From contig NZ_CP024160.1 of assembly GCF_002736145.1 (NCBI RefSeq), positions 124,001 through 188,000 of the forward strand: a stretch of 64,000 nucleotides of DNA, read 5' to 3'. The position numbers and the translations under genes are program-made. The notes under the pieces are model-generated. The model made no database searches, was not told where the DNA came from, and worked only from the letters and a program-made list of their open reading frames with translations. Positions 1 to 64,000 of the stretch are shown here, piece by piece. The stretch's first letter is position 1. The number at the start of each line of letters is the position of its first letter. Origin of the DNA: Collinsella aerofaciens (GTDB lineage Bacteria > Actinomycetota > Coriobacteriia > Coriobacteriales > Coriobacteriaceae).

Positions 1-1273
1 CGCTCCGAATGTGCCCCAGCTGGCTCAAATCGATATCGATCTTGACGGGCTGGTGTGCGGCGTCCCACGAAAGCCATGCCACAATCTCGTCATCGATAAT
101 CTTGGCCAGATATTTGGGGACCTTTTCTTCCTTAAGGGGATGGGCGGGGTCCAGCGCCAGGCGCAGGCGTTGGTCGCAGGCGCGCATCATCTCGCCAAGT
201 TTGCTGCTCTTTTGTCTGCTGCCGTGAATCCGCATGCATTCCCAAAAACCGTTTTGGCAACGGTAGATATGGATGGGGTCCAGACGGTATTCGCAATCCT
301 CGTGGCGCTCGGGCGCAAAGAATACGGCCGAGGCAAACATGGTGTAGGGCATGGCCGTCTCCTCCCCAAATAAACTTGCCACGATGCCGGTCTTTCGATG
401 CGTGCCATAGTAGCGCGCCATGCGGACATACACGGCGCATGCCACGTGGCGCAGATCGCGGTGGTGGCTGCGGTCGAGCCGCGAGTTACTTAGGTTGTAC
501 GTGGAGAGGGCGTTGATGGCGGCCATGAGTCGCTCCTCGCGCACTTCATCGGGCGGAAGGGGGAGCGTGGGCTCGGAGGTTTTGCGACGCTTAGGGGTCT
601 GGCCGGACGGTGCCGGTGCCGGTACAAGGTCTCGTGCCGCGCGCCGCAGTTCGATAAGGGCGTTATCGAACATGACGGTTTTAGAGTCGCGAAGCAGCTT
701 GGGGTCGAGCCCGTGGAACACGGCGTAATCTTGCAGCCACACGCGCGCAAACCGGTCGATGCCGGGCTCGAAGGCGCGATAGACATCCCAAAAAGCCTTG
801 ATCTTGTTAAAACCATCGAGTGGATTATCTACGCCAATGCCGCAAATCAGCTCATAGAGATACAGAAAGGCAAAGGACGTAGACGTTTCCTCGACGGTTC
901 CGCGGCGCACTTGGGCACGCCAGGTAAAGTAGCCGCGCAGCTGCCGGTCGCTCATGGCGTTGTAGGTGGGAAAGTACGACTTAAAGGTGCCGTTGTAGGG
1001 ACAGTCGTCCTCAAAGTCGGCCATCAGCAGGCCCTGGCGGTAAAAAAGCTCGGCTTCCGAAAGCCAGCGGCCCGCACCGCCCTTGGGGTCATCCTGCCAG
1101 CGCGATATCTCGCGCATTTTACGGTACTGGTCGGGGAGGAAATTCTGCATCTGTCGGCCGGTTTTGAGAATCGGCTCGTCTGCGTAGATTTCGTTTGAGA
1201 AGCGGGCGGACTGATGGGTCCGGGCCTCGGCCATAATGCGCTCGATGAGCATCTTGATGTCCTGGTCGGCCAC
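1..1273 (-). CDS. TerB_N-domain protein, C-terminus cut by window edge
   Basis: This frame is open from a GTG at 1273 to the window edge (about 424 codons) with no stop. The GTG follows a strong GAGAGGAGGAG ribosome site. The product looks cytoplasmic, with no signal peptide or membrane segment. Around residues 110-145 it has the TerB_N signature (LRGYFTWRAQVRRG, then FAFLYLYELICGIG), which in known proteins precedes a TerB and a TerB_C domain; those would lie beyond the window. TerB-family proteins are linked to tellurite, phage and stress responses, but the biochemical role is unknown. A LexA-like box lies in the promoter (1325-1338), so damage induction is possible. The family call is from motif recognition; the function is unassigned. 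Confidence 0.75.
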   Translation of the reverse strand, partial: MADQDIKMLIERIMAEARTHQSARFSNEIYADEPILKTGRQMQNFLPDQYRKMREISRWQDDPKGGAGRWLSEAELFYRQGLLMADFEDDCPYNGTFKSYFPTYNAMSDRQLRGYFTWRAQVRRGTVEETSTSFAFLYLYELICGIGVDNPLDGFNKIKAFWDVYRAFEPGIDRFARVWLQDYAVFHGLDPKLLRDSKTVMFDNALIELRRAARDLVPAPAPSGQTPKRRKTSEPTLPLPPDEVREERLMAAINALSTYNLSNSRLDRSHHRDLRHVACAVYVRMARYYGTHRKTGIVASLFGEETAMPYTMFASAVFFAPERHEDCEYRLDPIHIYRCQNGFWECMRIHGSRQKSSKLGEMMRACDQRLRLALDPAHPLKEEKVPKYLAKIIDDEIVAWLSWDAAHQPVKIDIDLSQLGHIRS

Positions 1274-1324
1274 CGCTCCTCCTCTCGAACGCAGCTACGG
1301 TGACCTCATATCATAGCACAGCAT

Positions 1325-1338
1325 CAAACAGATGTTCG
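1325..1338 (-). promoter_or_regulatory. LexA/SOS-like box before the TerB_N gene
   Basis: On the minus strand the 14-mer reads CGAACATCTGTTTG, one base away from the actinobacterial/Firmicutes LexA consensus CGAAC-N4-GTTCG. A -10-like TATGAT follows a few bases downstream, so the box would overlap the -35 region of the TerB_N gene. A box sharing its first eleven bases lies before uvrA (58381-58394), which supports the reading. LexA itself is not in this window. Confidence 0.5.
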
Positions 1339-1360
1339 AGATACCGCTGCGTTGATAGAT

Positions 1361-2077
1361 TTAGAACAGGAGGGCGTAGATGACGGCGATGACGACGGAG
1401 GGAAGCATATTGGCCGTGCGGAAGGTCTGAGGACGGATGAGGTTGACGCCGACGCAGAAGATGAGCATGGAGCCTACGAGCGAAAGGCTGTTGAGGGCAG
1501 CTGTGGTCATGATGGGGGAGAGCGCACCGGCAAACAACGTGATCGTCCCCTGGAACACGGCGACGGGCAGGGCGGAGAAGATACAGCCGCGGCCAAGCGA
1601 GGCCGTCATGGTGCAGACGATGATGCAGTCCAGTGCGCCCTTGAGGGCAAGCGTTGACCAGTCGCCGAGCAGGCCGTCCTGGATCGATCCCACAATGGCC
1701 ATGGCGCCGATGCACACGGTGAGTGAAGTCGAGACAAAAGCGTTGGTGAACTCGTTATCGCCCTCACTGCCAGTCTTGCGCTTGAGCCATTCGCCAAGGT
1801 TCTCGATGGCGGCCTCCAAGTTGATGGCCTCGCCGATGAGCGAACCGAGCGCAAATGAGACGATGAGCATGGTGGTACCGGTGGTCGCTAGCGCCTTTCC
1901 ATCGATGATGAGCATCTTTTGCATGGTGCCGCCCAGGCCGATAAACAGGACGCACAGCCCCGATGCTTTCATGAGCGTGTCTTGGATGCGCGGTGTAATG
2001 AAGCGGCCGCCCGCTAATCCTAAAAGACCGCCCGCAACTAAAAGCGCAACGTTGATGATTGTTCCCAAGCCCGGCAT
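1361..2077 (-). CDS. DUF554 family membrane protein
   Basis: A 238-residue polytopic membrane protein starting at the ATG at 2077, which follows a close AGGAGGG site; an upstream in-frame ATG lacks one. It begins MPGLGTIINVALLVAGGLLG and has about six or seven hydrophobic segments with glycine-rich motifs (LFIGLGGTMQ, SFALGSLIGE), the usual size and pattern of DUF554 (YdfK-like) proteins. They are thought to be transporters or membrane-integral factors, with no proven substrate. It is a single-gene unit on the minus strand; a palindrome (2147-2172) lies in its promoter region. Confidence 0.88.
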   Translation of the reverse strand: MPGLGTIINVALLVAGGLLGLAGGRFITPRIQDTLMKASGLCVLFIGLGGTMQKMLIIDGKALATTGTTMLIVSFALGSLIGEAINLEAAIENLGEWLKRKTGSEGDNEFTNAFVSTSLTVCIGAMAIVGSIQDGLLGDWSTLALKGALDCIIVCTMTASLGRGCIFSALPVAVFQGTITLFAGALSPIMTTAALNSLSLVGSMLIFCVGVNLIRPQTFRTANMLPSVVIAVIYALLF

Positions 2078-2146
2078 GAGCCCTCCTGTATTGATGCCAA
2101 CGTGGCAATCGTAGCAGAACGAAATGCGAGGCACATCGCGACTCAT

Positions 2147-2172
2147 CTAATACGTTATATAAGTGGTATTAG
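2147..2172. promoter_or_regulatory. 7-12-7 palindrome upstream of DUF554 gene
   Basis: CTAATAC at 2147-2153 is repeated in inverse as GTATTAG at 2166-2172 around an AT-rich centre containing TATATAA. It sits about 70 bp before the DUF554 start, where an operator would be expected. No regulator gene is adjacent. Confidence 0.3.
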
Positions 2173-2195
2173 GAATGATGCGCAGCATTTAAGCC

Positions 2196-3626
2196 TCAGG
2201 TGGTTGTCGGGACATAGGGATAGTAGTCAAAGCGCAGTGTCATAAGCCGCTGTGGGGATTCAATAGCCGCGGCGATGATATTGGCATCGCGGGCACGATC
2301 AAACCCTTCGAGTTCGATCTGATACGAGACGTCTTGCATAATGTCCAGACGTCGCCAGGCTAGAAGTGTGTCGCCATCGAATTCCAAGGTCTTGCCTCCG
2401 TCTGGGGCAACGGCGTATAGACGCAGTTTAGCGGTGGTTGCAGGGTCGACAACCGTGATCTTTTTAATTTCGTTTCGAGTATTCTTGGCGCCCAACAAGG
2501 TGAGCAGTGTTGGGGCCACGACCTCGCCCGATGGCAAAAAGACGACTTCGATGGATTCGGGAAATGCGATGATGGCCGACTTGCGGACGGGCTGATTGGC
2601 GGCGGCAACTTCGATGTTTGCAGCATCGATGACCTCTGTGTGGTCGAGGGCGGCAAGCACGCAGCAGTTACCTTCATCGATCTCCTGAGGATCAACAAGC
2701 CCCAGACTGTCCGCGAGCTCGGGATCGTTTGGACCGGTAGCGGGCTCATTCGGTGCTTCGAAAGAAGCTGGGACGCTGTTTGTCGGCGACGGCGTGTCGC
2801 CCGCACCTGCTTCTTTGTCCGTGCTCTCTTCTTGTATGGCTGCGTTGATGGGTTCGTCGTTTGAGGGGAGCGTCTTGGCGTCAAGCGCGGAGGGGAGAAT
2901 TCCGATGGCTCCGAATCCGTTCCACTCCATTTCGAGAAGCGCCGGGTCGGCAAGAATGCGTTGCCTGCTTTGCGCGTGGGCATCGATTTCAATAGGGCCT
3001 GCCTCTGTCCCTCGTGTAAGGCTGAGTGATCCGGCTGACTTCTCGAAATGAGCGTCTGTGTCTTTGGTGCTGACGGCGTAGAACAGCAGGGATGCTTCTC
3101 CCGCCGCGATGGCATCGGTGTCGGCTTTGGTCAGCCGCAACGATGCCGTGAATGAGAGGGTGGGCTGCGTGTCGTCTGCATTCGCGGCGGCGCAGCCCAG
3201 ACATATACCGCCTCCTTTCTCGAAAAACGCACCGTCGAAGGCGACCTTCGCTCCGTTCGCCGAGTCATCGACCGAAGCGATGTCGATGCGCAGCTCTAAA
3301 TTGCATGGATTGCCATCTGCATCGAGCACAACCGAGCGCCATGTGCAGACAGCGCACCCCGCCTGGGAGCCGTTTGCCTTGTTCGAACGATTGATATCCA
3401 CGACTATCGAGCCGTCCGTATTACGACGAAGGCATCCCGAGGTTGAGATTGCGGCCTGTGCGATCGAAAAACGCTTGCACGCAATGGTGCTCGATGGATT
3501 TGGTGCGGAGCTTAGGGCTGCTGGTAAGGAATCCGCCATGACGGGAGTCGCCCAAGCGGCGACAGGCGTTCCGGTTGCGAGCGCGCCGCAGAGTGCGACG
3601 ACGGGCAAAAGGTTCTTCGATGCCAT
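2196..3626 (-). CDS. exported cysteine-containing protein of unknown function
   Basis: A 476-residue protein I do not recognise. It starts at an ATG behind AAGGAGA and has a Sec signal peptide (MASKNLLPVVALCGALATG, likely cut near residues 26-31). The N-terminal half is rich in cysteines in CxxC-like pairs (GCAVC, CLGC, plus IACK and SGCLRR), suggesting disulfides or metal binding. A middle stretch around residues 255-310 is acidic and Pro/Ser/Thr-rich, like a linker, followed by a beta-rich C-terminal region ending YYPYVPTTT. No LPXTG motif or transmembrane anchor is visible, so it may be released or held by a partner. It is the last gene of the minus-strand locus at 2196-5402. Confidence 0.7.
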   Translation of the reverse strand: MASKNLLPVVALCGALATGTPVAAWATPVMADSLPAALSSAPNPSSTIACKRFSIAQAAISTSGCLRRNTDGSIVVDINRSNKANGSQAGCAVCTWRSVVLDADGNPCNLELRIDIASVDDSANGAKVAFDGAFFEKGGGICLGCAAANADDTQPTLSFTASLRLTKADTDAIAAGEASLLFYAVSTKDTDAHFEKSAGSLSLTRGTEAGPIEIDAHAQSRQRILADPALLEMEWNGFGAIGILPSALDAKTLPSNDEPINAAIQEESTDKEAGAGDTPSPTNSVPASFEAPNEPATGPNDPELADSLGLVDPQEIDEGNCCVLAALDHTEVIDAANIEVAAANQPVRKSAIIAFPESIEVVFLPSGEVVAPTLLTLLGAKNTRNEIKKITVVDPATTAKLRLYAVAPDGGKTLEFDGDTLLAWRRLDIMQDVSYQIELEGFDRARDANIIAAAIESPQRLMTLRFDYYPYVPTTT

Positions 3627-3644
3627 GGGGTCTCCTTAGCTAAT

Positions 3645-3956
3645 TTAGTGCGGCCTGTCCGTGTTTCGTTTCTGGCTGCGTTTGATGTGCAGACCGAGGC
3701 CGGCGGTTCCCGCGCCTGCTGCCGTGGCGCCTGCTGCCAAGAGCCATCGTCTGTCGTCTGTCTGCGCCAACGGTTCCTCGCGGTTGCCGCGGTCGAGCTC
3801 CGAGAGGTCGACCGTCACTTGCGTGGCGGCCTGCGCCTGTTCTTGCTGGGCAAAGGCCATGGCTGGCGCAAACGCTAGGATACTGACGGCGGCGGCCAGG
3901 GCGACGGCCTTATGCCGTGTGCGCACCGGGCTCGACCGTCCAGGTGATCGTTGCAA
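3645..3956 (-). CDS. small exported protein with sorting-signal-like tail
   Basis: The 103-residue frame starts at a TTG behind GAAGG and overlaps the upstream gene by 47 bp; a GTG at 3923 would give a cleaner signal peptide but lacks a ribosome site. The product has a signal peptide (AVALAAAVSILAFAPAMAFA), a short polar region (QVTVDLSELDRGNREE), then EEPLAQTDD, an Ala/Gly-rich hydrophobic stretch and a basic tail (HIKRSQKR). That order resembles a sortase sorting signal, but the motif reads LAQTD instead of LPXTG, so it may be degenerate or simply a membrane anchor. No sortase gene is in this window. Its role is unknown; the neighbours encode exported proteins. Confidence 0.6.
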   Translation of the reverse strand: MQRSPGRSSPVRTRHKAVALAAAVSILAFAPAMAFAQQEQAQAATQVTVDLSELDRGNREEPLAQTDDRRWLLAAGATAAGAGTAGLGLHIKRSQKRNTDRPH

Positions 3957-4509
3957 CCTGATCGCCTTCGCCGGTTACGTGGAAGATGTCGCGCGTGACG
4001 CGGGCGACGTTTCCGCTTGTCTTGAGCTTAATTTTGTCCGTGCCGCCGGCAATGCCCTGGTAGCCCATGTCGAAGGCTGCATTCTTGGAAAGATCGAGGC
4101 CCGTCCCCTGCATTGCGGCGCTGGCGTTCTGGAGTGCGCCGTCGGGGCCGACCTTAAAGTCGATGGAGTTCTGCGCGGTTCCGGCCTTGGCGTCGGCGGC
4201 AATGGTCCAGGTGTTCATGGCGTCGATCTTCATGTTGGTGACATGGATGCCGTAGGCCGAATGATTGTCGATGGTGGTCGCGTCTTCTGAGGGGCCCTGA
4301 AGCGTGCCGTCGGCCTTGGCGACGAAGGGAATAACCGTCGGAACTTTGAACTCAACGTTGTCGATCTCGGTCCTGACCATTACTTTCGTTGTTCCAGCGC
4401 GCCCGGCTGCCATAGCTGGCGTCGGGGTGGCGCCCATTGCGAGCGCGAGCGCGAGCCCTGCGCCCACGACGAGCGCTCTGGCTCCGTTCATGTTCCTGGT
4501 GATGTCCAT
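3910..4509 (-). CDS. exported beta-rich surface protein, unknown function
   Basis: A 199-residue protein with an ATG start behind AAAGGA and a clear signal peptide ending near MAA-GRAG (about residue 35). The mature part looks like a beta-sandwich: the segment VPTVIPFVAKADGTLQGPS leading to IDNHSAYGIHVTNM and a later TITWTVEP tail resemble WxL-like or fibre-subunit proteins of gut Firmicutes and Actinobacteria. That resemblance is inference from composition, not a search. It has no anchor of its own. It lies between a membrane-anchored protein and a small protein with a sorting-like tail, consistent with a multi-part surface structure. Confidence 0.65.
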   Translation of the reverse strand: MDITRNMNGARALVVGAGLALALAMGATPTPAMAAGRAGTTKVMVRTEIDNVEFKVPTVIPFVAKADGTLQGPSEDATTIDNHSAYGIHVTNMKIDAMNTWTIAADAKAGTAQNSIDFKVGPDGALQNASAAMQGTGLDLSKNAAFDMGYQGIAGGTDKIKLKTSGNVARVTRDIFHVTGEGDQVATITWTVEPGAHTA

Positions 4510-4599
4510 GGTCGTTCCTTTCTATTCGCCGCGGGCCGTCCCCGCGATGATTGGACGAATGCTGGTGAATTGCGTGCGGTGCCGCGTCGGCCGAAAAAG

Positions 4600-5109
4600 C
4601 TAGTTCTCGGCTTGCTCAACCCGTACCTTGACACGTGTCGGATTGCCGTGGCTGTCGAGGGTCTTGGCATCGAGTGCCTGGATCTCGATGTATGCCTCGC
4701 CTTCTTTGATGTCGCCGGCGGGGCACGTCTCGATTGTCTTGCCGGTCTCGACCACACCGGATTCGTACATGGTCTCGTCGTTTTGGATGACGCGGAATCG
4801 CTGGGGAAATTTATTGTCTTGGACGTTTTGCACGTTGACGCGCAGCTTGCCGTCCTCCTGTAGCTGAGCGACCGGGGCGACCGAAATCGTCATCATGTTG
4901 TCGCGGACGATGGCATCGAGCTCATCTTGGATTTCTTGTCGCGATTTGCCCTCTGCCGTCGTGACTGAGGCGCCCGCTTCGGGCACGGGCTGCGACTGCC
5001 AGGCGTATAACCCTACGGCGATGAGGGCGCAGACGATAGCCAGGCAGACAACGACGAGTTTCTTGCGACGCCCCAGTCCTGCGAGGCGGGGCGGCTTCTT
5101 CGCACTCAT
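4600..5109 (-). CDS. membrane-anchored extracytoplasmic protein
   Basis: A 169-residue protein with a basic N-terminus (RLAGLGRRKK) and one hydrophobic segment (about residues 17-36) that can act as an uncleaved anchor. The rest is extracytoplasmic: a short helical part (RQEIQDELDAIVRDNMM), then a beta-rich domain (TISVAPVAQL, FRVIQNDETMYESG, YIEIQALD). I recall similar short proteins beside surface-fibre genes in gut bacteria, with an MMxISxA... VxxDxTxxxYESG pattern; no exact family is assigned. The start overlaps the end of the upstream gene by 4 bp (ATGA), so the two are translationally coupled. Confidence 0.65.
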   Translation of the reverse strand: MSAKKPPRLAGLGRRKKLVVVCLAIVCALIAVGLYAWQSQPVPEAGASVTTAEGKSRQEIQDELDAIVRDNMMTISVAPVAQLQEDGKLRVNVQNVQDNKFPQRFRVIQNDETMYESGVVETGKTIETCPAGDIKEGEAYIEIQALDAKTLDSHGNPTRVKVRVEQAEN

Positions 5110-5402
5110 GCGGCGTCCTTGGTGGTGTAGACACGTGCGAACGTGGACGGGTCCGCTCCAAAGAGCATGTGAAGCATCAGGCGGCGCGAGTAGATGAGCT
5201 CGTCAAAGTCGTGAGGGAGCTCGATGTCGTGGATACGCGCGATGTGGTGGGCGAGCGCCGAGAACGACTCGGGGTCGCAGATAACATCGGTGGTGACGTG
5301 GTAGACCGCCGTATCGGGGAACGCCTCTTCGTCGAAAGGCAGGAGATAGGGATCGTCGTCGACCTCGATGGCGACGCCGTACTGGGGCCAGTAATATGCC
5401 AT
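5106..5402 (-). CDS. small cytoplasmic protein, unknown function
   Basis: A 98-residue acidic protein with no signal peptide or membrane segment (MAYYWPQYGVAIEVDDDPYL...). It starts at an ATG behind AGGGAGG and overlaps the next gene by 4 bp, so it heads the exported-protein operon. Part of it (PESFSALAHHIARIHDIELP... FDELIYSRRLMLHMLFG) looks helical. I do not recognise a family. Being first in an operon of exported products, it might act in regulation or assembly, but that is a guess. Confidence 0.6.
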   Translation of the reverse strand: MAYYWPQYGVAIEVDDDPYLLPFDEEAFPDTAVYHVTTDVICDPESFSALAHHIARIHDIELPHDFDELIYSRRLMLHMLFGADPSTFARVYTTKDAA

Positions 5403-5748
5403 GGGAACCTCCCTGCTTCTGGGACCAAAACTTCTATCGGTTTTGGCTGTCGACGCCGACCGTATCAGCCGCTACTTGACCAATTTCTGACCAAATGCTT
5501 GACGGATTGACATCTCCGCAGGTAAAAGTCAGTAAAAAATACTCCAACTTTTTTCGAGCGACATTTACGCGATCGGCGACGGCGGGGCGATATGTGTCAA
5601 AAGCATCGTCTGCCGAGGAAGCCTTGCCGTTCGCCGAATTGCACGAACGTAAAAATCGCCAATTATGGAGACGGTCTCGAACACGTCGACGAAACGATGC
5701 GGTAACATCTCCCTGCAAACACTGTAGTTAGCTAAAGGGGGAGTTCGC
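5403..5748. other. intergenic region between divergent operons
   Basis: About 346 bp separating the minus-strand exported-protein operon from the plus-strand lactate dehydrogenase operon. It must hold both promoters. A TTGACA-like hexamer lies at about 5511 and a tandem TGACCAA repeat (5478-5497) on the side of the exported-protein operon; no convincing -10 partners were found. A minus-strand open frame here has no ribosome site and no recognisable content. GC content is lower than in the flanking genes. Confidence 0.4.
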
Positions 5749-7350
5749 GTGTCTGCAACCATCAAACCCTTCACCGATGAGTTCGAAGAGTATGGCCGCG
5801 ATGAATCTCGTGCATCGGGCGAAGCATCGAGCATCTCGTTTCCGACAACGGAAGACGAGGTCCGTGCCATTTTGGAAACGCTCCATGCCGAGCGTGTTCC
5901 GGTAACGGTTCAGGGCGCCCGAACTGGCCTTGCCGCCGGTGCCGTGCCCCACGGTGGACATATCCTCAATACTTCCCGTATGAATCGCTACTTGGGCCTT
6001 CGCCGCGATGAACAAGGCCAATTTCTGCTGCGCGTGGAGCCGGGCGTTGTGCTCTCGGAGCTGCGTAAGCAGCTGAGCAAGAAGGTACTGCCGACCGCTG
6101 GTTGGGACCAGGCATCGCTTGAGGCCTACGAGGAGTTCCAAGAGTCCCCCGAGCAGTTCTTTCCCACCGATCCCACCGAGGCATCTGCCTGTCTGGGCGG
6201 CATGGCGGCATGCAACGCCTCCGGCGCCCGCAGCTACGCTTACGGTCCCATGCGCCCGCATATCACGGGACTCCACGTCGCGCTGGCTGATGGCGATTTG
6301 CTTGAGCTTCAGCGCGGCGAGGCTTTTGCCCAGGGCCGCCACCTGTCGCTCGTGACGGCAGAGGGTCATGCATTCGAGCTTGATCTTCCTGACTACACCA
6401 TGCCCAAGACCAAAAATGCCTCGGGATATTTTGTTGCGGACGATATGGACGCCATCGATCTTTTTATCGGTGCGTGCGGCACGCTCGGCGTCATTACCGA
6501 GCTCGAGATCGCCCTGCAGGCGGCACCTTCGGTCGTATGGGGTGTGAGTTGCTTTTTCGATAGCGAAGACAAGGCCGTGTTCTTTACCGATTCCGTGCGT
6601 CCCGTGCTGTCCCATGCCGCCGCTATCGAGTATTTCGATGCTGGCGCCCTGGATATCCTGCGTCGCCAGCGCGAGCAGTCGACAGCGTTTGCCTCGCTGC
6701 CGGCGCTCGACGACGAGGCAAAGGTCTGTGTCTACGTGGAGCTCGACTGCGATGACGAGGCGCAGGCGACCGAGGAGCTGTACCACCTGGGATGGGTGCT
6801 GGAGCTTGCGGGCGGCCGCGACGATGCGACATGGGTCGCCCGCACCGAAGTCGATCGCGAGTGCCAGCGGTTCTTCCGCCACGCGGTGCCCGAGAGCGTC
6901 AACATGCTCATTGACGAGCGTCGCCGCACCGACCCCACCATTACCAAGCTGGGATCGGATATGTCGGTGCCCAATGCACGCCTTGCCGATGTCGTTGCCC
7001 TCTATCGCCGCACGCTGGCCGAAAGCGGGCTTGAGTCTGCTGCCTGGGGACACATCGGGAACAACCATCTGCATGTGAACATCCTGCCGCGCGATGCGCA
7101 AGACTACCGTCGTGGTGGAGAGCTCTTTGCCCAGTGGGCTTCCGAGGTCACGGCCATGGGCGGTGCCGTTTCTGCCGAACACGGCGTCGGCAAGATCAAG
7201 GCGGGCTTCTTGGAGACGATGTACGGCCACGAGGCCATGGTCGAGTCGGCGCGTCTCAAACTCCAGCTCGATCCTACCGGTCAGCTGGGTCGCGGCAACC
7301 TGTTTACGGAGAAGCTCTTGGATGAACTCGTCCAGAAAGGGGGCGCGTGA
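5749..7350 (+). CDS. FAD-linked D-lactate/2-hydroxyacid dehydrogenase (LctD/GlcD-like)
   Basis: A 533-residue flavoprotein with a GTG start behind AAAGGGGGAG. Residues about 30-250 form an FAD-binding PCMH domain (VTVQGARTGLAAGAVPHGG; CLGGMAACNASGARS), and the C-terminal half is an FAD-oxidase C domain with HIGNNHLHVN and AEHGVGKIK near the end. Such proteins oxidise D-lactate, glycolate or similar 2-hydroxyacids. It is followed at once by etfB and etfA, the arrangement of the electron-confurcating lactate dehydrogenase of Acetobacterium woodii (LctBCD). The likely job is NAD-dependent lactate oxidation driven by reduced ferredoxin. The substrate is inferred, and no lactate permease is adjacent. 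Confidence 0.82.
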   Translation: MSATIKPFTDEFEEYGRDESRASGEASSISFPTTEDEVRAILETLHAERVPVTVQGARTGLAAGAVPHGGHILNTSRMNRYLGLRRDEQGQFLLRVEPGVVLSELRKQLSKKVLPTAGWDQASLEAYEEFQESPEQFFPTDPTEASACLGGMAACNASGARSYAYGPMRPHITGLHVALADGDLLELQRGEAFAQGRHLSLVTAEGHAFELDLPDYTMPKTKNASGYFVADDMDAIDLFIGACGTLGVITELEIALQAAPSVVWGVSCFFDSEDKAVFFTDSVRPVLSHAAAIEYFDAGALDILRRQREQSTAFASLPALDDEAKVCVYVELDCDDEAQATEELYHLGWVLELAGGRDDATWVARTEVDRECQRFFRHAVPESVNMLIDERRRTDPTITKLGSDMSVPNARLADVVALYRRTLAESGLESAAWGHIGNNHLHVNILPRDAQDYRRGGELFAQWASEVTAMGGAVSAEHGVGKIKAGFLETMYGHEAMVESARLKLQLDPTGQLGRGNLFTEKLLDELVQKGGA

Positions 7351-7352
7351 AG

Positions 7353-8168
7353 ATGAGTGATTTCCATATGGTGGTGTGCGTCAAGGCGGTGCCCGGAAGC
7401 ACCGAGGTCAAGATGGACCCCAAGACCAATACTATCGTGCGTGATGGCAAGCAGGCGGTCATTAATCCCTTCGATGCAAGTGCCCTCGAATGTGCGCTAA
7501 CGCTGAAGGACGACTTTATCGGCTTTGGCATGGACGTGCGTGTGACGGTGGTGTCGATGGGTATCCCCGCGACCGAATCGCTGCTGCGCGACTGCATCGC
7601 CCGCGGTGCCGACGACGCGCTGCTGCTGACCGACCGAGCCTTTGCGGGTGCCGATACCCTAGCCACCACCTATGCCCTCAAATGCGGCATCGAGGCACTC
7701 GATGAGGACTTTGACCTGCTCATCTGCGGCAAGATGGCAGTGGACGGCGATACGGCCCAGATCGGCCCCGAGCTGGCCGGCGCCTTTGAGATCCCCTGCG
7801 TGACCGACGTGAGCTGTGTGCAGAGCGCGGGATTTACGACGTGTGGCTCGCTGGCGCTCGTTCACGGCTGCGATGCCGGCGAGGAGACGGTGTACCTGGA
7901 GATGCCGTGTGCGATGACGACTGCCAAGGAGATTGGCCAGCTGCGCATGCCGAGTATTGCCGGTATTCGCGCGGCCGAGGATGCAGACGTGCGCGTGGCC
8001 AGCGCTGCCGACGTAAACGCCGACCCCTCGCGTTGCGGCCTTGCCGGATCACCGACGCAGGTCGTGCGCTCGTTTGTGCCCGACCGTGACCAAACGTGCG
8101 AGGCCGTTGAGGGAACGGCGTCCGAGCAGGCGGTAAAACTTGCCAAGATTATCGAGGGGATGGCATAG
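7353..8168 (+). CDS. etfB: electron transfer flavoprotein beta subunit
   Basis: A 271-residue EtfB. The ATG at 7353 lies 9 bp after AAAGGGGG; a GTG at 7347 is too close to it. Family features are the opening VVCVKAVPGS, NPFDASALECAL, the segment LLICGKMAVDGDTAQIGPELA and the conserved EMPCAMTTAKEI. EtfB carries one flavin/nucleotide site of the Etf heterodimer; in bifurcating Etfs this is the FAD that meets NADH. It sits between the FAD dehydrogenase gene and etfA with almost no spacing, so the three are one transcription unit. Confidence 0.92.
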   Translation: MSDFHMVVCVKAVPGSTEVKMDPKTNTIVRDGKQAVINPFDASALECALTLKDDFIGFGMDVRVTVVSMGIPATESLLRDCIARGADDALLLTDRAFAGADTLATTYALKCGIEALDEDFDLLICGKMAVDGDTAQIGPELAGAFEIPCVTDVSCVQSAGFTTCGSLALVHGCDAGEETVYLEMPCAMTTAKEIGQLRMPSIAGIRAAEDADVRVASAADVNADPSRCGLAGSPTQVVRSFVPDRDQTCEAVEGTASEQAVKLAKIIEGMA

Positions 8169-9374
8169 ATGAGCGGGCTGATTATCGATAGCGAAGCCTG
8201 TATCGGCTGCGGTCGCTGCGTTCGCGCCTGCGCCTCGGGCGGCATTGTGGTGGAGGGTGAGCGCCCCAATCGCTGTGCCCGCGTAACCGACGGCTGTATC
8301 CTGTGCGGTGGGTGCGTCGACGCCTGCCCCGTCAACGCCATCTCGATTGAGCGCGACGAGGCCGCCGGCGCGGCAGACCTTGACGCATATCGAGACATCT
8401 GGATCTTCGTGCAAACTGACGAGCACGACGCCGTGGCATCCGTGGCCTTCGAGCTCATGGGCAAGGGGCGCGAGCTTGCCGATGCCCGCGGCTGCCGTCT
8501 GGTGGCACTGGTCGGCATGAGCCCCGAGGGCTCACTCGGGGACCTGGAGCATCTGATTTGCGCCGGTGCGGACGAAGTTCTGGTCTGTCGTGACGACCGC
8601 CTGCGTCAGAACGACGCGGAGGTCTACGCCCGCTTGATCTGCGATTTGGTGGCCGAGCGCAAGCCCGAGGCCATTCTGTACGGCGCGACCGCCTTTGGTC
8701 GCGAGCTGGCGCCCGGTGTGGCCGTGCGCTTGCAGACGGGCCTTACGGCCGATTGCACGGTGCTTTCGATGGATACGGAGACGGGTCTGCTGCAGCAGAC
8801 GCGCCCGGCGTTTGGCGGCAACCTGATGGCCACCATTATCTGCCCCAACCACCGTCCTCAGATGGCAACGGTGCGCCCCGGCATCTTTAAGGCGCCCGAG
8901 TTTGACTATAGCCGCTCCGGCACGATTGCCCAGGTAGTGCTTGCGGATGACGTTAAGGCCCGTGTCGAGATCTCGATTCCCGCCGAGGAGTGGGGACAGC
9001 AGGCCTCAATTGCCGATGCCGAGCGTCTGGTCGTGGTGGGCCGCGGTATCGGCTCCAAGAAGAATCTGCCCCTGATGCGAAAACTCGCCGATGCCCTGGG
9101 TGCCGAGCTTGGTTGCACGCGCCCCGTGGTGGAGGCCGGCTGGCTGGAGTATCGCCACCAAATTGGCCAGACGGGTGTATCGGTCTCGCCCAAGCTCCTC
9201 GTGAGCATCGGTGTCTCGGGTGCTATCCAGCATCTCGCCGGCATCGGTGGGGCGGAGTGCATTGTCGCCATCAATGAGGACCCGGATGCCCCCATCTTTG
9301 GTGCCGCCCAGTACAAGGTCGTCGGCGATGCCGTTGAGATCGTTGAGGAGCTGCTGGCTCAGCTCGAGTGCTAA
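8169..9374 (+). CDS. etfA: Etf alpha subunit with N-terminal two-[4Fe-4S] ferredoxin domain
   Basis: A 401-residue protein whose first 60 residues are a ferredoxin module with two complete cluster motifs (CIGCGRCVRAC and CILCGGCVDACP). The EtfA body follows, ending in the FAD-binding signature (GQTGVSVSPKLLVSIGVSGA, then PDAPIFGAAQYKVVGD). Ordinary EtfA lacks the ferredoxin part; the fusion is characteristic of the Etf of confurcating lactate dehydrogenases, where the cluster domain accepts electrons from ferredoxin. The start is one base after the etfB stop. Its 3-prime end overlaps the convergent HD gene by 4 bp, with no terminator between them. Confidence 0.92.
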   Translation: MSGLIIDSEACIGCGRCVRACASGGIVVEGERPNRCARVTDGCILCGGCVDACPVNAISIERDEAAGAADLDAYRDIWIFVQTDEHDAVASVAFELMGKGRELADARGCRLVALVGMSPEGSLGDLEHLICAGADEVLVCRDDRLRQNDAEVYARLICDLVAERKPEAILYGATAFGRELAPGVAVRLQTGLTADCTVLSMDTETGLLQQTRPAFGGNLMATIICPNHRPQMATVRPGIFKAPEFDYSRSGTIAQVVLADDVKARVEISIPAEEWGQQASIADAERLVVVGRGIGSKKNLPLMRKLADALGAELGCTRPVVEAGWLEYRHQIGQTGVSVSPKLLVSIGVSGAIQHLAGIGGAECIVAINEDPDAPIFGAAQYKVVGDAVEIVEELLAQLEC

Positions 9375-10183
9375 GCGCTTGCCAGCCAGCGGCGCAGCTC
9401 GTCCTTAAGGCGGCTCCAGGTTGCCTGCGCGGCGGGGTCGGTAAAGGGCCGCGTAATGCCAAAGGGCGCGTCGAGCAGGCGGTAGATATCGCCCTGCTCG
9501 CGCGCCAGCGCGCGGCTTGCCGGATTGACGAGCTCAAACATAAAGCAGATAAGCCCCACCAAGAAGTCGGCGGGCTCATCGCGCTCATCGCGCGTGACGC
9601 AGCGGTGCTCGTTAAAGGCGGTAAGCGCCGGTGTCGAGAAGTGGCTGGCAAGAAACGTCTCCTCATCCACTTTGAGGATGGTGTCGACGGTGCTGTCGGC
9701 GATGGTGCGCATAATGTCGATCTGGTCGCCATCGCGCACGATATCGCAGAAGCTCCGTGTACGGGTGTCGAGTTCCGTGGGCAGGCGAAAATCGCTGTGG
9801 TGGGCGATGCTCGTGCGGATCAGTTCGTCCTCTGCCGGGTCATCGATAAAGTCGCGGATGCTCGTTACGGCGGGTGCATCGGCGGGATTCTCGCCAAAGA
9901 GGACCTCGATGCCCAGCGCTGCATGGCTCATGCTCTCGGCGTCCTTAAAGGTGTCCCAGCGCCGCAGCTGCTCAAAGCGGCCCATATCGTGTAGCAGGCC
10001 GCAAAGCCATGCCAGGTCAATATCTTCTGACGACCAGCCCTGCTCGCGCGCTACGGCATCGCATGCCTCGGCCACGTGGTATGTATGCTCGATTTTGAGC
10101 GCGATGCGTGGGTTGGTGACGTCGTAGGCATCGGTGTAGCTTTTGAAGGCCGCGCGCGCCCGGTCTCGATCGATAGCTGTCAT
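9371..10183 (-). CDS. HD-domain phosphohydrolase
   Basis: A 270-residue soluble protein with an ATG behind AGGAAG. It has an HD-type metal site: H in HTYHVAEAC, the pair in LLHDMGRFEQL, the later TSIAHHSDFRLP and D in VRDGDQIDIMR. HD enzymes hydrolyse nucleotides, cyclic nucleotides or related phosphoesters; the substrate here is unknown. It is monocistronic, convergent with etfA and divergent from azlC. An 11-bp perfect inverted repeat lies between it and azlC. Confidence 0.82.
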   Translation of the reverse strand: MTAIDRDRARAAFKSYTDAYDVTNPRIALKIEHTYHVAEACDAVAREQGWSSEDIDLAWLCGLLHDMGRFEQLRRWDTFKDAESMSHAALGIEVLFGENPADAPAVTSIRDFIDDPAEDELIRTSIAHHSDFRLPTELDTRTRSFCDIVRDGDQIDIMRTIADSTVDTILKVDEETFLASHFSTPALTAFNEHRCVTRDERDEPADFLVGLICFMFELVNPASRALAREQGDIYRLLDAPFGITRPFTDPAAQATWSRLKDELRRWLASA

Positions 10184-10214
10184 AATGACTTCCTAAAAAG
10201 TTGTGTCTTTCGAT

Positions 10215-10250
10215 CCGGTGGCAATTGTAGGCGAACTTTATTGCCACCGG
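10215..10250. promoter_or_regulatory. perfect 11-bp inverted repeat between HD gene and azlC
   Basis: CCGGTGGCAAT at 10215-10225 is matched exactly by ATTGCCACCGG at 10240-10250, 14 bp apart. It lies in the divergent promoter region, about 30 bp from the HD gene start and 60 bp from the azlC start. It could be an operator or an RNA hairpin in the azlC leader; there is no T-run to make it a terminator. Confidence 0.4.
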
Positions 10251-10309
10251 TTGATATTTCTGCTGCGTTGCGAGGCGCGCTGCAGACGACTTACCAGAAT
10301 GGGAGTGGC

Positions 10310-11002
10310 ATGGTCCTTAGGATCTTTAAAATCGTCTGGCCAGTGATGCTTACCTATGTTGCAATAGGCGCGCCGTGCGGAATGATCATGGGGCAGACGG
10401 GAATGGAGCCCTGGATGGTCTTTGCTCTGAGCAGCACGTTTGTGACGGGCAGCGGCCAGTTTATGATCTGCAATCTTTGGCTGGCGGGCGTACCGGCACC
10501 TTCGATTATCGCGAGCGTCGCCGCCATCTCCTCGCGCTTCGCTCTTTATTCGGCATCGATCGCACCCCATCTGGCGGGCGCCTCGAAGCGTCAGACGCTG
10601 GCTGTTGCCGCGACGCTCACCGAGGAGGCATACGGCATCTCGCTTGCCAAGCTGGTTGAGGGGGAGGATTGGGGCCCGCGCGAATCCTTCGTGCTCAACG
10701 TGATCCTCATCGCGACATGGGGCGCTTCGTGCACGATGGGTGCCATCGTCGGTGCCGTTGTCGATGTTCCCACCGCTATTGCGAGTTTCGTCTGCACGTC
10801 GCTCTTTATCTGTCTACTCTTTTCGCAGCGGCTGTCGCGCGGCAACGTTGTCGCGGCGGTTTCGGGCGCGGTGTCCGTCGCCGTATGCAAGTTCTTGGGC
10901 CTCACGAATATTGCCGTGCCGGCAAGCGTCGTGGTCGGCATTGCCATTGCGCTGGCGTGCGATGCTGTATTAGACGGAAGAGGTGTCCGCGATGCCCGTT
11001 AA
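10310..11002 (+). CDS. azlC: AzlC family branched-chain amino acid exporter subunit
   Basis: A 230-residue membrane protein. The ATG at 10310 follows GGGAG and gives the family's normal length; an upstream open frame runs through the divergent gene and is discounted. Features are YVAIGAPCGMIMGQ, the STFVTGSGQFMICNLW segment and AISSRFALYSASIAP, matching the AzlC pattern of small-residue motifs. With AzlD it forms a two-part exporter of branched-chain amino acids in the membrane. The end overlaps the azlD start by 11 bp, indicating coupling. Confidence 0.88.
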   Translation: MVLRIFKIVWPVMLTYVAIGAPCGMIMGQTGMEPWMVFALSSTFVTGSGQFMICNLWLAGVPAPSIIASVAAISSRFALYSASIAPHLAGASKRQTLAVAATLTEEAYGISLAKLVEGEDWGPRESFVLNVILIATWGASCTMGAIVGAVVDVPTAIASFVCTSLFICLLFSQRLSRGNVVAAVSGAVSVAVCKFLGLTNIAVPASVVVGIAIALACDAVLDGRGVRDAR

Positions 11003-11315
11003 CGAGTTCTTGGTTCTGTGGCTGTCGTCGTGGGCTGCTATCGCGTTCTTTCGCATCGCGCCGGCGTTCGCCTTGCGCGGGCGGACCCTGTCGCCCCGCA
11101 TTACCGAGGCCCTGGGTTATATCCCGCCCGCTGCCTTTGCCGCGCTGGTCGCCAACGACTTGGTGAGCCCCGGCGCGTTCGACGCGGGACTCTGGCCTGC
11201 CTTGGTTCCCTGGATTGCGGCTGCCGGCGTCGTGGTGGTGGCAATCAAGACAAAGTCGATGTTGTGGTGCTGTGTTTCGGGCATCGTGCTCTATATCGTT
11301 TTGAGCCTCGTATAA
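10992..11315 (+). CDS. azlD: AzlD family small exporter subunit
   Basis: A 107-residue membrane protein with about four hydrophobic segments (FLVLWLSSWAAIAFFRIAP; YIPPAAFAALVANDLVSPG; LVPWIAAAGVVVVAIKTKS; GIVLYIVLSLV), which is the AzlD pattern. The ATG at 10992 follows GGAAGAGGTG; an in-frame GTG at 10983 is less well placed. It pairs with AzlC. A short gap with no clear terminator separates it from kdgT. Confidence 0.88.
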   Translation: MPVNEFLVLWLSSWAAIAFFRIAPAFALRGRTLSPRITEALGYIPPAAFAALVANDLVSPGAFDAGLWPALVPWIAAAGVVVVAIKTKSMLWCCVSGIVLYIVLSLV

Positions 11316-11455
11316 GAGCGGGGCACGTTTAGCATCCCGGCCAACGAATCCAATTTTTCACCGAGCTGGTCTATTTCTTCTGGTACCATGGTCAAACTTT
11401 ACTGTAGCAAAGCGTGACGTGGGCTTTTGTACCCGTCAGCGGAAATGGGGGTTTC

Positions 11456-12478
11456 ATGGCACAAGAAGCAACCGCCAGCGAGCAAAAGAAATTCAAGGTC
11501 CCGCGCATCCCTGGCGACATCATGATTTATCCGATGATCGTCGGTCTTTTGCTCAACACCTTCTGCCCGCAGGTTTTTGAGATCGGCGGATTCTTTACGG
11601 CTGCCTGCCGCGGTGGCTCCAATACCATCGTCGCCGCGATCCTGCTGTTTGTGGGCGCCGGCATCAGCTTTAAGTCCACGCCGGGCGCCATCAAGACCGG
11701 CATCGTCGTGCTGATTCCCAAGCTGGTCGTCGCAGCGGCTCTCGGCCTGGGCGTGGCATATTTCTTTAACGACAACTTCCTGGGTCTGAGCTCCGTGTCT
11801 ATCATCGGCGGCATCACGTTTTGCAACATGGCGCTCTATACGGGCATCATGGGCGAGTTCGGTGATGAGTCTGAGCAGGGCGCCGTCGGTATCCTGTTCT
11901 TTACGGCCGGCCCCGCCGTCACGATGATCATCCTCGGTGTTTCCGGCCTCGCCAACATTCCCATTGGCACCATTATCGGCTCCATCTTGCCACTCGTTAT
12001 CGGCATGGTTCTGGGCAACCTGTTCCCGTTTATCAAAAACCTGCTGGTTCCCGGTGCCAATCCTGCGATTGCCGTCATCGGATTTCAGCTCGGTGCGTCC
12101 ATGAGCCTTTCGAGCTTCATCACCGGCGGCATCTCGGGCATCCTGCTGGGCCTCATCACCCTCTTTATCGTTGGCCCCATCACCTTTGCCTTCGAGCGCT
12201 TGTGCGGCGGCAACGGCAAGGCCGCCATTGCTTGCTCCACCATCGCCGGCACGGCTATGACCACGCCGGTTGCCCTCGCCGAGGTCGCGCCGCGCTACGC
12301 CGAGCTTGCGCCCACCGCGTACGCTCAGATCGCCACCGCCGTTATCATCACGGCGATCATGGCTCCGATTCTGACTGGCTGGGTCGACAAGAAGTTCTGC
12401 CAAGGCAAGGAGGATCTGTCGCCTGTCGGTGTCGAGGCCATCGAGGAGGCCGTCGCGACTGACATCGATGGCGAGTAG
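11456..12478 (+). CDS. kdgT: 2-keto-3-deoxygluconate permease family protein
   Basis: A 340-residue transporter of the KdgT family with ten or so membrane segments. The ATG at 11456 is preceded by AATGGGGGT; the longer frame starting at 11414 lacks a site. Diagnostic stretches are PRIPGDIMIYPMIVGLLLNT near the N-terminus, GGITFCNMALYTGIMGEFG and AIACSTIAGTAMTTPVALAE. It would import 2-keto-3-deoxygluconate (pectin or uronate breakdown) by proton symport. No KDG kinase or aldolase gene is nearby, so substrate assignment rests on family only. Confidence 0.88.
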   Translation: MAQEATASEQKKFKVPRIPGDIMIYPMIVGLLLNTFCPQVFEIGGFFTAACRGGSNTIVAAILLFVGAGISFKSTPGAIKTGIVVLIPKLVVAAALGLGVAYFFNDNFLGLSSVSIIGGITFCNMALYTGIMGEFGDESEQGAVGILFFTAGPAVTMIILGVSGLANIPIGTIIGSILPLVIGMVLGNLFPFIKNLLVPGANPAIAVIGFQLGASMSLSSFITGGISGILLGLITLFIVGPITFAFERLCGGNGKAAIACSTIAGTAMTTPVALAEVAPRYAELAPTAYAQIATAVIITAIMAPILTGWVDKKFCQGKEDLSPVGVEAIEEAVATDIDGE

Positions 12479-12529
12479 CAATCGATACCCATCAATGATG
12501 CCGGCGTGTGCAATTCGCGCCGTATGGGT

Positions 12530-12565
12530 GCCCGAACAGAAACTGTTTTGCAGTGATGTTCGGGC
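12530..12565 (+). terminator. stem-loop after kdgT
   Basis: GCCCGAACA at 12530-12538 pairs with TGTTCGGGC at 12557-12565 (9 bp perfect, 18-nt loop). It lies 50 bp after the kdgT stop and may end that transcript, but no T-run follows, so termination is not certain. Confidence 0.4.
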
Positions 12566-12578
12566 GCTCTGCTATTAT

Positions 12579-12605
12579 CCCCTTTACCCCTGCGGAGTAA
12601 AGGGG
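12579..12605 (+). repeat. stem-loop in leader of the GGDEF gene
   Basis: CCCCTTTA (12579-12586) pairs with TAAAGGGG (12598-12605), followed by TGTTTATT. A -10-like TATTAT sits just before it at 12573-12578, so the hairpin would be at the 5-prime end of the GGDEF message. It could instead be a weak terminator. Confidence 0.35.
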
Positions 12606-12668
12606 TGTTTATTGCCCTGATTCGAATTGGGCGATTCTGACCACTTGGATATTGAAGGGATGGCGCTA

Positions 12669-13811
12669 GTGGTTAAGGCACTCAAGATTGAGATATTCGT
12701 GCTATGCATGATTGTTCTTATCGGGCTTGCCGTGCGAAGTCGTCGCTCCTTGTTCTCGAGCACCCAGCAGCTATTGTTTAGCATGCTTGGCTACACCTCT
12801 GCCGCGTACATATTATTCGATATGATCTGGACGCTTTCGGACGGTGTGGACGGCACGTTGGGCATTGCTGCCAACTGGATTTCCAACGCGGTTTCGTTTT
12901 CGCTCTTTGCTATCGCGTGTCTCATTTGGTTTATCTATTCCGAGACGGTGCAGGGTTCTCGCCTTTTGACCTCGCGCTATAGGGTGGTGCTTGTAGCGTT
13001 GCCTACGGCTCTGGTGGTCGTGCTGGCGTTTACCAGTTACTGGACGCACGCCCTGTTCTATATCGATTCGCAGGGCGTGTATCGTCGCGGCTTTGCCTAT
13101 ATGATCCAGCCCATCGTCAGCTACTGTTACGTTATACATACGTCCCTGCATGCGTTTGTGCAATCTCGCAGGGTCGAGAGCCTGCAGACGAAGGCCATCT
13201 ATCGAACCTTGGCATTTTTCGCCATTCCGGCCCTGGTGGGCGGTACCTTTCAGGTCGTATACTCGGTGCCCGGCCTTTGTGTCGGCATAATGATTAGCAT
13301 GTTGCTGCTCTACATCATCTACCAGGAGCAGCTCATCTCGACCGACCCGTTGACTGGACTTAACAATCGCAACCGTTTTGAGACCTATATGCTGTCGCTC
13401 TTCTCAAATGTGGATCAGGCCGAAGATGTATATCTGCTTATGATGGACGCCGACGGCTTTAAGCAGATTAACGATCGCTATGGGCATGTGGAGGGCGACC
13501 ACGCTCTTCAGGTCATATCCGCTGCGCTCAAAGAAGTCTGCTCGGCGTCTGGCGGCTTTATCGCACGTTATGGTGGCGATGAGTTCGTGGTGCTCCAAAA
13601 GGCAGTGGCGGAACAGGATATCATGCATCTGTGCGCGACAATCAACGACGAGCTCGCGCGCGTCGAGGTTCCGTATCTGTTGCGGATGTCCATCGGCTAC
13701 GCACGGGTCGGTGACGGTGTCGATACCTGGCAAGACTTGCTTCGCGCTGCCGATGCGGAGCTCTACCGCGTCAAGGCCGAGAAAAAGAAAGCCGGCGTCC
13801 AGATACGCTAG
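12669..13811 (+). CDS. membrane-bound diguanylate cyclase (GGDEF)
   Basis: About 380 residues from the GTG at 12669, which lies 9 bp after GAAGGG; the ATG at 12660 touches that site. The N-terminal 210 residues form seven or so membrane segments (a sensor-like region of no named family). The C-terminal 170 residues are a GGDEF domain with DPLTGLNNR, DADGFKQINDRYGHVEGD and an intact ARYGGDEF active site. It should make cyclic di-GMP from two GTP. There is no RxxD inhibitory site five residues before GGDEF, so product inhibition is unlikely. No EAL or PilZ gene is nearby. Confidence 0.88.
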   Translation: MVKALKIEIFVLCMIVLIGLAVRSRRSLFSSTQQLLFSMLGYTSAAYILFDMIWTLSDGVDGTLGIAANWISNAVSFSLFAIACLIWFIYSETVQGSRLLTSRYRVVLVALPTALVVVLAFTSYWTHALFYIDSQGVYRRGFAYMIQPIVSYCYVIHTSLHAFVQSRRVESLQTKAIYRTLAFFAIPALVGGTFQVVYSVPGLCVGIMISMLLLYIIYQEQLISTDPLTGLNNRNRFETYMLSLFSNVDQAEDVYLLMMDADGFKQINDRYGHVEGDHALQVISAALKEVCSASGGFIARYGGDEFVVLQKAVAEQDIMHLCATINDELARVEVPYLLRMSIGYARVGDGVDTWQDLLRAADAELYRVKAEKKKAGVQIR

Positions 13812-13911
13812 AAAAAGGGGTGCACGCTTGCGTGCGTGGCGGCCCTCAGCTCACCGATGTACTCCATTAAACTAAAGTATGTGAATCTCTCTGCTAAATA
13901 CGGGCAGTTCG

Positions 13912-14847
13912 CTAGGCTTTTTTGGGTTTGTTGACGATGATGATGCCGCCGCAGACCAAGAGCAGGGCAACGATGACGGTAACGGGGCTCGTGCCAGCAC
14001 CCTCGCCGAGCAGCAACGCGCTCAGAGCTACGCCAAAGACCGGGTTCATAAAGCCAAAGACCGAGACGCGGCTGACGGGGTTGACGGCGAGCAGGCGGGA
14101 CCACAGCGAGTACGCGACGGCAGAAATAAGTGCCATATAAATGATGAGTGCGATAGCAGGGGCGATTGCGGTGGGGGATAACGTGCCACCCATCAAAAAG
14201 CCGATGGCGGTGAGGACCAGGCCGCCGACCAAGAACTGCCACCCGGCAAGCAAGACGCCGTCGTGCTTGCGCGAGAAGATGCCGATCAGGCAGGTCGAAA
14301 GAGCACCCGCGACAGTGGAGGCTAGGATAAAGCCCTCGCCATTGAGCCTGAAGCCAAAGGTGCCATCTGCGCCCGAGATGTTGACGAGCGCGACGCCGGC
14401 AAAGCCCAGCGCACAGCCAAGCACCTTGGCCGTATTGAGCTTCTCGGTGTGAAATGCCAGGGCGGCAAAGAGGATTGCGAGGAAGTTGGCGCTGGCCTCG
14501 ATGATGGAGCTCGACATGGCGCTGGCGCGCGAGAGGCCCAGATAGAAAAAGAAGTACTGGCCGATAGTCTGGAAGAGCGACAACGTGAGGATGGGCTTGA
14601 TGTCGCGCGCTTGCGGAACGAGCGGACGGCGCTGGGCCACACTCATGCCAACAATGACCAGCATGCCGGCAAGGGTGAAGCGCAGACCCGCGAAGAGCAG
14701 CTGCGAGGCGCTATCGTGCGCCGGGATACCAAAGAGCGCGTAGCCGATCTTGATGCAGGGAAAGGCCGATCCCCAGAGTGCACAGCAAACAAGACAGCCC
14801 AGGATGAGTCCGGGCAGGGTGGCGAGATACGGCTTGCGGCTTTCCAT
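13912..14847 (-). CDS. EamA/DMT family transporter
   Basis: A 311-residue membrane protein with ten hydrophobic segments in two repeats, as in the drug/metabolite transporter superfamily. The ATG at 14847 follows GGAAGG; a longer frame has no site. Motifs are CALWGSAFPCIKIGY at the first segment and LWSRLLAVNPVSRVSVFGFM near the end, ending in a basic NKPKKA tail. EamA proteins export amino acids or other metabolites; the substrate cannot be told. It stands alone on the minus strand, downstream of the purL terminator. Confidence 0.85.
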   Translation of the reverse strand: MESRKPYLATLPGLILGCLVCCALWGSAFPCIKIGYALFGIPAHDSASQLLFAGLRFTLAGMLVIVGMSVAQRRPLVPQARDIKPILTLSLFQTIGQYFFFYLGLSRASAMSSSIIEASANFLAILFAALAFHTEKLNTAKVLGCALGFAGVALVNISGADGTFGFRLNGEGFILASTVAGALSTCLIGIFSRKHDGVLLAGWQFLVGGLVLTAIGFLMGGTLSPTAIAPAIALIIYMALISAVAYSLWSRLLAVNPVSRVSVFGFMNPVFGVALSALLLGEGAGTSPVTVIVALLLVCGGIIIVNKPKKA

Positions 14848-14870
14848 GATGTCCTTCCTATATGTGCGAA

Positions 14871-14909
14871 GCAAAAAAGAACCCGCCACCGGGAGTGCCG
14901 GTGGCGGGT
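14871..14909 (-). terminator. rho-independent terminator of purL
   Basis: A 12-bp perfect stem (ACCCGCCACCGG at 14881-14892 with CCGGTGGCGGGT at 14898-14909) and a 5-nt loop. On the minus strand the stem is followed by TTCTTTTTTG. It lies 38 bp beyond the purL stop and ends that transcript before the EamA gene. Confidence 0.9.
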
Positions 14910-14946
14910 GATGTTACCCGAGGGGATTGTACCCGATGGGATAGCT

Positions 14947-17900
14947 TTAAGCGAAGTAGGCTACGCCGCTCTCAAAGATCGGCATGAACTTGTCGCCGGG
15001 GACATGCTCGGGCACGTTGCGGTACAGGTTGTCGCCGCGACGCTCGGCATGGCCCATCTTGCCCAGGACGCGGCCGTCGGGGCTCGTGATGCCCTCGATG
15101 GCGAGTGCGGAGCCGTTGGGGTTGACGGAAAGATCCATGTTGGGCTTGCCGTCCTCGCCCACGTACTGCGTGGCGACCTGGCCGTTGGCAATCAGCTGGG
15201 CGAGTACCTCGTCGTTGGCGACAAAGCGGCCCTCGCCGTGGCTGATGGCGACGGTGTAGGGGTCGTCCAGGCTGCACTGCGACAGCCACGGGGACAGATT
15301 GGACGAGATGCGAGTGCGCACCAGACGGCTCTGGTGGCGGCCGATGGTGTTGAACGTCAGCGTGGGCGCATCGGGCGTGGCGTCGACGATGTCACCGTAG
15401 GGCACCAGGCCGAGCTTGACCAGAGCCTGGAAGCCGTTGCAGATGCCCAGCATCAGGCCGTCGCGGGCCTTGAGCAGGTCGCGGACTGCCTCGGTGACCT
15501 CGGGAGCGCGGAAGAACGCCGTGATGAACTTGGCGGAGCCGTCGGGTTCGTCGCCGCCCGAGAAGCCGCCGGGGATCATGACAATCTGGCTTGCACGGAT
15601 GCGGCGGGCAAGCTCGTGGGTGCTCTCGGCGACGGCCTCGGGCGTGAGGTTGTTGATCACGAAGGTGTCGGCCTCGGCACCGGCTGCGCGGAAGGCGCGG
15701 GCGCTGTCGTACTCGCAGTTGTTGCCGGGGAACACGGGGATGATCACGCGCGGGCGGGCGATCTTGGCGCCGCCGTACACGTGGATATCCTTGGCGCGGA
15801 AGTCGATGGTCTCGACCTCGGGGGTCTCACCGGCGCTGCGGTAGGCGAAGACGCCTTCGATGCCGCTCTCCCAGGCCTCCTGGAGCTCGGCGAGCTCGAT
15901 GACCTCGGAGCCGGTGTCGATGACATAGCCCTCGACGGTGGTGCCCAGGGGCTCGACGACAACGCCGTCGGCGACCTCGGGCAGCTCGGCATCCTCGGCG
16001 AGCTCGACGATAAAGCTGCCGTAGAGCGGGGTGAAGAGGCTCTCCACGTCCACGTCCTCGGCAAGCTCGATACCGATCTGGTTGCCGACGCACATCTTAA
16101 AGAGGCTCTCGGCGCCGCAGCCGTAGCCGGGCGTGGAGATTGCCAGGGCGTTGCCGGTGGCGGTGAGCGCCTCGACGGCGTCAAACGCGGCGAGCAGCTG
16201 CTGAGCGTCGGGACGGTAGTCCTCGCCATAGGTGGCGGGGGCGATGCGGACGACGCGGTGCGTCAGGCCCTTGAACTCAGGGGAGACGGCGCGCGCCGCG
16301 CGACCCACGGCCACAGCGAAGCTGATCAGAGTCGGCGGAACGTTAAGCTCGCCGGCCTCGTCCTCAAACGAGCCGCTCATGGAGTCCTTGCCGCCGATGG
16401 CACCGGCGCCCAGGTCGACCTGGGCCATAAGGGCACCCAAGACGGCTGCCATGGGCTTGCCCCAACGCTCGGCCTCGGTGCGCAGACGCTCGAAGTACTC
16501 CTGGAAGGAGAGGTAGGCGCGCTTGTGCTCAAAGCCGGCGGCAACGAGCTTGGCGATGGACTCGACCACGGACAGGTAGGCGCCAGCAAACTGGTCGGCT
16601 TCCATCAGGTAGGGGTTGAAGCCCCATGCCATGGCGCTTGCCGTGGTGGTCTCGCCGTCCACGGGGAACTTGGCGACCATGGCCGAGCTCGGGGTGAGCT
16701 GCGTCTTGCCGCCGAAAGGCATAAGCACGGTTGCGGCGCCGATGGTGGAGTCGAAGCGCTCGGAAAGACCCTTGTTGGAGGCGACGTTGAGGTCGGTGAC
16801 GAGTGAGGTCATGCGCTCGGCGAGCGTGGTGCCGGCCCAGCTGGGCTGCCACACGCTGCGGGCGCACACGTGGGCGACCTGGTGCTTGGGCGCGCCGTTG
16901 GAGTTGAGGAACTCGCGGGATAGGTCGACGATGGCGACGCCGTTCCAGGCCATGCGCATGCGCGGCTCGGCGGTAACCTCGGCGATAACGGTCGCCTCGA
17001 GGTTCTCCTCGGCGGCGTAACCCATGAACTCCTCGACATCACCGTCGGCGACGGCGCAGGCCATGCGCTCCTGGGACTCGGAGATAGCGAGCTCGGTGCC
17101 GTCCAGGCCGTCGTACTTCTTTGTCACGGTGTCCAGGTCCACGTACAGGCCGTCGGCAAGCTCGCCTACGGCGACCGAGACGCCGCCGGCGCCAAAGTCG
17201 TTGCAGCGCTTGATCAGGCGACATGCGTCGCCGCGGCGGAACAGACGCTGCAGCTTGCGCTCGACCGGGGCGTTGCCCTTCTGGACCTCGGCGCCCGAGG
17301 TCTCGATGGACTCGGTGTTCTGGGTCTTGGAGGAGCCAGTGGCACCGCCGATGCCGTCACGGCCGGTGCGGCCGCCCAGCAGGATGATTTTGTCGGTGGG
17401 GGCGGGGCACTCGCGACGCACGTGGTTTGCCGGGGTAGCGCCCACGACGGCGCCGACCTCCATGCGCTTGGCCACGTAGCCGGGGTGATAGAGTTCGTTG
17501 ACCTGACCGGTGGCAAGGCCGATCTGGTTGCCGTAGCTGGAGTAGCCGGCGGCAGCAGTGGTCACGAGCTTGCGCTGCGGCAGCTTGCCCTCGAGCGTCT
17601 CGGAAACCGGGACGGTGGGGTCGCCGGCGCCGGTGACGCGCATGGCCTGGTACACATAGCTGCGGCCCGAGAGCGGGTCACGGATGGCGCCGCCCACGCA
17701 GGTAGCGGCACCGCCGAAGGGCTCGATCTCGGTCGGGTGGTTGTGGGTCTCGTTCTTAAAGAGGAACAGCCAGTCCTGGTCCTCGCCATCGACATCGACC
17801 TTCACCTTGACGGTGCAGGCGTTGATCTCCTCGGACTCGTCGACATCGGTCATGACGCCGGTCTTCTTAAGGTACTTGGCGCCGATGGTGCCCATGTCCA

Positions 17901-18693
17901 TGAGGCAGACGGGCTTGGCGTCGCGACCGAGCTCGTGGCGCATTTCCATGTAGCGGTCGAAGGCCTGCTGCACCACGGCGTCGTCGATCGTCACGTCGTC
18001 CAGGACGGTGCCGAAGGTGGTGTGGCGGCAGTGATCGGACCAGTAGGTGTCGATCACGCGGATCTCGGTGATGGTGGGGTCGCGATCTTCATCGCGGAAG
18101 TACTGCTGGCAAAAGGCGATGTCCGCCTCGTCCATGGCAAGACCGCGCTCGGAGATAAAGGCGGCAAGGCCGGCCTCGTCGAGCTCGCGGAAGCCGGCGA
18201 GCACCTCGACGGGCGCAGGCTCGGGGGTCTCCATGTACAGTGTCTTGGGCAGGTCGAGCGAGGCGATGCGCGCCTCGACGGGGTTCACCACGTAGTGCTT
18301 GATGGCCTCGACGGCGGCTTCGTCCAGAGCGCCCGAGATCATATAGACCTTGGCGGAGCGCACGGCGGGGCGCTCGCCCTGGCTGATGAGCTGCACGCAC
18401 TCGCTGGCGGAGTCGGCGCGCTGGTCAAACTGGCCAGGCAGGAATTCGACGGCAAAGATGGCGCCATCGCTTGCGGGGAGCTCGTCGTAGGTCACATCGA
18501 CCTGGGGCTCGCTAAAGACGGTCGGCACGCAGGAGCGGAAAAGCTCCTCGTCGATGCCCTCGACGTCGTAGCGGTTGATGATCCTCAGGGCCTCGATGCC
18601 CTTGATGCCGAGAATCTCGGTCAGCTCGCCCTTGAGCTGCTGAGCCTCGACGTCGAACCCGGGTTTCTTCTCCACGTAGATACGAGAGACCAT
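14947..18693 (-). CDS. purL: phosphoribosylformylglycinamidine synthase (single-chain FGAM synthase)
   Basis: A 1248-residue single-chain enzyme that converts FGAR, glutamine and ATP to FGAM in purine synthesis. The ATG at 18693 follows GGAAGGCAGGAA; the longer frame upstream is discounted. It has the N-terminal PurS-like part (MVSRIYVEKKPGFDVEAQQL), the synthetase halves (DHCRHTTFGTVLDDV; FLFKNETHNHPTEIEPFGG; NDFGAGGVSVAVGEL) and, from about residue 975, a glutamine amidotransferase domain with GICNGFQ (nucleophile Cys) and AISHGEGRF. Length and order fit the clostridial-type large PurL rather than the split PurL/PurQ/PurS system. No other pur gene is adjacent, and no purine riboswitch was seen upstream. 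Confidence 0.95.
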   Translation of the reverse strand: MVSRIYVEKKPGFDVEAQQLKGELTEILGIKGIEALRIINRYDVEGIDEELFRSCVPTVFSEPQVDVTYDELPASDGAIFAVEFLPGQFDQRADSASECVQLISQGERPAVRSAKVYMISGALDEAAVEAIKHYVVNPVEARIASLDLPKTLYMETPEPAPVEVLAGFRELDEAGLAAFISERGLAMDEADIAFCQQYFRDEDRDPTITEIRVIDTYWSDHCRHTTFGTVLDDVTIDDAVVQQAFDRYMEMRHELGRDAKPVCLMDMGTIGAKYLKKTGVMTDVDESEEINACTVKVKVDVDGEDQDWLFLFKNETHNHPTEIEPFGGAATCVGGAIRDPLSGRSYVYQAMRVTGAGDPTVPVSETLEGKLPQRKLVTTAAAGYSSYGNQIGLATGQVNELYHPGYVAKRMEVGAVVGATPANHVRRECPAPTDKIILLGGRTGRDGIGGATGSSKTQNTESIETSGAEVQKGNAPVERKLQRLFRRGDACRLIKRCNDFGAGGVSVAVGELADGLYVDLDTVTKKYDGLDGTELAISESQERMACAVADGDVEEFMGYAAEENLEATVIAEVTAEPRMRMAWNGVAIVDLSREFLNSNGAPKHQVAHVCARSVWQPSWAGTTLAERMTSLVTDLNVASNKGLSERFDSTIGAATVLMPFGGKTQLTPSSAMVAKFPVDGETTTASAMAWGFNPYLMEADQFAGAYLSVVESIAKLVAAGFEHKRAYLSFQEYFERLRTEAERWGKPMAAVLGALMAQVDLGAGAIGGKDSMSGSFEDEAGELNVPPTLISFAVAVGRAARAVSPEFKGLTHRVVRIAPATYGEDYRPDAQQLLAAFDAVEALTATGNALAISTPGYGCGAESLFKMCVGNQIGIELAEDVDVESLFTPLYGSFIVELAEDAELPEVADGVVVEPLGTTVEGYVIDTGSEVIELAELQEAWESGIEGVFAYRSAGETPEVETIDFRAKDIHVYGGAKIARPRVIIPVFPGNNCEYDSARAFRAAGAEADTFVINNLTPEAVAESTHELARRIRASQIVMIPGGFSGGDEPDGSAKFITAFFRAPEVTEAVRDLLKARDGLMLGICNGFQALVKLGLVPYGDIVDATPDAPTLTFNTIGRHQSRLVRTRISSNLSPWLSQCSLDDPYTVAISHGEGRFVANDEVLAQLIANGQVATQYVGEDGKPNMDLSVNPNGSALAIEGITSPDGRVLGKMGHAERRGDNLYRNVPEHVPGDKFMPIFESGVAYFA

Positions 18694-18877
18694 TGGTTCC
18701 TGCCTTCCTGATCGGTTGGGCGTACGGTACGGTATGCGGCAGCGGTCGGTTTGCGGGGCGGGCCTCGCAGTCGCCTTGAGCCACATGTTTGTAAACCTCA
18801 CTATGATACGACAGCTCGCGGCGCGTTGAGGACGGCGAGGGTGCTACAGTGAAGCGCAAACAAGAGAAAGGCATCAC

Positions 18878-20440
18878 ATGGCATTCGTTTCGCTCGCCAT
18901 CATCGCGCTCGTGGCCTTTGCAAGCCCCTTCATCGCCTCGGCGATTCCTGGAAAACCCGTTCCTGAGACGGTCTTTTTGCTCGTGCTCGGCGCAGTGCTG
19001 GGACCTCATATGCTCGGCGTCATCCATGTAGATACCGAGGTCTCGCTTGTGTCCGAGCTCGGTCTGGCCTTCTTGTTCTTGCTTGCCGGCTTTGAGATCG
19101 ATCCCAAGAGCATCACGGGCGTCGAGGGGCGCTACGGCTTGGCGACGTGGGTCGTCACGTTTGGTATCGCCTGGCTTGCCGTGCGCTTTACCCCGTGGTT
19201 CTCGGTCAGTCATTTCGACGGTATCGCCGTGACGCTTGCCCTTACTTCGACGGCGCTCGGCACACTCGTGCCCATCATGCGTGAGCGCTCGCTCACTGGC
19301 ACGCGTGTGGGCGACTCGATTCTCGCGTATGGCACCTGGGGCGAACTTGGACCCGTGCTTGCTATGTCGGTGTTGCTGTCTGCCCGCACTGGCATCCAAA
19401 CGCTCGTAATCCTTGGCTTGTTTGCGGTGGTTTGCGTGTTGCTGGCCGTGGTTCCAAGCCGCTCCAAGCGCGTCGGCAGCCGCTTCTTTGCGTTTGTCGA
19501 GGAACGTGCCGATACCACGTCGCAGACCTTCGTGCGCCTGACGGTGCTCATCCTGGTCACGCTCGTGGCGTTCTCGGCCGTCTTTGATCTCGACATCGTG
19601 TTGGGTTCTTTTGCCGCCGGCTTTGTCCTGCGCTATATCATCCCCGAGGGCAACCATACGCTCGAGACCAAGCTCGACGGCCTGGCCTACGGCTTTTTGA
19701 TTCCGGTGTTCTTTACCGTATCGGGCGCAAAGATCGACCTGACGGCCGTGGTGTCGCGCCCGGGCTTGCTCGCGGGCTTTATCGTGGCGTTGTTGATTAT
19801 TCGTGCCGTGCCCATTCTTATCTCTATGAGCATTTGTCCTGCGACGCGCGATGTCTCGGCGTATGGCCGCATCACCGTGGCGCTCTACTGCACCACGGCG
19901 CTGCCGATCATCGTTGCCGTGACGAGCGTTGCCGTCAACGCGGGTGCGCTGTCGCAAGACATCGCGTCGATTATGGTTGCCGCCGGCGCCATCACGGTGT
20001 TCTTGATGCCATTGCTCGCGCAGCTCTTCTACCGCGTGGTCGATGCCGCACCGGTCGCCGCCGTGGCAGAGGTTGCCGAGCATCCATCCGATGCGCTCGA
20101 CATCCTGCGCGCTCACCACGACCTAGCGAGCTTGCTCGCGCGCGAGCATGAGCTGCTGACTTCGCATGGCCATGGTCGCGTATTCGAGGGCCTGCCTACG
20201 CTCGATACGATTGCCGAGCGTCTTTCTGCCGAGGCGGCGAGCGGCCACATCGATGCCCGCATCGTGGACGCGGCGCACCTGCTTGCCGATAAGACCTATG
20301 GAGACGAGGTCGACCCGTCCGAGCTGACCCAGCGCGAGCGTCGCCGCCTGGAGCGCGCCAAGCTCGCCGTACGCGAATACCGCCGCCGCATGCTGGAGCT
20401 CTATGCAAGAGAAGAAGCCGAGGACGACGACGGTAAGTAG
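18878..20440 (+). CDS. CPA2-family cation/proton antiporter
   Basis: A 520-residue protein with about twelve membrane segments over residues 1-395 and a charged cytoplasmic tail (about 125 residues, helical, ending in an acidic EEAEDDDGK). Features are PGKPVPETVFLLVLGAVLGP, LAFLFLLAGFEIDP and LTSTALGTLVPIMRE, typical of Na+/H+ or K+/H+ exchangers of the CPA2 group. It starts at an ATG behind GAGAAAGG, divergent from purL. The ion is not predictable. The tail has no recognisable TrkA domain. Confidence 0.85.
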   Translation: MAFVSLAIIALVAFASPFIASAIPGKPVPETVFLLVLGAVLGPHMLGVIHVDTEVSLVSELGLAFLFLLAGFEIDPKSITGVEGRYGLATWVVTFGIAWLAVRFTPWFSVSHFDGIAVTLALTSTALGTLVPIMRERSLTGTRVGDSILAYGTWGELGPVLAMSVLLSARTGIQTLVILGLFAVVCVLLAVVPSRSKRVGSRFFAFVEERADTTSQTFVRLTVLILVTLVAFSAVFDLDIVLGSFAAGFVLRYIIPEGNHTLETKLDGLAYGFLIPVFFTVSGAKIDLTAVVSRPGLLAGFIVALLIIRAVPILISMSICPATRDVSAYGRITVALYCTTALPIIVAVTSVAVNAGALSQDIASIMVAAGAITVFLMPLLAQLFYRVVDAAPVAAVAEVAEHPSDALDILRAHHDLASLLAREHELLTSHGHGRVFEGLPTLDTIAERLSAEAASGHIDARIVDAAHLLADKTYGDEVDPSELTQRERRRLERAKLAVREYRRRMLELYAREEAEDDDGK

Positions 20441-20456
20441 TCGATACTCTCTCGGG

Positions 20457-20501
20457 GAAGCCGCGTCCCGCTTTGAAGGCTCGGAACGGGATGTGGTTTC
20501 C
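20457..20501. repeat. intergenic palindrome 1 (GGGAC core)
   Basis: GGAAGCCGCGTCCCG at 20457-20471 pairs, with a few G-U pairs, with CGGGATGTGGTTTCC at 20487-20501. It lies just after the antiporter stop and shares its arm pattern (GGAA...GTCCCG / CGGGA...TTTCC) with the next element, so the two look like copies of one repetitive palindrome. Confidence 0.6.
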
Positions 20502-20516
20502 GAAACGGGGACCGTT

Positions 20517-20564
20517 GGGAAACTGTGTCCCGTTTTGGGCTGAAATGCCGGGACGCAGTTTCCC
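20517..20564. repeat. intergenic palindrome 2 (GGGAC core)
   Basis: GGGAAACTGTGTCCCG (20517-20532) faces CGGGACGCAGTTTCCC (20549-20564); 15 of 16 positions are complementary and the remaining one is a T-G wobble. The loop is about 16 nt. REP-like in design. It is followed 16 bp later by the terminator at 20580. Confidence 0.6.
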
Positions 20565-20579
20565 TTACAAACAGAACAA

Positions 20580-20618
20580 GGCGCGCTGCCTGCGGTTGAT
20601 GCAGGCAGCGCGCCTTTT
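20580..20618 (+). terminator. strong terminator between antiporter gene and hom
   Basis: A 14-bp perfect stem (GGCGCGCTGCCTGC at 20580-20593; GCAGGCAGCGCGCC at 20601-20614), 7-nt loop, then TTTT and GCGTT on the plus strand. It ends the antiporter transcript. On the minus strand the tail is only TTGTT, so it may terminate hom less well. Confidence 0.85.
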
Positions 20619-20651
20619 GCGTTAAGCTCCGTTGAGGTTCGAAGTCGTGGA

Positions 20652-21995
20652 CTAGTTGGCCATGACGCCTCCGGTCCAAGCCTCAACGTCCTCGATGCGC
20701 AGGACGTTGGCGACCTCGGCCACGCAGTCGACGCTGGCAAGCTCGGCGGCGGCAGCCTGGACGTCCTTCTCGAGCGCGCGGTGCGTCAGGAAGATGACCG
20801 AGCAGGCATCGCTAACGCCCGACTTGCCGTCCTCGACCTGGTTGATGAGCGAGATCGAGATGTTGTGCTTGGCAAAGATATCGACCGTCTCGGACAGGGC
20901 GCCCACGCGGTCGGCGACCTTCAGGCGCACATAGTACTTGGTCTGGAGCTCGTCCATGGGCTTAAAGGCGAGGTTGTGGCCATAGGGCTCAATCTCGGGC
21001 AGCGGAGCCACGCCGCGGCTGATCTGCTCGGAGAGCGATAGGATATCGCCCACGACGGCGCTTGCGGTGGGGAAGGAGCCTGCGCCGGCACCGTAGAACA
21101 TAGTCTCGCCCACGGCGTCGCCTACCACGTAGACAGCGTTCATGGCGCCGTTGACCTTGGCAAGCATGTGGTCGGCGGGGATCAGCGTGGGATGCACGCG
21201 GACGTCGACACCGGCGTCGGTGTTGCGGGCGATGCCCAGCAGCTTGATGGTGTAGCCGAGCTCGCGGGCCTGGGCGATGTCCTCGGCGCCGATGGTACGG
21301 ATACCCTGCTGGTACACATCGTCGGTGGTAACGCGGGTGCCAAAGCCGATGGAGGCGAGGATGGCCGTCTTGCTGGCGGCGTCGAAGCCGTCGACATCGG
21401 CGGACGGGTCGGCCTCGGCATAGCCCTTGGCCTGCGCGTCGGCAAGCACGTCAGCGTAATCGGCGCCCTCGGCGTCCATGCGCGACAGGATATAGTTGGT
21501 GGTGCCGTTGAGGATGCCGGCGATGGTCAGGATCTTATTACCCACCAGGTCGTGCTCGAGCGTGCTGACGATGGGGATGCCGCCACCGCAGCTGGCCTCG
21601 CACTTAATCTGCACGCCGCACTCACGCGCCTTCTCGGCGAGCGTCTCGACATGACGGCCCAGCAGGGCCTTGTTGGCAGAGACGACGTGCTTGCCGTTCT
21701 CGAAGGCGGTGGTGAAGATCTCGGTCGCGGGGTGCTCGCCTCCGATGAGCTCGACGACGATATCGACGACTGGGTCGGTGACGACATCATGCCAGTCACT
21801 CGTAAAGGCCTCGCGCTCAATACCGGCTGCTTCAGCCTGCTCCCAGGCAAGCGCGCAGGCGCGGGTCAGCTTAAGGTCGATGCCGTAGGCGGCCAGGTAC
21901 TCATCGTGGTGGCTCTTAATCAGGCGGGCCACGCCGCCGCCGACGGTTCCCAGACCGATGAGGCCGACGTTCACGGTGCGCAGGGGTTCGCTCAT
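20652..21995 (-). CDS. hom: homoserine dehydrogenase with C-terminal ACT domain
   Basis: A 447-residue enzyme reducing aspartate semialdehyde to homoserine for threonine and methionine synthesis. It starts at an ATG behind GAAGGAG. The N-terminus has the nucleotide site (VGLIGLGTVGGGVARL), then the ANKALLGRH and ILNGTTNYIL signatures and AEADPSADVDGFDAASK (catalytic region). An ACT regulatory domain at about residues 355-430 (YYVRLKVADRVGALSETVDI) points to threonine feedback. Full family length; monocistronic here. Confidence 0.95.
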   Translation of the reverse strand: MSEPLRTVNVGLIGLGTVGGGVARLIKSHHDEYLAAYGIDLKLTRACALAWEQAEAAGIEREAFTSDWHDVVTDPVVDIVVELIGGEHPATEIFTTAFENGKHVVSANKALLGRHVETLAEKARECGVQIKCEASCGGGIPIVSTLEHDLVGNKILTIAGILNGTTNYILSRMDAEGADYADVLADAQAKGYAEADPSADVDGFDAASKTAILASIGFGTRVTTDDVYQQGIRTIGAEDIAQARELGYTIKLLGIARNTDAGVDVRVHPTLIPADHMLAKVNGAMNAVYVVGDAVGETMFYGAGAGSFPTASAVVGDILSLSEQISRGVAPLPEIEPYGHNLAFKPMDELQTKYYVRLKVADRVGALSETVDIFAKHNISISLINQVEDGKSGVSDACSVIFLTHRALEKDVQAAAAELASVDCVAEVANVLRIEDVEAWTGGVMAN

Positions 21996-22245
21996 AGATA
22001 GCTCCTTCGTGCATCTTATGGATGGATTAACCGCTTAAAGGTTGAGTGCATTCTAGCGTGAACCGAGGGCGCGTGCTCGCCAGGCAACAGGAGTCGCACA
22101 AAACGGCACCCCCGAAACGCTGCGGAAACATTGGAAACATGCTCGCTACAAACGGAACTCCGTAACAAACTGTCAACGTTTGCGCCATAAGGTTTGCCCC
22201 GTACCGCAAGACGGCCGCACCGCGGCCAGCGAAAAGGGGGACACC

Positions 22246-23412
22246 ATGTTCAACATCAACAGCACGCTCAGCCGTAGGAACTTTCTCGCCGGCGCCGCGG
22301 CGCTCGGCAGCACCGCCGCGCTCGCTGGTTGTTCGTCGGGTAGCTCGGACGGCGGCTCCGCCGATGACGGCAAGACCTTCAAGATTGGTGTCATCGGCCC
22401 TCTGACTGGCGCCGCGGCAACCTATGGTGTTTCGGCCGAGAAGGGTGCCAAGCTCGCCGCCAAGGATTTCTCGACCAAGGACCTCAAGCTCTCGCTTAAG
22501 TCCGAGGATGACGTCGCCGACGGCGAGAAGGCCATCAACGCCTTCAATACCTTGTGCGACTGGGGCATGCAGGCGCTCGTCGGCCCCGTCACCACCGGTG
22601 CTGCCGTCGCCGTCTCGGGCGAGATTGCCGACGATATGCTCATGGTCACGCCTTCGGCTTCGTCGCTCGACGTCACCAAGGACAAGACCACGGTCTTCCA
22701 GGTTTGCTTCACCGATCCCACCATGGGCGCCAGCGCCGCGAAGTTCTTGGCCGAGAAGTATGCAGACGCCAAGATCGCCCTGTTCTACAACTCCGGCGAT
22801 ACGTACAGCTCGGGCGTTGCCGATGCCTTTGCCGAGCAGGCCAAGGCATCCAAGCTCGACATCGTCGATACCGAGACCTTTAAGGACGACTCCTCCACGA
22901 GCTTTACCAACCAGCTCACCAAGGCCAAGGAGGCCGGCGCCACGCTTATCTTTGCCCCGATCTACTACACGCCGGCGTCCGTCCTGCTCAAGAACGCCAA
23001 GGACATGGGCTACGACATGACGCTCATGGGCACCGACGGCATGGACGGCCTGCTCTCCGTTGAGGGCTTCGATACCTCCCTTGCCGAGGGCGTATTGCTC
23101 ATGACCCCGTTCTCTGCCGACGATGAGAAGAACGCCGACTTCGTTAAGGCCTATAAGGATGCCTACGACGAGACGCCTAACCAGTTTGCCGCCGACGCCT
23201 ACGATTGCGTCCACGCCATCGCCGAGGCTATTGATAAGGCGGGCATCGACATTACGGCTGACGGCGCCGACATTGCCGGCGATCTTGCCAAGGCCATGCG
23301 CAAGATCAAGATCGAGGGCCTGACGGGCGAGCTCACGTGGAACGACGAGGGCCAAGTCGAGAAGCCCGCTACAGCCTATGTGATCCAGGACGGCAAGTAC
23401 ATCGCCGCCTAA
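22246..23412 (+). CDS. livJ: ABC transporter substrate-binding lipoprotein (LivJ type), copy 1
   Basis: A 388-residue periplasmic-binding-type lipoprotein. The ATG at 22246 follows AAAAGGGGG. The signal has a Tat-like SRRNFLAG and a lipobox LAGC, so it is probably exported folded and lipid-anchored outside the membrane. The mature part is a type I binding fold (KIGVIGPLTGAAATYG; DGEKAINAFNTLCDWGMQAL; ALVGPVTTGAAVAV). Such proteins bind branched-chain amino acids, amides or urea. A close paralogue follows, then livHMGF, to which both may deliver substrate. Confidence 0.9.
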   Translation: MFNINSTLSRRNFLAGAAALGSTAALAGCSSGSSDGGSADDGKTFKIGVIGPLTGAAATYGVSAEKGAKLAAKDFSTKDLKLSLKSEDDVADGEKAINAFNTLCDWGMQALVGPVTTGAAVAVSGEIADDMLMVTPSASSLDVTKDKTTVFQVCFTDPTMGASAAKFLAEKYADAKIALFYNSGDTYSSGVADAFAEQAKASKLDIVDTETFKDDSSTSFTNQLTKAKEAGATLIFAPIYYTPASVLLKNAKDMGYDMTLMGTDGMDGLLSVEGFDTSLAEGVLLMTPFSADDEKNADFVKAYKDAYDETPNQFAADAYDCVHAIAEAIDKAGIDITADGADIAGDLAKAMRKIKIEGLTGELTWNDEGQVEKPATAYVIQDGKYIAA

Positions 23413-23683
23413 GTGCATATACAACGAGACCGGTGGGGTCGTTGCATTCAGGACGAGGACGCTTGTAACAGAACAGAAACATTACTTTCACACAATAAAG
23501 TGGCTAAACTGCATAAACTAATAGAAATACACATAAATATGGATAAATGGACAAAACAAAAGAAAAGTTGAAATAATCGTCACTTTTCTCAACTAAAGCG
23601 TCTACTATTTTGCGAACGCCGAACACGGCGAAGGATGGCCTGTCGGGTAACCGAAACCCGACGAGATTTGAGAGGAGAGCCGC
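23413..23683 (+). promoter_or_regulatory. AT-rich leader of second livJ with hairpins
   Basis: About 271 bp. Roughly 23500-23600 is strikingly AT-rich for this genome. It contains a GTAAC-N6-GAAAC box (23465-23480), then two short hairpins just before the start: CGCCG/CGGCG at 23617-23630 and GTCGGGT/ACCCGAC at 23642-23662. A separate promoter for the second livJ is likely; its -10 may be the TACTAT near 23602. Confidence 0.45.
23465..23480 (+). promoter_or_regulatory. GlnR-like box (GTAAC-N6-GAAAC)
   Basis: GTAAC at 23465-23469 and GAAAC at 23476-23480, 6 bp apart, match the half-site pair described for actinobacterial GlnR nitrogen regulators (gTnAC-N6-GaAAC). It sits upstream of the second livJ, a plausible nitrogen-controlled transporter. 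No GlnR gene is in this window; chance occurrence is possible. Confidence 0.35.
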
Positions 23684-24871
23684 ATGTCGAGCCTCACCGG
23701 TAAGTCATTGAACCCTGTTATGAATCGCAGGAGCGTTATCGCGAGCGCAGCAGGTCTGGGGGCGATGTCCATTCTAGCTGGCTGCTCCTCCAACGGCGGC
23801 GACAGCGGTTCCGCTTCGGGCGACGCTTCGTTTAAGATCGGCACCATCGGCCCGCTGACCGGCGCCAACGCGTCCTACGGCAAGTCCGTTACCCAGGGTG
23901 TCGAGCTTGGCTGCAAGGATTTCTCGACCAAGGAGCTGCCGCTTGCCAGCAAGGCCGAGGACGACCAGGCCGATGGCGAGAAGGCCGTCAACGCCTTCAA
24001 CACCCTGCTCGACTGGGGCATGCAGGCCCTCGTCGGCCCGACTACCACGGGTGCGTCGGTTGCCGTTGCCGCAGAGTGCGGTAACGACCCCAAGACGTTC
24101 ATGATCACCCCGTCCGCGTCCTCCGAGGATGTCACCGACGGCAAGGATTGCGTCTTCCAGGTTTGCTTCACTGACCCCAACCAGGGTGTCAACGCTGCCA
24201 AGTTCCTGGCGCAGAAGTATGCGGACGAGAAGTTCGTGCTGTTCTATAACTCCGGCGACGCCTATTCTTCGGGCATCGCAGATTCCTTTAAGGCCCAGGC
24301 CGCTGAGTCCAAGCTCGAGGTTGTTGACGAGGAGACCTTTAAGGACGACTCCGCCACGAGCTTTACCAACCAGCTGACCAAGGCCAAGCAGGCCGGCGCC
24401 ACCATGATCTTTGCGCCGATCTACTACACGCCGGCGTCCGTCCTGCTCAAGAACGCCAAGGACATGGGCTACGACGTCAAGATGATGGGCTGCGACGGCA
24501 TGGACGGCATCCTGGGCGTTGAGGGCTTCGACACCTCCCTTGCCGAGGGCCTGCTGCTCATGACCCCGTTCTCCGCCGACGACGAGAAGAACGCCGACTT
24601 CGTCAACGCTTACAAGGATAAGTACGGCGATACCCCCGACCAGTTTGCCGCCGACGCCTACGACGGCGTGCACGCGGTGGCCGAGGCCCTCAAGGAGGCC
24701 GGTCTTGGTGTCGACGCCGACCCGACCGAGGTCGCCGAGAAGCTGTCCAAGGCTATGCTCAAGATTACCGTTGACGGTCTGACCGGCAAGCTCACCTGGA
24801 ACGATAAGGGTCAGGTCCAGAAGGAGCCCACAGCGTACGTCATCACCGATGGCAAGTACGTACAGGCCTAA
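23684..24871 (+). CDS. livJ: ABC transporter substrate-binding lipoprotein (LivJ type), copy 2
   Basis: A 395-residue paralogue of the preceding gene, with long identical stretches (for example IFAPIYYTPASVLLKNAKDM) and the same fold. It starts at an ATG behind GAGAGGAGAG. The signal is again Tat-like (NRRSVIASAAG) with lipobox LAGC. Differences cluster in the ligand-facing N-lobe (for example VAAECGNDPKTFMI instead of VSGEIADDMLMV), so the two may prefer different ligands. It has its own leader and is followed by a hairpin that could limit read-through into the permease genes. Confidence 0.9.
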   Translation: MSSLTGKSLNPVMNRRSVIASAAGLGAMSILAGCSSNGGDSGSASGDASFKIGTIGPLTGANASYGKSVTQGVELGCKDFSTKELPLASKAEDDQADGEKAVNAFNTLLDWGMQALVGPTTTGASVAVAAECGNDPKTFMITPSASSEDVTDGKDCVFQVCFTDPNQGVNAAKFLAQKYADEKFVLFYNSGDAYSSGIADSFKAQAAESKLEVVDEETFKDDSATSFTNQLTKAKQAGATMIFAPIYYTPASVLLKNAKDMGYDVKMMGCDGMDGILGVEGFDTSLAEGLLLMTPFSADDEKNADFVNAYKDKYGDTPDQFAADAYDGVHAVAEALKEAGLGVDADPTEVAEKLSKAMLKITVDGLTGKLTWNDKGQVQKEPTAYVITDGKYVQA

Positions 24872-24902
24872 TAAGCCGCCTTACATAGAGCGGTTTTGAT
24901 CC

Positions 24903-24964
24903 CAAGCAGGGGAGGTTTTGGCCTTCCCTGCTTGCTTGGTATCTAGGGACAGTGTAACGTCCCT
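24903..24964 (+). repeat. two hairpins between livJ copy 2 and livH
   Basis: CAAGCAGGG (24903-24911) pairs with CCCTGCTTG (24926-24934); shortly after, AGGGAC (24945-24950) pairs with GTCCCT (24959-24964). Neither has a T-run. They may act as a partial terminator or RNA-stability barrier that keeps the binding protein more abundant than the permease. Confidence 0.5.
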
Positions 24965-25010
24965 GTTTCATACATTAACTGGAAACCTATTCGAAAGGGG
25001 GATGTGGAAC

Positions 25011-25892
25011 ATGACGGTCTTTATCCAATACCTGGTCAACGGCCTGTCCATGGGCAGCGTCTACGCCATCATCGCGTTGGGCTACACCATGGTCTACGGT
25101 ATCGCCAAGATGCTCAACTTCGCTCACGGCGATGTCATCATGGTCGGTGCCTATGTCTCGTTCTGCGCCACGTCGTATCTCGGCCTCCCGGGCTGGGCAT
25201 CTGTAGTTCTCTCTTGCGTGGTCTGCACGGTTCTCGGTGTTCTCATCGAGGGTCTGGCCTACAAGCCGCTGCGTCAGGCGGGCCCGCTGGCCGTTCTGAT
25301 CACGGCCATTGGCGTGTCTTACTTCCTGCAGAACGCCGCGCAGCTTCTGTGGGGCGCCACGCCCAAGAACTTCACTTCGCTCGTCACCTTCCAGGTGCCG
25401 GAGTTCTTGGCCAAGTTTAACGTAAGCGCCGTCTCGCTCGTCACCATCGTCGCCTGCCTGGTTATCATGGCCGGCCTGATGTTCTTTACAGGTAAGACCA
25501 AGATGGGCAAAGCCATGCGCGCCGTGTCCGAGGACAAGGCCGCCGCTCAGCTCATGGGCATCAACGTCAACCGCACTATTTCGATGACGTTTGCCATCGG
25601 CTCCGCCCTTGCCGCCATCGCCGGTGTGCTCCTGTGCTCCTACTCGCCGGTCCTGCAGCCCACCACGGGCGCCATGCCTGGCATCAAGGCCTTCGACGCC
25701 GCCGTTTTCGGCGGCATCGGCTCCATCCCCGGTGCCTTTGTCGGTGGCATTCTCATCGGCATCATCGAGGCGATGGCGCAGGCTTACATTTCCACGAGCC
25801 TTGCCAACTCCATCGTCTTTGGTGTTTTGATCATCGTCCTGCTCGTCAAGCCTGCCGGCCTCTTGGGCAAGTACGTCCCCGAGAAGGTGTAG
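25011..25892 (+). CDS. livH: branched-chain amino acid ABC transporter permease LivH
   Basis: A 293-residue permease. The ATG at 25011 lies 9 bp after AAAGGGGG; a longer frame begins in the intergenic hairpins. Eight or so membrane segments carry LivH hallmarks: VNGLSMGSVYAIIALGYTM, AKMLNFAHGDVIMVGAY and AFDAAVFGGIGSIPGAFVGG. It pairs with LivM to form the membrane channel of the importer. The livM start follows within 10 bp of the stop. Confidence 0.93.
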   Translation: MTVFIQYLVNGLSMGSVYAIIALGYTMVYGIAKMLNFAHGDVIMVGAYVSFCATSYLGLPGWASVVLSCVVCTVLGVLIEGLAYKPLRQAGPLAVLITAIGVSYFLQNAAQLLWGATPKNFTSLVTFQVPEFLAKFNVSAVSLVTIVACLVIMAGLMFFTGKTKMGKAMRAVSEDKAAAQLMGINVNRTISMTFAIGSALAAIAGVLLCSYSPVLQPTTGAMPGIKAFDAAVFGGIGSIPGAFVGGILIGIIEAMAQAYISTSLANSIVFGVLIIVLLVKPAGLLGKYVPEKV

Positions 25893-25901
25893 GTGAGCGT
25901 T

Positions 25902-26981
25902 ATGAAGTTTCTTAAAGACAAGCAGACGCGTCACGACTTTGTTACGTATGCCATGTGCATCGTGGCATTTGCCATCGTGTTCTTTATGCAGTCTAACCAC
26001 ATGATCCCGCGCATGATCGCCGGTCAGCTGGTTCCCATCACGGCCTATATCGTCATGGCCATTTCCCTTAACCTCGTCGTCGGCATCGCGGGTGACTTGT
26101 CGCTGGGCCACGCGGGCTTTATGAGTGTCGGTGCCTATACGGGCATCGTTACCGCGGTCGCGCTGGAGAGCGCCGTCCCGTCCGATCCGATGCGCCTGAT
26201 CATCAGCATCGTGGTCGGCGCTATCGCCGCCGCCATCTTGGGCTTCTTGATCGGTATCCCGGTACTGCGCCTGAGCGGCGACTATCTGGCCATCGTGACC
26301 TTGGCCTTTGGCGAGATCATCAAAGAGATCGTCACCTGTCTCATTGTGGGCGTCGACTCCCGCGGCTTGCACGTGATCTTTAACATCACGGGCAACTCTA
26401 CGATCGACGACCTGCACCTGCTCGAGGACGGCACCGCCATCATCAAGGGCGCCCAGGGCGCCTCGGGCGTGTCGACGTACTCGACCTTCCTCGCCGGTGC
26501 CATCCTGGTCATGGTCGCACTCGTGATCGTGCTCAACCTGGTTCGCAGCCGTACTGGCCGTGCCATTATGGCCGTGCGCGACAACAAGATCGCTGCCGAG
26601 TCCGTGGGCATCTCCGTCACCGAGTACCGCATGATCGCCTTCGTAGTTTCCGCTGCCCTCGCCGGTGCTGCCGGAGCCCTCTTCGGCGGTAACTTCTCGC
26701 AGCTTTCCGCCACTAAGTTCGACTTCAACACGTCCATCCTCATCCTGGTGTTCGTGGTCCTGGGCGGTCTGGGCAATATGCGCGGCTCCGTCATCGCTGC
26801 AGCGCTGCTTACCGTGCTGCCCGAGCTGCTCCGTCAGTTCTCGGACTACCGCATGCTCATCTACGCCATCGTGCTGATCCTGGTCATGATTTTTACCAAC
26901 AACCCGCAGCTCAAGGCGTTCTTCGCACGCATTAAGGATCGCTTTGCTCCCAAGAAGGAGGTGGCAGCCGATGCCCAGTAA
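25902..26981 (+). CDS. livM: branched-chain amino acid ABC transporter permease LivM
   Basis: A 359-residue permease with about nine membrane segments. The ATG at 25902 is served by AGGTGA; a GTG at 25893 is also possible. Hallmarks are LVVGIAGDLSLGHAGFMSVG, YLAIVTLAFGEIIKEIV and FVVLGGLGNMRGSVI. An insert of about 40 residues after NITGNST is within the family's range. Its 3-prime end overlaps livG by 11 bp. Confidence 0.92.
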   Translation: MKFLKDKQTRHDFVTYAMCIVAFAIVFFMQSNHMIPRMIAGQLVPITAYIVMAISLNLVVGIAGDLSLGHAGFMSVGAYTGIVTAVALESAVPSDPMRLIISIVVGAIAAAILGFLIGIPVLRLSGDYLAIVTLAFGEIIKEIVTCLIVGVDSRGLHVIFNITGNSTIDDLHLLEDGTAIIKGAQGASGVSTYSTFLAGAILVMVALVIVLNLVRSRTGRAIMAVRDNKIAAESVGISVTEYRMIAFVVSAALAGAAGALFGGNFSQLSATKFDFNTSILILVFVVLGGLGNMRGSVIAAALLTVLPELLRQFSDYRMLIYAIVLILVMIFTNNPQLKAFFARIKDRFAPKKEVAADAQ

Positions 26982-27831
26982 GTTTGAGTTCAACAAGGGC
27001 AAGATGGTCCCGTATCCTTCTGGCGCCATCGTTCCCGACCGCGACCTGGGCGAGCGTCCGGCGCTCGAGTGCATCCACCTGGGCATTGAATTCGGCGGCC
27101 TTAAGGCAGTCGACGACTTTAGCCTAACCATCGGCAAGACTGAGATCGCCGGTCTCATCGGCCCCAACGGTGCCGGTAAGACTACGGTCTTCAACCTGCT
27201 CACCAAGGTGTACCAGCCCACGCATGGCACCATCCTGCTCGACGGTGAGGACACCTCGGGCAAGTCCGTCTACCAGGTCAACCGTATGGGTATTGCCCGT
27301 ACGTTCCAGAACATTCGCCTGTTCAACACCATGACGGTGGAGGACAACGTTAAGGTCGGCCTGCACAACCAGGAGCGCTACTCTGGTTTTGAGGGCGTGC
27401 TGCGTCTGCCGACGTACTGGAAGCACGAGAAGGCCGCCCATGAGCGTGCCATGGAGCTGCTGTCCATCTTTGATATGGAGCACCTGGCAAACGAGCAGGC
27501 CGGCTCGCTGCCTTACGGCGCCCAGCGTCGTCTGGAGATCGTCCGCGCGCTTGCCACCAACCCCAAGCTACTGCTGCTCGACGAGCCTGCTGCCGGCATG
27601 AACCCGTCCGAGACCGCCGAGCTCATGGAGAACATCGTCAAGATTCGCGACACCTTCGGCATCGCCATCATGCTTATCGAGCATGATATGTCGCTCGTTA
27701 TGAACATCTGCGAGGGCATCTGCGTGCTTAACTTTGGCAAGGTCATCGCCAAGGGCACGGCCGAGGAGATCCAGAACAACGACGCTGTTATTGAGGCATA
27801 TCTGGGCAAGCAGGATAAGGGGGAGAACTAA
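26971..27831 (+). CDS. livG: branched-chain amino acid ABC transporter ATPase LivG
   Basis: A 286-residue ATPase. The ATG at 26971 follows AAGGAGGTGG inside the end of livM. It has Walker A GPNGAGKTT, a LivG-type signature LPYGAQRRLEI, Walker B LLLLDEPAAGMNP and the switch histidine in LIEHDM. An N-terminal extension of about 35 residues precedes the ATPase fold and is longer than usual. It powers the LivHM channel together with LivF. Confidence 0.93.
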   Translation: MPSKFEFNKGKMVPYPSGAIVPDRDLGERPALECIHLGIEFGGLKAVDDFSLTIGKTEIAGLIGPNGAGKTTVFNLLTKVYQPTHGTILLDGEDTSGKSVYQVNRMGIARTFQNIRLFNTMTVEDNVKVGLHNQERYSGFEGVLRLPTYWKHEKAAHERAMELLSIFDMEHLANEQAGSLPYGAQRRLEIVRALATNPKLLLLDEPAAGMNPSETAELMENIVKIRDTFGIAIMLIEHDMSLVMNICEGICVLNFGKVIAKGTAEEIQNNDAVIEAYLGKQDKGEN

Positions 27832-28545
27832 ATGGCAGAGCCGATGCTTTCCGTCTACAACATCAACGTCTGGTACGGCGCCATCCACGCCATCAAGGAC
27901 ATCTCCTTTAACGTCAACGAGGGTGAGATCGTGGCCTTGATCGGCGCCAACGGCGCCGGTAAGTCCACGACGCTTAAAACCGTTTCGGGCCTGCTACGTT
28001 CCAAGACCGGTTCCATCAAGTTTATGGGCGAGGACATTACCCATACGCCTGCCGACAAGCTGGTGGGCAAGGGCCTGGCTCAGGTCCCCGAGGGCCGTCG
28101 CGCCTTTTTGCAGATGACGGTCGAGGAGAACCTGGAGATGGGCGCCTATACACAGCCCAAGTCCACGGTGGCTCCGGGCCTTGAGCGCGTCTACGAGCAG
28201 TTCCCGCGCCTGAAGGAGCGCCGTCGCCAGGTCGCCGGCACCCTTTCGGGCGGCGAGCAGCAGATGCTCGTTATGGGGCGCGCCCTTATGAGCAACCCCA
28301 AGCTGCTCATGCTCGACGAGCCTTCCATGGGCCTGGCGCCGATTCTGATTGAGCAGATCTTCCAGATTGTCGAGGACCTGCACAAGGCCGGCACCACGGT
28401 GCTTCTGGTCGAGCAAAACGCACAGATGGCGCTTTCCATCGCCACACGCGGCTACGTGCTCGAGACCGGCAAGATTACCATGACCGGCACCGGCCAAGAG
28501 CTCCTGCACGACGATAACGTTCGCAAAGCATATCTTGGTGGTTAG
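27832..28545 (+). CDS. livF: branched-chain amino acid ABC transporter ATPase LivF
   Basis: A 237-residue ATPase starting at the ATG one base after the livG stop. It has Walker A GANGAGKST, signature LSGGEQQML, Walker B LLMLDEPSMGLAP and the LLVEQNAQMALSIA segment typical of LivF. Last gene of the livJJHMGF set. A 14-bp perfect hairpin follows directly. Confidence 0.94.
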   Translation: MAEPMLSVYNINVWYGAIHAIKDISFNVNEGEIVALIGANGAGKSTTLKTVSGLLRSKTGSIKFMGEDITHTPADKLVGKGLAQVPEGRRAFLQMTVEENLEMGAYTQPKSTVAPGLERVYEQFPRLKERRRQVAGTLSGGEQQMLVMGRALMSNPKLLMLDEPSMGLAPILIEQIFQIVEDLHKAGTTVLLVEQNAQMALSIATRGYVLETGKITMTGTGQELLHDDNVRKAYLGG

Positions 28546-28546
28546 A

Positions 28547-28578
28547 TAGTTACGGCGTTTTACCAAACGCCGTAACTA
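28547..28578 (+). terminator. 14-bp perfect hairpin after livF
   Basis: TAGTTACGGCGTTT (28547-28560) pairs exactly with AAACGCCGTAACTA (28565-28578) around a TACC loop, starting one base after the livF stop. It probably ends or protects the liv transcript; the following bases (CTTGACG) are not a T-run. Confidence 0.55.
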
Positions 28579-28589
28579 CTTGACGCTGC

Positions 28590-28689
28590 AAGCCCGCCAG
28601 GGCGGCAATCTGCCTTTCAACTTCGGCGGCATTGACCTTCTGGTCATGCCGCCGAAGTTGAAAGGCAGATTGCTCGCCCTGGCGGGCTT
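28590..28689. repeat. 100-nt near-perfect palindrome
   Basis: The arm 28590-28637 folds back on 28642-28689 with only two single-base bulges (T at 28632 and T at 28674) and a TTCT loop: about 47 base pairs. Outer arms are AAGCCCGCCAGGGCG and CGCCCTGGCGGGCTT; the inner arms contain CTGCCTTTCAACTTCGGCGG and its complement. It is far longer than needed for termination, and only TTT follows on the plus strand. It could be a palindromic mobile repeat, a very stable non-coding hairpin or an RNase III substrate. Confidence 0.85.
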
Positions 28690-28747
28690 TCGCTGTCGTT
28701 GCCAAAACATCGACGTTGTGGCAGATGCCAACGACTACTCCCTTTAT

Positions 28748-28812
28748 GTTGCGGTGGAATAGGGACTAAATGGGAGCCTCAGGGGCCAAAAGAGTCCCTA
28801 TTCCACCGCAAC
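28748..28812. repeat. 20-bp perfect inverted repeat before cutC
   Basis: GTTGCGGTGGAATAGGGACT (28748-28767) is matched without error by its complement at 28793-28812, 25 nt apart. The GGGAC core recalls the palindromes at 20457-20564. It lies 60 bp before the cutC start, so it would be in or near that gene's leader. Confidence 0.8.
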
Positions 28813-28872
28813 TTCATGGGGGTGTGTGACAATGCCCGTCGGAAAACATCTGCTGTCTTTGGGGGTCTATCT

Positions 28873-29550
28873 ATGCTGTACGAGTTTTGTGCCGAGAACT
28901 TTGAGCGTGTGCCGGCGGCTATCGATGCCGGTGCAAGGCGTATCGAGCTGTGCGACAACCTTGCCGTTGGTGGCACTACGCCTTCGGCCGGCGTTATCAG
29001 CGCTACGACCAACTATGCTCACGAGCACGATGCACGGGTGATGTGCATGATTCGTCCGCGTGGTGGCGACTTTCACTACAACCAGGACGAGCTGCGTATG
29101 ATGGAGATGGACCTGGGCCTTGCTGTGAGCGCCGGAGTTGACGGTCTGGTCTTTGGCTGCTGCAAGCCTTGTGCCGGCGGATGGGCGCTCGACGAGCTTA
29201 CGTTGGGCGCACTCGTGATGGCTGCGGGCTGCGCGACCGAGGAATGCAAGCGTGAGCCCATCGACATCACCTTCCACATGGCGTTTGACCAGCTCTCGCC
29301 CGAGGCTCAGCTCGATGCGATTGATACACTTGCCGACTGCGGCGTTACGCGCATTCTGACGCACGGTGGTGCTGCCGGTGCGCCGATCGAGGACAACTTC
29401 GAAAACCTGGCCCGCTTGATCGAGTATGCGGGCGACCGCTTGACCATCCTTCCCGGAGGCGGCATTTCCACGGCCAACCGCGATACCGTGGCGGCGGCGC
29501 TAGGCGTCTCCGAGCTCCATGGCACCAAGATCGTGCCGCTGGAGGTATAG
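28873..29550 (+). CDS. cutC: CutC family protein
   Basis: A 225-residue TIM-barrel protein. The ATG at 28873 follows TTTGGGGGT; a longer frame runs back through the palindromes. It opens with LYEFCAENFERVPAAIDAGA and RIELCDNLAVGG, followed by MIRPRGGDFHYNQDEL, VDGLVFGCC, THGGAAGAPIED and ILPGGGIS, all typical of CutC. The family was named for copper homeostasis in E. coli, but the true reaction is unclear. The next gene follows 3 bp after the stop. Confidence 0.9.
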   Translation: MLYEFCAENFERVPAAIDAGARRIELCDNLAVGGTTPSAGVISATTNYAHEHDARVMCMIRPRGGDFHYNQDELRMMEMDLGLAVSAGVDGLVFGCCKPCAGGWALDELTLGALVMAAGCATEECKREPIDITFHMAFDQLSPEAQLDAIDTLADCGVTRILTHGGAAGAPIEDNFENLARLIEYAGDRLTILPGGGISTANRDTVAAALGVSELHGTKIVPLEV

Positions 29551-29553
29551 TTC

Positions 29554-30351
29554 GTGGCGCTCGTATTTGACGTCCAGCAGGCGAGCGGCAAGCCCGACGA
29601 TAATCGTCGCCCTGGCACCGCGTGTCCCTTTTGCGACACGGAGGGGCTCGCCAACATCATCCAGCGCGATGGTGACTGCATCTGGCTCGAGAATAAGTTC
29701 AAGACCTTGCGGGCCACCCGTCAGACCGTATTGATCGAGTCTGCCAATCACGACGCCGGCCTGGTGACCTATGAACCGGATGAGCTGCATCATGTGATGC
29801 GGTTTGCCCTGGGCTGTTGGCAGCAGATGATCGATTCCCAACAGTACCGCAGTGTGCTCATGTACAAGAACAAAGGCCCGCTTTCGGGCGGCAGCCTCGT
29901 CCATCCACACATGCAGATTGTGGGTTTGGAGCAGGAAGACGGCTATGCTTCGCTGGCTTCCGCCAATTTCGAAGGCATCGATGTCTGGCGGCAGGGGAGA
30001 ATCTCGGTCAACATCTCAACCGAGCCTATCATGGGATTCTTTGAGGTCAACGTCTCGGCTCCACAGGGAATCGCCGCCAGCGACGACGCCCGCGACAAAG
30101 CCGAAGCAGACCTGTTTGCCGATGCGATTCAGGTGGCCCTGCGCTATATCCTGCACGAGCACCACGGCGGTCGCGCGGAGTCGTACAACTTGTTCTTCTA
30201 CCACTTGGGCGGCCGGACCATTGCCAAGGCGCTGCCACGTTGGGTGGTATCGCCCTACTTTGTGGGCTATCGTTTAGCCCAGGTCAATGCCGAGACCACG
30301 CTCGATATCGATGCTGAGCGCCTACGCGCGCATCTGGAAACGCTCGCGTAG
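29554..30351 (+). CDS. DUF4931/GalT-like HIT-superfamily protein
   Basis: A 265-residue soluble protein with a GTG start 3 bp after cutC. It has a CPFC zinc-type pair near residue 25 (GTACPFCDTEG) and the nucleotidyltransferase-like motif LVHPHMQIVG around residue 115, as in galactose-1-phosphate uridylyltransferases and DUF4931 proteins. It may transfer or hydrolyse a nucleotidyl group; the substrate is unknown. Coupled to cutC. Confidence 0.65.
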   Translation: MALVFDVQQASGKPDDNRRPGTACPFCDTEGLANIIQRDGDCIWLENKFKTLRATRQTVLIESANHDAGLVTYEPDELHHVMRFALGCWQQMIDSQQYRSVLMYKNKGPLSGGSLVHPHMQIVGLEQEDGYASLASANFEGIDVWRQGRISVNISTEPIMGFFEVNVSAPQGIAASDDARDKAEADLFADAIQVALRYILHEHHGGRAESYNLFFYHLGGRTIAKALPRWVVSPYFVGYRLAQVNAETTLDIDAERLRAHLETLA

Positions 30352-30381
30352 CAAGGCGAACGCCTGCGAAAAGTGTGCTGC

Positions 30382-31380
30382 CTAGCGTGCCATCGTGTCG
30401 CGACCGGCTTCGACCCGCTTGCGCTGTTTGGCGCGCTCCTCGCCGGTTAGGCGCTCAAAGAGATGCCCGATAATCGAGGCCAGCACCTGTTGAAACAGCG
30501 TGCCGCACATGACGGGGAACACGACTTCGCCGGGAAAATACTGTGTGGCGATGACGGCGCCCGAAGAGATATTGCGCATGCCGCAGGTAAAGCACATGGT
30601 GGTCGTCTCGCTATACGGCAGATGCAACGCACGGGCGACCAGAAAACCGACGACAAAGCCGCTGATGGCGAAAACCAAAATAAAGAGGGCGACTTCCAAG
30701 CGCTCAACATTCATGTGCAGCACGTACTCGCTCATGGCGGTGGAGTTGGACGCGATGACCCCCATCATCATGAACTTGCAGGCGGGCGAAAGCGCGGGGG
30801 AGAGTTTCTCGTGTCCCCATCCGCGTGTGAGCTCGTTGATCACGATGCCGAGCACGGCGGGGATGGCGATCATAAAGGCCATGTTCTGCATCATGCTCGG
30901 CACGTCGATCGAGACGGTGGCGCCCAGCAGGAGCTTGAGCGTAAGAGGAATCGTCACAGGTGAGATGACCGAGGACGTCAGGATGATGGTGAGCGCGAGC
31001 GGGCCGTTGCCGCCGAACATGCTAATCCACATAAAGGCGGTGACTGCCACGGGTACGCTGTACTCGAGCACGATGCCGCAGACAAGGTTCGGGTTGGAAC
31101 CAAAGAACAGCGAGCTCATGGCATACGCCGCGATGGGGATGAGCACGGTCGAGACAAATAACGCCAAAATCAAATGTAGGGGACGGCGGAACACCTCGGC
31201 CACCTGGTGAAAGGTGTTGCTGAGCGCACCTTGGAACGTCATAAAGGCAAACAAGGCGGGAACGATGGGCTTGAGCACGCCGATCTGCTGGGGAAAGAGC
31301 ACGCCGAGCGTCACGCAAATCGGAACGATGACCTGCATGTGCCCCGCGAGAAACTTGCCCAGTCCAACCCATTGCTTCAT
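30382..31380 (-). CDS. bile acid:sodium symporter (BASS) family transporter
   Basis: A 332-residue membrane protein with nine or ten segments. Features are PALFAFMTFQGALSN near the N-terminus, VLEYSVPVAVTAFMWIS and TTTMCFTCGMRNISSGAVI, matching the SBF/BASS group. Family members carry bile acids, pantoate, pyruvate or other organic anions with sodium. A bile-acid role would suit a gut bacterium, but nothing here proves it. Convergent with the DUF4931 gene and monocistronic. Confidence 0.8.
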   Translation of the reverse strand: MKQWVGLGKFLAGHMQVIVPICVTLGVLFPQQIGVLKPIVPALFAFMTFQGALSNTFHQVAEVFRRPLHLILALFVSTVLIPIAAYAMSSLFFGSNPNLVCGIVLEYSVPVAVTAFMWISMFGGNGPLALTIILTSSVISPVTIPLTLKLLLGATVSIDVPSMMQNMAFMIAIPAVLGIVINELTRGWGHEKLSPALSPACKFMMMGVIASNSTAMSEYVLHMNVERLEVALFILVFAISGFVVGFLVARALHLPYSETTTMCFTCGMRNISSGAVIATQYFPGEVVFPVMCGTLFQQVLASIIGHLFERLTGEERAKQRKRVEAGRDTMAR

Positions 31381-31542
31381 ATGCTCTTGTGACTCCCTTT
31401 GCTCGTGAATCCGTTTTGAATGGATATGCTAGACGCTCGCATGCGTCAGTGCGTCAGAAACGCTCGATTATTTCGAGGCTATTACCGGCATCGTTTACCG
31501 AAACCGCGGCGTGCTGCGGCGATTTGCGTCCGCGCTGCACGG

Positions 31543-31548
31543 TATAAT
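31543..31548 (+). promoter_or_regulatory. -10 element of the recJ-relA region
   Basis: An exact TATAAT hexamer, about 60 bp before the small upstream ORF and 110 bp before recJ. The best -35 candidates (TTGCGT at 13 bp, CGATTT at 17 bp) are poor, so an activator may be involved. Confidence 0.45.
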
Positions 31549-31604
31549 AAATCCGTTCAACAGATCTGCCTGCCGAAGCGGGCATACACAGAGGACTCAT
31601 CGCT

Positions 31605-31670
31605 ATGAACCGTGAGAGGTATCGCGGCGACCTGCCCCTATCGGGGGTGGGCGCCTATGTCATCGCTTAA
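31605..31670 (+). CDS. possible 21-codon leader ORF overlapping recJ start
   Basis: ATG at 31605, with AGAGGA 9 bp upstream, runs 21 codons (MNRERYRGDLPLSGVGAYVI, one more residue, stop at 31668-31670). It overlaps the recJ start at 31657 by 14 bp in another frame. Translation of it would bring ribosomes to the recJ start (coupling). It may also be chance; nothing in the peptide is recognisable. Confidence 0.3.
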   Translation: MNRERYRGDLPLSGVGAYVIA

Positions 31671-34600
31671 GACGACGCATCGCTGGGCGGTCGCTCAGCA
31701 AAACCCCGAACTCGAAAAGGAGCTTTCGGCTGGCCTGGGAATACCCGGGCTGGTGGCGCGCATTATGGTTGCGCACGGCATTACATCCATCGAAGAGGGC
31801 CAGCTGTTTTTGACGCCTTCGCTCGATCGCGACTGGGCCGACCCAATCATTATCCCGGGCATGTCGGTCGTTGCCGACCGCGTCGAGCGTGCTATTCGCA
31901 ACCACGAGCACATCGCGGTCTTTGGCGATTTTGACGTTGACGGTATTACGTCGACCTGCCTGTTAACCGAGGCGCTGCGCACGTTTGGCGCCGATGTCAC
32001 GCCGTTTATTCCGCATCGCTTTGACGAGGGCTACGGTCTCTCGCGCGCGGCGCTCGACCGCGTTAACGAGCTCGCTCGCCCCCAGTTGATCGTGACCGTC
32101 GATAACGGCATTGCCGCCAAGGAAGAGGTCTCCTATCTGGAGAGCCTGGGAATCGATCTGGTGGTTACGGACCACCATGAGCCGTCCGACCAGGTGCCGC
32201 AGTGCGTGCCCCTGACCGACCCCAAGCTCGAGGATGAGGGGCCCTCGCGTGAACTTGCCGGTGCTGGTGTGGCGCTCAAGCTGGTGCAAGTCCTGGGTGA
32301 GCGCTTGGACAAGCCGTCGTATTGGCGTTCGCTAATCGAGGTCGCGGCGCTGGGCACCGTGTCCGACATGATGCCGCTCACGCCCGAGAACCGCGCGCTG
32401 GTTGCCGAGGGCATCCAGCAGATGCGCGTAACCGCTCGCCCCGGCTATATCGCGCTTGCCGCGCTCGCCAAGGCAGACCTTTCGAGCATTACGGCGGATG
32501 GCCTATCGTTCTCGCTCATTCCCCGCTTAAACGCTGCCGGTCGCATGGCCGATCCCAAGCTGGCGCTCGACCTGCTGCTTGCCCGCGATCCCATCGAAGC
32601 AAGCTCGCTGGCGGCCGAGCTCGAGGAAATCAACCGCCAGCGCCGTGAGATCGAGGCGGAGCTCACGCGCGATGCCATGGCAAAGGTCGAGAAGACCTAT
32701 GACGGCGGACGCGCGATCGTTGTGGGCGGCGAAGGCTGGCACGAGGGCGTCAAGGGCATCGTGGCAAGCCGTCTGACCAACCGCTATCACGTGCCGGCGC
32801 TGCTGTTCTCGATCGAGGACGGTATCGCGCGCGGCTCTGGTCGCTCGGTGGGCAAAGTTAACCTGTTTGACGCCGTCGAGCGCTGTTCCGACCTGCTGAT
32901 TCGTCGCGGCGGACATGCCGGTGCGGTGGGTGTGACCATCGAGGCATCCAAGCTCGATGAGTTCCGCCGCCGCCTTTCCGCCGTGCTGTCCGAGCTTCCC
33001 GCCGAGGACTTTGAAGACACTGACGAGGTCGCCGCCACCGTCGACCTTTCCGAGCTGAATATCGAGACCATCGAGCAGATCTCCCGCCTTGAGCCGTTTG
33101 GCCAGGGCAACAAGGTGCCGCTGCTGGCTGCCGAGGGCGTGACGATGTGCGACCGCGCCGTGGTGGGCAAAACCGGCGAGCACATGCGCTTTGTGGCGAC
33201 CGATGGCGCCGCGAGTGTGCCGGCCATTATGTTCCGCGTGCCGCAAATCGATAAGCTCATCAACTGCGATAGCGCTGTCGACTTGGTGTTCGAGGCCGTT
33301 GCCGAGCATTGGCAGGGGCGTGTGAAGCCCAAGCTCATGATCAAGGATGTTCTGGTCCGCGATACCACTCTGCCTAGCGTCGACGATCCGGCATGTGAAC
33401 TTCGCCGCGGCGTGCAACCGGCGGATTCCGGTCTGCGCCTGGAGTCGCGTAAGCGCGAGACGCTCGCCCAGCTTTCCTATACCGAGCTCACGCGCTCGCT
33501 TATCCATAGCTTTATCGGCTCGAACCAGCCGCACCGCGCGCAGGTCGAGGCACTCGATGCCCTGGCCGATCACCAAAGTGTTCTGGCCGTTATGGGAACG
33601 GGGCGCGGCAAGTCGCTCATCTTCCATGTGCATGCTGCGCGCGAGGCGGTCCTTCGCGGGCGTGCGAGCATCTTTGTCTATCCGCTGCGCGCGCTCGTTG
33701 CCGACCAGGCCTATCACCTCTCGTCGACGATGGCAGCGCTTGGCATTGGCGTTGGCGTGCTGACCGGCGAGACCGTGGAGGCCGCACGCGATGACGTGTT
33801 CGCCGGTCTAGCTTCGGGCCGTACCGGTATCGTGCTCACGACGCCCGAGTTCCTGTCTATCCACCGTGACCGTTTCGCGCGTTCGGGCCGCATCGGCTTT
33901 GTCGTTATCGATGAGGCGCACCACGCCGGCCTTGCCAAGGGCGGCGACCGTAGCGCCTATCTTGACATGCCCGATATCTTCAAAGCCCTGGGCGACCCGG
34001 TCGTTATGGCTGCGACGGCCACCGCGACGGCTCCGGTCGTGGCCGAGCTTGCCCGCATGTTGCCGATCACTCGCACGGTGGTCGACGAGACGGTGCGCGA
34101 GAACCTGCAGCTCGAGGACGACCGCGACCTTGCGAGCCGCGAGAACCGTTTGGTGTCGATCGTGGCGACGGGGGAGAAGACCGTCATTTACGTCAATTCG
34201 CGCGACCAGTCTGTGGCGCTCGCCAAGACGTTGCGCAAGCGTGTGCCCGATTGCGCAACCCATATCGCGTTCTATAACGCGGGGCTTGCGCGTTCCGATC
34301 GCCGTCGCGTGGAGGAAGCATTCCGAGACGGAAGCCTCAGCTGCATCGTTTCGACCTCCGCCTTTGGCGAGGGTGTCAACCTGCCCGATATCCGCCATGT
34401 CGTGCTCTACCACATGCCGTTTGGCGCCATCGAGTTCAACCAGATGAGCGGACGTGCCGGCCGCGATGGCCAGCCCGCCGTGATCCATCTGCTCTATTCG
34501 TCGCGCGACGCCCGCATTAACGAGCGCCTGCTCGACTGCTATGCGCCCGAGCGCGACGAGCTCGTCACGCTCTATCGCGCGCTGCAGACCATGTGGCGCT

Positions 34601-34944
34601 CCAACCGCGGCAAAACCGGGGACGATTCCTTTAGCGCGAGCGATATCGACATCGCGCAGATGTGCCTTGCCATCGATGCTCGCACGCCGGTCGACGAGCG
34701 TTCGGTGGAAAGCGGCCTGGGAATCTTCGAAGAGCTTGGTTTCTGTCGAGTTTCGGGGTTTGACGACACTCGTCGCATCGCGATGGCCGAAAACCCCGGC
34801 CGCGTGCAATTGAGCAGGTCAATTCGCTATTTGGAGGGCTTGCGCTCGCGCATGGAGTTTTCGGCTTTCCGGAGCTGGGCGCTCGATTCGTGCGCTTCTG
34901 ATATGCTAGCCAAAGTTAACCGCCCGATCGTACCGCGGGCCTAG
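31657..34944 (+). CDS. recJ: RecJ exonuclease fused to a RecQ-like SF2 helicase
   Basis: A 1095-residue protein from the ATG at 31657 (GGGGGTGG site upstream). Residues 1-570 are a complete RecJ: DFDVDGITST (about 91), TDHHEPSD (171), IPRLNAAGRM (288), GGHAGAVGV (418) and an OB-like part to 570. After a short linker a superfamily 2 helicase follows: Walker A MGTGRGKS (about 646), IDEAHHAG (751), AATATATAP, then FGEGVNLPDI and QMSGRAGRDG. The last 130 residues are a helical tail. RecJ is usually about 570-800 residues and works with a separate RecQ; here 5-prime resection and unwinding appear joined in one chain. All catalytic motifs look intact and the frame is uninterrupted. relA follows 15 bp later. 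Confidence 0.92.
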   Translation: MSSLKTTHRWAVAQQNPELEKELSAGLGIPGLVARIMVAHGITSIEEGQLFLTPSLDRDWADPIIIPGMSVVADRVERAIRNHEHIAVFGDFDVDGITSTCLLTEALRTFGADVTPFIPHRFDEGYGLSRAALDRVNELARPQLIVTVDNGIAAKEEVSYLESLGIDLVVTDHHEPSDQVPQCVPLTDPKLEDEGPSRELAGAGVALKLVQVLGERLDKPSYWRSLIEVAALGTVSDMMPLTPENRALVAEGIQQMRVTARPGYIALAALAKADLSSITADGLSFSLIPRLNAAGRMADPKLALDLLLARDPIEASSLAAELEEINRQRREIEAELTRDAMAKVEKTYDGGRAIVVGGEGWHEGVKGIVASRLTNRYHVPALLFSIEDGIARGSGRSVGKVNLFDAVERCSDLLIRRGGHAGAVGVTIEASKLDEFRRRLSAVLSELPAEDFEDTDEVAATVDLSELNIETIEQISRLEPFGQGNKVPLLAAEGVTMCDRAVVGKTGEHMRFVATDGAASVPAIMFRVPQIDKLINCDSAVDLVFEAVAEHWQGRVKPKLMIKDVLVRDTTLPSVDDPACELRRGVQPADSGLRLESRKRETLAQLSYTELTRSLIHSFIGSNQPHRAQVEALDALADHQSVLAVMGTGRGKSLIFHVHAAREAVLRGRASIFVYPLRALVADQAYHLSSTMAALGIGVGVLTGETVEAARDDVFAGLASGRTGIVLTTPEFLSIHRDRFARSGRIGFVVIDEAHHAGLAKGGDRSAYLDMPDIFKALGDPVVMAATATATAPVVAELARMLPITRTVVDETVRENLQLEDDRDLASRENRLVSIVATGEKTVIYVNSRDQSVALAKTLRKRVPDCATHIAFYNAGLARSDRRRVEEAFRDGSLSCIVSTSAFGEGVNLPDIRHVVLYHMPFGAIEFNQMSGRAGRDGQPAVIHLLYSSRDARINERLLDCYAPERDELVTLYRALQTMWRSNRGKTGDDSFSASDIDIAQMCLAIDARTPVDERSVESGLGIFEELGFCRVSGFDDTRRIAMAENPGRVQLSRSIRYLEGLRSRMEFSAFRSWALDSCASDMLAKVNRPIVPRA

Positions 34945-34959
34945 GGGAAGGGGACCTCG

Positions 34960-37320
34960 ATGGATGCCGCAGCCCGTACCGCCCATGATTCCACCCTCCA
35001 GCCGTTTTCGGAGATGGAGCACTATAAGCATGCCGATGAGCTGCCGCCCGAGATTATGGCGGACAGCTACGACAAGCTGGAGCGCCTGTGCCTCAAATAT
35101 ATGAATGAGGACGACTTTTCTAAGGTTGAGCAGGCCTACTGCTTTGCCGCCGAGAAGCACTGCAACCAAAAGCGCCGCTCGGGCGAGATGTACATTAACC
35201 ATCCCGTCGAGGTTGCCATCATTTTGGCCGATCTCAAGATGGACTGCGATGTGGTGTGCGCCGCGCTGCTGCACGATACCGTCGAGGATACTGAGACCTC
35301 GCTCGCCGATGTTTCCGGCCTGTTTGGCGATACGGTGGCCGAGCTCGTCGATGGCGTGACCAAGCTCACCAACATCGAAGTCGACAGCATGGACGAGAAG
35401 CAGGCGCTCACGCTGCGCAAGATGTTCCTCGCCATGTCCAAGGACATTCGCGTCATCATCGTTAAACTTGCCGATCGTCTGCACAACATGCGAACGCTGG
35501 CAGCCCTGCGCGAGGATCGTCGCCTGTTTAAGGCTCGCGAGACCATGGACGTGTACGCGCCCTTGGCCGACCGCCTGGGCATGAGCTCTATTAAGTGGGA
35601 GCTCGAGGACCTGTCCTTCTTCTACCTGGAGCCCGATGCCTACCAGCGCATCGCGCGTATGGTAGCTGAGTCGCGCGAGGTCCGCGAACGCTACCTTGCC
35701 GAGACCATCAAGACGCTTACCGATGAGCTCAACCGCATTGGTCTGGAGGACTTCCAGATCAACGGCCGCTCCAAGCACTATTGGTCCATCTACCAAAAGA
35801 TGAAGCGCAAGGGCAAGGAGTTCTCCGAGATCTACGACCTGGTGGCGCTGCGCGTTATTACCCATTCGGTGCGCGATTGCTACTCCACGCTCGGTGCGGT
35901 GCATACGCTGTGGCACCCCATGCCCGGTCGCTTTAAAGACTATATCGCCATGCCTAAGGTCAATAACTACCAGTCGCTCCACACGACGGTCATCGGCCCC
36001 ACGGCTCGCCCGCTCGAGATTCAGATTCGAACCTACGAGATGCATGAGCAGGCCGAGTACGGCATTGCCGCCCACTGGCTATATAAGAAGTCGGGCGGAT
36101 CGTCTGCGTCTAAGACCAATGATGCCCAGCGTCTGGACGACCAGATTAACTGGCTCAAACATTCGCTCGATTGGGCTGCGTCTGATGAGATTACCGACGC
36201 CAAGGAATACCTGCATTCGCTGAAGGTCGACCTCTTCGATCAGGAGATCTTTGTCTTTACGCCCAAGGGCGAGGTCATGGCGCTTCGTGCCGGCTCCACG
36301 CCGCTCGACTTTGCCTACGCCGTTCACACCGAGGTGGGAAACCATTGCGTCGGCGCCAAAATCAACGGTGCGGTGGCTCCGCTCACGCACGAGATTAAGA
36401 CGGGTGACCGTGTCGAGATTCTGACTAACAAGAGTTCCAAGCCGTCGCGTGATTGGCTCAAGATCGTTAAGACACCTTCCGCCAAGTCAAAGATCCGCCG
36501 CTATTTTGCCGCTGCGACCAAGGACGACGACGCTGCTGCCGGTCGCGATATGCTGTCCAAGGACCTGCGTAAGCGTGGCTATGGCATTTCTACGCCGCGT
36601 TCGACGCGTGCGCTCAACGCCGTGGCGGAGCAGTTTAACTTCAAGCAGCTCGAGGACCTGTTTGCCGCCGTCGGCGCCGGCAAGGTTGCCCCGCGCGCTG
36701 TGGGCAATAAGGTCGAGCAAATCTTGGACCCCAAGCCCGAGGAACAGCTCACCAAGGCCGAGGCTATCGCCGAGGTCGTGAAGCAGCCTGCTCGCGGCTC
36801 CAACCGCAAGCCGCAAAAGCGCGGCAAGAGCGCCAGTAACGGCATTATCGTCAAGGGCGAGAGCAACAGCGGCCTACTGGTCCGTCTGGCTCATTGCTGC
36901 AACCCCGTGACGGGCGACGACATCGTCGGCTTCATCACGCGCGGTCGTGGCGTTTCGGTGCATCGCGCCAACTGTCCCAACGTCAAGGGTCTTATGGAGC
37001 ATCCCGAGCGCATGATCGAAGTGGAGTGGGACGGCGCTGCCGACACCCTCTTCCAGGTCGAGATCGTGGTCGAGTGCCTGGACCGCATGGGCCTTCTCAA
37101 GGATGTCACCATTGCCATTGGCGATGCGGGCGGCAATATCCTTTCTGCCGCCACGTCGACCAACCGCGAGGGTATTGCAACCCTGCGCTTTATGGTCGAG
37201 ATCTCGGACGCGAGCGGTTTGGATCCGCTGCTGGCTTCCATCAGCAGTGTCGATTCGGTCTACGACGCTCGCCGTCTTATGCCCGGCGAAGGCGGAGCTC
37301 AGCTTAAGCGCCGTGTGTAG
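34960..37320 (+). CDS. relA: bifunctional (p)ppGpp synthetase/hydrolase RelA/SpoT
   Basis: A 786-residue stringent-response enzyme starting at an ATG behind GGGGAAGGGG. It has an HD hydrolase domain (YINHPVEVAIIL near 80; ALLHDTVED near 105), a synthetase domain (SIYQKMKRKGKEFSEIYDLV; KVNNYQSLHTTV), a TGS domain at about 415-475 (IFVFTPKGEVMALRAGSTPL), a conserved HCCNPV region and a C-terminal ACT domain. Both active sites look intact, so it should make and destroy (p)ppGpp. It probably shares a transcript with recJ. Confidence 0.95.
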   Translation: MDAAARTAHDSTLQPFSEMEHYKHADELPPEIMADSYDKLERLCLKYMNEDDFSKVEQAYCFAAEKHCNQKRRSGEMYINHPVEVAIILADLKMDCDVVCAALLHDTVEDTETSLADVSGLFGDTVAELVDGVTKLTNIEVDSMDEKQALTLRKMFLAMSKDIRVIIVKLADRLHNMRTLAALREDRRLFKARETMDVYAPLADRLGMSSIKWELEDLSFFYLEPDAYQRIARMVAESREVRERYLAETIKTLTDELNRIGLEDFQINGRSKHYWSIYQKMKRKGKEFSEIYDLVALRVITHSVRDCYSTLGAVHTLWHPMPGRFKDYIAMPKVNNYQSLHTTVIGPTARPLEIQIRTYEMHEQAEYGIAAHWLYKKSGGSSASKTNDAQRLDDQINWLKHSLDWAASDEITDAKEYLHSLKVDLFDQEIFVFTPKGEVMALRAGSTPLDFAYAVHTEVGNHCVGAKINGAVAPLTHEIKTGDRVEILTNKSSKPSRDWLKIVKTPSAKSKIRRYFAAATKDDDAAAGRDMLSKDLRKRGYGISTPRSTRALNAVAEQFNFKQLEDLFAAVGAGKVAPRAVGNKVEQILDPKPEEQLTKAEAIAEVVKQPARGSNRKPQKRGKSASNGIIVKGESNSGLLVRLAHCCNPVTGDDIVGFITRGRGVSVHRANCPNVKGLMEHPERMIEVEWDGAADTLFQVEIVVECLDRMGLLKDVTIAIGDAGGNILSAATSTNREGIATLRFMVEISDASGLDPLLASISSVDSVYDARRLMPGEGGAQLKRRV

Positions 37321-37354
37321 GTGCGAGAGCCTCTCAGCATCATAGATATTGGTT

Positions 37355-37390
37355 ACGTTCGAGGCATCGTTTGGTGCCTCGAACGTATTT
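37355..37390 (+). terminator. terminator after relA
   Basis: A 12-bp perfect stem (ACGTTCGAGGCA at 37355-37366; TGCCTCGAACGT at 37375-37386) with an 8-nt loop and an ATTTT tail, 34 bp after the relA stop and just before the ribosome site of the next gene. The T-run is short, so read-through into the MBL gene is possible. Confidence 0.65.
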
Positions 37391-37408
37391 TAGAAGGAGG
37401 GTATGCGC

Positions 37409-38092
37409 ATGGGCGATATGACTTTGGACCTGACACCCCGAGGTGCGGCTTCGATTGAGGCATTCGTCAACGGCCCCATTCAGACCAACAGTTACGCCGT
37501 GATTTCGAATGACGAGTGCTTAATCGTCGATCCGGCGTGGGAAGGCGAGCGTCTTGTGGAGCATATCCGCACCGCGCGTCCCGAGGTGCGCGTACTCGGC
37601 TCTGTCTGCACGCACGGTCATGCCGACCATGTTGGCGGGGTCGCCGGGGTTCGAGCTGTTGTTGGCGACGGCGCGCTATATGAGTTGTGCGCTAAGGACG
37701 TGAAGGTACCTCGCGCAAATATCGAGGAGCAGCGCACCATGTGGGGTATCGAGACGCCCGATCCGGGTAAGCCGACGCGTTTGCTTGCCGAGGGCGATAC
37801 AATCGAGGTGGGCGACGTCTGCCTGCAGGTGATCGAGACGCCGGGGCATACGCCGGGCGGCATCGTCCTGTTCGCCGCGACCGAGCAGGGGAACATCGCC
37901 TTTGTGGGCGACACGCTTTTCCCGGGCAGCCACGGTCGTACCGATCTTTCCGGCGGTGACGAGGCGGCGATTATGCGCTCGCTCTCCAAACTTGCCAAGA
38001 CGCTTCCGCCCGATACCGTTTGCTTGACGGGCCATGGCGATTCGACCACGATGGCGCGCGAACTTATGCAGAATCCGTTTATGCAGATGTAG
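37409..38092 (+). CDS. metallo-beta-lactamase fold hydrolase (glyoxalase II-like)
   Basis: About 227 residues. The ATG at 37409 lies 8 bp after AAGGAGG; the one at 37403 is only 2 bp away. It has the MBL metal-site motif THGHADHVGG (near residue 70), ETPGHTPGGIVLF (third ligand) and FVGDTLFPGSHGRTDL (bridging Asp), ending with a conserved LTGHGDSTT. Such enzymes hydrolyse thioesters such as S-lactoylglutathione analogues or related substrates; the exact substrate is unknown. It follows relA, a common pairing in Gram-positive bacteria. Confidence 0.85.
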   Translation: MGDMTLDLTPRGAASIEAFVNGPIQTNSYAVISNDECLIVDPAWEGERLVEHIRTARPEVRVLGSVCTHGHADHVGGVAGVRAVVGDGALYELCAKDVKVPRANIEEQRTMWGIETPDPGKPTRLLAEGDTIEVGDVCLQVIETPGHTPGGIVLFAATEQGNIAFVGDTLFPGSHGRTDLSGGDEAAIMRSLSKLAKTLPPDTVCLTGHGDSTTMARELMQNPFMQM

Positions 38093-38286
38093 GCTCGAAG
38101 CCGTCTTTCGAACCACGAAGACCGCTCAATCGTCAAGCTATTTTCCCCAGTGGGTCGATTCTGTGGGGCAAACGGTCAAAATATGTCCAATCGGATGGTA
38201 TTCGTGAACAAACGAACGTTTATGCGCGGGTATGTCGTGGTAAAATCTCAGGCGTTATCGGAGCAACCTTACAGGAGGTTTCTTTT

Positions 38287-39153
38287 ATGCTCGTCAACGC
38301 AGCAGACATGCTCAAGAAGGCCGAGGCCGGCAAGTACGGTCTCGGTGCCTTCAACACCAACAACCTCGAGTGGACCCTGGCTATTCTCCAGGCCGCCGAG
38401 GAGGCCAAGTCTCCGCTGATCCTTCAGTGCACCGCTGGTGCCGCTAAGTGGATGGGCGGTTTCAAGGTCTGCGCCGACATGGTCAAGGCTGCCGTCGAGG
38501 CCACGGGCGTTACCGTTCCCGTCGCCCTTCACCTCGATCACGGTTCTTACGAGGACTGCTTCAAGTGCATCGAGGCCGGCTTTACGTCCATCATGTATGA
38601 CGGCTCTCACGAGGAGACCTTCCAGCTTAACCTCGACCGCACCAAGGAGCTCGTTGAGCTTGCCCACTCCAAGGGCATGTCCATCGAGGCCGAGGTCGGC
38701 GGCATCGGCGGCACCGAGGACGGCGTGACCTCCAGCGGCGAGCTCGCTGATCCTGCTGAGTGCAAGCAGATCGCTGACCTGGGCGTCGACTTCCTCGCCT
38801 GCGGCATCGGCAACATCCACGGCGTGTACCCCGCCGACTGGGCTGGCCTTTCCTTCGAGCGCCTGGGCGAGATCAAGGCCCAGACCGGCGACCTGCCCCT
38901 CGTCCTGCACGGTGGCACCGGCATCCCCGAGGATCAGATCAAGAAGGCCATCTCCCTGGGCATCTCCAAGATCAACGTCAACACCGACCTGCAGCTCGTC
39001 TTCGCCAAGGGCGTTCGCGAGTACATCGAGGCTGGCAAGGATCAGCAGGGCAAGGGCTTTGACCCCCGCAAGCTCCTCAAGCCTGGTCGCGACAACATCG
39101 TTGCCCGCACCAAGGAGCTCATGGAGGAGTTTGGCTCCGTCAACAAGGCGTAA
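38287..39153 (+). CDS. fba: class II fructose-bisphosphate aldolase
   Basis: A 288-residue zinc enzyme of glycolysis and gluconeogenesis. The ATG at 38287 follows ACAGGAGG; a longer frame running into the preceding gene is discounted. Features are GAFNTNNLEW near the start, the metal-site HLDHGSYEDC (about residue 80), EAEVGGIGGTEDG, GNIHGVYP, LVLHGGTGIP and KINVNTDLQL. Codon use is strongly biased, as for highly expressed genes. A TAAAAT -10 lies near 38239. A long palindrome follows the gene. Confidence 0.95.
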   Translation: MLVNAADMLKKAEAGKYGLGAFNTNNLEWTLAILQAAEEAKSPLILQCTAGAAKWMGGFKVCADMVKAAVEATGVTVPVALHLDHGSYEDCFKCIEAGFTSIMYDGSHEETFQLNLDRTKELVELAHSKGMSIEAEVGGIGGTEDGVTSSGELADPAECKQIADLGVDFLACGIGNIHGVYPADWAGLSFERLGEIKAQTGDLPLVLHGGTGIPEDQIKKAISLGISKINVNTDLQLVFAKGVREYIEAGKDQQGKGFDPRKLLKPGRDNIVARTKELMEEFGSVNKA

Positions 39154-39175
39154 GTAGCGGTTTAACTTTCCCGTC

Positions 39176-39268
39176 GGAGGCCCCGTTCACCCTACGCTTT
39201 TCCCTTGCGCTCACCTGGCTTTGCCAGAAGTCGCGCAATGGGAAAAGCTCCGGGTGAACGGGGCCTCC
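39176..39268. repeat. 93-nt interrupted palindrome after fba
   Basis: GGAGGCCCCGTTCACCC (39176-39192) pairs exactly with 39252-39268. Further in, GCTTTTCCC (39196-39204) pairs with GGGAAAAGC (39240-39248), GCGC with GCGC, and CTGGC (39215-39219) with GCCAG (39223-39227) at the tip. It starts 22 bp after the fba stop and is followed by TTCGTT, so it may end that transcript, but the size exceeds a normal terminator. Confidence 0.85.
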
Positions 39269-39313
39269 TTCGTTAACTCGCTACAGGGTTACTGGGCAGA
39301 ATTTAAATGGCTA

Positions 39314-39405
39314 CTGGCTTCGCCAGAAGTCGCGCCAAGGAAACAGTTCCGGGGGACGGGGCTTCCTTCGTTTAACGCCGCAGGGTTACGAGGCTGAGTT
39401 ATTTA
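39314..39405. repeat. degenerate direct copy of the right half of the fba palindrome
   Basis: 39314-39405 repeats 39215-39308 with about 25-30 percent differences: CTGGCTTCGCCAGAAGTCGC matches CTGGCTTTGCCAGAAGTCGC, and the copy continues through GGGGCTTCCTTCG and CAGGGTTACG. The left arm is missing, so the large stem cannot form; only the CTGGC/GCCAG tip remains. It looks like an old tandem duplication. Confidence 0.65.
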
Positions 39406-39505
39406 TTTGACTACCGTTCAGCGGTGTTGATGGCTCCCTTGTTGGGGCTTTCTTTTTATCTCGCTACAATGGGCTTCAAGCGTTCTAGTGACTTGGAGTT
39501 TTGGT

Positions 39506-40939
39506 ATGGCTGTTATTAATGTACTGCCTTCGGATGGGAAGGTTATTGACGAGGGTCCAGTCGGTTGCTTTGTTGATGTTTGCTGTGATGACTTTCGTCA
39601 TCTCGATGTTGGACTGCCGCCCGAGATTCTTCGTCTTAAGGATGCCGGGTATTTGACGCAGGCTGTTGCTGCCTGCGATCGCCTTTTGGAGCAGAACCCC
39701 GAGCCTTCGCTGGCTGCTTGTGTTCGTGCCGAGCGGTATCGCATGCTCGAGACGCTGCTTCATTTTTCGGTGTCGCGCGACCAAGCTATTGCGATGATTC
39801 GCGAGGAGTGGCCAGAGTTTACCGAAGAGCAGTTTGATGACCTGATTAATCGTAAGCGTATTGACTGGCGCTTTATCGATGGCGAACTGTTCGTTCTCGA
39901 CAACTTCCTCGATTCGCTTCGCGTATATCCCAAAGAGGTTCCCGGCATGCGGCCCGATTCTACGGACGGAATAGCACTGCGCAACGAGATGCTCAAGGAG
40001 ATGGAGTCACAAAACGGATTGGCTCGCGTCATTACGCTTAAAGCGTCCGTGTCTGTCCCCGGTGCTCTAGATGGAGAGACTGTTCGCGCGTGGCTACCCG
40101 TTGCCGCTGCCTGTCGTCAACAGTCTCATATCGAGGTTCTCGATATGACGCCGGAGGGTGCTGTTGCCCCCGCGAATGCTTCGGCGCGTACCGCCTCGTG
40201 GTCTTCTTCGAGTGAGCACTTTTTTTCGGTGACCTATCGTTATCACATCGATGCTGCTTATTGTGATGTCTACGGTGGCACACTTCCGGTTCACCCGCGT
40301 ATGGACGCGCCTCTGCCCGAGGATATTTCCGAGGACCGTCCGCACATTGCATTCACGCCGTATCTACAGCAGCTGACAGCCCGTGTCATTGACGGGCTCG
40401 AGGATCCGCTCGATCGCGCCCGTGCTATCTATGATTACCTGACGCAGCATATCGACTATCGCTATCAGCCGCCGTACTTGCTTTTGGAATCTATTGCCGA
40501 TGACTGCGCGCATTCGCTCCGCGGCGATTGCGGCGTTATGGCGCTCACGTTTATCACCATGTGCCGTATCGCGGGCGTGCCTGCCCGTTGGCAGAGCGGC
40601 CTGTATGTTACGCCCGATTCGGTGGGGTCGCACGACTGGGCAGAGTTCTATACGCCGCAGACCGGTTGGCTCAACGCCGACGTGTCATTTGGATCTTCTG
40701 CTCGCAGGATGGGGGAGGAGTGGCGCCGCCGTCACTACTTTGGCAATCTCGACCCGTGGCGTATGGTGGCCAACAATCGATTCCAGGCAGAGTTTGAGCC
40801 CTCTTTCGACGGCATGCGCGAGGACCCTTACGATAACCAGATGGGTGAGGCTTCGGTTGACGGTCGCGGATGCCGTCGGCGCGAGATGCTCCGCACGGTC
40901 GAACTCATCGAAATGCTCGAAGTTCCATTTTCGGACTAA
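39506..40939 (+). CDS. transglutaminase-like domain protein
   Basis: A 477-residue protein, apparently cytoplasmic (no signal peptide). The ATG at 39506 follows TTGGAG. The C-terminal half has a transglutaminase core: the Cys in LRGDCGVMALTFITMCRIAG, the His in GSHDWAEFY and the Asp in WLNADVSFG. The first 180 residues are helical with no family I recognise, and a beta-rich middle part precedes the core. It may be a protease, peptidase or amide-bond enzyme; the target is unknown. Base composition is slightly AT-richer than the neighbours. Confidence 0.8.
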   Translation: MAVINVLPSDGKVIDEGPVGCFVDVCCDDFRHLDVGLPPEILRLKDAGYLTQAVAACDRLLEQNPEPSLAACVRAERYRMLETLLHFSVSRDQAIAMIREEWPEFTEEQFDDLINRKRIDWRFIDGELFVLDNFLDSLRVYPKEVPGMRPDSTDGIALRNEMLKEMESQNGLARVITLKASVSVPGALDGETVRAWLPVAAACRQQSHIEVLDMTPEGAVAPANASARTASWSSSSEHFFSVTYRYHIDAAYCDVYGGTLPVHPRMDAPLPEDISEDRPHIAFTPYLQQLTARVIDGLEDPLDRARAIYDYLTQHIDYRYQPPYLLLESIADDCAHSLRGDCGVMALTFITMCRIAGVPARWQSGLYVTPDSVGSHDWAEFYTPQTGWLNADVSFGSSARRMGEEWRRRHYFGNLDPWRMVANNRFQAEFEPSFDGMREDPYDNQMGEASVDGRGCRRREMLRTVELIEMLEVPFSD

Positions 40940-40978
40940 TCGGTAGAAAGCTGTGATAAACTAACTCACGCATTGCGT

Positions 40979-41065
40979 GCCCGAGTGGCGGAATTGGCAG
41001 ACGCAGTGGACTCAAAATCCACCGTTGGCAACAACGTGCGAGTTCGAGTCTCGCCTCGGGCACCA
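40979..41065 (+). tRNA. tRNA-Leu (anticodon CAA)
   Basis: An 87-nt type II tRNA with encoded CCA. The acceptor stem GCCCGAG (40979-40985) pairs with CTCGGGC (41055-41061); the anticodon stem-loop GTGGA-CTCAAAA-TCCAC gives anticodon CAA, reading UUG. It has the long variable arm expected for Leu and the T-loop GTTCGAGTC. The 3-prime end plus flank is repeated downstream at 41227. Confidence 0.97.
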
Positions 41066-41092
41066 TTCATGCAAGCGAGCGTTCAAGGGGGT
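41043..41092 (+). repeat. 50-bp direct repeat, copy 1 (tRNA-Leu 3-prime end plus flank)
   Basis: From the T-arm of tRNA-Leu (TTCGAGTCTCGCC...) through CCA and 27 bp of downstream sequence to GGGGGT. Identical to 41227-41276. A tRNA 3-prime end is the usual integration site of mobile elements, so this copy resembles an attachment site. Confidence 0.9.
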
Positions 41093-41107
41093 TGCGACCC
41101 CCTTTTT
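41087..41107 (+). terminator. terminator of tRNA-Leu
   Basis: GGGGGT (41087-41092) pairs with ACCCCC (41097-41102) around TGCG, followed by TTTTT. It lies 21 bp after the tRNA. A similar hairpin with the same flank follows the second repeat copy (about 41271-41289). Confidence 0.85.
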
Positions 41108-41226
41108 CGTGCCGAACTCGCGTGAGCGCGCGAAGCGTTAAGCAAACAGGCTTGTGGCCTGTTTGTAGCGGAGCGTGGCGAGGGCGCCACGCGCCCGAAG
41201 CCTGGAGCTTCGCGAAGCGAAGGCCC

Positions 41227-41276
41227 TTCGAGTCTCGCCTCGGGCACCATTCATGCAAGCGAGCGTTCAAGGGGGT
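41227..41276 (+). repeat. 50-bp direct repeat, copy 2
   Basis: Exact second copy of 41043-41092 with no tRNA body before it, followed by TCAAGGCCCCTTTTT, another terminator-like hairpin. The 134 bp between the copies hold hairpins CAAACAGGC/GCCTGTTTG (41143-41165) and GCGTGGCG/CGCCACGC (41173-41192) but no gene. Confidence 0.9.
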
Positions 41277-41292
41277 CAAGGCCCCTTTTTCG

Positions 41293-41511
41293 TGTACGTA
41301 ATGTGATAACGTGCTGTACGTGTTATTATTCGCAAGGCGTTGTTCCCGCAATGCCCTAAAGAGGAACCTGAGGGTTCCCACCTTTTGGCGCCAATGAGCA
41401 GCTGACTGGTCATACAACTTAGATTCCCTTCCTCAAATCGAGGAAGTCTATGTGTACGACCTGGTTGCTGAGAAGCGCCGGGTTATTTTTTTATGAATGG
41501 AGGTAGGGAAA
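41293..41511 (+). promoter_or_regulatory. infC leader region with promoter and attenuator
   Basis: An extended -10 (TG-T-TATTAT, 41321-41329) suggests transcription starts near 41336. The leader of about 175 nt holds hairpins GAACC/GGTTC (near 41373) and TTCCTC/GAGGAA (near 41434), then a terminator-like hairpin just before the gene (annotated separately). This resembles the leaders of infC-rpmI-rplT operons that are regulated by L20 or IF3. Confidence 0.55.
41459..41493 (+). terminator. terminator-like attenuator before infC
   Basis: ACCTGG (41459-41464) pairs with CCGGGT (41478-41483), one G-U pair, 13-nt loop, followed by TATTTTTTTA. It ends a few bases before the infC ribosome site (GGAGG, 41499-41503). 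A terminator in front of a gene with no other nearby promoter points to attenuation of infC-rpmI-rplT. Confidence 0.7.
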
Positions 41512-42066
41512 ATAGCTAAGTCTGATGACACCCGCATCAACGACGAGATCACTGCATCTTCGTGTCGTTTGATTGGCGTCGATGGCTCTCAGCTCGGCCT
41601 GTTCGCCATCCGCGATGCCCAGCGCGTCGCCGACGATCAGGGTCTCGACCTAGTCGAGATCGCTCCCAACGCGGAGCCGCCGGTCTGCAAGGTCATGGAC
41701 TACGGTAAGTTCAAGTACCAGCAGGCCATGAAGGCCAAGGCTGCTCGTAAGAACCAGTCCAAGGTCGAGGTCAAGGAAATGAAGTTCCGACCCAAGATCG
41801 ACGTTGGCGACTACGAGACCAAGAAGGGTCACGTTCTGCGCTTCCTCAAGAAGGGCGCACGCGTTAAGATCACCATCATGTTCCGCGGCCGTGAGATGGC
41901 TCACCCGGAGCAGGGCCTTAACGTTCTCGAGCGTCTCGCCGAGGATCTCAAGCCTTACGCTACGGTCGAGTCCAAGCCTAAGATGGAAGGCCGTAACATG
42001 CTTATGCTGCTCGCCCCGATTAAGGGCGCCTTCGATGAGGATAAAGCGGCAAGCGATAGCAAGTAA
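41512..42066 (+). CDS. infC: translation initiation factor IF-3, probable AUA start
   Basis: A 184-residue IF-3 that keeps the 30S subunit free and proof-reads initiation codons. I place the start at the ATA at 41512: GGAGG (41499-41503) lies 8 bp upstream, and the protein then begins (M)AKSDDTRINDEI as usual. The only in-frame ATG, at 41497, overlaps that GGAGG and has no site of its own. IF-3 genes of E. coli and B. subtilis use AUU to allow autoregulation; AUA here would serve the same end. Family marks are LVEIAPNAEPPVCKVMDYGK and KIDVGDYETKKGHVLRFL. Confidence 0.93.
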   Translation: MAKSDDTRINDEITASSCRLIGVDGSQLGLFAIRDAQRVADDQGLDLVEIAPNAEPPVCKVMDYGKFKYQQAMKAKAARKNQSKVEVKEMKFRPKIDVGDYETKKGHVLRFLKKGARVKITIMFRGREMAHPEQGLNVLERLAEDLKPYATVESKPKMEGRNMLMLLAPIKGAFDEDKAASDSK

Positions 42067-42098
42067 CTAGTGTTCTGTAACCGATTAAGGAGTATTTC

Positions 42099-42290
42099 AT
42101 GCCTAAGATGAAGTCCCACAGCGGCACCAAGAAGCGTTTCCGCAAGACTGGTACCGGCAAGCTTATGCGCGCCAAGGCTTTCAAGAGCCACATCCTGAGC
42201 AAGAAGTCCACCAAGCGTAAGCGTGGCTTCCGTCAGGAGACCGAGATCGCCGCTGCCGACCGCAAGGTCATCAAGTCGCGTCTCGCCTAA
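42099..42290 (+). CDS. rpmI: ribosomal protein bL35
   Basis: A 63-residue, very basic protein ([20 protein letters not shown]...) of the large ribosomal subunit, in the universal infC-rpmI-rplT order. It starts at an ATG behind AAGGAG, 32 bp after infC. Full length. Confidence 0.97.
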
Positions 42291-42335
42291 GTTCGCGTTC
42301 CCGTTTTCGTTTTACCATCTAGGAGTTGATAGAAC

Positions 42336-42695
42336 ATGGCACGTATTAAGCGCGCTGTTGCCGCCAAGAAGAAGCGCCGTACCGTTATGCACCGTGCGAA
42401 GGGTTACTACGGTGCCGCTTCGCGTACTTACAAGCATGCTAAAGAGCAGGTCCAGCACTCCCTGCAGTATCAGTATCGTGATCGCCGCAACAAGAAGCGC
42501 GAGATTCGTTCTCTCTGGATCACTCGTATCAACGCTGCTGCTCGCCTGAACGATATTTCTTACTCTCAGTTCATGCACGGCCTGAAGGTTGCCGGCATCG
42601 AGCTCGACCGCAAGGTCCTGGCTCAGATGGCTTACGAGGACATCGAGTCCTTCAACGAGCTGGCTACCATCGCCAAGAAGGCTCTCGAGGCCTAA
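42336..42695 (+). CDS. rplT: ribosomal protein bL20
   Basis: A 119-residue 23S-binding protein (MARIKRAVAAKKKRRTVMHR...; RITAAARLN-like RINAAARLND region). It starts at an ATG behind AGGAG. L20 represses its own operon in E. coli and B. subtilis, which may apply to the leader before infC. Last gene of the operon. Confidence 0.97.
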   Translation: MARIKRAVAAKKKRRTVMHRAKGYYGAASRTYKHAKEQVQHSLQYQYRDRRNKKREIRSLWITRINAAARLNDISYSQFMHGLKVAGIELDRKVLAQMAYEDIESFNELATIAKKALEA

Positions 42696-42715
42696 TAGAT
42701 TCTCTTGAATCGCTA

Positions 42716-42752
42716 GGGGAGTGTCGCGTTGTGCGCGGCGCTCCCTCTTTTT
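42716..42752 (+). terminator. terminator of infC-rpmI-rplT
   Basis: GGGAGTG (42717-42723) pairs with CGCTCCC (42739-42745), with a secondary CGC/GCG stem inside, followed by TCTTTTT. It lies 21 bp after the rplT stop. Confidence 0.85.
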
Positions 42753-42754
42753 AT

Positions 42755-43230
42755 CTGAAGCGCGGTTTACATTGCTAAAAGCGCGGGTAGATAGACACTT
42801 ACAGGTGACCGATCTCTATATATTCCTGAACCAAAGGGTCATCATCTGATACGTGCGGAAGATCCACACCAGTCTTTCTATTACCTATAGAAAGCGATAT
42901 GTTGTGTAGGACTTGTGAAGAGTGGAATTGACGTCCCACAAGGCTTCGCGGTCTGGCAATATATCTCCTTGCCGCGCGGCCCGGTCGGACCGGATCAGCC
43001 GCGGGGCGTGCACCTTGAGAACCGGATACTGCGAGGATGGACACTTACTTCAGTGTCGCATCCGGGCAGACATCGAACCATTTGAAATGGTCTAACTTGG
43101 ATTTGTTTTTCGCAAGGCCGCCGAGAGGCGGCCCCGAGAAATTCCTTTTCCTATACTAAAACCATATGAATCGAACGGAACCGATCAGCGATGAACTGAG
43201 AGGACCGGACGGGCTCGAAGCCCATACATT
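42755..43230 (+). promoter_or_regulatory. rRNA operon upstream and leader region
   Basis: About 476 bp before 16S with no gene. It should contain the rrn promoter, but no textbook -35/-10 pair was found. Hairpins are CTTTCTAT/ATAGAAAG (42874-42894) and GGCCGCC/GGCGGCC (43116-43133). The leader motif ACCTTGAGAACCG (43012-43024) recurs almost unchanged in the 16S-23S spacer (44870-44882), as expected of antitermination or processing signals present before both large rRNAs. Confidence 0.6.
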
Positions 43231-48108
<4,878 letters not shown>

Positions 48109-48257
48109 GAACCGCACCTCGCGGCCCGCGGGACTGAGCGCTCATGCGCGCGGTCCGGGCACGAGGATGCCCCCGAGTCATACTTTCCTATGCGCCATGC
48201 GGCCCCCAGGGCACGTGAGTAGACACCGGACACCGTAACGGTGGGCGCCGCCCACCG

Positions 48258-48373
48258 GTCAGCGGCCAGAGCATGGGGGGCACGCCCGGTCCCGTTCCGA
48301 ACCCGGAAGCTAAGCCCCATCGCGCCGAGAGTACTGCGGGGTCAGCCCGTGGGAGGCCAGGGCGCCGCTGACC
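48258..48373 (+). rRNA. 5S ribosomal RNA
   Basis: About 116 nt containing CCCGTTCCGAACCCGGAAGC and GAGAGTACTGCGGGGTCAGC. The terminal stem extends outside the mature ends: CCACCGGTCAGCGGC (from 48252) pairs with GCCGCTGACCGGTGG, probably an RNase processing stem. About 150 bp separate it from 23S, with no tRNA. Confidence 0.95.
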
Positions 48374-48409
48374 GGTGGACGGCACCGAGCCGTACGCTTG
48401 AACTGAGAA

Positions 48410-48439
48410 GGGGGAGGCCTCGCGGCCTCCCCCTTTTTT
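48410..48439 (+). terminator. rRNA operon terminator
   Basis: GGGGGAGGCC (48410-48419) pairs exactly with GGCCTCCCCC (48424-48433) around TCGC and is followed by TTTTTT. About 37 bp after 5S. Confidence 0.95.
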
Positions 48440-48566
48440 GCGTTTTATAGAGAGCTGTAATACAAGAACTCGCCTTCTTTTAGCTTGTCTTACTGTTTGG
48501 CTGTATTTTGAGTCCTTCTTTTGTATTTGCGCGATAATAACTCCCATTGGCGTTAGGGAGGACTTG

Positions 48567-49208
48567 ATGTTTACCGTTTTTGTCTTGGGCAATATTGCTT
48601 CGGGTAAGTCGACTGCCTGCCGCTATCTCGAATCTCATGGCGCCATGCTTATCGATCTGGACGAGCTTGCCAAATCGCTGTATGTGCCAGGCTCCGATAT
48701 CGTCAATGCCCTCGCGGAAGAATTTGGCTGGGATATTTTGGACGAGGAGGGCGGCGTTCGCCGTAACATCCTCGCTTCTCGAGCTTTTGTTTCTCCTGAT
48801 GCGGTCGCGAGGCTCAATAGCATTGTGCACCCCGTTCTCATTGAGCAGCTGTCACTGAGGATTCTTGATCCGGTTTGCTGCACGGTTTCGTCCCCCCGTT
48901 ATCCCTTTGCGGTTGTCGAGGTTTCTGCCCCGACTGGTTTTGAGGATGCATTTGGTTTGGCTGATGAAATTCTGGTCATCAGCGCCCCTTTGTCAGTTCG
49001 TCGCGAGCGCGCTATTCATCGTGGTATGGAGCCATCTGATTTCGATGCCCGTTCTGCTTGCCAGCCCGATGAGTCTGCGCTGTGCAATCTCGCTACAACG
49101 GTGATTGATAATGCCGCATGCGATAATTCGCTCTTTGAGCAGCTTGACTCTTGGCTTGCATTCCATGGGTTTATAGACACCGCGAATAAGGAGGATGCCG
49201 ATGCCTAA
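48567..49208 (+). CDS. coaE: dephospho-CoA kinase
   Basis: A 213-residue P-loop kinase for the last step of coenzyme A synthesis. The ATG at 48567 follows AGGGAGGAC; a longer frame starting in the rRNA terminator is discounted. Features are GNIASGKSTACRYLES (P-loop, about residue 8), IDLDELAKSLY and LNSIVHPVLIEQL; an insert between residues 105 and 120 breaks the usual spacing to VEVSAPTGFE. The product is longer and more divergent than typical CoaE but the core is intact. The end overlaps the next gene by 8 bp. Confidence 0.85.
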   Translation: MFTVFVLGNIASGKSTACRYLESHGAMLIDLDELAKSLYVPGSDIVNALAEEFGWDILDEEGGVRRNILASRAFVSPDAVARLNSIVHPVLIEQLSLRILDPVCCTVSSPRYPFAVVEVSAPTGFEDAFGLADEILVISAPLSVRRERAIHRGMEPSDFDARSACQPDESALCNLATTVIDNAACDNSLFEQLDSWLAFHGFIDTANKEDADA

Positions 49209-49782
49209 GACACGTTTCTTTGCGTGGTATCGCCTTATACCGCTGGCTGCCGTTTTTGCCTTCGGCCTTATCTCATTCGTTTACTCGTGTGCTCCTGCCG
49301 CTTTCTTTAAGCCGCTGTATCCGATTGACTACGAGGCATATGTAAAGCAATCCAGTATTTCGCATAATCTGGATCCGTATCTGGTGTGCGCTGTTATTAA
49401 GTCGGAATCGAATTGGGATCCCAAGGCCGAATCGAATCAGGGTGCTCAGGGATTGATGCAGCTGATGCCCGTGACTGCCCAGGATATGATTGCCAAAGGT
49501 CTTGTCGATGGTAGCGAGTATTCAGCCGACAACCTTAACGATCCCGCTACGAACATCGAGTTTGGCTGCGCATACCTCTCGTATCTTCTGACCTATTTCA
49601 ACGGGTCGACTGACAGTGCCATTGCCGCCTATAACGCCGGTATGGGCAATGTCGACGGATGGGCGCAGCAGAACACGTCACTTCATAATGCGATTACCTT
49701 CCCTGAAACTCAGGCTTATCTGATTCGTGTCAATAATGCCTGGGTTCGCTATAAGACCCTCTATCCCGATCGGTTCGTATAG
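49201..49782 (+). CDS. lytic transglycosylase (SLT domain)
   Basis: A 193-residue exported or membrane-anchored peptidoglycan lyase. The ATG at 49201 lies 6 bp after AAGGAGG; the one at 49195 touches it. A hydrophobic segment near residues 12-30 (IPLAAVFAFGLISFVYSC) is a signal or anchor. The SLT domain shows the catalytic Glu in IKSESNWDPKAES, then QGAQGLMQLMPVTAQDM and AIAAYNAGMGNVDGW. It cuts glycan strands during wall growth. Coupled to coaE. Confidence 0.92.
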   Translation: MPKTRFFAWYRLIPLAAVFAFGLISFVYSCAPAAFFKPLYPIDYEAYVKQSSISHNLDPYLVCAVIKSESNWDPKAESNQGAQGLMQLMPVTAQDMIAKGLVDGSEYSADNLNDPATNIEFGCAYLSYLLTYFNGSTDSAIAAYNAGMGNVDGWAQQNTSLHNAITFPETQAYLIRVNNAWVRYKTLYPDRFV

Positions 49783-49833
49783 GACTATGCCTGCCGCCTG
49801 CGTATACTGCAGATATATGAGTTAGGAGTATCC

Positions 49834-52074
49834 ATGGCGGAATTTGAAGTTGAGCGTGTTGGAGGAGAGCTCAAACGTTTTGGCGTTGAGGGCTCTGAGG
49901 TGGCATTTAAGGTTGTATCTCCTTATGAGCCTGCAGGTTCTCAGCCTAAGGCCATTGAGTCGCTTGTGCAGGGTGTGAGGGACGGAGATCGCTATCAGGT
50001 TTTGCTGGGCGTGACTGGTTCGGGCAAGACCTTCACGATGGCTAAGACTATTGAGGCCCTGGGGAAGCCGACGCTGGTCATGGCTCCCAATAAAACGCTC
50101 GCCGCTCAGCTTGCGAGCGAGCTCAAAGAGTTCTTTCCCAACAACGCTGTGGTCTACTTTGTCTCGTACTACGACTACTATCAGCCCGAGGCGTATGTGC
50201 CGCAAAGCGATACATATATCGAGAAAGACTCCTCGATTAACGAAGAGGTCGAGATGCTGCGCCATCAGGCGACCGCGTCACTGCTCTCTCGACGCGATGT
50301 GATCGTTGTCGCATCGGTCTCGTGTATCTATGGCATTGGCTCTCCTGAGGACTATGCGGGTCTGGCTCCAAACGTCGACAAGAAGGTGCCGCTCGAGCGC
50401 GATGACTTTATCCATGCACTTATCGACATTCAATATGATCGCAATGACTATGACCTGGCACGCGGCACGTTCCGCGTGCGCGGCGATGTTGTCGACGTGT
50501 ATCCGCCTTATGCCGAGCATCCGTTGCGGTTTGAGTTCTTTGGCGACGAGGTCGAGCTGATTGCCGAGATCGATGAGGTCACCGGAGAGATGCTTCGTGA
50601 GTACGAGGCCATCCCCGTATGGCCGGCATCGCACTACGTGACCGAGAAGCCGAAGGTCAAGGCGGCTCTGAAATCGATCAGCGAAGAGTGCGAGAAGCGC
50701 GTGGCGGAGCTCAAGGCGACCGACAAGTTGCTCGAGGCGCAGCGTCTGCAGCAGCGCACCGATTATGATCTTGAGATGCTCGAGACGATGGGCTTTTGCA
50801 ACGGCATCGAGAACTACTCGCGTCATCTGGACGGTCGCAAGCCGGGTGAGCCGCCGTTTACCCTGATCGATTACTTTCCTAAGGACATGCTCTGTATCAT
50901 CGACGAGAGCCATGTGACGGTGCCGCAGATCCGCGGCATGCATGAAGGCGACCGCTCGCGTAAGGTAACGCTGGTGGAACACGGTTTTCGCCTGCCCTCG
51001 GCACTCGATAATCGCCCGCTTCGTTTCGATGAGTTTGAGGCAAGGATACCCCAGTTTATCTATGTTTCGGCCACGCCGGGCGACTACGAGCTGCGGGTGA
51101 GCCAAAACGACGTGGAGCAGATTATTCGTCCGACCGGTCTGCTCGACCCCAAGATCGATGTGCGTCCGGTTCGTGGGCAGATTGACGATCTTGAGGACGA
51201 GATTCGCGAGCGCGTTGCCCGCAAGGAGCGCGTGCTGGTGACCACGCTCACCAAGCGCATGGCCGAGGACCTGACCGACCATCTGCTTGATGCCGGCATT
51301 AAGGTCAATTACATGCACTCCGATACAGCGACGATGGACCGTGTCGAGATCCTGCGAACGCTGCGCGAGGGCAAGATCGATGTTCTCGTTGGCATCAACC
51401 TGCTTCGCGAGGGCCTAGACCTTCCCGAGGTCTCACTGGTGGCAATTCTCGATGCCGATAAGGAAGGCTTCTTGCGCAACCGCCGTTCGCTGATTCAGAC
51501 GATTGGCCGCGCGGCCCGTAACGCCGATGGCGAAGTCATCATGTATGCGGACGTTGTGACCGATTCGATGAAAGAGGCCATCGAGGAGACGCAGCGCCGT
51601 CGCGAGATTCAGATGGCATATAACGAAGAGCATGGCATTGTGCCAAAGACGGTGCGCAAGGCCATCAACGACATCTCAAGTTTTATTGCCGAGGCCGAAA
51701 AAACCGTGGGTTCCAAGGGGCGCTCGAAGGGCGACTCTCTTGGCCATGGCGCATTCTATACGCCCGATGAGTCGGGCGAGGGTGGCGTGCCGGAAACGGT
51801 GGCGTCCGAGCAGACACTTGCGGGGCAGTTGGAAGAACTGCCGCATGACGAGCTTGTGCGGATCGTCGAAACCATGGAAGAGGATATGCGTAACGCTTCT
51901 GCCGCCATGGACTTTGAGGAGGCGGCGCGCCTGCGCGATGCCGTCGTTCAGATTCGGGCGATGCTCGAGGGTGCGTCTGAGGACGAGACGATTGAGCGCT
52001 TACGTTCGCAGGCCCGCAAGGGTTCCATGTTCGCATCGGGCAGAAAACGCCAGGGTGCACGGTTTAAGAAATAG
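49834..52074 (+). CDS. uvrB: excinuclease ABC subunit B
   Basis: A 746-residue UvrB starting at an ATG behind GTTAGGAG. It has Walker [13 protein letters not shown], the beta-hairpin region [29 protein letters not shown], the helicase motifs [13 protein letters not shown] and QTIGRAARN, and a C-terminal UVR domain ([20 protein letters not shown]) for UvrC binding. It is about 70 residues longer than E. coli UvrB. A TATACT -10 lies near 49804. uvrA and uvrC lie 6 and 12 kb further on, with other genes between. Confidence 0.97.
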
Positions 52075-52081
52075 CGAACAG

Positions 52082-52120
52082 GCCCCGAGTTCCCTGTGGA
52101 GCTCGGGGCATGCGTCTTTT
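52082..52120 (+). terminator. terminator after uvrB
   Basis: GCCCCGAG (52082-52089) pairs with CTCGGGGC (52102-52109), with a further inner TCC/GGA stem, followed by ATGCGTCTTTT. It separates uvrB from the convergent flavoprotein gene. Confidence 0.7.
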
Positions 52121-52139
52121 GCGCGCTGGAATTCGTGCG

Positions 52140-53780
52140 TTAGAGGTCTGCGATCAGGGCTTCGGCACAACGGATGCCGTCGGTGGCCGCGCTCATGATG
52201 CCACCGGCATATCCAGCTCCCTCACCGCAAGGGTAGAGGCCCGGGGTCGACACGGCATGGCACGTTCGGTCTCGGGTGACAGTGACCGGTGAGCTCGAAC
52301 GAGTCTCCACGCCGGTAAGAACGGCATCGGGGCGGTCGTAGCCGCGTAGCTTTTTTCCGAGTAGGGGAAGTCCCAGGCGGAGCGAATCAACGATATGCTG
52401 CGGCAGGGCTTCGTCAATTGCCGTCCAGGTCACACCGAGCGGATAGGTGGGCTTTACCTTTCCGGGCGCCTTGCTGGCACGTCCTGCGAGGAAATCGCCG
52501 ACGAGCTGTGCCGGTGCGTTCCAGTTGGAACCGCCCAGGCGATAGGCGGCCGCCTCGCAGGCACGCTGGAGCTCGATGCCGGCGAGCGGGTCATCGTTGG
52601 GAAGGTCCTCTGGCGTGACGTTAACGAGCAGGGCGGCATTTGCGTTGCGTCCGTCGCGGGCATTGAGACTGGCCCCGTTGACGCACAGATGGCACGGTTC
52701 TGAAGAGGCGGCAACAACCTGTCCGCCGGGGCACATGCAAAACGAGAACACACTGCGGCCGTTGGAAAGATGGGCAACAAGTTTGTAGGGGGCTGCTCCG
52801 AGGGCGGGATGTCCCGCCGAGGCTCCATATTGGGCTTGGTCGATGTCGCGCTGCGGATGCTCGATGCGAACGCCCATGGCAAAGGTCTTTTGTGCGAGGG
52901 CCACGTTGTGGTCCTTAAGGAGCTTAAAAATATCGCGAGCAGAATGCCCGCAGGCGAGGATGAGGTGCTTTGTCTCGATTGGCTCGTAAGCGGCGTCTTG
53001 GGACGATTGGACATCAATACCGGTGATGGCGCCAGACGCGTCGATGCGAATGTCGACGAGCTTCGTTCGATAACGGACGACACCTCCGAGCTGCTCGATG
53101 CGCTGGGATATAGCGGTGACAACCGTGGGAAGGATGTCGGAGCCAATGTGCGGCTTGGCATCCCACAGAATATCGTGGGGCGCACCCGCCTCGACGAAGG
53201 TTTCGAGGATAAGGCGATGGGCGGGATTTTTGGTTCCCGTATTGAGCTTGCCGTCCGAGAAAGTCCCCGCGCCGCCCAGGCCAAACTGGATATTGCTCTC
53301 GGGGTCGAGGATGCGCTCCTTTAGAAAGAGGTCGATCGCCCGCGAGCGGCGAAATGCCGGGTCGCCGCGCTCGATGAGCAGGGGCTTAAGACCTGCTTCG
53401 GCGAGCGTAAGCGCAGCGAAAAGGCCGGCGCATCCGGCGCCGACAACGACAGGGCGTTCTTGAGGTGCGTCGGAGGCGGGGGAGGGGAATGAAGGCTCAT
53501 CGTCTTCTATCGCGCGTACGCGCGAGCGGTCACGCTCGGCAACGCTGTCGACCGCTTCTCGCTCGAGGTGGGGACTAGTCAGCTCAATACGAAAGCTCAG
53601 GATAAAATGGACGTCTCGTTTTTTGCGAGCGTCGATTGACTTGCGGTGGAGCTCGATGGACTTGATCTCGGAGTCCTTGCAACGTAGGACGCGCTTGGCG
53701 ACTCGCTTGCCAACAATGAGACAGGCATTTTCATCGCCGGCTTCATCGAGCGACGCGTTGACTTGGGTGATTTCAATCAT
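52140..53780 (-). CDS. FAD-dependent dehydrogenase-like flavoprotein (COG2509 type)
   Basis: A 546-residue protein starting at an ATG behind AAGGAGACC. An N-terminal part of about 110 residues (IEITQVNASLDEAGDENACL...) precedes the FAD-binding fold (VVVGAGCAGLFAALTLAEAG, about residue 110), with GLGGAGTFSDGKLNTG, ILACGHSARDIF, CPGGQVVAASSE and a C-terminal YPCGEGAGYAGGIMSAATDG. This pattern belongs to uncharacterised FAD dehydrogenases. The reaction is unknown. It follows another flavoprotein gene and mrp on the same strand but is separated from them by a terminator. Confidence 0.85.
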   Translation of the reverse strand: MIEITQVNASLDEAGDENACLIVGKRVAKRVLRCKDSEIKSIELHRKSIDARKKRDVHFILSFRIELTSPHLEREAVDSVAERDRSRVRAIEDDEPSFPSPASDAPQERPVVVGAGCAGLFAALTLAEAGLKPLLIERGDPAFRRSRAIDLFLKERILDPESNIQFGLGGAGTFSDGKLNTGTKNPAHRLILETFVEAGAPHDILWDAKPHIGSDILPTVVTAISQRIEQLGGVVRYRTKLVDIRIDASGAITGIDVQSSQDAAYEPIETKHLILACGHSARDIFKLLKDHNVALAQKTFAMGVRIEHPQRDIDQAQYGASAGHPALGAAPYKLVAHLSNGRSVFSFCMCPGGQVVAASSEPCHLCVNGASLNARDGRNANAALLVNVTPEDLPNDDPLAGIELQRACEAAAYRLGGSNWNAPAQLVGDFLAGRASKAPGKVKPTYPLGVTWTAIDEALPQHIVDSLRLGLPLLGKKLRGYDRPDAVLTGVETRSSSPVTVTRDRTCHAVSTPGLYPCGEGAGYAGGIMSAATDGIRCAEALIADL

Positions 53781-53798
53781 CGAGGTCTCCTTAGAGGC

Positions 53799-53830
53799 AA
53801 GAAAGAGGCCGTCCGGTATCCCAGACGGCC
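53799..53830 (-). terminator. terminator after BaiN-like gene
   Basis: GGCCGTC (53807-53813) pairs with GACGGCC (53824-53830); on the minus strand a TCTTTCTTG tail follows. It lies 30 bp after the stop of the gene ending at 53861. Confidence 0.75.
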
Positions 53831-53860
53831 CGAATGCGTTTTTGATTATAGACTGCGCGG

Positions 53861-55132
53861 CTACAGGCTGCTTGCAGCGCGAATGCCCGAGATCCAGGCC
53901 CACGCAAGGTTAAAGCCTCCGCAATCGGCGTCGATGTCGAGCGCTTCACCGCAGACGTAAAGCGGGGCGTCGACAACGCTGCGCGCGCGTAGGCTGGGTG
54001 TTGAGATGCTCTCGACAGATATGCCACCACGCGTGACCTGCGCTGAGCGCTCCTCGGCTGTTCCCTCGACGAGCAACTTAAAGTGTTTGAGGATCGAGAC
54101 CAGGTGGATGACATCGTTGGAGCCTGGATGGCACTGCTCGAACGCTGTGCAGACGACGCGGGAGAGTTGCGGGGCGAGCATGCCGTCGAGCCAACGGGGA
54201 TCGCGGGGCGAAAAGCCGCCGAGCAGCTCAACGCGCCGGTTGAGCATATCGAGCAACTCGTCTTTGGAGAGGTCGGGGAAAACGTCGAGCAGGATCGTAT
54301 CGCCGTGCTGGATACGACGAGAGAGGTTGAAGACAGCGACGCCCGAGATACCGAAGGTTCGAAACAGCACTTCACCGTCTTCGTGCCAGAGCTCATTATG
54401 ATTGTGGGCGAGCGTCAAGCGGGCACGGACGCGCAGGCCATCCAACGTCTTGAGTGCCGCCCGATCGCCAACGACCGTTGCCGATACGGGGCAGAGGACG
54501 GGGCGCAGCGAAGTGAGGGGGAGGCGAAACGTATCGGCGATACCGGTGGGGTAGCCGCCCGTGGCGATAATTACGGCGTGTGCCTGCAGGGTCGCGTTCT
54601 TGCGAGGGACATCGGCGAGCGCTTTCCGAAGCGAGCGGAGCTCCGATTTTCGGTCATCGTGCTTTTTTGCCTTGAGCGCCCGCGCTGGACGGTCTATTTG
54701 GAGTGCCCAGCCTTCGGAAGCTTTGTGCACTGAGGCAACGTTGGCTCCACAGATTAAGGTGATACCTAGGCGGTCGCAAACGTTGAGAAGCGCGTCGCGC
54801 ACCGATTCGGCGCGAAGGGAGCGCGGGTACAGCCGGCCTTCCTCGGAGGTTGTCATGATGCCCAGCGAGGAGAAGAACCCCATAAGCTCTTGTTCGGGCT
54901 GGGGGCCCATAACGGATTCGACGAATGCGGGGTGGTTATACCGCTGTGGATCAATCGATTCGTTGGAGAGGTTGCAGCGGCCGTTACCGGTCGCAAGGAG
55001 CTTGAGGCCGCAGGCGACATCGCGCTCAACGATGCAGACGCTTTTGCCAGCGCGTGCGGCCGTAATGGCGGCGGCGAGGCCTGAAGCCCCGCCGCCGATT
55101 ACCAAGACGTCATAGAGGGCGCTCGTGCTCAC
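53861..55132 (-). CDS. BaiN/HI0933-family NAD(P)/FAD-dependent oxidoreductase
   Basis: A 423-residue flavoprotein with a GTG start directly after the mrp stop. Features are LVIGGGASGLAAAITAARAG near the N-terminus, GLKLLATGNGRCNLSN, AVIIATGGYPTG and a C-terminal LYVCGEALDIDADCGGFNLA. The family includes BaiN, reported to reduce bile-acid intermediates, and many uncharacterised proteins, so a bile-acid role is only a possibility. It is co-transcribed with mrp, the upstream gene on the same strand. Confidence 0.85.
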   Translation of the reverse strand: MSTSALYDVLVIGGGASGLAAAITAARAGKSVCIVERDVACGLKLLATGNGRCNLSNESIDPQRYNHPAFVESVMGPQPEQELMGFFSSLGIMTTSEEGRLYPRSLRAESVRDALLNVCDRLGITLICGANVASVHKASEGWALQIDRPARALKAKKHDDRKSELRSLRKALADVPRKNATLQAHAVIIATGGYPTGIADTFRLPLTSLRPVLCPVSATVVGDRAALKTLDGLRVRARLTLAHNHNELWHEDGEVLFRTFGISGVAVFNLSRRIQHGDTILLDVFPDLSKDELLDMLNRRVELLGGFSPRDPRWLDGMLAPQLSRVVCTAFEQCHPGSNDVIHLVSILKHFKLLVEGTAEERSAQVTRGGISVESISTPSLRARSVVDAPLYVCGEALDIDADCGGFNLAWAWISGIRAASSL

Positions 55133-55963
55133 TTAGGCCTCGTCGGTCTCGTGCGGGGTAATAGCCTCGACGGCAGAGACTGCCTTGGGCAACATGCCAT
55201 CGGGCAGCGCGGTCTCGACCTCGCCCTTATCGCAGGCCTCGGCGAGTGCCGGATTAATGGGAAGCTGGCCCAAGATGTCGAGGTTATAGCGCTCTGCGAC
55301 CTCGGGGAGCTTGCTCTTGCCAAAGACCTCGATCTTCTTGCCGCAGTCGGGGCACTCAATATAGCTCATGTTCTCGACAATGCCCAGAATGGGGACGTTC
55401 ATCTTCTCGGCCATGTTGACCGCCTTGGCGACGATCATCGAGACCAGATCCTGCGGGCTCGTGACGATGACGATGCCGTCGACCGGCAGCGACTGGAAGA
55501 CGGTGAGCGCGACGTCGCCTGTTCCCGGAGGCATGTCGACCAGTAGGTAGTCGATGGGGCCCCACGAGGTCTCGCTCCAGAACTGCCTAATGGCGCCTGC
55601 GATGACCGGACCGCGCCAAAGGACGGGGTCGGTCTCGTTTTGGAGCAGCAGGTTGGAGCTCATGACCTTGACGCCGTGCTCGGAGATTTCGGGCAGCATA
55701 AGGTTGCCAAGGGCATGGACGTGGCGTCCACTCATACCGAACATCTTGGGGATAGAGGGACCGGTGATGTCGGCATCGAGGACGCCGACCTTGTGGCCGT
55801 GACGGGCAAGCTCGGTGGCGATGGCACCGGTGACAAATGACTTGCCGACACCGCCCTTGCCGGAAAGCACGGCGATGACGCGCTTGACCTCGGACAGCGT
55901 GTTCTCCTCAAATTGCGACGGCGACGTTTGTCCGCCGGCGGCCTGTGCGTGTTCGCAACCCAT
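55133..55963 (-). CDS. mrp: Mrp/NBP35-type iron-sulfur carrier ATPase
   Basis: A 276-residue P-loop ATPase. The ATG at 55963 follows AAAGGAG and gives an N-terminus MGCEHAQAAGG with an early Cys. It has the deviant Walker A LSGKGGVGKS, DADITGPSIPKMFG, VDMPPGTGD and the paired cysteines ECPDCGKK that carry a [4Fe-4S] cluster. It loads or transfers clusters to apoproteins. The adjacent genes encode flavoproteins, not obvious iron-sulfur clients. Confidence 0.93.
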   Translation of the reverse strand: MGCEHAQAAGGQTSPSQFEENTLSEVKRVIAVLSGKGGVGKSFVTGAIATELARHGHKVGVLDADITGPSIPKMFGMSGRHVHALGNLMLPEISEHGVKVMSSNLLLQNETDPVLWRGPVIAGAIRQFWSETSWGPIDYLLVDMPPGTGDVALTVFQSLPVDGIVIVTSPQDLVSMIVAKAVNMAEKMNVPILGIVENMSYIECPDCGKKIEVFGKSKLPEVAERYNLDILGQLPINPALAEACDKGEVETALPDGMLPKAVSAVEAITPHETDEA

Positions 55964-56108
55964 GTATGACTCCTTTGTATATGCTGGGGCCGGGGCCCCG
56001 CGATGTGACACGAGCGTCATTGTACCCTCGTTTGCGAGCGGGAGTCATTTGCGATGCGTTTGGGCCGAGCGTGCTTGCAATACGATGGGCCCAAGCGAAT
56101 GGGCGGGC

Positions 56109-58262
56109 TTACTGAACTTTGCTGGCGAACTCGAGGTATTGCATGCGCTGCAGCTTGTCGATCGTCGAGGCGTAGGGGCTGTCTTCCGATTCCAAGTCGT
56201 AGCGCAGCCCGTCGGCACCGAGATAGCCGGCGACATTGATGGTGGGCACATCTGACCTTGTCGCAAGCAGGGCCTTTTGGTAATTGGTGAGCGGGGCGCC
56301 GATCTTATTAAGGGTAATGGCTGCAATCTCGTTTGCCCCGACGGTGTCGTAGACGTTGAGCTCGGTATTGCCGGCGATCTCATAGTTAGCCCAGACGAGA
56401 TATGTCGACTGATAGATACGGAAAGCGTGGCTTGCCGTATCTTCCTGAGGGTACAGCTCGTCGTTGAGAGTCGTCGCGGCGCTCGGCTGATGGTCGCCAA
56501 AAAAGACAAGAACAACCGGTCTGCCGATATTGCGGAGCTCGTTGATAAAGTACTCGAGGTCCCGGTCGGATGCGTTGATGCAGGTGAGATAGGTGTTGAG
56601 CGCGCTGTTGGCACCCTCACTGGCTCCCTCGACCCAATAGTTTGTCAGCTCTTCGGCGGGAACGGTGCCATAGTCGTAGCCGCCGTGATTTTGCATCGTG
56701 ACGTCAAAGATGAACTGCGGGGCTTCGTCGGTTCTAAGCAGGTCGAGTATCTTGTCGTAGGTGGCGTAGTCGCATACGCCGGCATGGTAATAGGGCGCAC
56801 CTTCGAAATCGCCGATTGAAAGAAAGTCTCCAAAGCCCAGCTGCTGATAGATCTTATCTCGATGGTAGTTGACGGGGTTTTGCGGGTGCATAGCGGTAGT
56901 GGTATACCCAAGCTCTTTAAGGTTCTTTGCCAGGCTGTTGACGCCATTCATCTGATACAGCTGATAGGGGATTTTGCCTAATCCGACAAAGGCCGTTGTC
57001 GCTCCGGTCAAAAATTCGAATTCGGAGTTCGCCGTTCCGCCACCGGCGACCGAAGCGAGCATGGTGCCGCGAACAAGTGTGTCGGGAAGCGAGTTGTAGA
57101 ATGCGGGGCCGGTGTACCCGGCCGTCTGGAGCTGCTCAAAGCACGAAAGGTCGCTAAAACTCTCGTTCATGACGGCAACAATCGTCGGCTTGATTTCATT
57201 GAACTGGGCAACGGCCGCCGCGCGCTGCTCGCTCGAGCCATATGTGCTGTCGTAGGCGGCGGCGAGCTCCTGCTCGATGCTCTGCGCCTCATCGGGCGTA
57301 TAGTCTTCGGGCTTCTCAATGGGCAACTCGTTGACCATTTCGGTGAACGAAGTGATAAAACCCTGAGACGCATACGTGGTGATGGGCTGCCAACGGTCAA
57401 ATCCAAAATCCAGCGCCTGCTCCAAGTCGATGTTGGAAAAGCCTGAGAGCCCCACAACGGTCACTAGCAGAAAAGCACAGAGGTTAGCGGCGATAGCGGG
57501 GAAGACATGGGTGGGCGTACGGAGCTTTCGCGGTCGGATGAGCGAAAGAAGCCCCAGGGAAATCTCCAGCAGGGCGAGAGAGGTTACGATTCCGGCGGTA
57601 AAGGTAAACTCGTATCCCTCGCTCACTTCCATTGCGGTGCCAAGGGCCAAGATATCGCTTGGCAGGATGGCTTCGCCTTTAAACGTTATGACGAAGTGCT
57701 CGGCAATGCCAAGGATGCAGCAGACGACGGGCACGAGGGCCATGACGCCTCCATGACGCTGTCCCAGCAAATAAAGGGAGAGCAGAACCATCGCGAGCAG
57801 CCCGACGGAAAACCCGAATGAGTTGGCGGGAATGCGATAGAACGTTTCGTTGCAGGCAATTTCGAGTGAAACGAACGAGAGCGCTGAAACAGCGGCGATG
57901 ACAAGGATGTCACGGCAAATACAGGCAACTGTTCCCGTCGCAAGGTCGGTTTGGTCGATAAGTCCCGAAACCAAGGGCTCGACAAGAAGCATGACGGCGG
58001 CAGCACCGAGCGCCGAATAAGAAAGGACCCATAGGGAGCTGCCCTCATTTACGAGCAATTGATTCGTAACCCATGCAGCTACCACGCCGAGCGGGATGAG
58101 GAGCGTCGCGCACCAAAAGACGCGGGCAATGGGTGGCTTTTCGTTGCGTTTGATTGAAAAATACACGCGCACGACGACGGCGGCTACGATAAGGATGGCG
58201 ATGAATATGGGCAGATTGGCCATGTCGCTCGAAGTGATTTCAAGGGGGATATCTTCGGTCAT
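56109..58262 (-). CDS. LTA synthase-like membrane sulfatase (phosphoglycerol transferase family)
   Basis: A 717-residue protein. The ATG at 58262 follows AGAGGAAC; a longer frame lacks a site. About seven membrane segments over residues 1-270 precede a large extracellular sulfatase-type domain: ALVNESFSDL-like AVMNESFSDLSCF, the catalytic Thr in GGGTANSEFEFLTG, MHPQNPVNYHRDKIY, TMQNHGGYDYG and FFGDHQPS (metal site). It probably adds or transfers phosphoglycerol or similar groups to a wall polymer at the outer face. Single copy here, with no neighbouring teichoic acid genes. Confidence 0.9.
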   Translation of the reverse strand: MTEDIPLEITSSDMANLPIFIAILIVAAVVVRVYFSIKRNEKPPIARVFWCATLLIPLGVVAAWVTNQLLVNEGSSLWVLSYSALGAAAVMLLVEPLVSGLIDQTDLATGTVACICRDILVIAAVSALSFVSLEIACNETFYRIPANSFGFSVGLLAMVLLSLYLLGQRHGGVMALVPVVCCILGIAEHFVITFKGEAILPSDILALGTAMEVSEGYEFTFTAGIVTSLALLEISLGLLSLIRPRKLRTPTHVFPAIAANLCAFLLVTVVGLSGFSNIDLEQALDFGFDRWQPITTYASQGFITSFTEMVNELPIEKPEDYTPDEAQSIEQELAAAYDSTYGSSEQRAAAVAQFNEIKPTIVAVMNESFSDLSCFEQLQTAGYTGPAFYNSLPDTLVRGTMLASVAGGGTANSEFEFLTGATTAFVGLGKIPYQLYQMNGVNSLAKNLKELGYTTTAMHPQNPVNYHRDKIYQQLGFGDFLSIGDFEGAPYYHAGVCDYATYDKILDLLRTDEAPQFIFDVTMQNHGGYDYGTVPAEELTNYWVEGASEGANSALNTYLTCINASDRDLEYFINELRNIGRPVVLVFFGDHQPSAATTLNDELYPQEDTASHAFRIYQSTYLVWANYEIAGNTELNVYDTVGANEIAAITLNKIGAPLTNYQKALLATRSDVPTINVAGYLGADGLRYDLESEDSPYASTIDKLQRMQYLEFASKVQ

Positions 58263-58380
58263 GGACGTTCCTCTGGTACAGCAAATTAAGTTCAGTATTA
58301 GATTACTGTAACCTTTCCACGGCATTTCGAGAAACAAAGCGCCCGATACGCAAAGCTAAAGGTCTGCGAATCTTGTATTA

Positions 58381-58394
58381 CGAACATCTGTGCG
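58381..58394 (+). promoter_or_regulatory. LexA/SOS-like box before uvrA
   Basis: CGAACATCTGTGCG differs at one base from CGAAC-N4-GTTCG. It is about 60 bp before the uvrA start and shares CGAACATCTGT with the box before the TerB_N gene. uvrA is an SOS gene in many bacteria. Confidence 0.5.
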
Positions 58395-58455
58395 CGTCGA
58401 GTGCGCTAAACTCATCGGCAGTATGATTTGATGCAATAGGAGGCAAGGAGCTTCC

Positions 58456-61335
58456 ATGTCTGATTCTTCTATCGTTATTCGCGGCGCTCGTGAGCACAAC
58501 CTCCGTGATATCGATGTTTCCATTCCGCGTGACCAACTCGTGGTCATTACCGGTCTTTCTGGCTCGGGCAAGAGTTCGCTGGCATTCGACACTATCTATG
58601 CCGAGGGCCAGCGTCGATACGTCGAGAGCCTTTCGAGTTATGCGCGCCAGTTCTTGGGCCAGATGGACAAACCCGACTTGGATTCAATCGACGGCCTTTC
58701 GCCGGCTGTCTCAATTGATCAAAAGACGACATCCAAGAACCCGCGCTCGACGGTTGGCACCGTAACCGAGATTTATGACTATCTGCGCCTGCTGTTCGCC
58801 CGTGTGGGCACCCCGCACTGTCCCGAATGCGGCCGTGTCATTGAGCGTCAGACGACCGATCAGGTTGCCGACAAGGTCTTGGCGGCGGGGGAGGGCCGCC
58901 GCGCGTTTGTGCTGGCACCGGTGGTACGCGGGCGAAAAGGCGAGTACACCAAACTGTTTGAGGACCTTCGCGCCGAGGGCTTTAGCCGCGTGCGTGTCGA
59001 CGGTGAAGTGCGCTCGCTCGACGATCCGATCGATTTGGACAAGAAGTTCAAGCACGATATCGAGGTCGTGGTCGATCGCATCGTGATCCGTGAGAACTCT
59101 CTGGGCCGTATCGCCGAGTCCGTTGAACAGGCGACTGCGTTGGCGCACGGCAATGTGAACGTATACTTGCTGCCCGACCGCGACGCTCCCGAGGGGACCG
59201 AAGGCGAGTTGCTGGAGTATTCGCTGGCGTTGGCGTGCCCGGAGCATGGACACTCCATCGATGACCTGCAGCCGCGCGATTTCTCGTTCAACGCGCCCTA
59301 TGGCGCGTGCCCCGAGTGCGATGGCCTGGGTTTTAAGAAGACGGTCGATGCCGAGGCCCTAATCGAAGACCCCTCGAAGTCGATCGCCGACGGGGTCTTT
59401 GGCAGCCTGTTTGGCAACTCTAACTACTATCCGCAGATTTTCGCTGCGGTTTGTAAGCACTTCAAGGTGAGCGTCGATACGCCGTGGGAGGATCTACCTC
59501 CGCGGGTGCGTCGCGCGTTTTTAGACGGCATGGGCGACCAGAAGATTTCGGTCGACTATCAAAAGCTCGATGGGCGCCGCAGCCAGTGGGACACCAAGTT
59601 CTCGGGCGTGCGCAATATCCTGTACGAGCGCTATACCGAGACGACGAATGAGAACACCAAGGCGCGCTTGGAGAAGTACATCCGCGAGGAGCCGTGCTCG
59701 AGTTGCCATGGTGCTCGTCTGCGCCCCGAGATGCTCGCCGTTACCGTAGGCGGTAAGTCCATTTACGAGGTCTGCTGCCTATCGTGCCGCGAGTCGCTCG
59801 AGTTTTTTGAGGGCTTGGAGCTTACCGAGCGCCAACAATTTATCGGCGGGCGCATCGTTAAGGAAATCCTGGAGCGCCTGCGCTTTCTGGTCGATGTCGG
59901 ACTCGACTATCTGACCCTCGACCGTGCCTCGGCGACGCTTTCCGGAGGCGAGGCCCAGCGCATTCGCCTGGCAACGCAGATCGGCGCCGGCCTCATGGGT
60001 GTCCTGTACATTTTGGACGAGCCATCGATCGGTCTTCATCAGCGTGACAACGAGCGCCTGATCAAGACGCTCGAGCGCCTGCGTGACATCGGCAATACCG
60101 TTATCGTCGTCGAACACGACGAGGATACGATTCGTGCTGCCGACTATGTGATCGACATGGGCCCCGGTGCGGGCGTGAACGGCGGACACGTGGTCGCCGC
60201 GGGAACGCCTGCCGATATCATGGCGTGCCCCGATTCGATGACGGGTGCCTACCTGACCGGCAAGCGAATGATTCGGGTTCCCGATGAACGCCGCAAGCCC
60301 GGTCGCGGCTGCCTTAAGATCACGGGCGCCCGCGCCAACAACCTCAAAAACGTTACCGCCAAGATCGAGTTTGGTACGCTTACGGTTGTTACCGGCGTGT
60401 CGGGATCGGGCAAGAGCTCCCTGGTTACCGACACCATTGCGCCTGCCCTTACGAATGCCATTCACCGTTCGACGCGCCCTGTGGGTCCGTATAAGAAAAT
60501 CGAGGGCATCGAGTGTATCGATAAGGTTATCGATATCGACCAGTCGCCGATTGGCCGCACGCCGCGTTCCAACCCTGCTACGTACATTGGCCTGTGGGAT
60601 GATCTTCGCGCGCTGTTTGCGAGTACGCCGGAGTCGAAGGCGCGCGGCTACTCGCCGGGACGTTTCTCCTTTAACGTGAGCGGCGGTCGCTGCGAAGCAT
60701 GCAAGGGCGACGGACAAATTAAGATCGAGATGCACTTCCTTCCCGATATCTATGTCCCCTGTGAGGTCTGCGGCGGCAAACGCTATAACCGCGAGACGCT
60801 TGAGGTCACCTACCGTGGTAAGACCATCTCTGACGTGCTCGACATGAGCGTCACCGAGGCGCTGGCCTTCTTTGGGAATATCCCGCAGATTAAGCGCAAG
60901 CTCCAGACGCTGTATGATGTGGGCTTGGGCTACGTGAGCCTGGGCCAGCCCGCCACGACGCTCTCGGGCGGCGAGGCGCAGCGTGTGAAGCTCGCCAAGG
61001 AGCTTCATCGACGCCAGACGGGCAAGACGTTCTATATTTTGGACGAGCCGACGACCGGCCTTCATTTTGAGGACGTCCGCCAACTGCTCGATGTGCTGCA
61101 GCGCTTGGTCGATGCGGGCAACACGGTGCTGGTGATTGAACACAACCTTGATGTCATCAAGGTTGCCGACCGCCTGATCGATATGGGCCCCGAGGGCGGT
61201 AACGGCGGCGGAACCGTCGTGGTTTCGGGCACACCGGAGCAGGTTGCGGACTGTCCGCAGAGTTATACGGGCAAGTTTTTGGCGCCGTTGCTCAGGCGTG
61301 ACCGGGAGCGTCAGGCTCAACTTGATGCTCAATAA
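58456..61335 (+). CDS. uvrA: excinuclease ABC subunit A
   Basis: A 959-residue dual-ATPase damage-recognition protein, starting at an ATG behind AGGAGGCAAGGAG. It has the first Walker [21 protein letters not shown], zinc-finger cysteines (CPECG, CSSCHG, CEACKG, CEVCGG), two signature motifs ([20 protein letters not shown] and [15 protein letters not shown]) and the second Walker [12 protein letters not shown]. Full length. It loads UvrB, whose gene lies upstream. Confidence 0.97.
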
Positions 61336-61355
61336 ATAGGCGATTCAGTTTATGG

Positions 61356-61386
61356 GCGCCATCGACTCCTTGTGATTCGATGGCGC
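61356..61386 (+). terminator. hairpin after uvrA
   Basis: GCGCCATCG (61356-61364) pairs exactly with CGATGGCGC (61378-61386) around a 13-nt loop, 21 bp after the stop. Only TTG follows, so it is a weak terminator candidate. Confidence 0.5.
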
Positions 61387-61467
61387 TTGCTGTGTCGAAG
61401 TGACGTATGCAGCCGAATTGGACATATACTTAATCCTTGCGTCCGAATGCGAGGGAAAGGATATGCC

Positions 61468-61968
61468 ATGGCAAAGGCTGTAAAGACGCCAAAAACCAAT
61501 GCGATGCGCGAGCTGGAAAGCGCCGGCATTTCCTATGTTCTACATACGTACGAAGACGATGGTGATGAGTCGGCGGGCCTGGGGGTCGCGATTTCGGAGC
61601 AGCTTGGCGAGGAGCCCGGTCAAGGATTTAAGACCTTGGTCTGCGTGACGCCGTCCAACGACCACGTCGTGTGCTGCATCCCTGTTGCCGACGAGCTCGA
61701 TCTAAAGTCCGCCGCGCGTGCCGCGGGGGAGAAGTCCTTGTCCATGATGCGTGTGAAGGATTTGCTTGCGGCGACTGGCTACGTTCGCGGCGGCTGCAGT
61801 CCGGTCGGTATGAAAAAACGCTACCGGACGCTCATTGATGAGACATGTGTCCTTTGGGATACCATTTTTATTTCGGGAGGCAAGCGTGGTTATCAGCTCG
61901 AGCTTGCACCTGATGATTTAATTGCATTTTGCGGGGCGACGGTTGCCGCGATTACGAGAGAGGACTGA
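61468..61968 (+). CDS. ybaK: Cys-tRNA(Pro)/Cys-tRNA(Cys) deacylase YbaK
   Basis: A 166-residue editing enzyme that removes Cys mis-attached to tRNA(Pro). The ATG at 61468 follows GAGGGAAAGG. It shows TNAMRELESAGISYVLHTYE, FKTLVCVTPSNDHVVCCIPV, RVKDLLAATGYVRGGCSPVG and FISGGKRGYQLELAPDDL, the standard YbaK order. murJ follows 3 bp after the stop. Confidence 0.93.
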   Translation: MAKAVKTPKTNAMRELESAGISYVLHTYEDDGDESAGLGVAISEQLGEEPGQGFKTLVCVTPSNDHVVCCIPVADELDLKSAARAAGEKSLSMMRVKDLLAATGYVRGGCSPVGMKKRYRTLIDETCVLWDTIFISGGKRGYQLELAPDDLIAFCGATVAAITRED

Positions 61969-61971
61969 GCG

Positions 61972-63654
61972 ATGCCGCAGGAAGAATTGAAGCGCGGAGC
62001 TCATTTTGCAGAAGAATCTGCGCCTCAGACACCCTCATCCGAAGCTTCTTCGTCGCGAGATGACACTGACGACATGGGCTCGTCGGACTACTCCACGGTT
62101 GGTCGTTCCGCCGGGCTTATGACCATCCTGACCATCGTGTCTCGCGTCACCGGTTTTATCCGCACGTGGGCAATGGCGGCCGCTATCGGCATGTCGCTGC
62201 TCTCGTCTTCCTATCAGGTCGCCAACAACCTGCCCAATATGCTCTACGAACTCGTGATGGGCGGCATGCTCGTGACGGCGTTTTTGCCCGTGTACATGGG
62301 CGTGAGGCGTGAGCAGGGTCGCGAGGCCTCTAACGAGTACGTGGGCAACCTGCTCGGTATTCTGCTATTGGTGCTGGGTGGCATTTCGTTGCTGGGGACC
62401 GTGTTCGCCCCGGGCTTTATCTGGACGCAATCGTTCCTTTCGGGTGACGGCGGCAGCATGGATACCGCTGCGTTCATGTTCCGTTTCTTTGCCATCCAGA
62501 TTCTGTTTTATGGTTTGGGCTCGGTGTTTTCGGGCGTCCTCAACGCACACCGCGACTACTTCTGGTCGACGTTTGCCCCGGTCCTCAACAATGTGATCGT
62601 CATTGCGAGCTTTATGGGCTTTGCGCCCGTGTCCGCACAGTTTGGCGAACGTGCCGGCATCATCTTGATTGCGGCCGGTACGACCCTCGGTGTCTTTGTT
62701 CAGATGGCATGTCAGATCCCCGCGCTTGGCAAGCACGGCGTGCATCCCCATATCCATATCGACTTTAAGGACCCCGCACTGCGCCAGACGATTGCGCTCG
62801 GTATCCCGACGCTGCTCGCCACGGTGTGCATGTTTGTCTCGACTTCTATCACCAACGCTGCTGCGCTGGTGGTCCAGCCCGAGACTGGTCCTTCCGTCAT
62901 CGCCTATGCGCGCCTGTGGTACACGCTGCCCTACGCGCTGATTGCCGCCTCGCTTTCGACGGCGCTCTATACCGAGCTCTCTCACGACGCACAGGAGAAG
63001 GATTACGACAGCGTCCGCATGGGCATTTCGCGTGGCGTCGCCCAGATGCTGTTCTTCCTGATTCCATTCGCGCTGTACCTGATTGTCTTCGCGCGTCCGC
63101 TCAACATGATCTACTGTGCAGGCAAGTTTGATGAGTCCGGCGTGGCGCTGGTGTCCGAGTTCCTTATCTACCTGGCACTTTCCCTGCCGCTCTACGGCGT
63201 GGTCGTGCTGATGCAGAAGAGCTTCTCTGCCTTGCTCGACATGAAGCCCTATAGCCGCTATTGTCTGTATTCCGCCATCGGCCAGGCCGGCTCGGTTCTG
63301 CTGTTTGGCGTTGTGCTGGGCTTCGGTATGCCGGCAATCGCGCTTTCGTATGTCGTCGACTACGTGATCTTGGTCGGTTGCTCGCTGTGGTGGCTGCGTC
63401 GTCGTCTGCGTGGTCTTCAGGTTAAATCTATCCTGCATGGCGGTTTCTTCGGCCTTTTGCTCGGTGGCCTGGGTGCTGCCGCAGGCGCCGGCGTCATGTG
63501 GGCGCTTGAGCACTTTGTCGGGGCACTTGGCGGCTCGATTCTGATTACTCTTGGCTACGTTTGCGTTGCGGGTGTCGTCTCGCTTGCTGTTACCTTTGGC
63601 CTTGCCGTCGTCCTTAAGATGCCCGAGGTCTCGGCGCTGATTCGTCGCAAGTAG
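61972..63654 (+). CDS. murJ: lipid II flippase MurJ
   Basis: A 560-residue polytopic membrane protein starting at an ATG behind GAGAGGACTGAG. A charged N-terminal tail of about 40 residues precedes the fold: LTIVSRVTGFIRTWAMAAAI, NNLPNMLYELVMGGMLVTAF, GVLNAHRDYFWSTFAPVLNN and YARLWYTLPYALIAASLSTA. About fourteen segments in total. It flips lipid-linked peptidoglycan precursor across the membrane. The uvrC start is 6 bp after the stop. Confidence 0.95.
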   Translation: MPQEELKRGAHFAEESAPQTPSSEASSSRDDTDDMGSSDYSTVGRSAGLMTILTIVSRVTGFIRTWAMAAAIGMSLLSSSYQVANNLPNMLYELVMGGMLVTAFLPVYMGVRREQGREASNEYVGNLLGILLLVLGGISLLGTVFAPGFIWTQSFLSGDGGSMDTAAFMFRFFAIQILFYGLGSVFSGVLNAHRDYFWSTFAPVLNNVIVIASFMGFAPVSAQFGERAGIILIAAGTTLGVFVQMACQIPALGKHGVHPHIHIDFKDPALRQTIALGIPTLLATVCMFVSTSITNAAALVVQPETGPSVIAYARLWYTLPYALIAASLSTALYTELSHDAQEKDYDSVRMGISRGVAQMLFFLIPFALYLIVFARPLNMIYCAGKFDESGVALVSEFLIYLALSLPLYGVVVLMQKSFSALLDMKPYSRYCLYSAIGQAGSVLLFGVVLGFGMPAIALSYVVDYVILVGCSLWWLRRRLRGLQVKSILHGGFFGLLLGGLGAAAGAGVMWALEHFVGALGGSILITLGYVCVAGVVSLAVTFGLAVVLKMPEVSALIRRK

Positions 63655-63660
63655 GTGCGC

Positions 63661-64000
63661 GTGGCCGGTCACGACAACATTCCAACGCTTGCCGAGCAGG
63701 TTTCGCGCGTTCCCACGCAGCCCGGCTGCTACCTTTGGAAAGACGCCAAGGGCGATGTCATCTACGTGGGCAAGGCGAAAAACCTGCGCGCCCGTATGCG
63801 TCAGTACGTGACGCTGCAGGACGAGCGCCAGAAGATCCCGCTGATGATGCAGTTGGTGGCGAGCTTTGACTATATCGTGGTGGAGACCGAGCACGAGGCG
63901 TTGGTGCTCGAGCGCAATTTGATTGGTCAGTACCATCCGTACTTTAACGTCGACCTCAAGGATGACAAGAGCTACCCCTTTATCGCCATTACAAAGGGCG
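63661..64000 (+). CDS. uvrC: excinuclease ABC subunit C, N-terminal part
   Basis: The frame runs from a GTG at 63661 to the window end (113 codons seen). A GTG at 63655 is equally in frame. The visible part is the GIY-YIG nuclease domain that makes the 3-prime incision: TQPGCYLWKDAKGDVIYVGK, AKNLRARMRQYV, TEHEALVLERNLI and KPYFN-like HPYFNVDLKDDKSYPFI. Family length is about 600-650 residues, so most lies outside. Translationally close to murJ. Confidence 0.93.
   Translation, partial: MAGHDNIPTLAEQVSRVPTQPGCYLWKDAKGDVIYVGKAKNLRARMRQYVTLQDERQKIPLMMQLVASFDYIVVETEHEALVLERNLIGQYHPYFNVDLKDDKSYPFIAITKG

Follow-up and report, generated by a model that had tools for sequence, protein, structure and literature searches.

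What is the long, almost perfectly symmetrical palindrome that lies behind livF in this stretch of DNA, and how did it come to be there and to be so symmetrical? The stretch analysed (the window, 64,000 nucleotides) corresponds to positions 124001-188000 of the genome G000, which is one contig of 2,306,349 bases. An earlier note, made from the letters alone, had described about 47 base pairs with two single-base bulges and a 4-nt loop, and when arms and fold were recomputed the description held: positions 28590-28689, folded alone, gave at -99.5 kcal/mol a stem of 47 bp closed by a 4-nt loop, with 2 single internal bases left unpaired; the inverted-repeat arms, of 15 nt (28590-28604/28675-28689) and 28 nt (28605-28632/28646-28673), are both 100% complementary. 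The 121 nt around the palindrome reached -105.8 kcal/mol in comparison to -43.5 +/- 3.5 in dinucleotide shuffles (z -17.8; none of 200 reached so low a value). The earlier note had named an assembly artefact and an already named repeat family as the two findings that would speak against it. Since the genome is a single 2.31-Mb contig (one assembly of the strain was examined), an assembly gap is ruled out as the explanation of the palindrome, and a search of Rfam 15 returned no family above gathering score; the sub-threshold matches were hairpin look-alikes, for the most part miRNA models.

The palindrome forms the longer of two hairpins in a composite 3'-end element dispersed in Coriobacteriaceae. 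The composite consists, in this order, of a short hairpin (HP1), the motif GACGCTGC, a hairpin of ~100 nt, CGCTG and a tail of ~25 nt, about 150-180 nt in total. The features around the window copy are as follows.

28543..28545, plus strand: livF stop codon TAG (ORF 27832-28545), directly 5' of the element
28549..28576, plus strand: HP1, short perfect hairpin GTTACGGCGTTT-TACC-AAACGCCGTAAC, between livF stop and palindrome and missing from the earlier note
28582..28589, plus strand: GACGCTGC, 5' foot motif, invariant in the alignment of 34 composites
28590..28689, plus strand: long palindrome, from inverted-repeat arms and fold
28625..28673, plus strand: putative template-switch tract, identical to the orthologous left arm and tip read in reverse complement
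28691..28695, plus strand: CGCTG, 3' foot motif, invariant, a direct repeat of the CGCTG within GACGCTGC and an IS110-family target in sister genomes
28696..28722, plus strand: tail TCGTTGCCAAAACATCGACGTTGTGG, semi-conserved, recurring behind other copies
28738..28752, plus strand: CTCCCTTTATGTTGC, matching CCCCTTTTTAAGTTGC, the 3' end of the sister-strain intrinsic terminator in the livF 3'-end comparison, and probably a remnant of that terminator

Downstream of the composite, at 28737-28823, a second inverted repeat GTTGCGGTGRAATAGGGACT...AGTCCCTATTCCACCGCAAC was observed, which is found after livF in most strains and looks like another palindromic repeat family; an inverted repeat akin to it lies close to a composite in L108.

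The spread of the composite was followed with a covariance model (R1) built from the alignment of 34 composites; its E-values are rough because its calibration was short, and the strong matches were visible by eye as well. The R1 search gave about 28 composites in the window's own genome, so that the view of an isolated palindrome was rejected, and dispersed copies were also returned by DNA search, both in this genome and in many of the same genus. Of 65 genomes from the family, 47 contained R1 matches, and 5 of its 6 genera were represented. Most members of the Collinsella aerofaciens complex carry 20-42 copies, and the R1 matches number 24-42 in most genomes of the G000 cluster, some of them antisense to the same hairpin; the other Coriobacteriaceae genera have fewer copies. 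Named records with the A-subtype core were all Collinsella, mostly C. aerofaciens. In the other genera HP1 was mostly absent and the order GACGCTGC - stem - TCA - tip - TTTC - stem - CGCT(G/T) was kept. Mismatches in the stem were conserved in all subtypes (TTCA on the left and TTTCA on the right; CAA..TG/CA..TTG), and on the opposite strand they read, from sequence, as tandem G.A pairs. The search of genome and relatives for the window arms, which the earlier note had proposed, recovered family copies dispersed in both but, across the genome and the loci fetched, no second copy with the window arm.

Several other views of the element were considered and set aside. HP1 as an independent terminator family was rejected on finding the HP1 pattern in G000 confined to composites (19 forward and 19 reverse matches, with 0/0 in the backward-read control). 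A phage origin was rejected with the exact core absent from IMG/VR, and an autonomous version at 1.470-1.474 Mb with only ordinary genes and degenerate matches there. The literature searched for Collinsella palindromes or repeats yielded no description of the composite family, which we regard as previously unnamed. Two kinds of irregular copy were also seen. In L042, L110, L112 and L161 a doubled module, HP1-GACGCTGC-(5-7 nt)-HP1'-GACGCTGC, stands ahead of one long hairpin, and in L015 (G000:C1:1578424-1578665), L108, L159 and L441 the arrangement is nested, half of an older copy adjoining a complete new one; the new copy in L108 bears TTTGTAG, also present ahead of the hspR copy, as if the donor's stop codon had been co-copied.

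The composites are placed with respect to stop codons. HP1-type copies were measured where a reading frame could be identified upstream, 65 in all, from three Collinsella genomes together with a few more; 59 of them begin -4 to +6 nt from the stop, the sense orientation of these positioned copies following from the construction of the stop-distance test. In most non-HP1 copies GACGCTGC follows a stop by 2-10 nt, and the ends of opposite-strand ORFs near the 3' side of the composite are scattered (4-79 nt). That the unit always includes a TAG stop was dropped as a general rule, TAG ending 20 of the 41 window ORFs anyway. At two loci of genera g4 and g6 the 5' foot was seen to overlap the gene end: in L309 TTGACGCTGC provides the stop TGA, and in L308 the frame seems to continue into the stem. 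The genes upstream of composites include tyrS, lysS, prfA, rpoC, ettA, queA, hspR, pyrE, larE, an aroF-type gene and livF in G000, and trpS, leuS, ileS, ftsZ, accA and pckA elsewhere. Thirteen genes are followed by a composite in each of the three genomes G000, G014 and G024; six (livF, ileS, ftsZ, trpS, leuS and an MsbA-like ABC gene) are sites common to different genera, in comparison to ~0.8 expected by chance (Poisson P about 2e-4, the expected value being our own rough estimate).

When the same gene ends were compared across strains, composite and terminator were found to replace one another. At livF an intrinsic terminator goes with a TAA stop in 15 of 15 strains that have it, and a composite, of at least three subtypes, goes with a TAG stop in 6 of 6. 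Behind ileS a terminator is present in 10 strains and a composite of three subtypes in 10, and behind pyrE a composite is present in 20 of 21 strains, in three subtypes with several HP1 versions and flanked on either side by remnants of older copies; G024 has a different hairpin in the pyrE slot. Collinsella composites seldom have a canonical terminator behind them (5 of 71, within 250 nt downstream). Because alleles are exchanged at livF, ileS and pyrE and few terminators lie downstream, the composite is seen to occupy the terminator's place. As shown by the comparison of strains, the slot at the gene end is fixed and its content exchanged, other subtypes or an ordinary terminator standing there in other strains, and the family copies recombine mutually and are homogenised. 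The sister-strain intrinsic terminators, which share place and genes with the composite, are short GC hairpins with a T-run and are unrelated to it in sequence, whereas in the composite HP1 is followed by CTACTTGACG and the long hairpin by TCGCTG, with no U-tract. The earlier statement that the palindrome is far beyond a terminator needs qualifying: a U-tract is absent, but the element sits in the very slot where sister strains carry an ordinary terminator.

These observations suggest a role at the mRNA 3' end. The composite would be transcribed as the end of the message in replacement of the intrinsic terminator, and its tandem hairpins would terminate transcription without a U-tract and/or shield the message right behind the stop codon. 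We consider it roughly an even chance that the composite is such a U-less tandem-hairpin terminator and/or 3' stabiliser. Termination is supported indirectly by the mutual exclusion of composite and terminators at livF and ileS. With the U-less (I-/U-shaped) or clustered-hairpin terminators (PMC8355165, PMC5335608) the composite shares one or more strong hairpins past the stop without a U-tract; those classes are defined by function or energy, whereas the composite is a homologous and exchangeable sequence family. Hairpins in clusters, lacking strong U-tracts, are proposed to terminate with a weaker requirement for poly-U (PMC8355165), the evidence on U-less hairpins in mycobacteria is conflicting (PMC5335608), and mycobacterial RNA polymerase is reported, in work cited in PMC5335608, to require a U-tract in vitro. 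Arguments against a terminator role are the missing U-tract itself and that the loss of the terminator could be mere damage by an inserting selfish element, and the tandem G.A mismatches of the antisense strand are not obviously explained by a function of the sense RNA.

The selfish explanation, in which a non-autonomous REP/MITE-like mobile element inserts at terminator hairpins or at older copies of itself, deleting one side, and has no host function, is possible but in our estimate somewhat unlikely, and part of what favors it comes from insertions into the element. In sister genomes an IS110-family element (Transposase_20; 1528 bp in L215) was found to interrupt the 3' foot in composites belonging to several subtypes (L044, L109, L114, L115, L215, L434, L436 and others), with the insertion point TCG-CT/CT-GTCG. 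The left-end flanks read ended in TCGCT in 28 of 28 cases, many of the loci being redundant, and the right-end flanks begin CTGTCG, so that CT is the shared core; every left-end flank seen sits in a composite, and the left end is absent from G000. IS621 targets REP elements with a CT core (PMC11208160), and the composite foot may possibly be a natural bridge-RNA target comparable to REP/IS621. Draft contigs often end within or just past a composite (G003, G006, G010, G018, G031, G037), partly because of IS110 insertion. The IS110 target in the foot, like REP for IS621, would suit a selfish element, as would the dispersal of copies in subfamilies, the complete copies with nested or partial older ones next to them (L015, L108, L159, G012) and the terminator remnant right of the livF copy; it accords poorly with the sense orientation and position fixed a few bases from the stop, with the occupation of the same genes across strains and genera, with the livF and ileS exchanges free of target-site duplication, and with the failure to find a partner transposase, neither Y1 transposase of the genome being flanked by a composite.

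The comparison with known repeat classes bears on the same matter. Like REP/REPIN, the composites are dispersed extragenic palindromes with conserved mismatches, some nested, and a target of IS110-family elements; unlike them, they are about 150-180 nt, in sense orientation at stop codons in the terminator slot, and flank no RAYT, with a hairpin of about 100 nt and the foot GACGCTGC/CGCTG in place of 20-40 nt and GTAG/GGAG. Around the Y1_Tnp genes at 881179 and 760130 no pair of GACGCTGC or CGCTGTC foot motifs was found. RAYT as the mobiliser received no support, the RAYT-like gene being flanked by CATTGGGGACAGACT repeats and not by composites: in L336 (G000:C1:760130-760456) the RAYT-like Y1 transposase gene lies between CATTGGGGACAGACT...ATGAGTG repeats. 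Repeats with GGGGACG, similar to those around the RAYT gene, often stand beside composite tails, and one lies between ileS stop and terminator in G000, G041 and G011; as a part of the composite they were rejected, resembling the RAYT-flanking repeats and occurring without a composite. The target-site duplication of a MITE is missing, the two loci with empty alleles, livF and ileS, showing a terminator stretch replaced, and no autonomous transposon sharing the composite termini was present among the loci read. The RYYYAAC/GTTRRRY boxes of attC sites were not found either, HP1 beginning GTTACG, GTTGCG or GTTCCG and the feet being GACGCTGC and CGCTG. Elements of the ERIC/IRU and NEMIS type are imperfect palindromes of about 100-150 nt in transcribed intergenic regions, and we know of no fixed stop-codon distance for them; they belong to other taxa and lack the HP1 module, a separation from the composite that is made by description, not by sequence.

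A tentative proposal, which we think rather improbable in its full form, would combine both roles in a self-spreading exchangeable terminator: it would replace the intrinsic terminator of housekeeping genes exactly from the stop codon, supply the 3'-end function, spread from slot to slot by hairpin-dependent recombination and keep its stems complementary via recurrent template switching. That the composite is instead a regulatory RNA element, a protein or ribosome site beside the stop codon of housekeeping genes, those of translation among them, appears unlikely. The adjoining stop codon, the internal-loop bases TTCA/TTTCA conserved in every subfamily and the many aminoacyl-tRNA synthetases, prfA, rpoC, ettA and queA among the upstream genes speak for it, but many strains lack the composite at the same gene (ileS, livF), subtypes with different stems are interchangeable, and the upstream gene set is mixed.

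The symmetry of the window copy is a separate question. Its ortholog behind livF in the sister genome G029 (L034/L119) is a quasi-palindrome, and the right arm plus tip of the window copy is an exact 49-nt match to the reverse complement of a segment in that ortholog, one such 49-nt event bringing the edit distance over 260 nt down from 27 to 14. With 2 internal unpaired bases, in comparison to a median of 17, the window copy is the most symmetrical of 154 distinct hairpins. The earlier note had advised to check for differences at the tip: the forward tip was seen in 59 of 65 A-type hairpins and the inverted tip in the window copy alone. The perfect copy was found in one genome only, and L049 shows a partial perfection independent of it. 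As in quasi-palindrome correction, the ortholog is imperfect, the derived arm complements its partner exactly, and the one 49-nt tract spans both arm and inverted tip. While an existing quasi-palindrome was replicating, the nascent strand would have jumped template inside the hairpin, copied the left arm and tip reversed and then gone back to the original template, so that a single event would both make the right arm fully complementary to the left and invert the tip. Because one 49-nt template switch from the orthologous state yields both, symmetry and inverted tip are explained together, and it is well supported by this comparison that a single template switch very probably produced them. 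Template switches restoring stems with parallel loop inversion (PMC8794818) and quasipalindrome mutagenesis in E. coli (PMC7202029) have been described. The known cases, from E. coli, yeast and RNA genes (PMC7202029, PMC8794818), share with the window copy the single event, the complementary arms and the inverted loop, but the window tract is ~49 nt, its substrate is a dispersed repeat, and the event is deduced by comparison. Ectopic recombination with another, already perfect copy is a most improbable source of the symmetry, for although family copies do exchange ectopically (for example L018 vs L043 at one gene), neither the genome nor the fetched loci contain another copy with the window arm or inverted tip, and the tract, when reverse-complemented, matches the window copy's own left arm exactly. 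Of the suggestion of recent origin or selection, the recent part thus applies to the near-perfect symmetry, which is particular to the window copy (a quasi-palindromic ortholog and one template switch), but the hairpin itself is no one-off, belonging to a dispersed family with conserved mismatches, strong covariation and a fixed stop-codon position.

The stems of the whole family vary in a related manner. In the composite alignment 96.4% of cells were paired in comparison to 84.3% when shuffled, two-sided changes occurred in 30 of 53 pairs, and the covariation score was 0.338 in comparison to 0.129 shuffled and at most 0.080 in slid versions. One-sided intermediates were few in comparison to 192 two-sided cells, as template switching predicts; their scarcity is consistent with that process, stepwise compensation being expected to leave more. 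Covariation alone does not tell selection on structure from homogenisation by template switching.

Taken as a whole, the explanation by an exchangeable composite family, a template-switched window copy and a 3'-end role is in our judgement about 60% probable. The window copy gives a before-and-after case in which one template switch would have turned an imperfect into a long near-perfect palindrome in a bacterial chromosome, and it exposes family-wide hairpins adjacent to stop codons in common gut bacteria. The paired stem changes nearly without intermediates bear on whether covariation proves RNA function. Because strains differ at one and the same gene, some bearing the hairpin and others a plain terminator, the relation of hairpin to termination is directly testable. 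The symmetry is very probably a recent single event upon an older family at terminator positions, a family whose function and spread we infer from the comparisons above.
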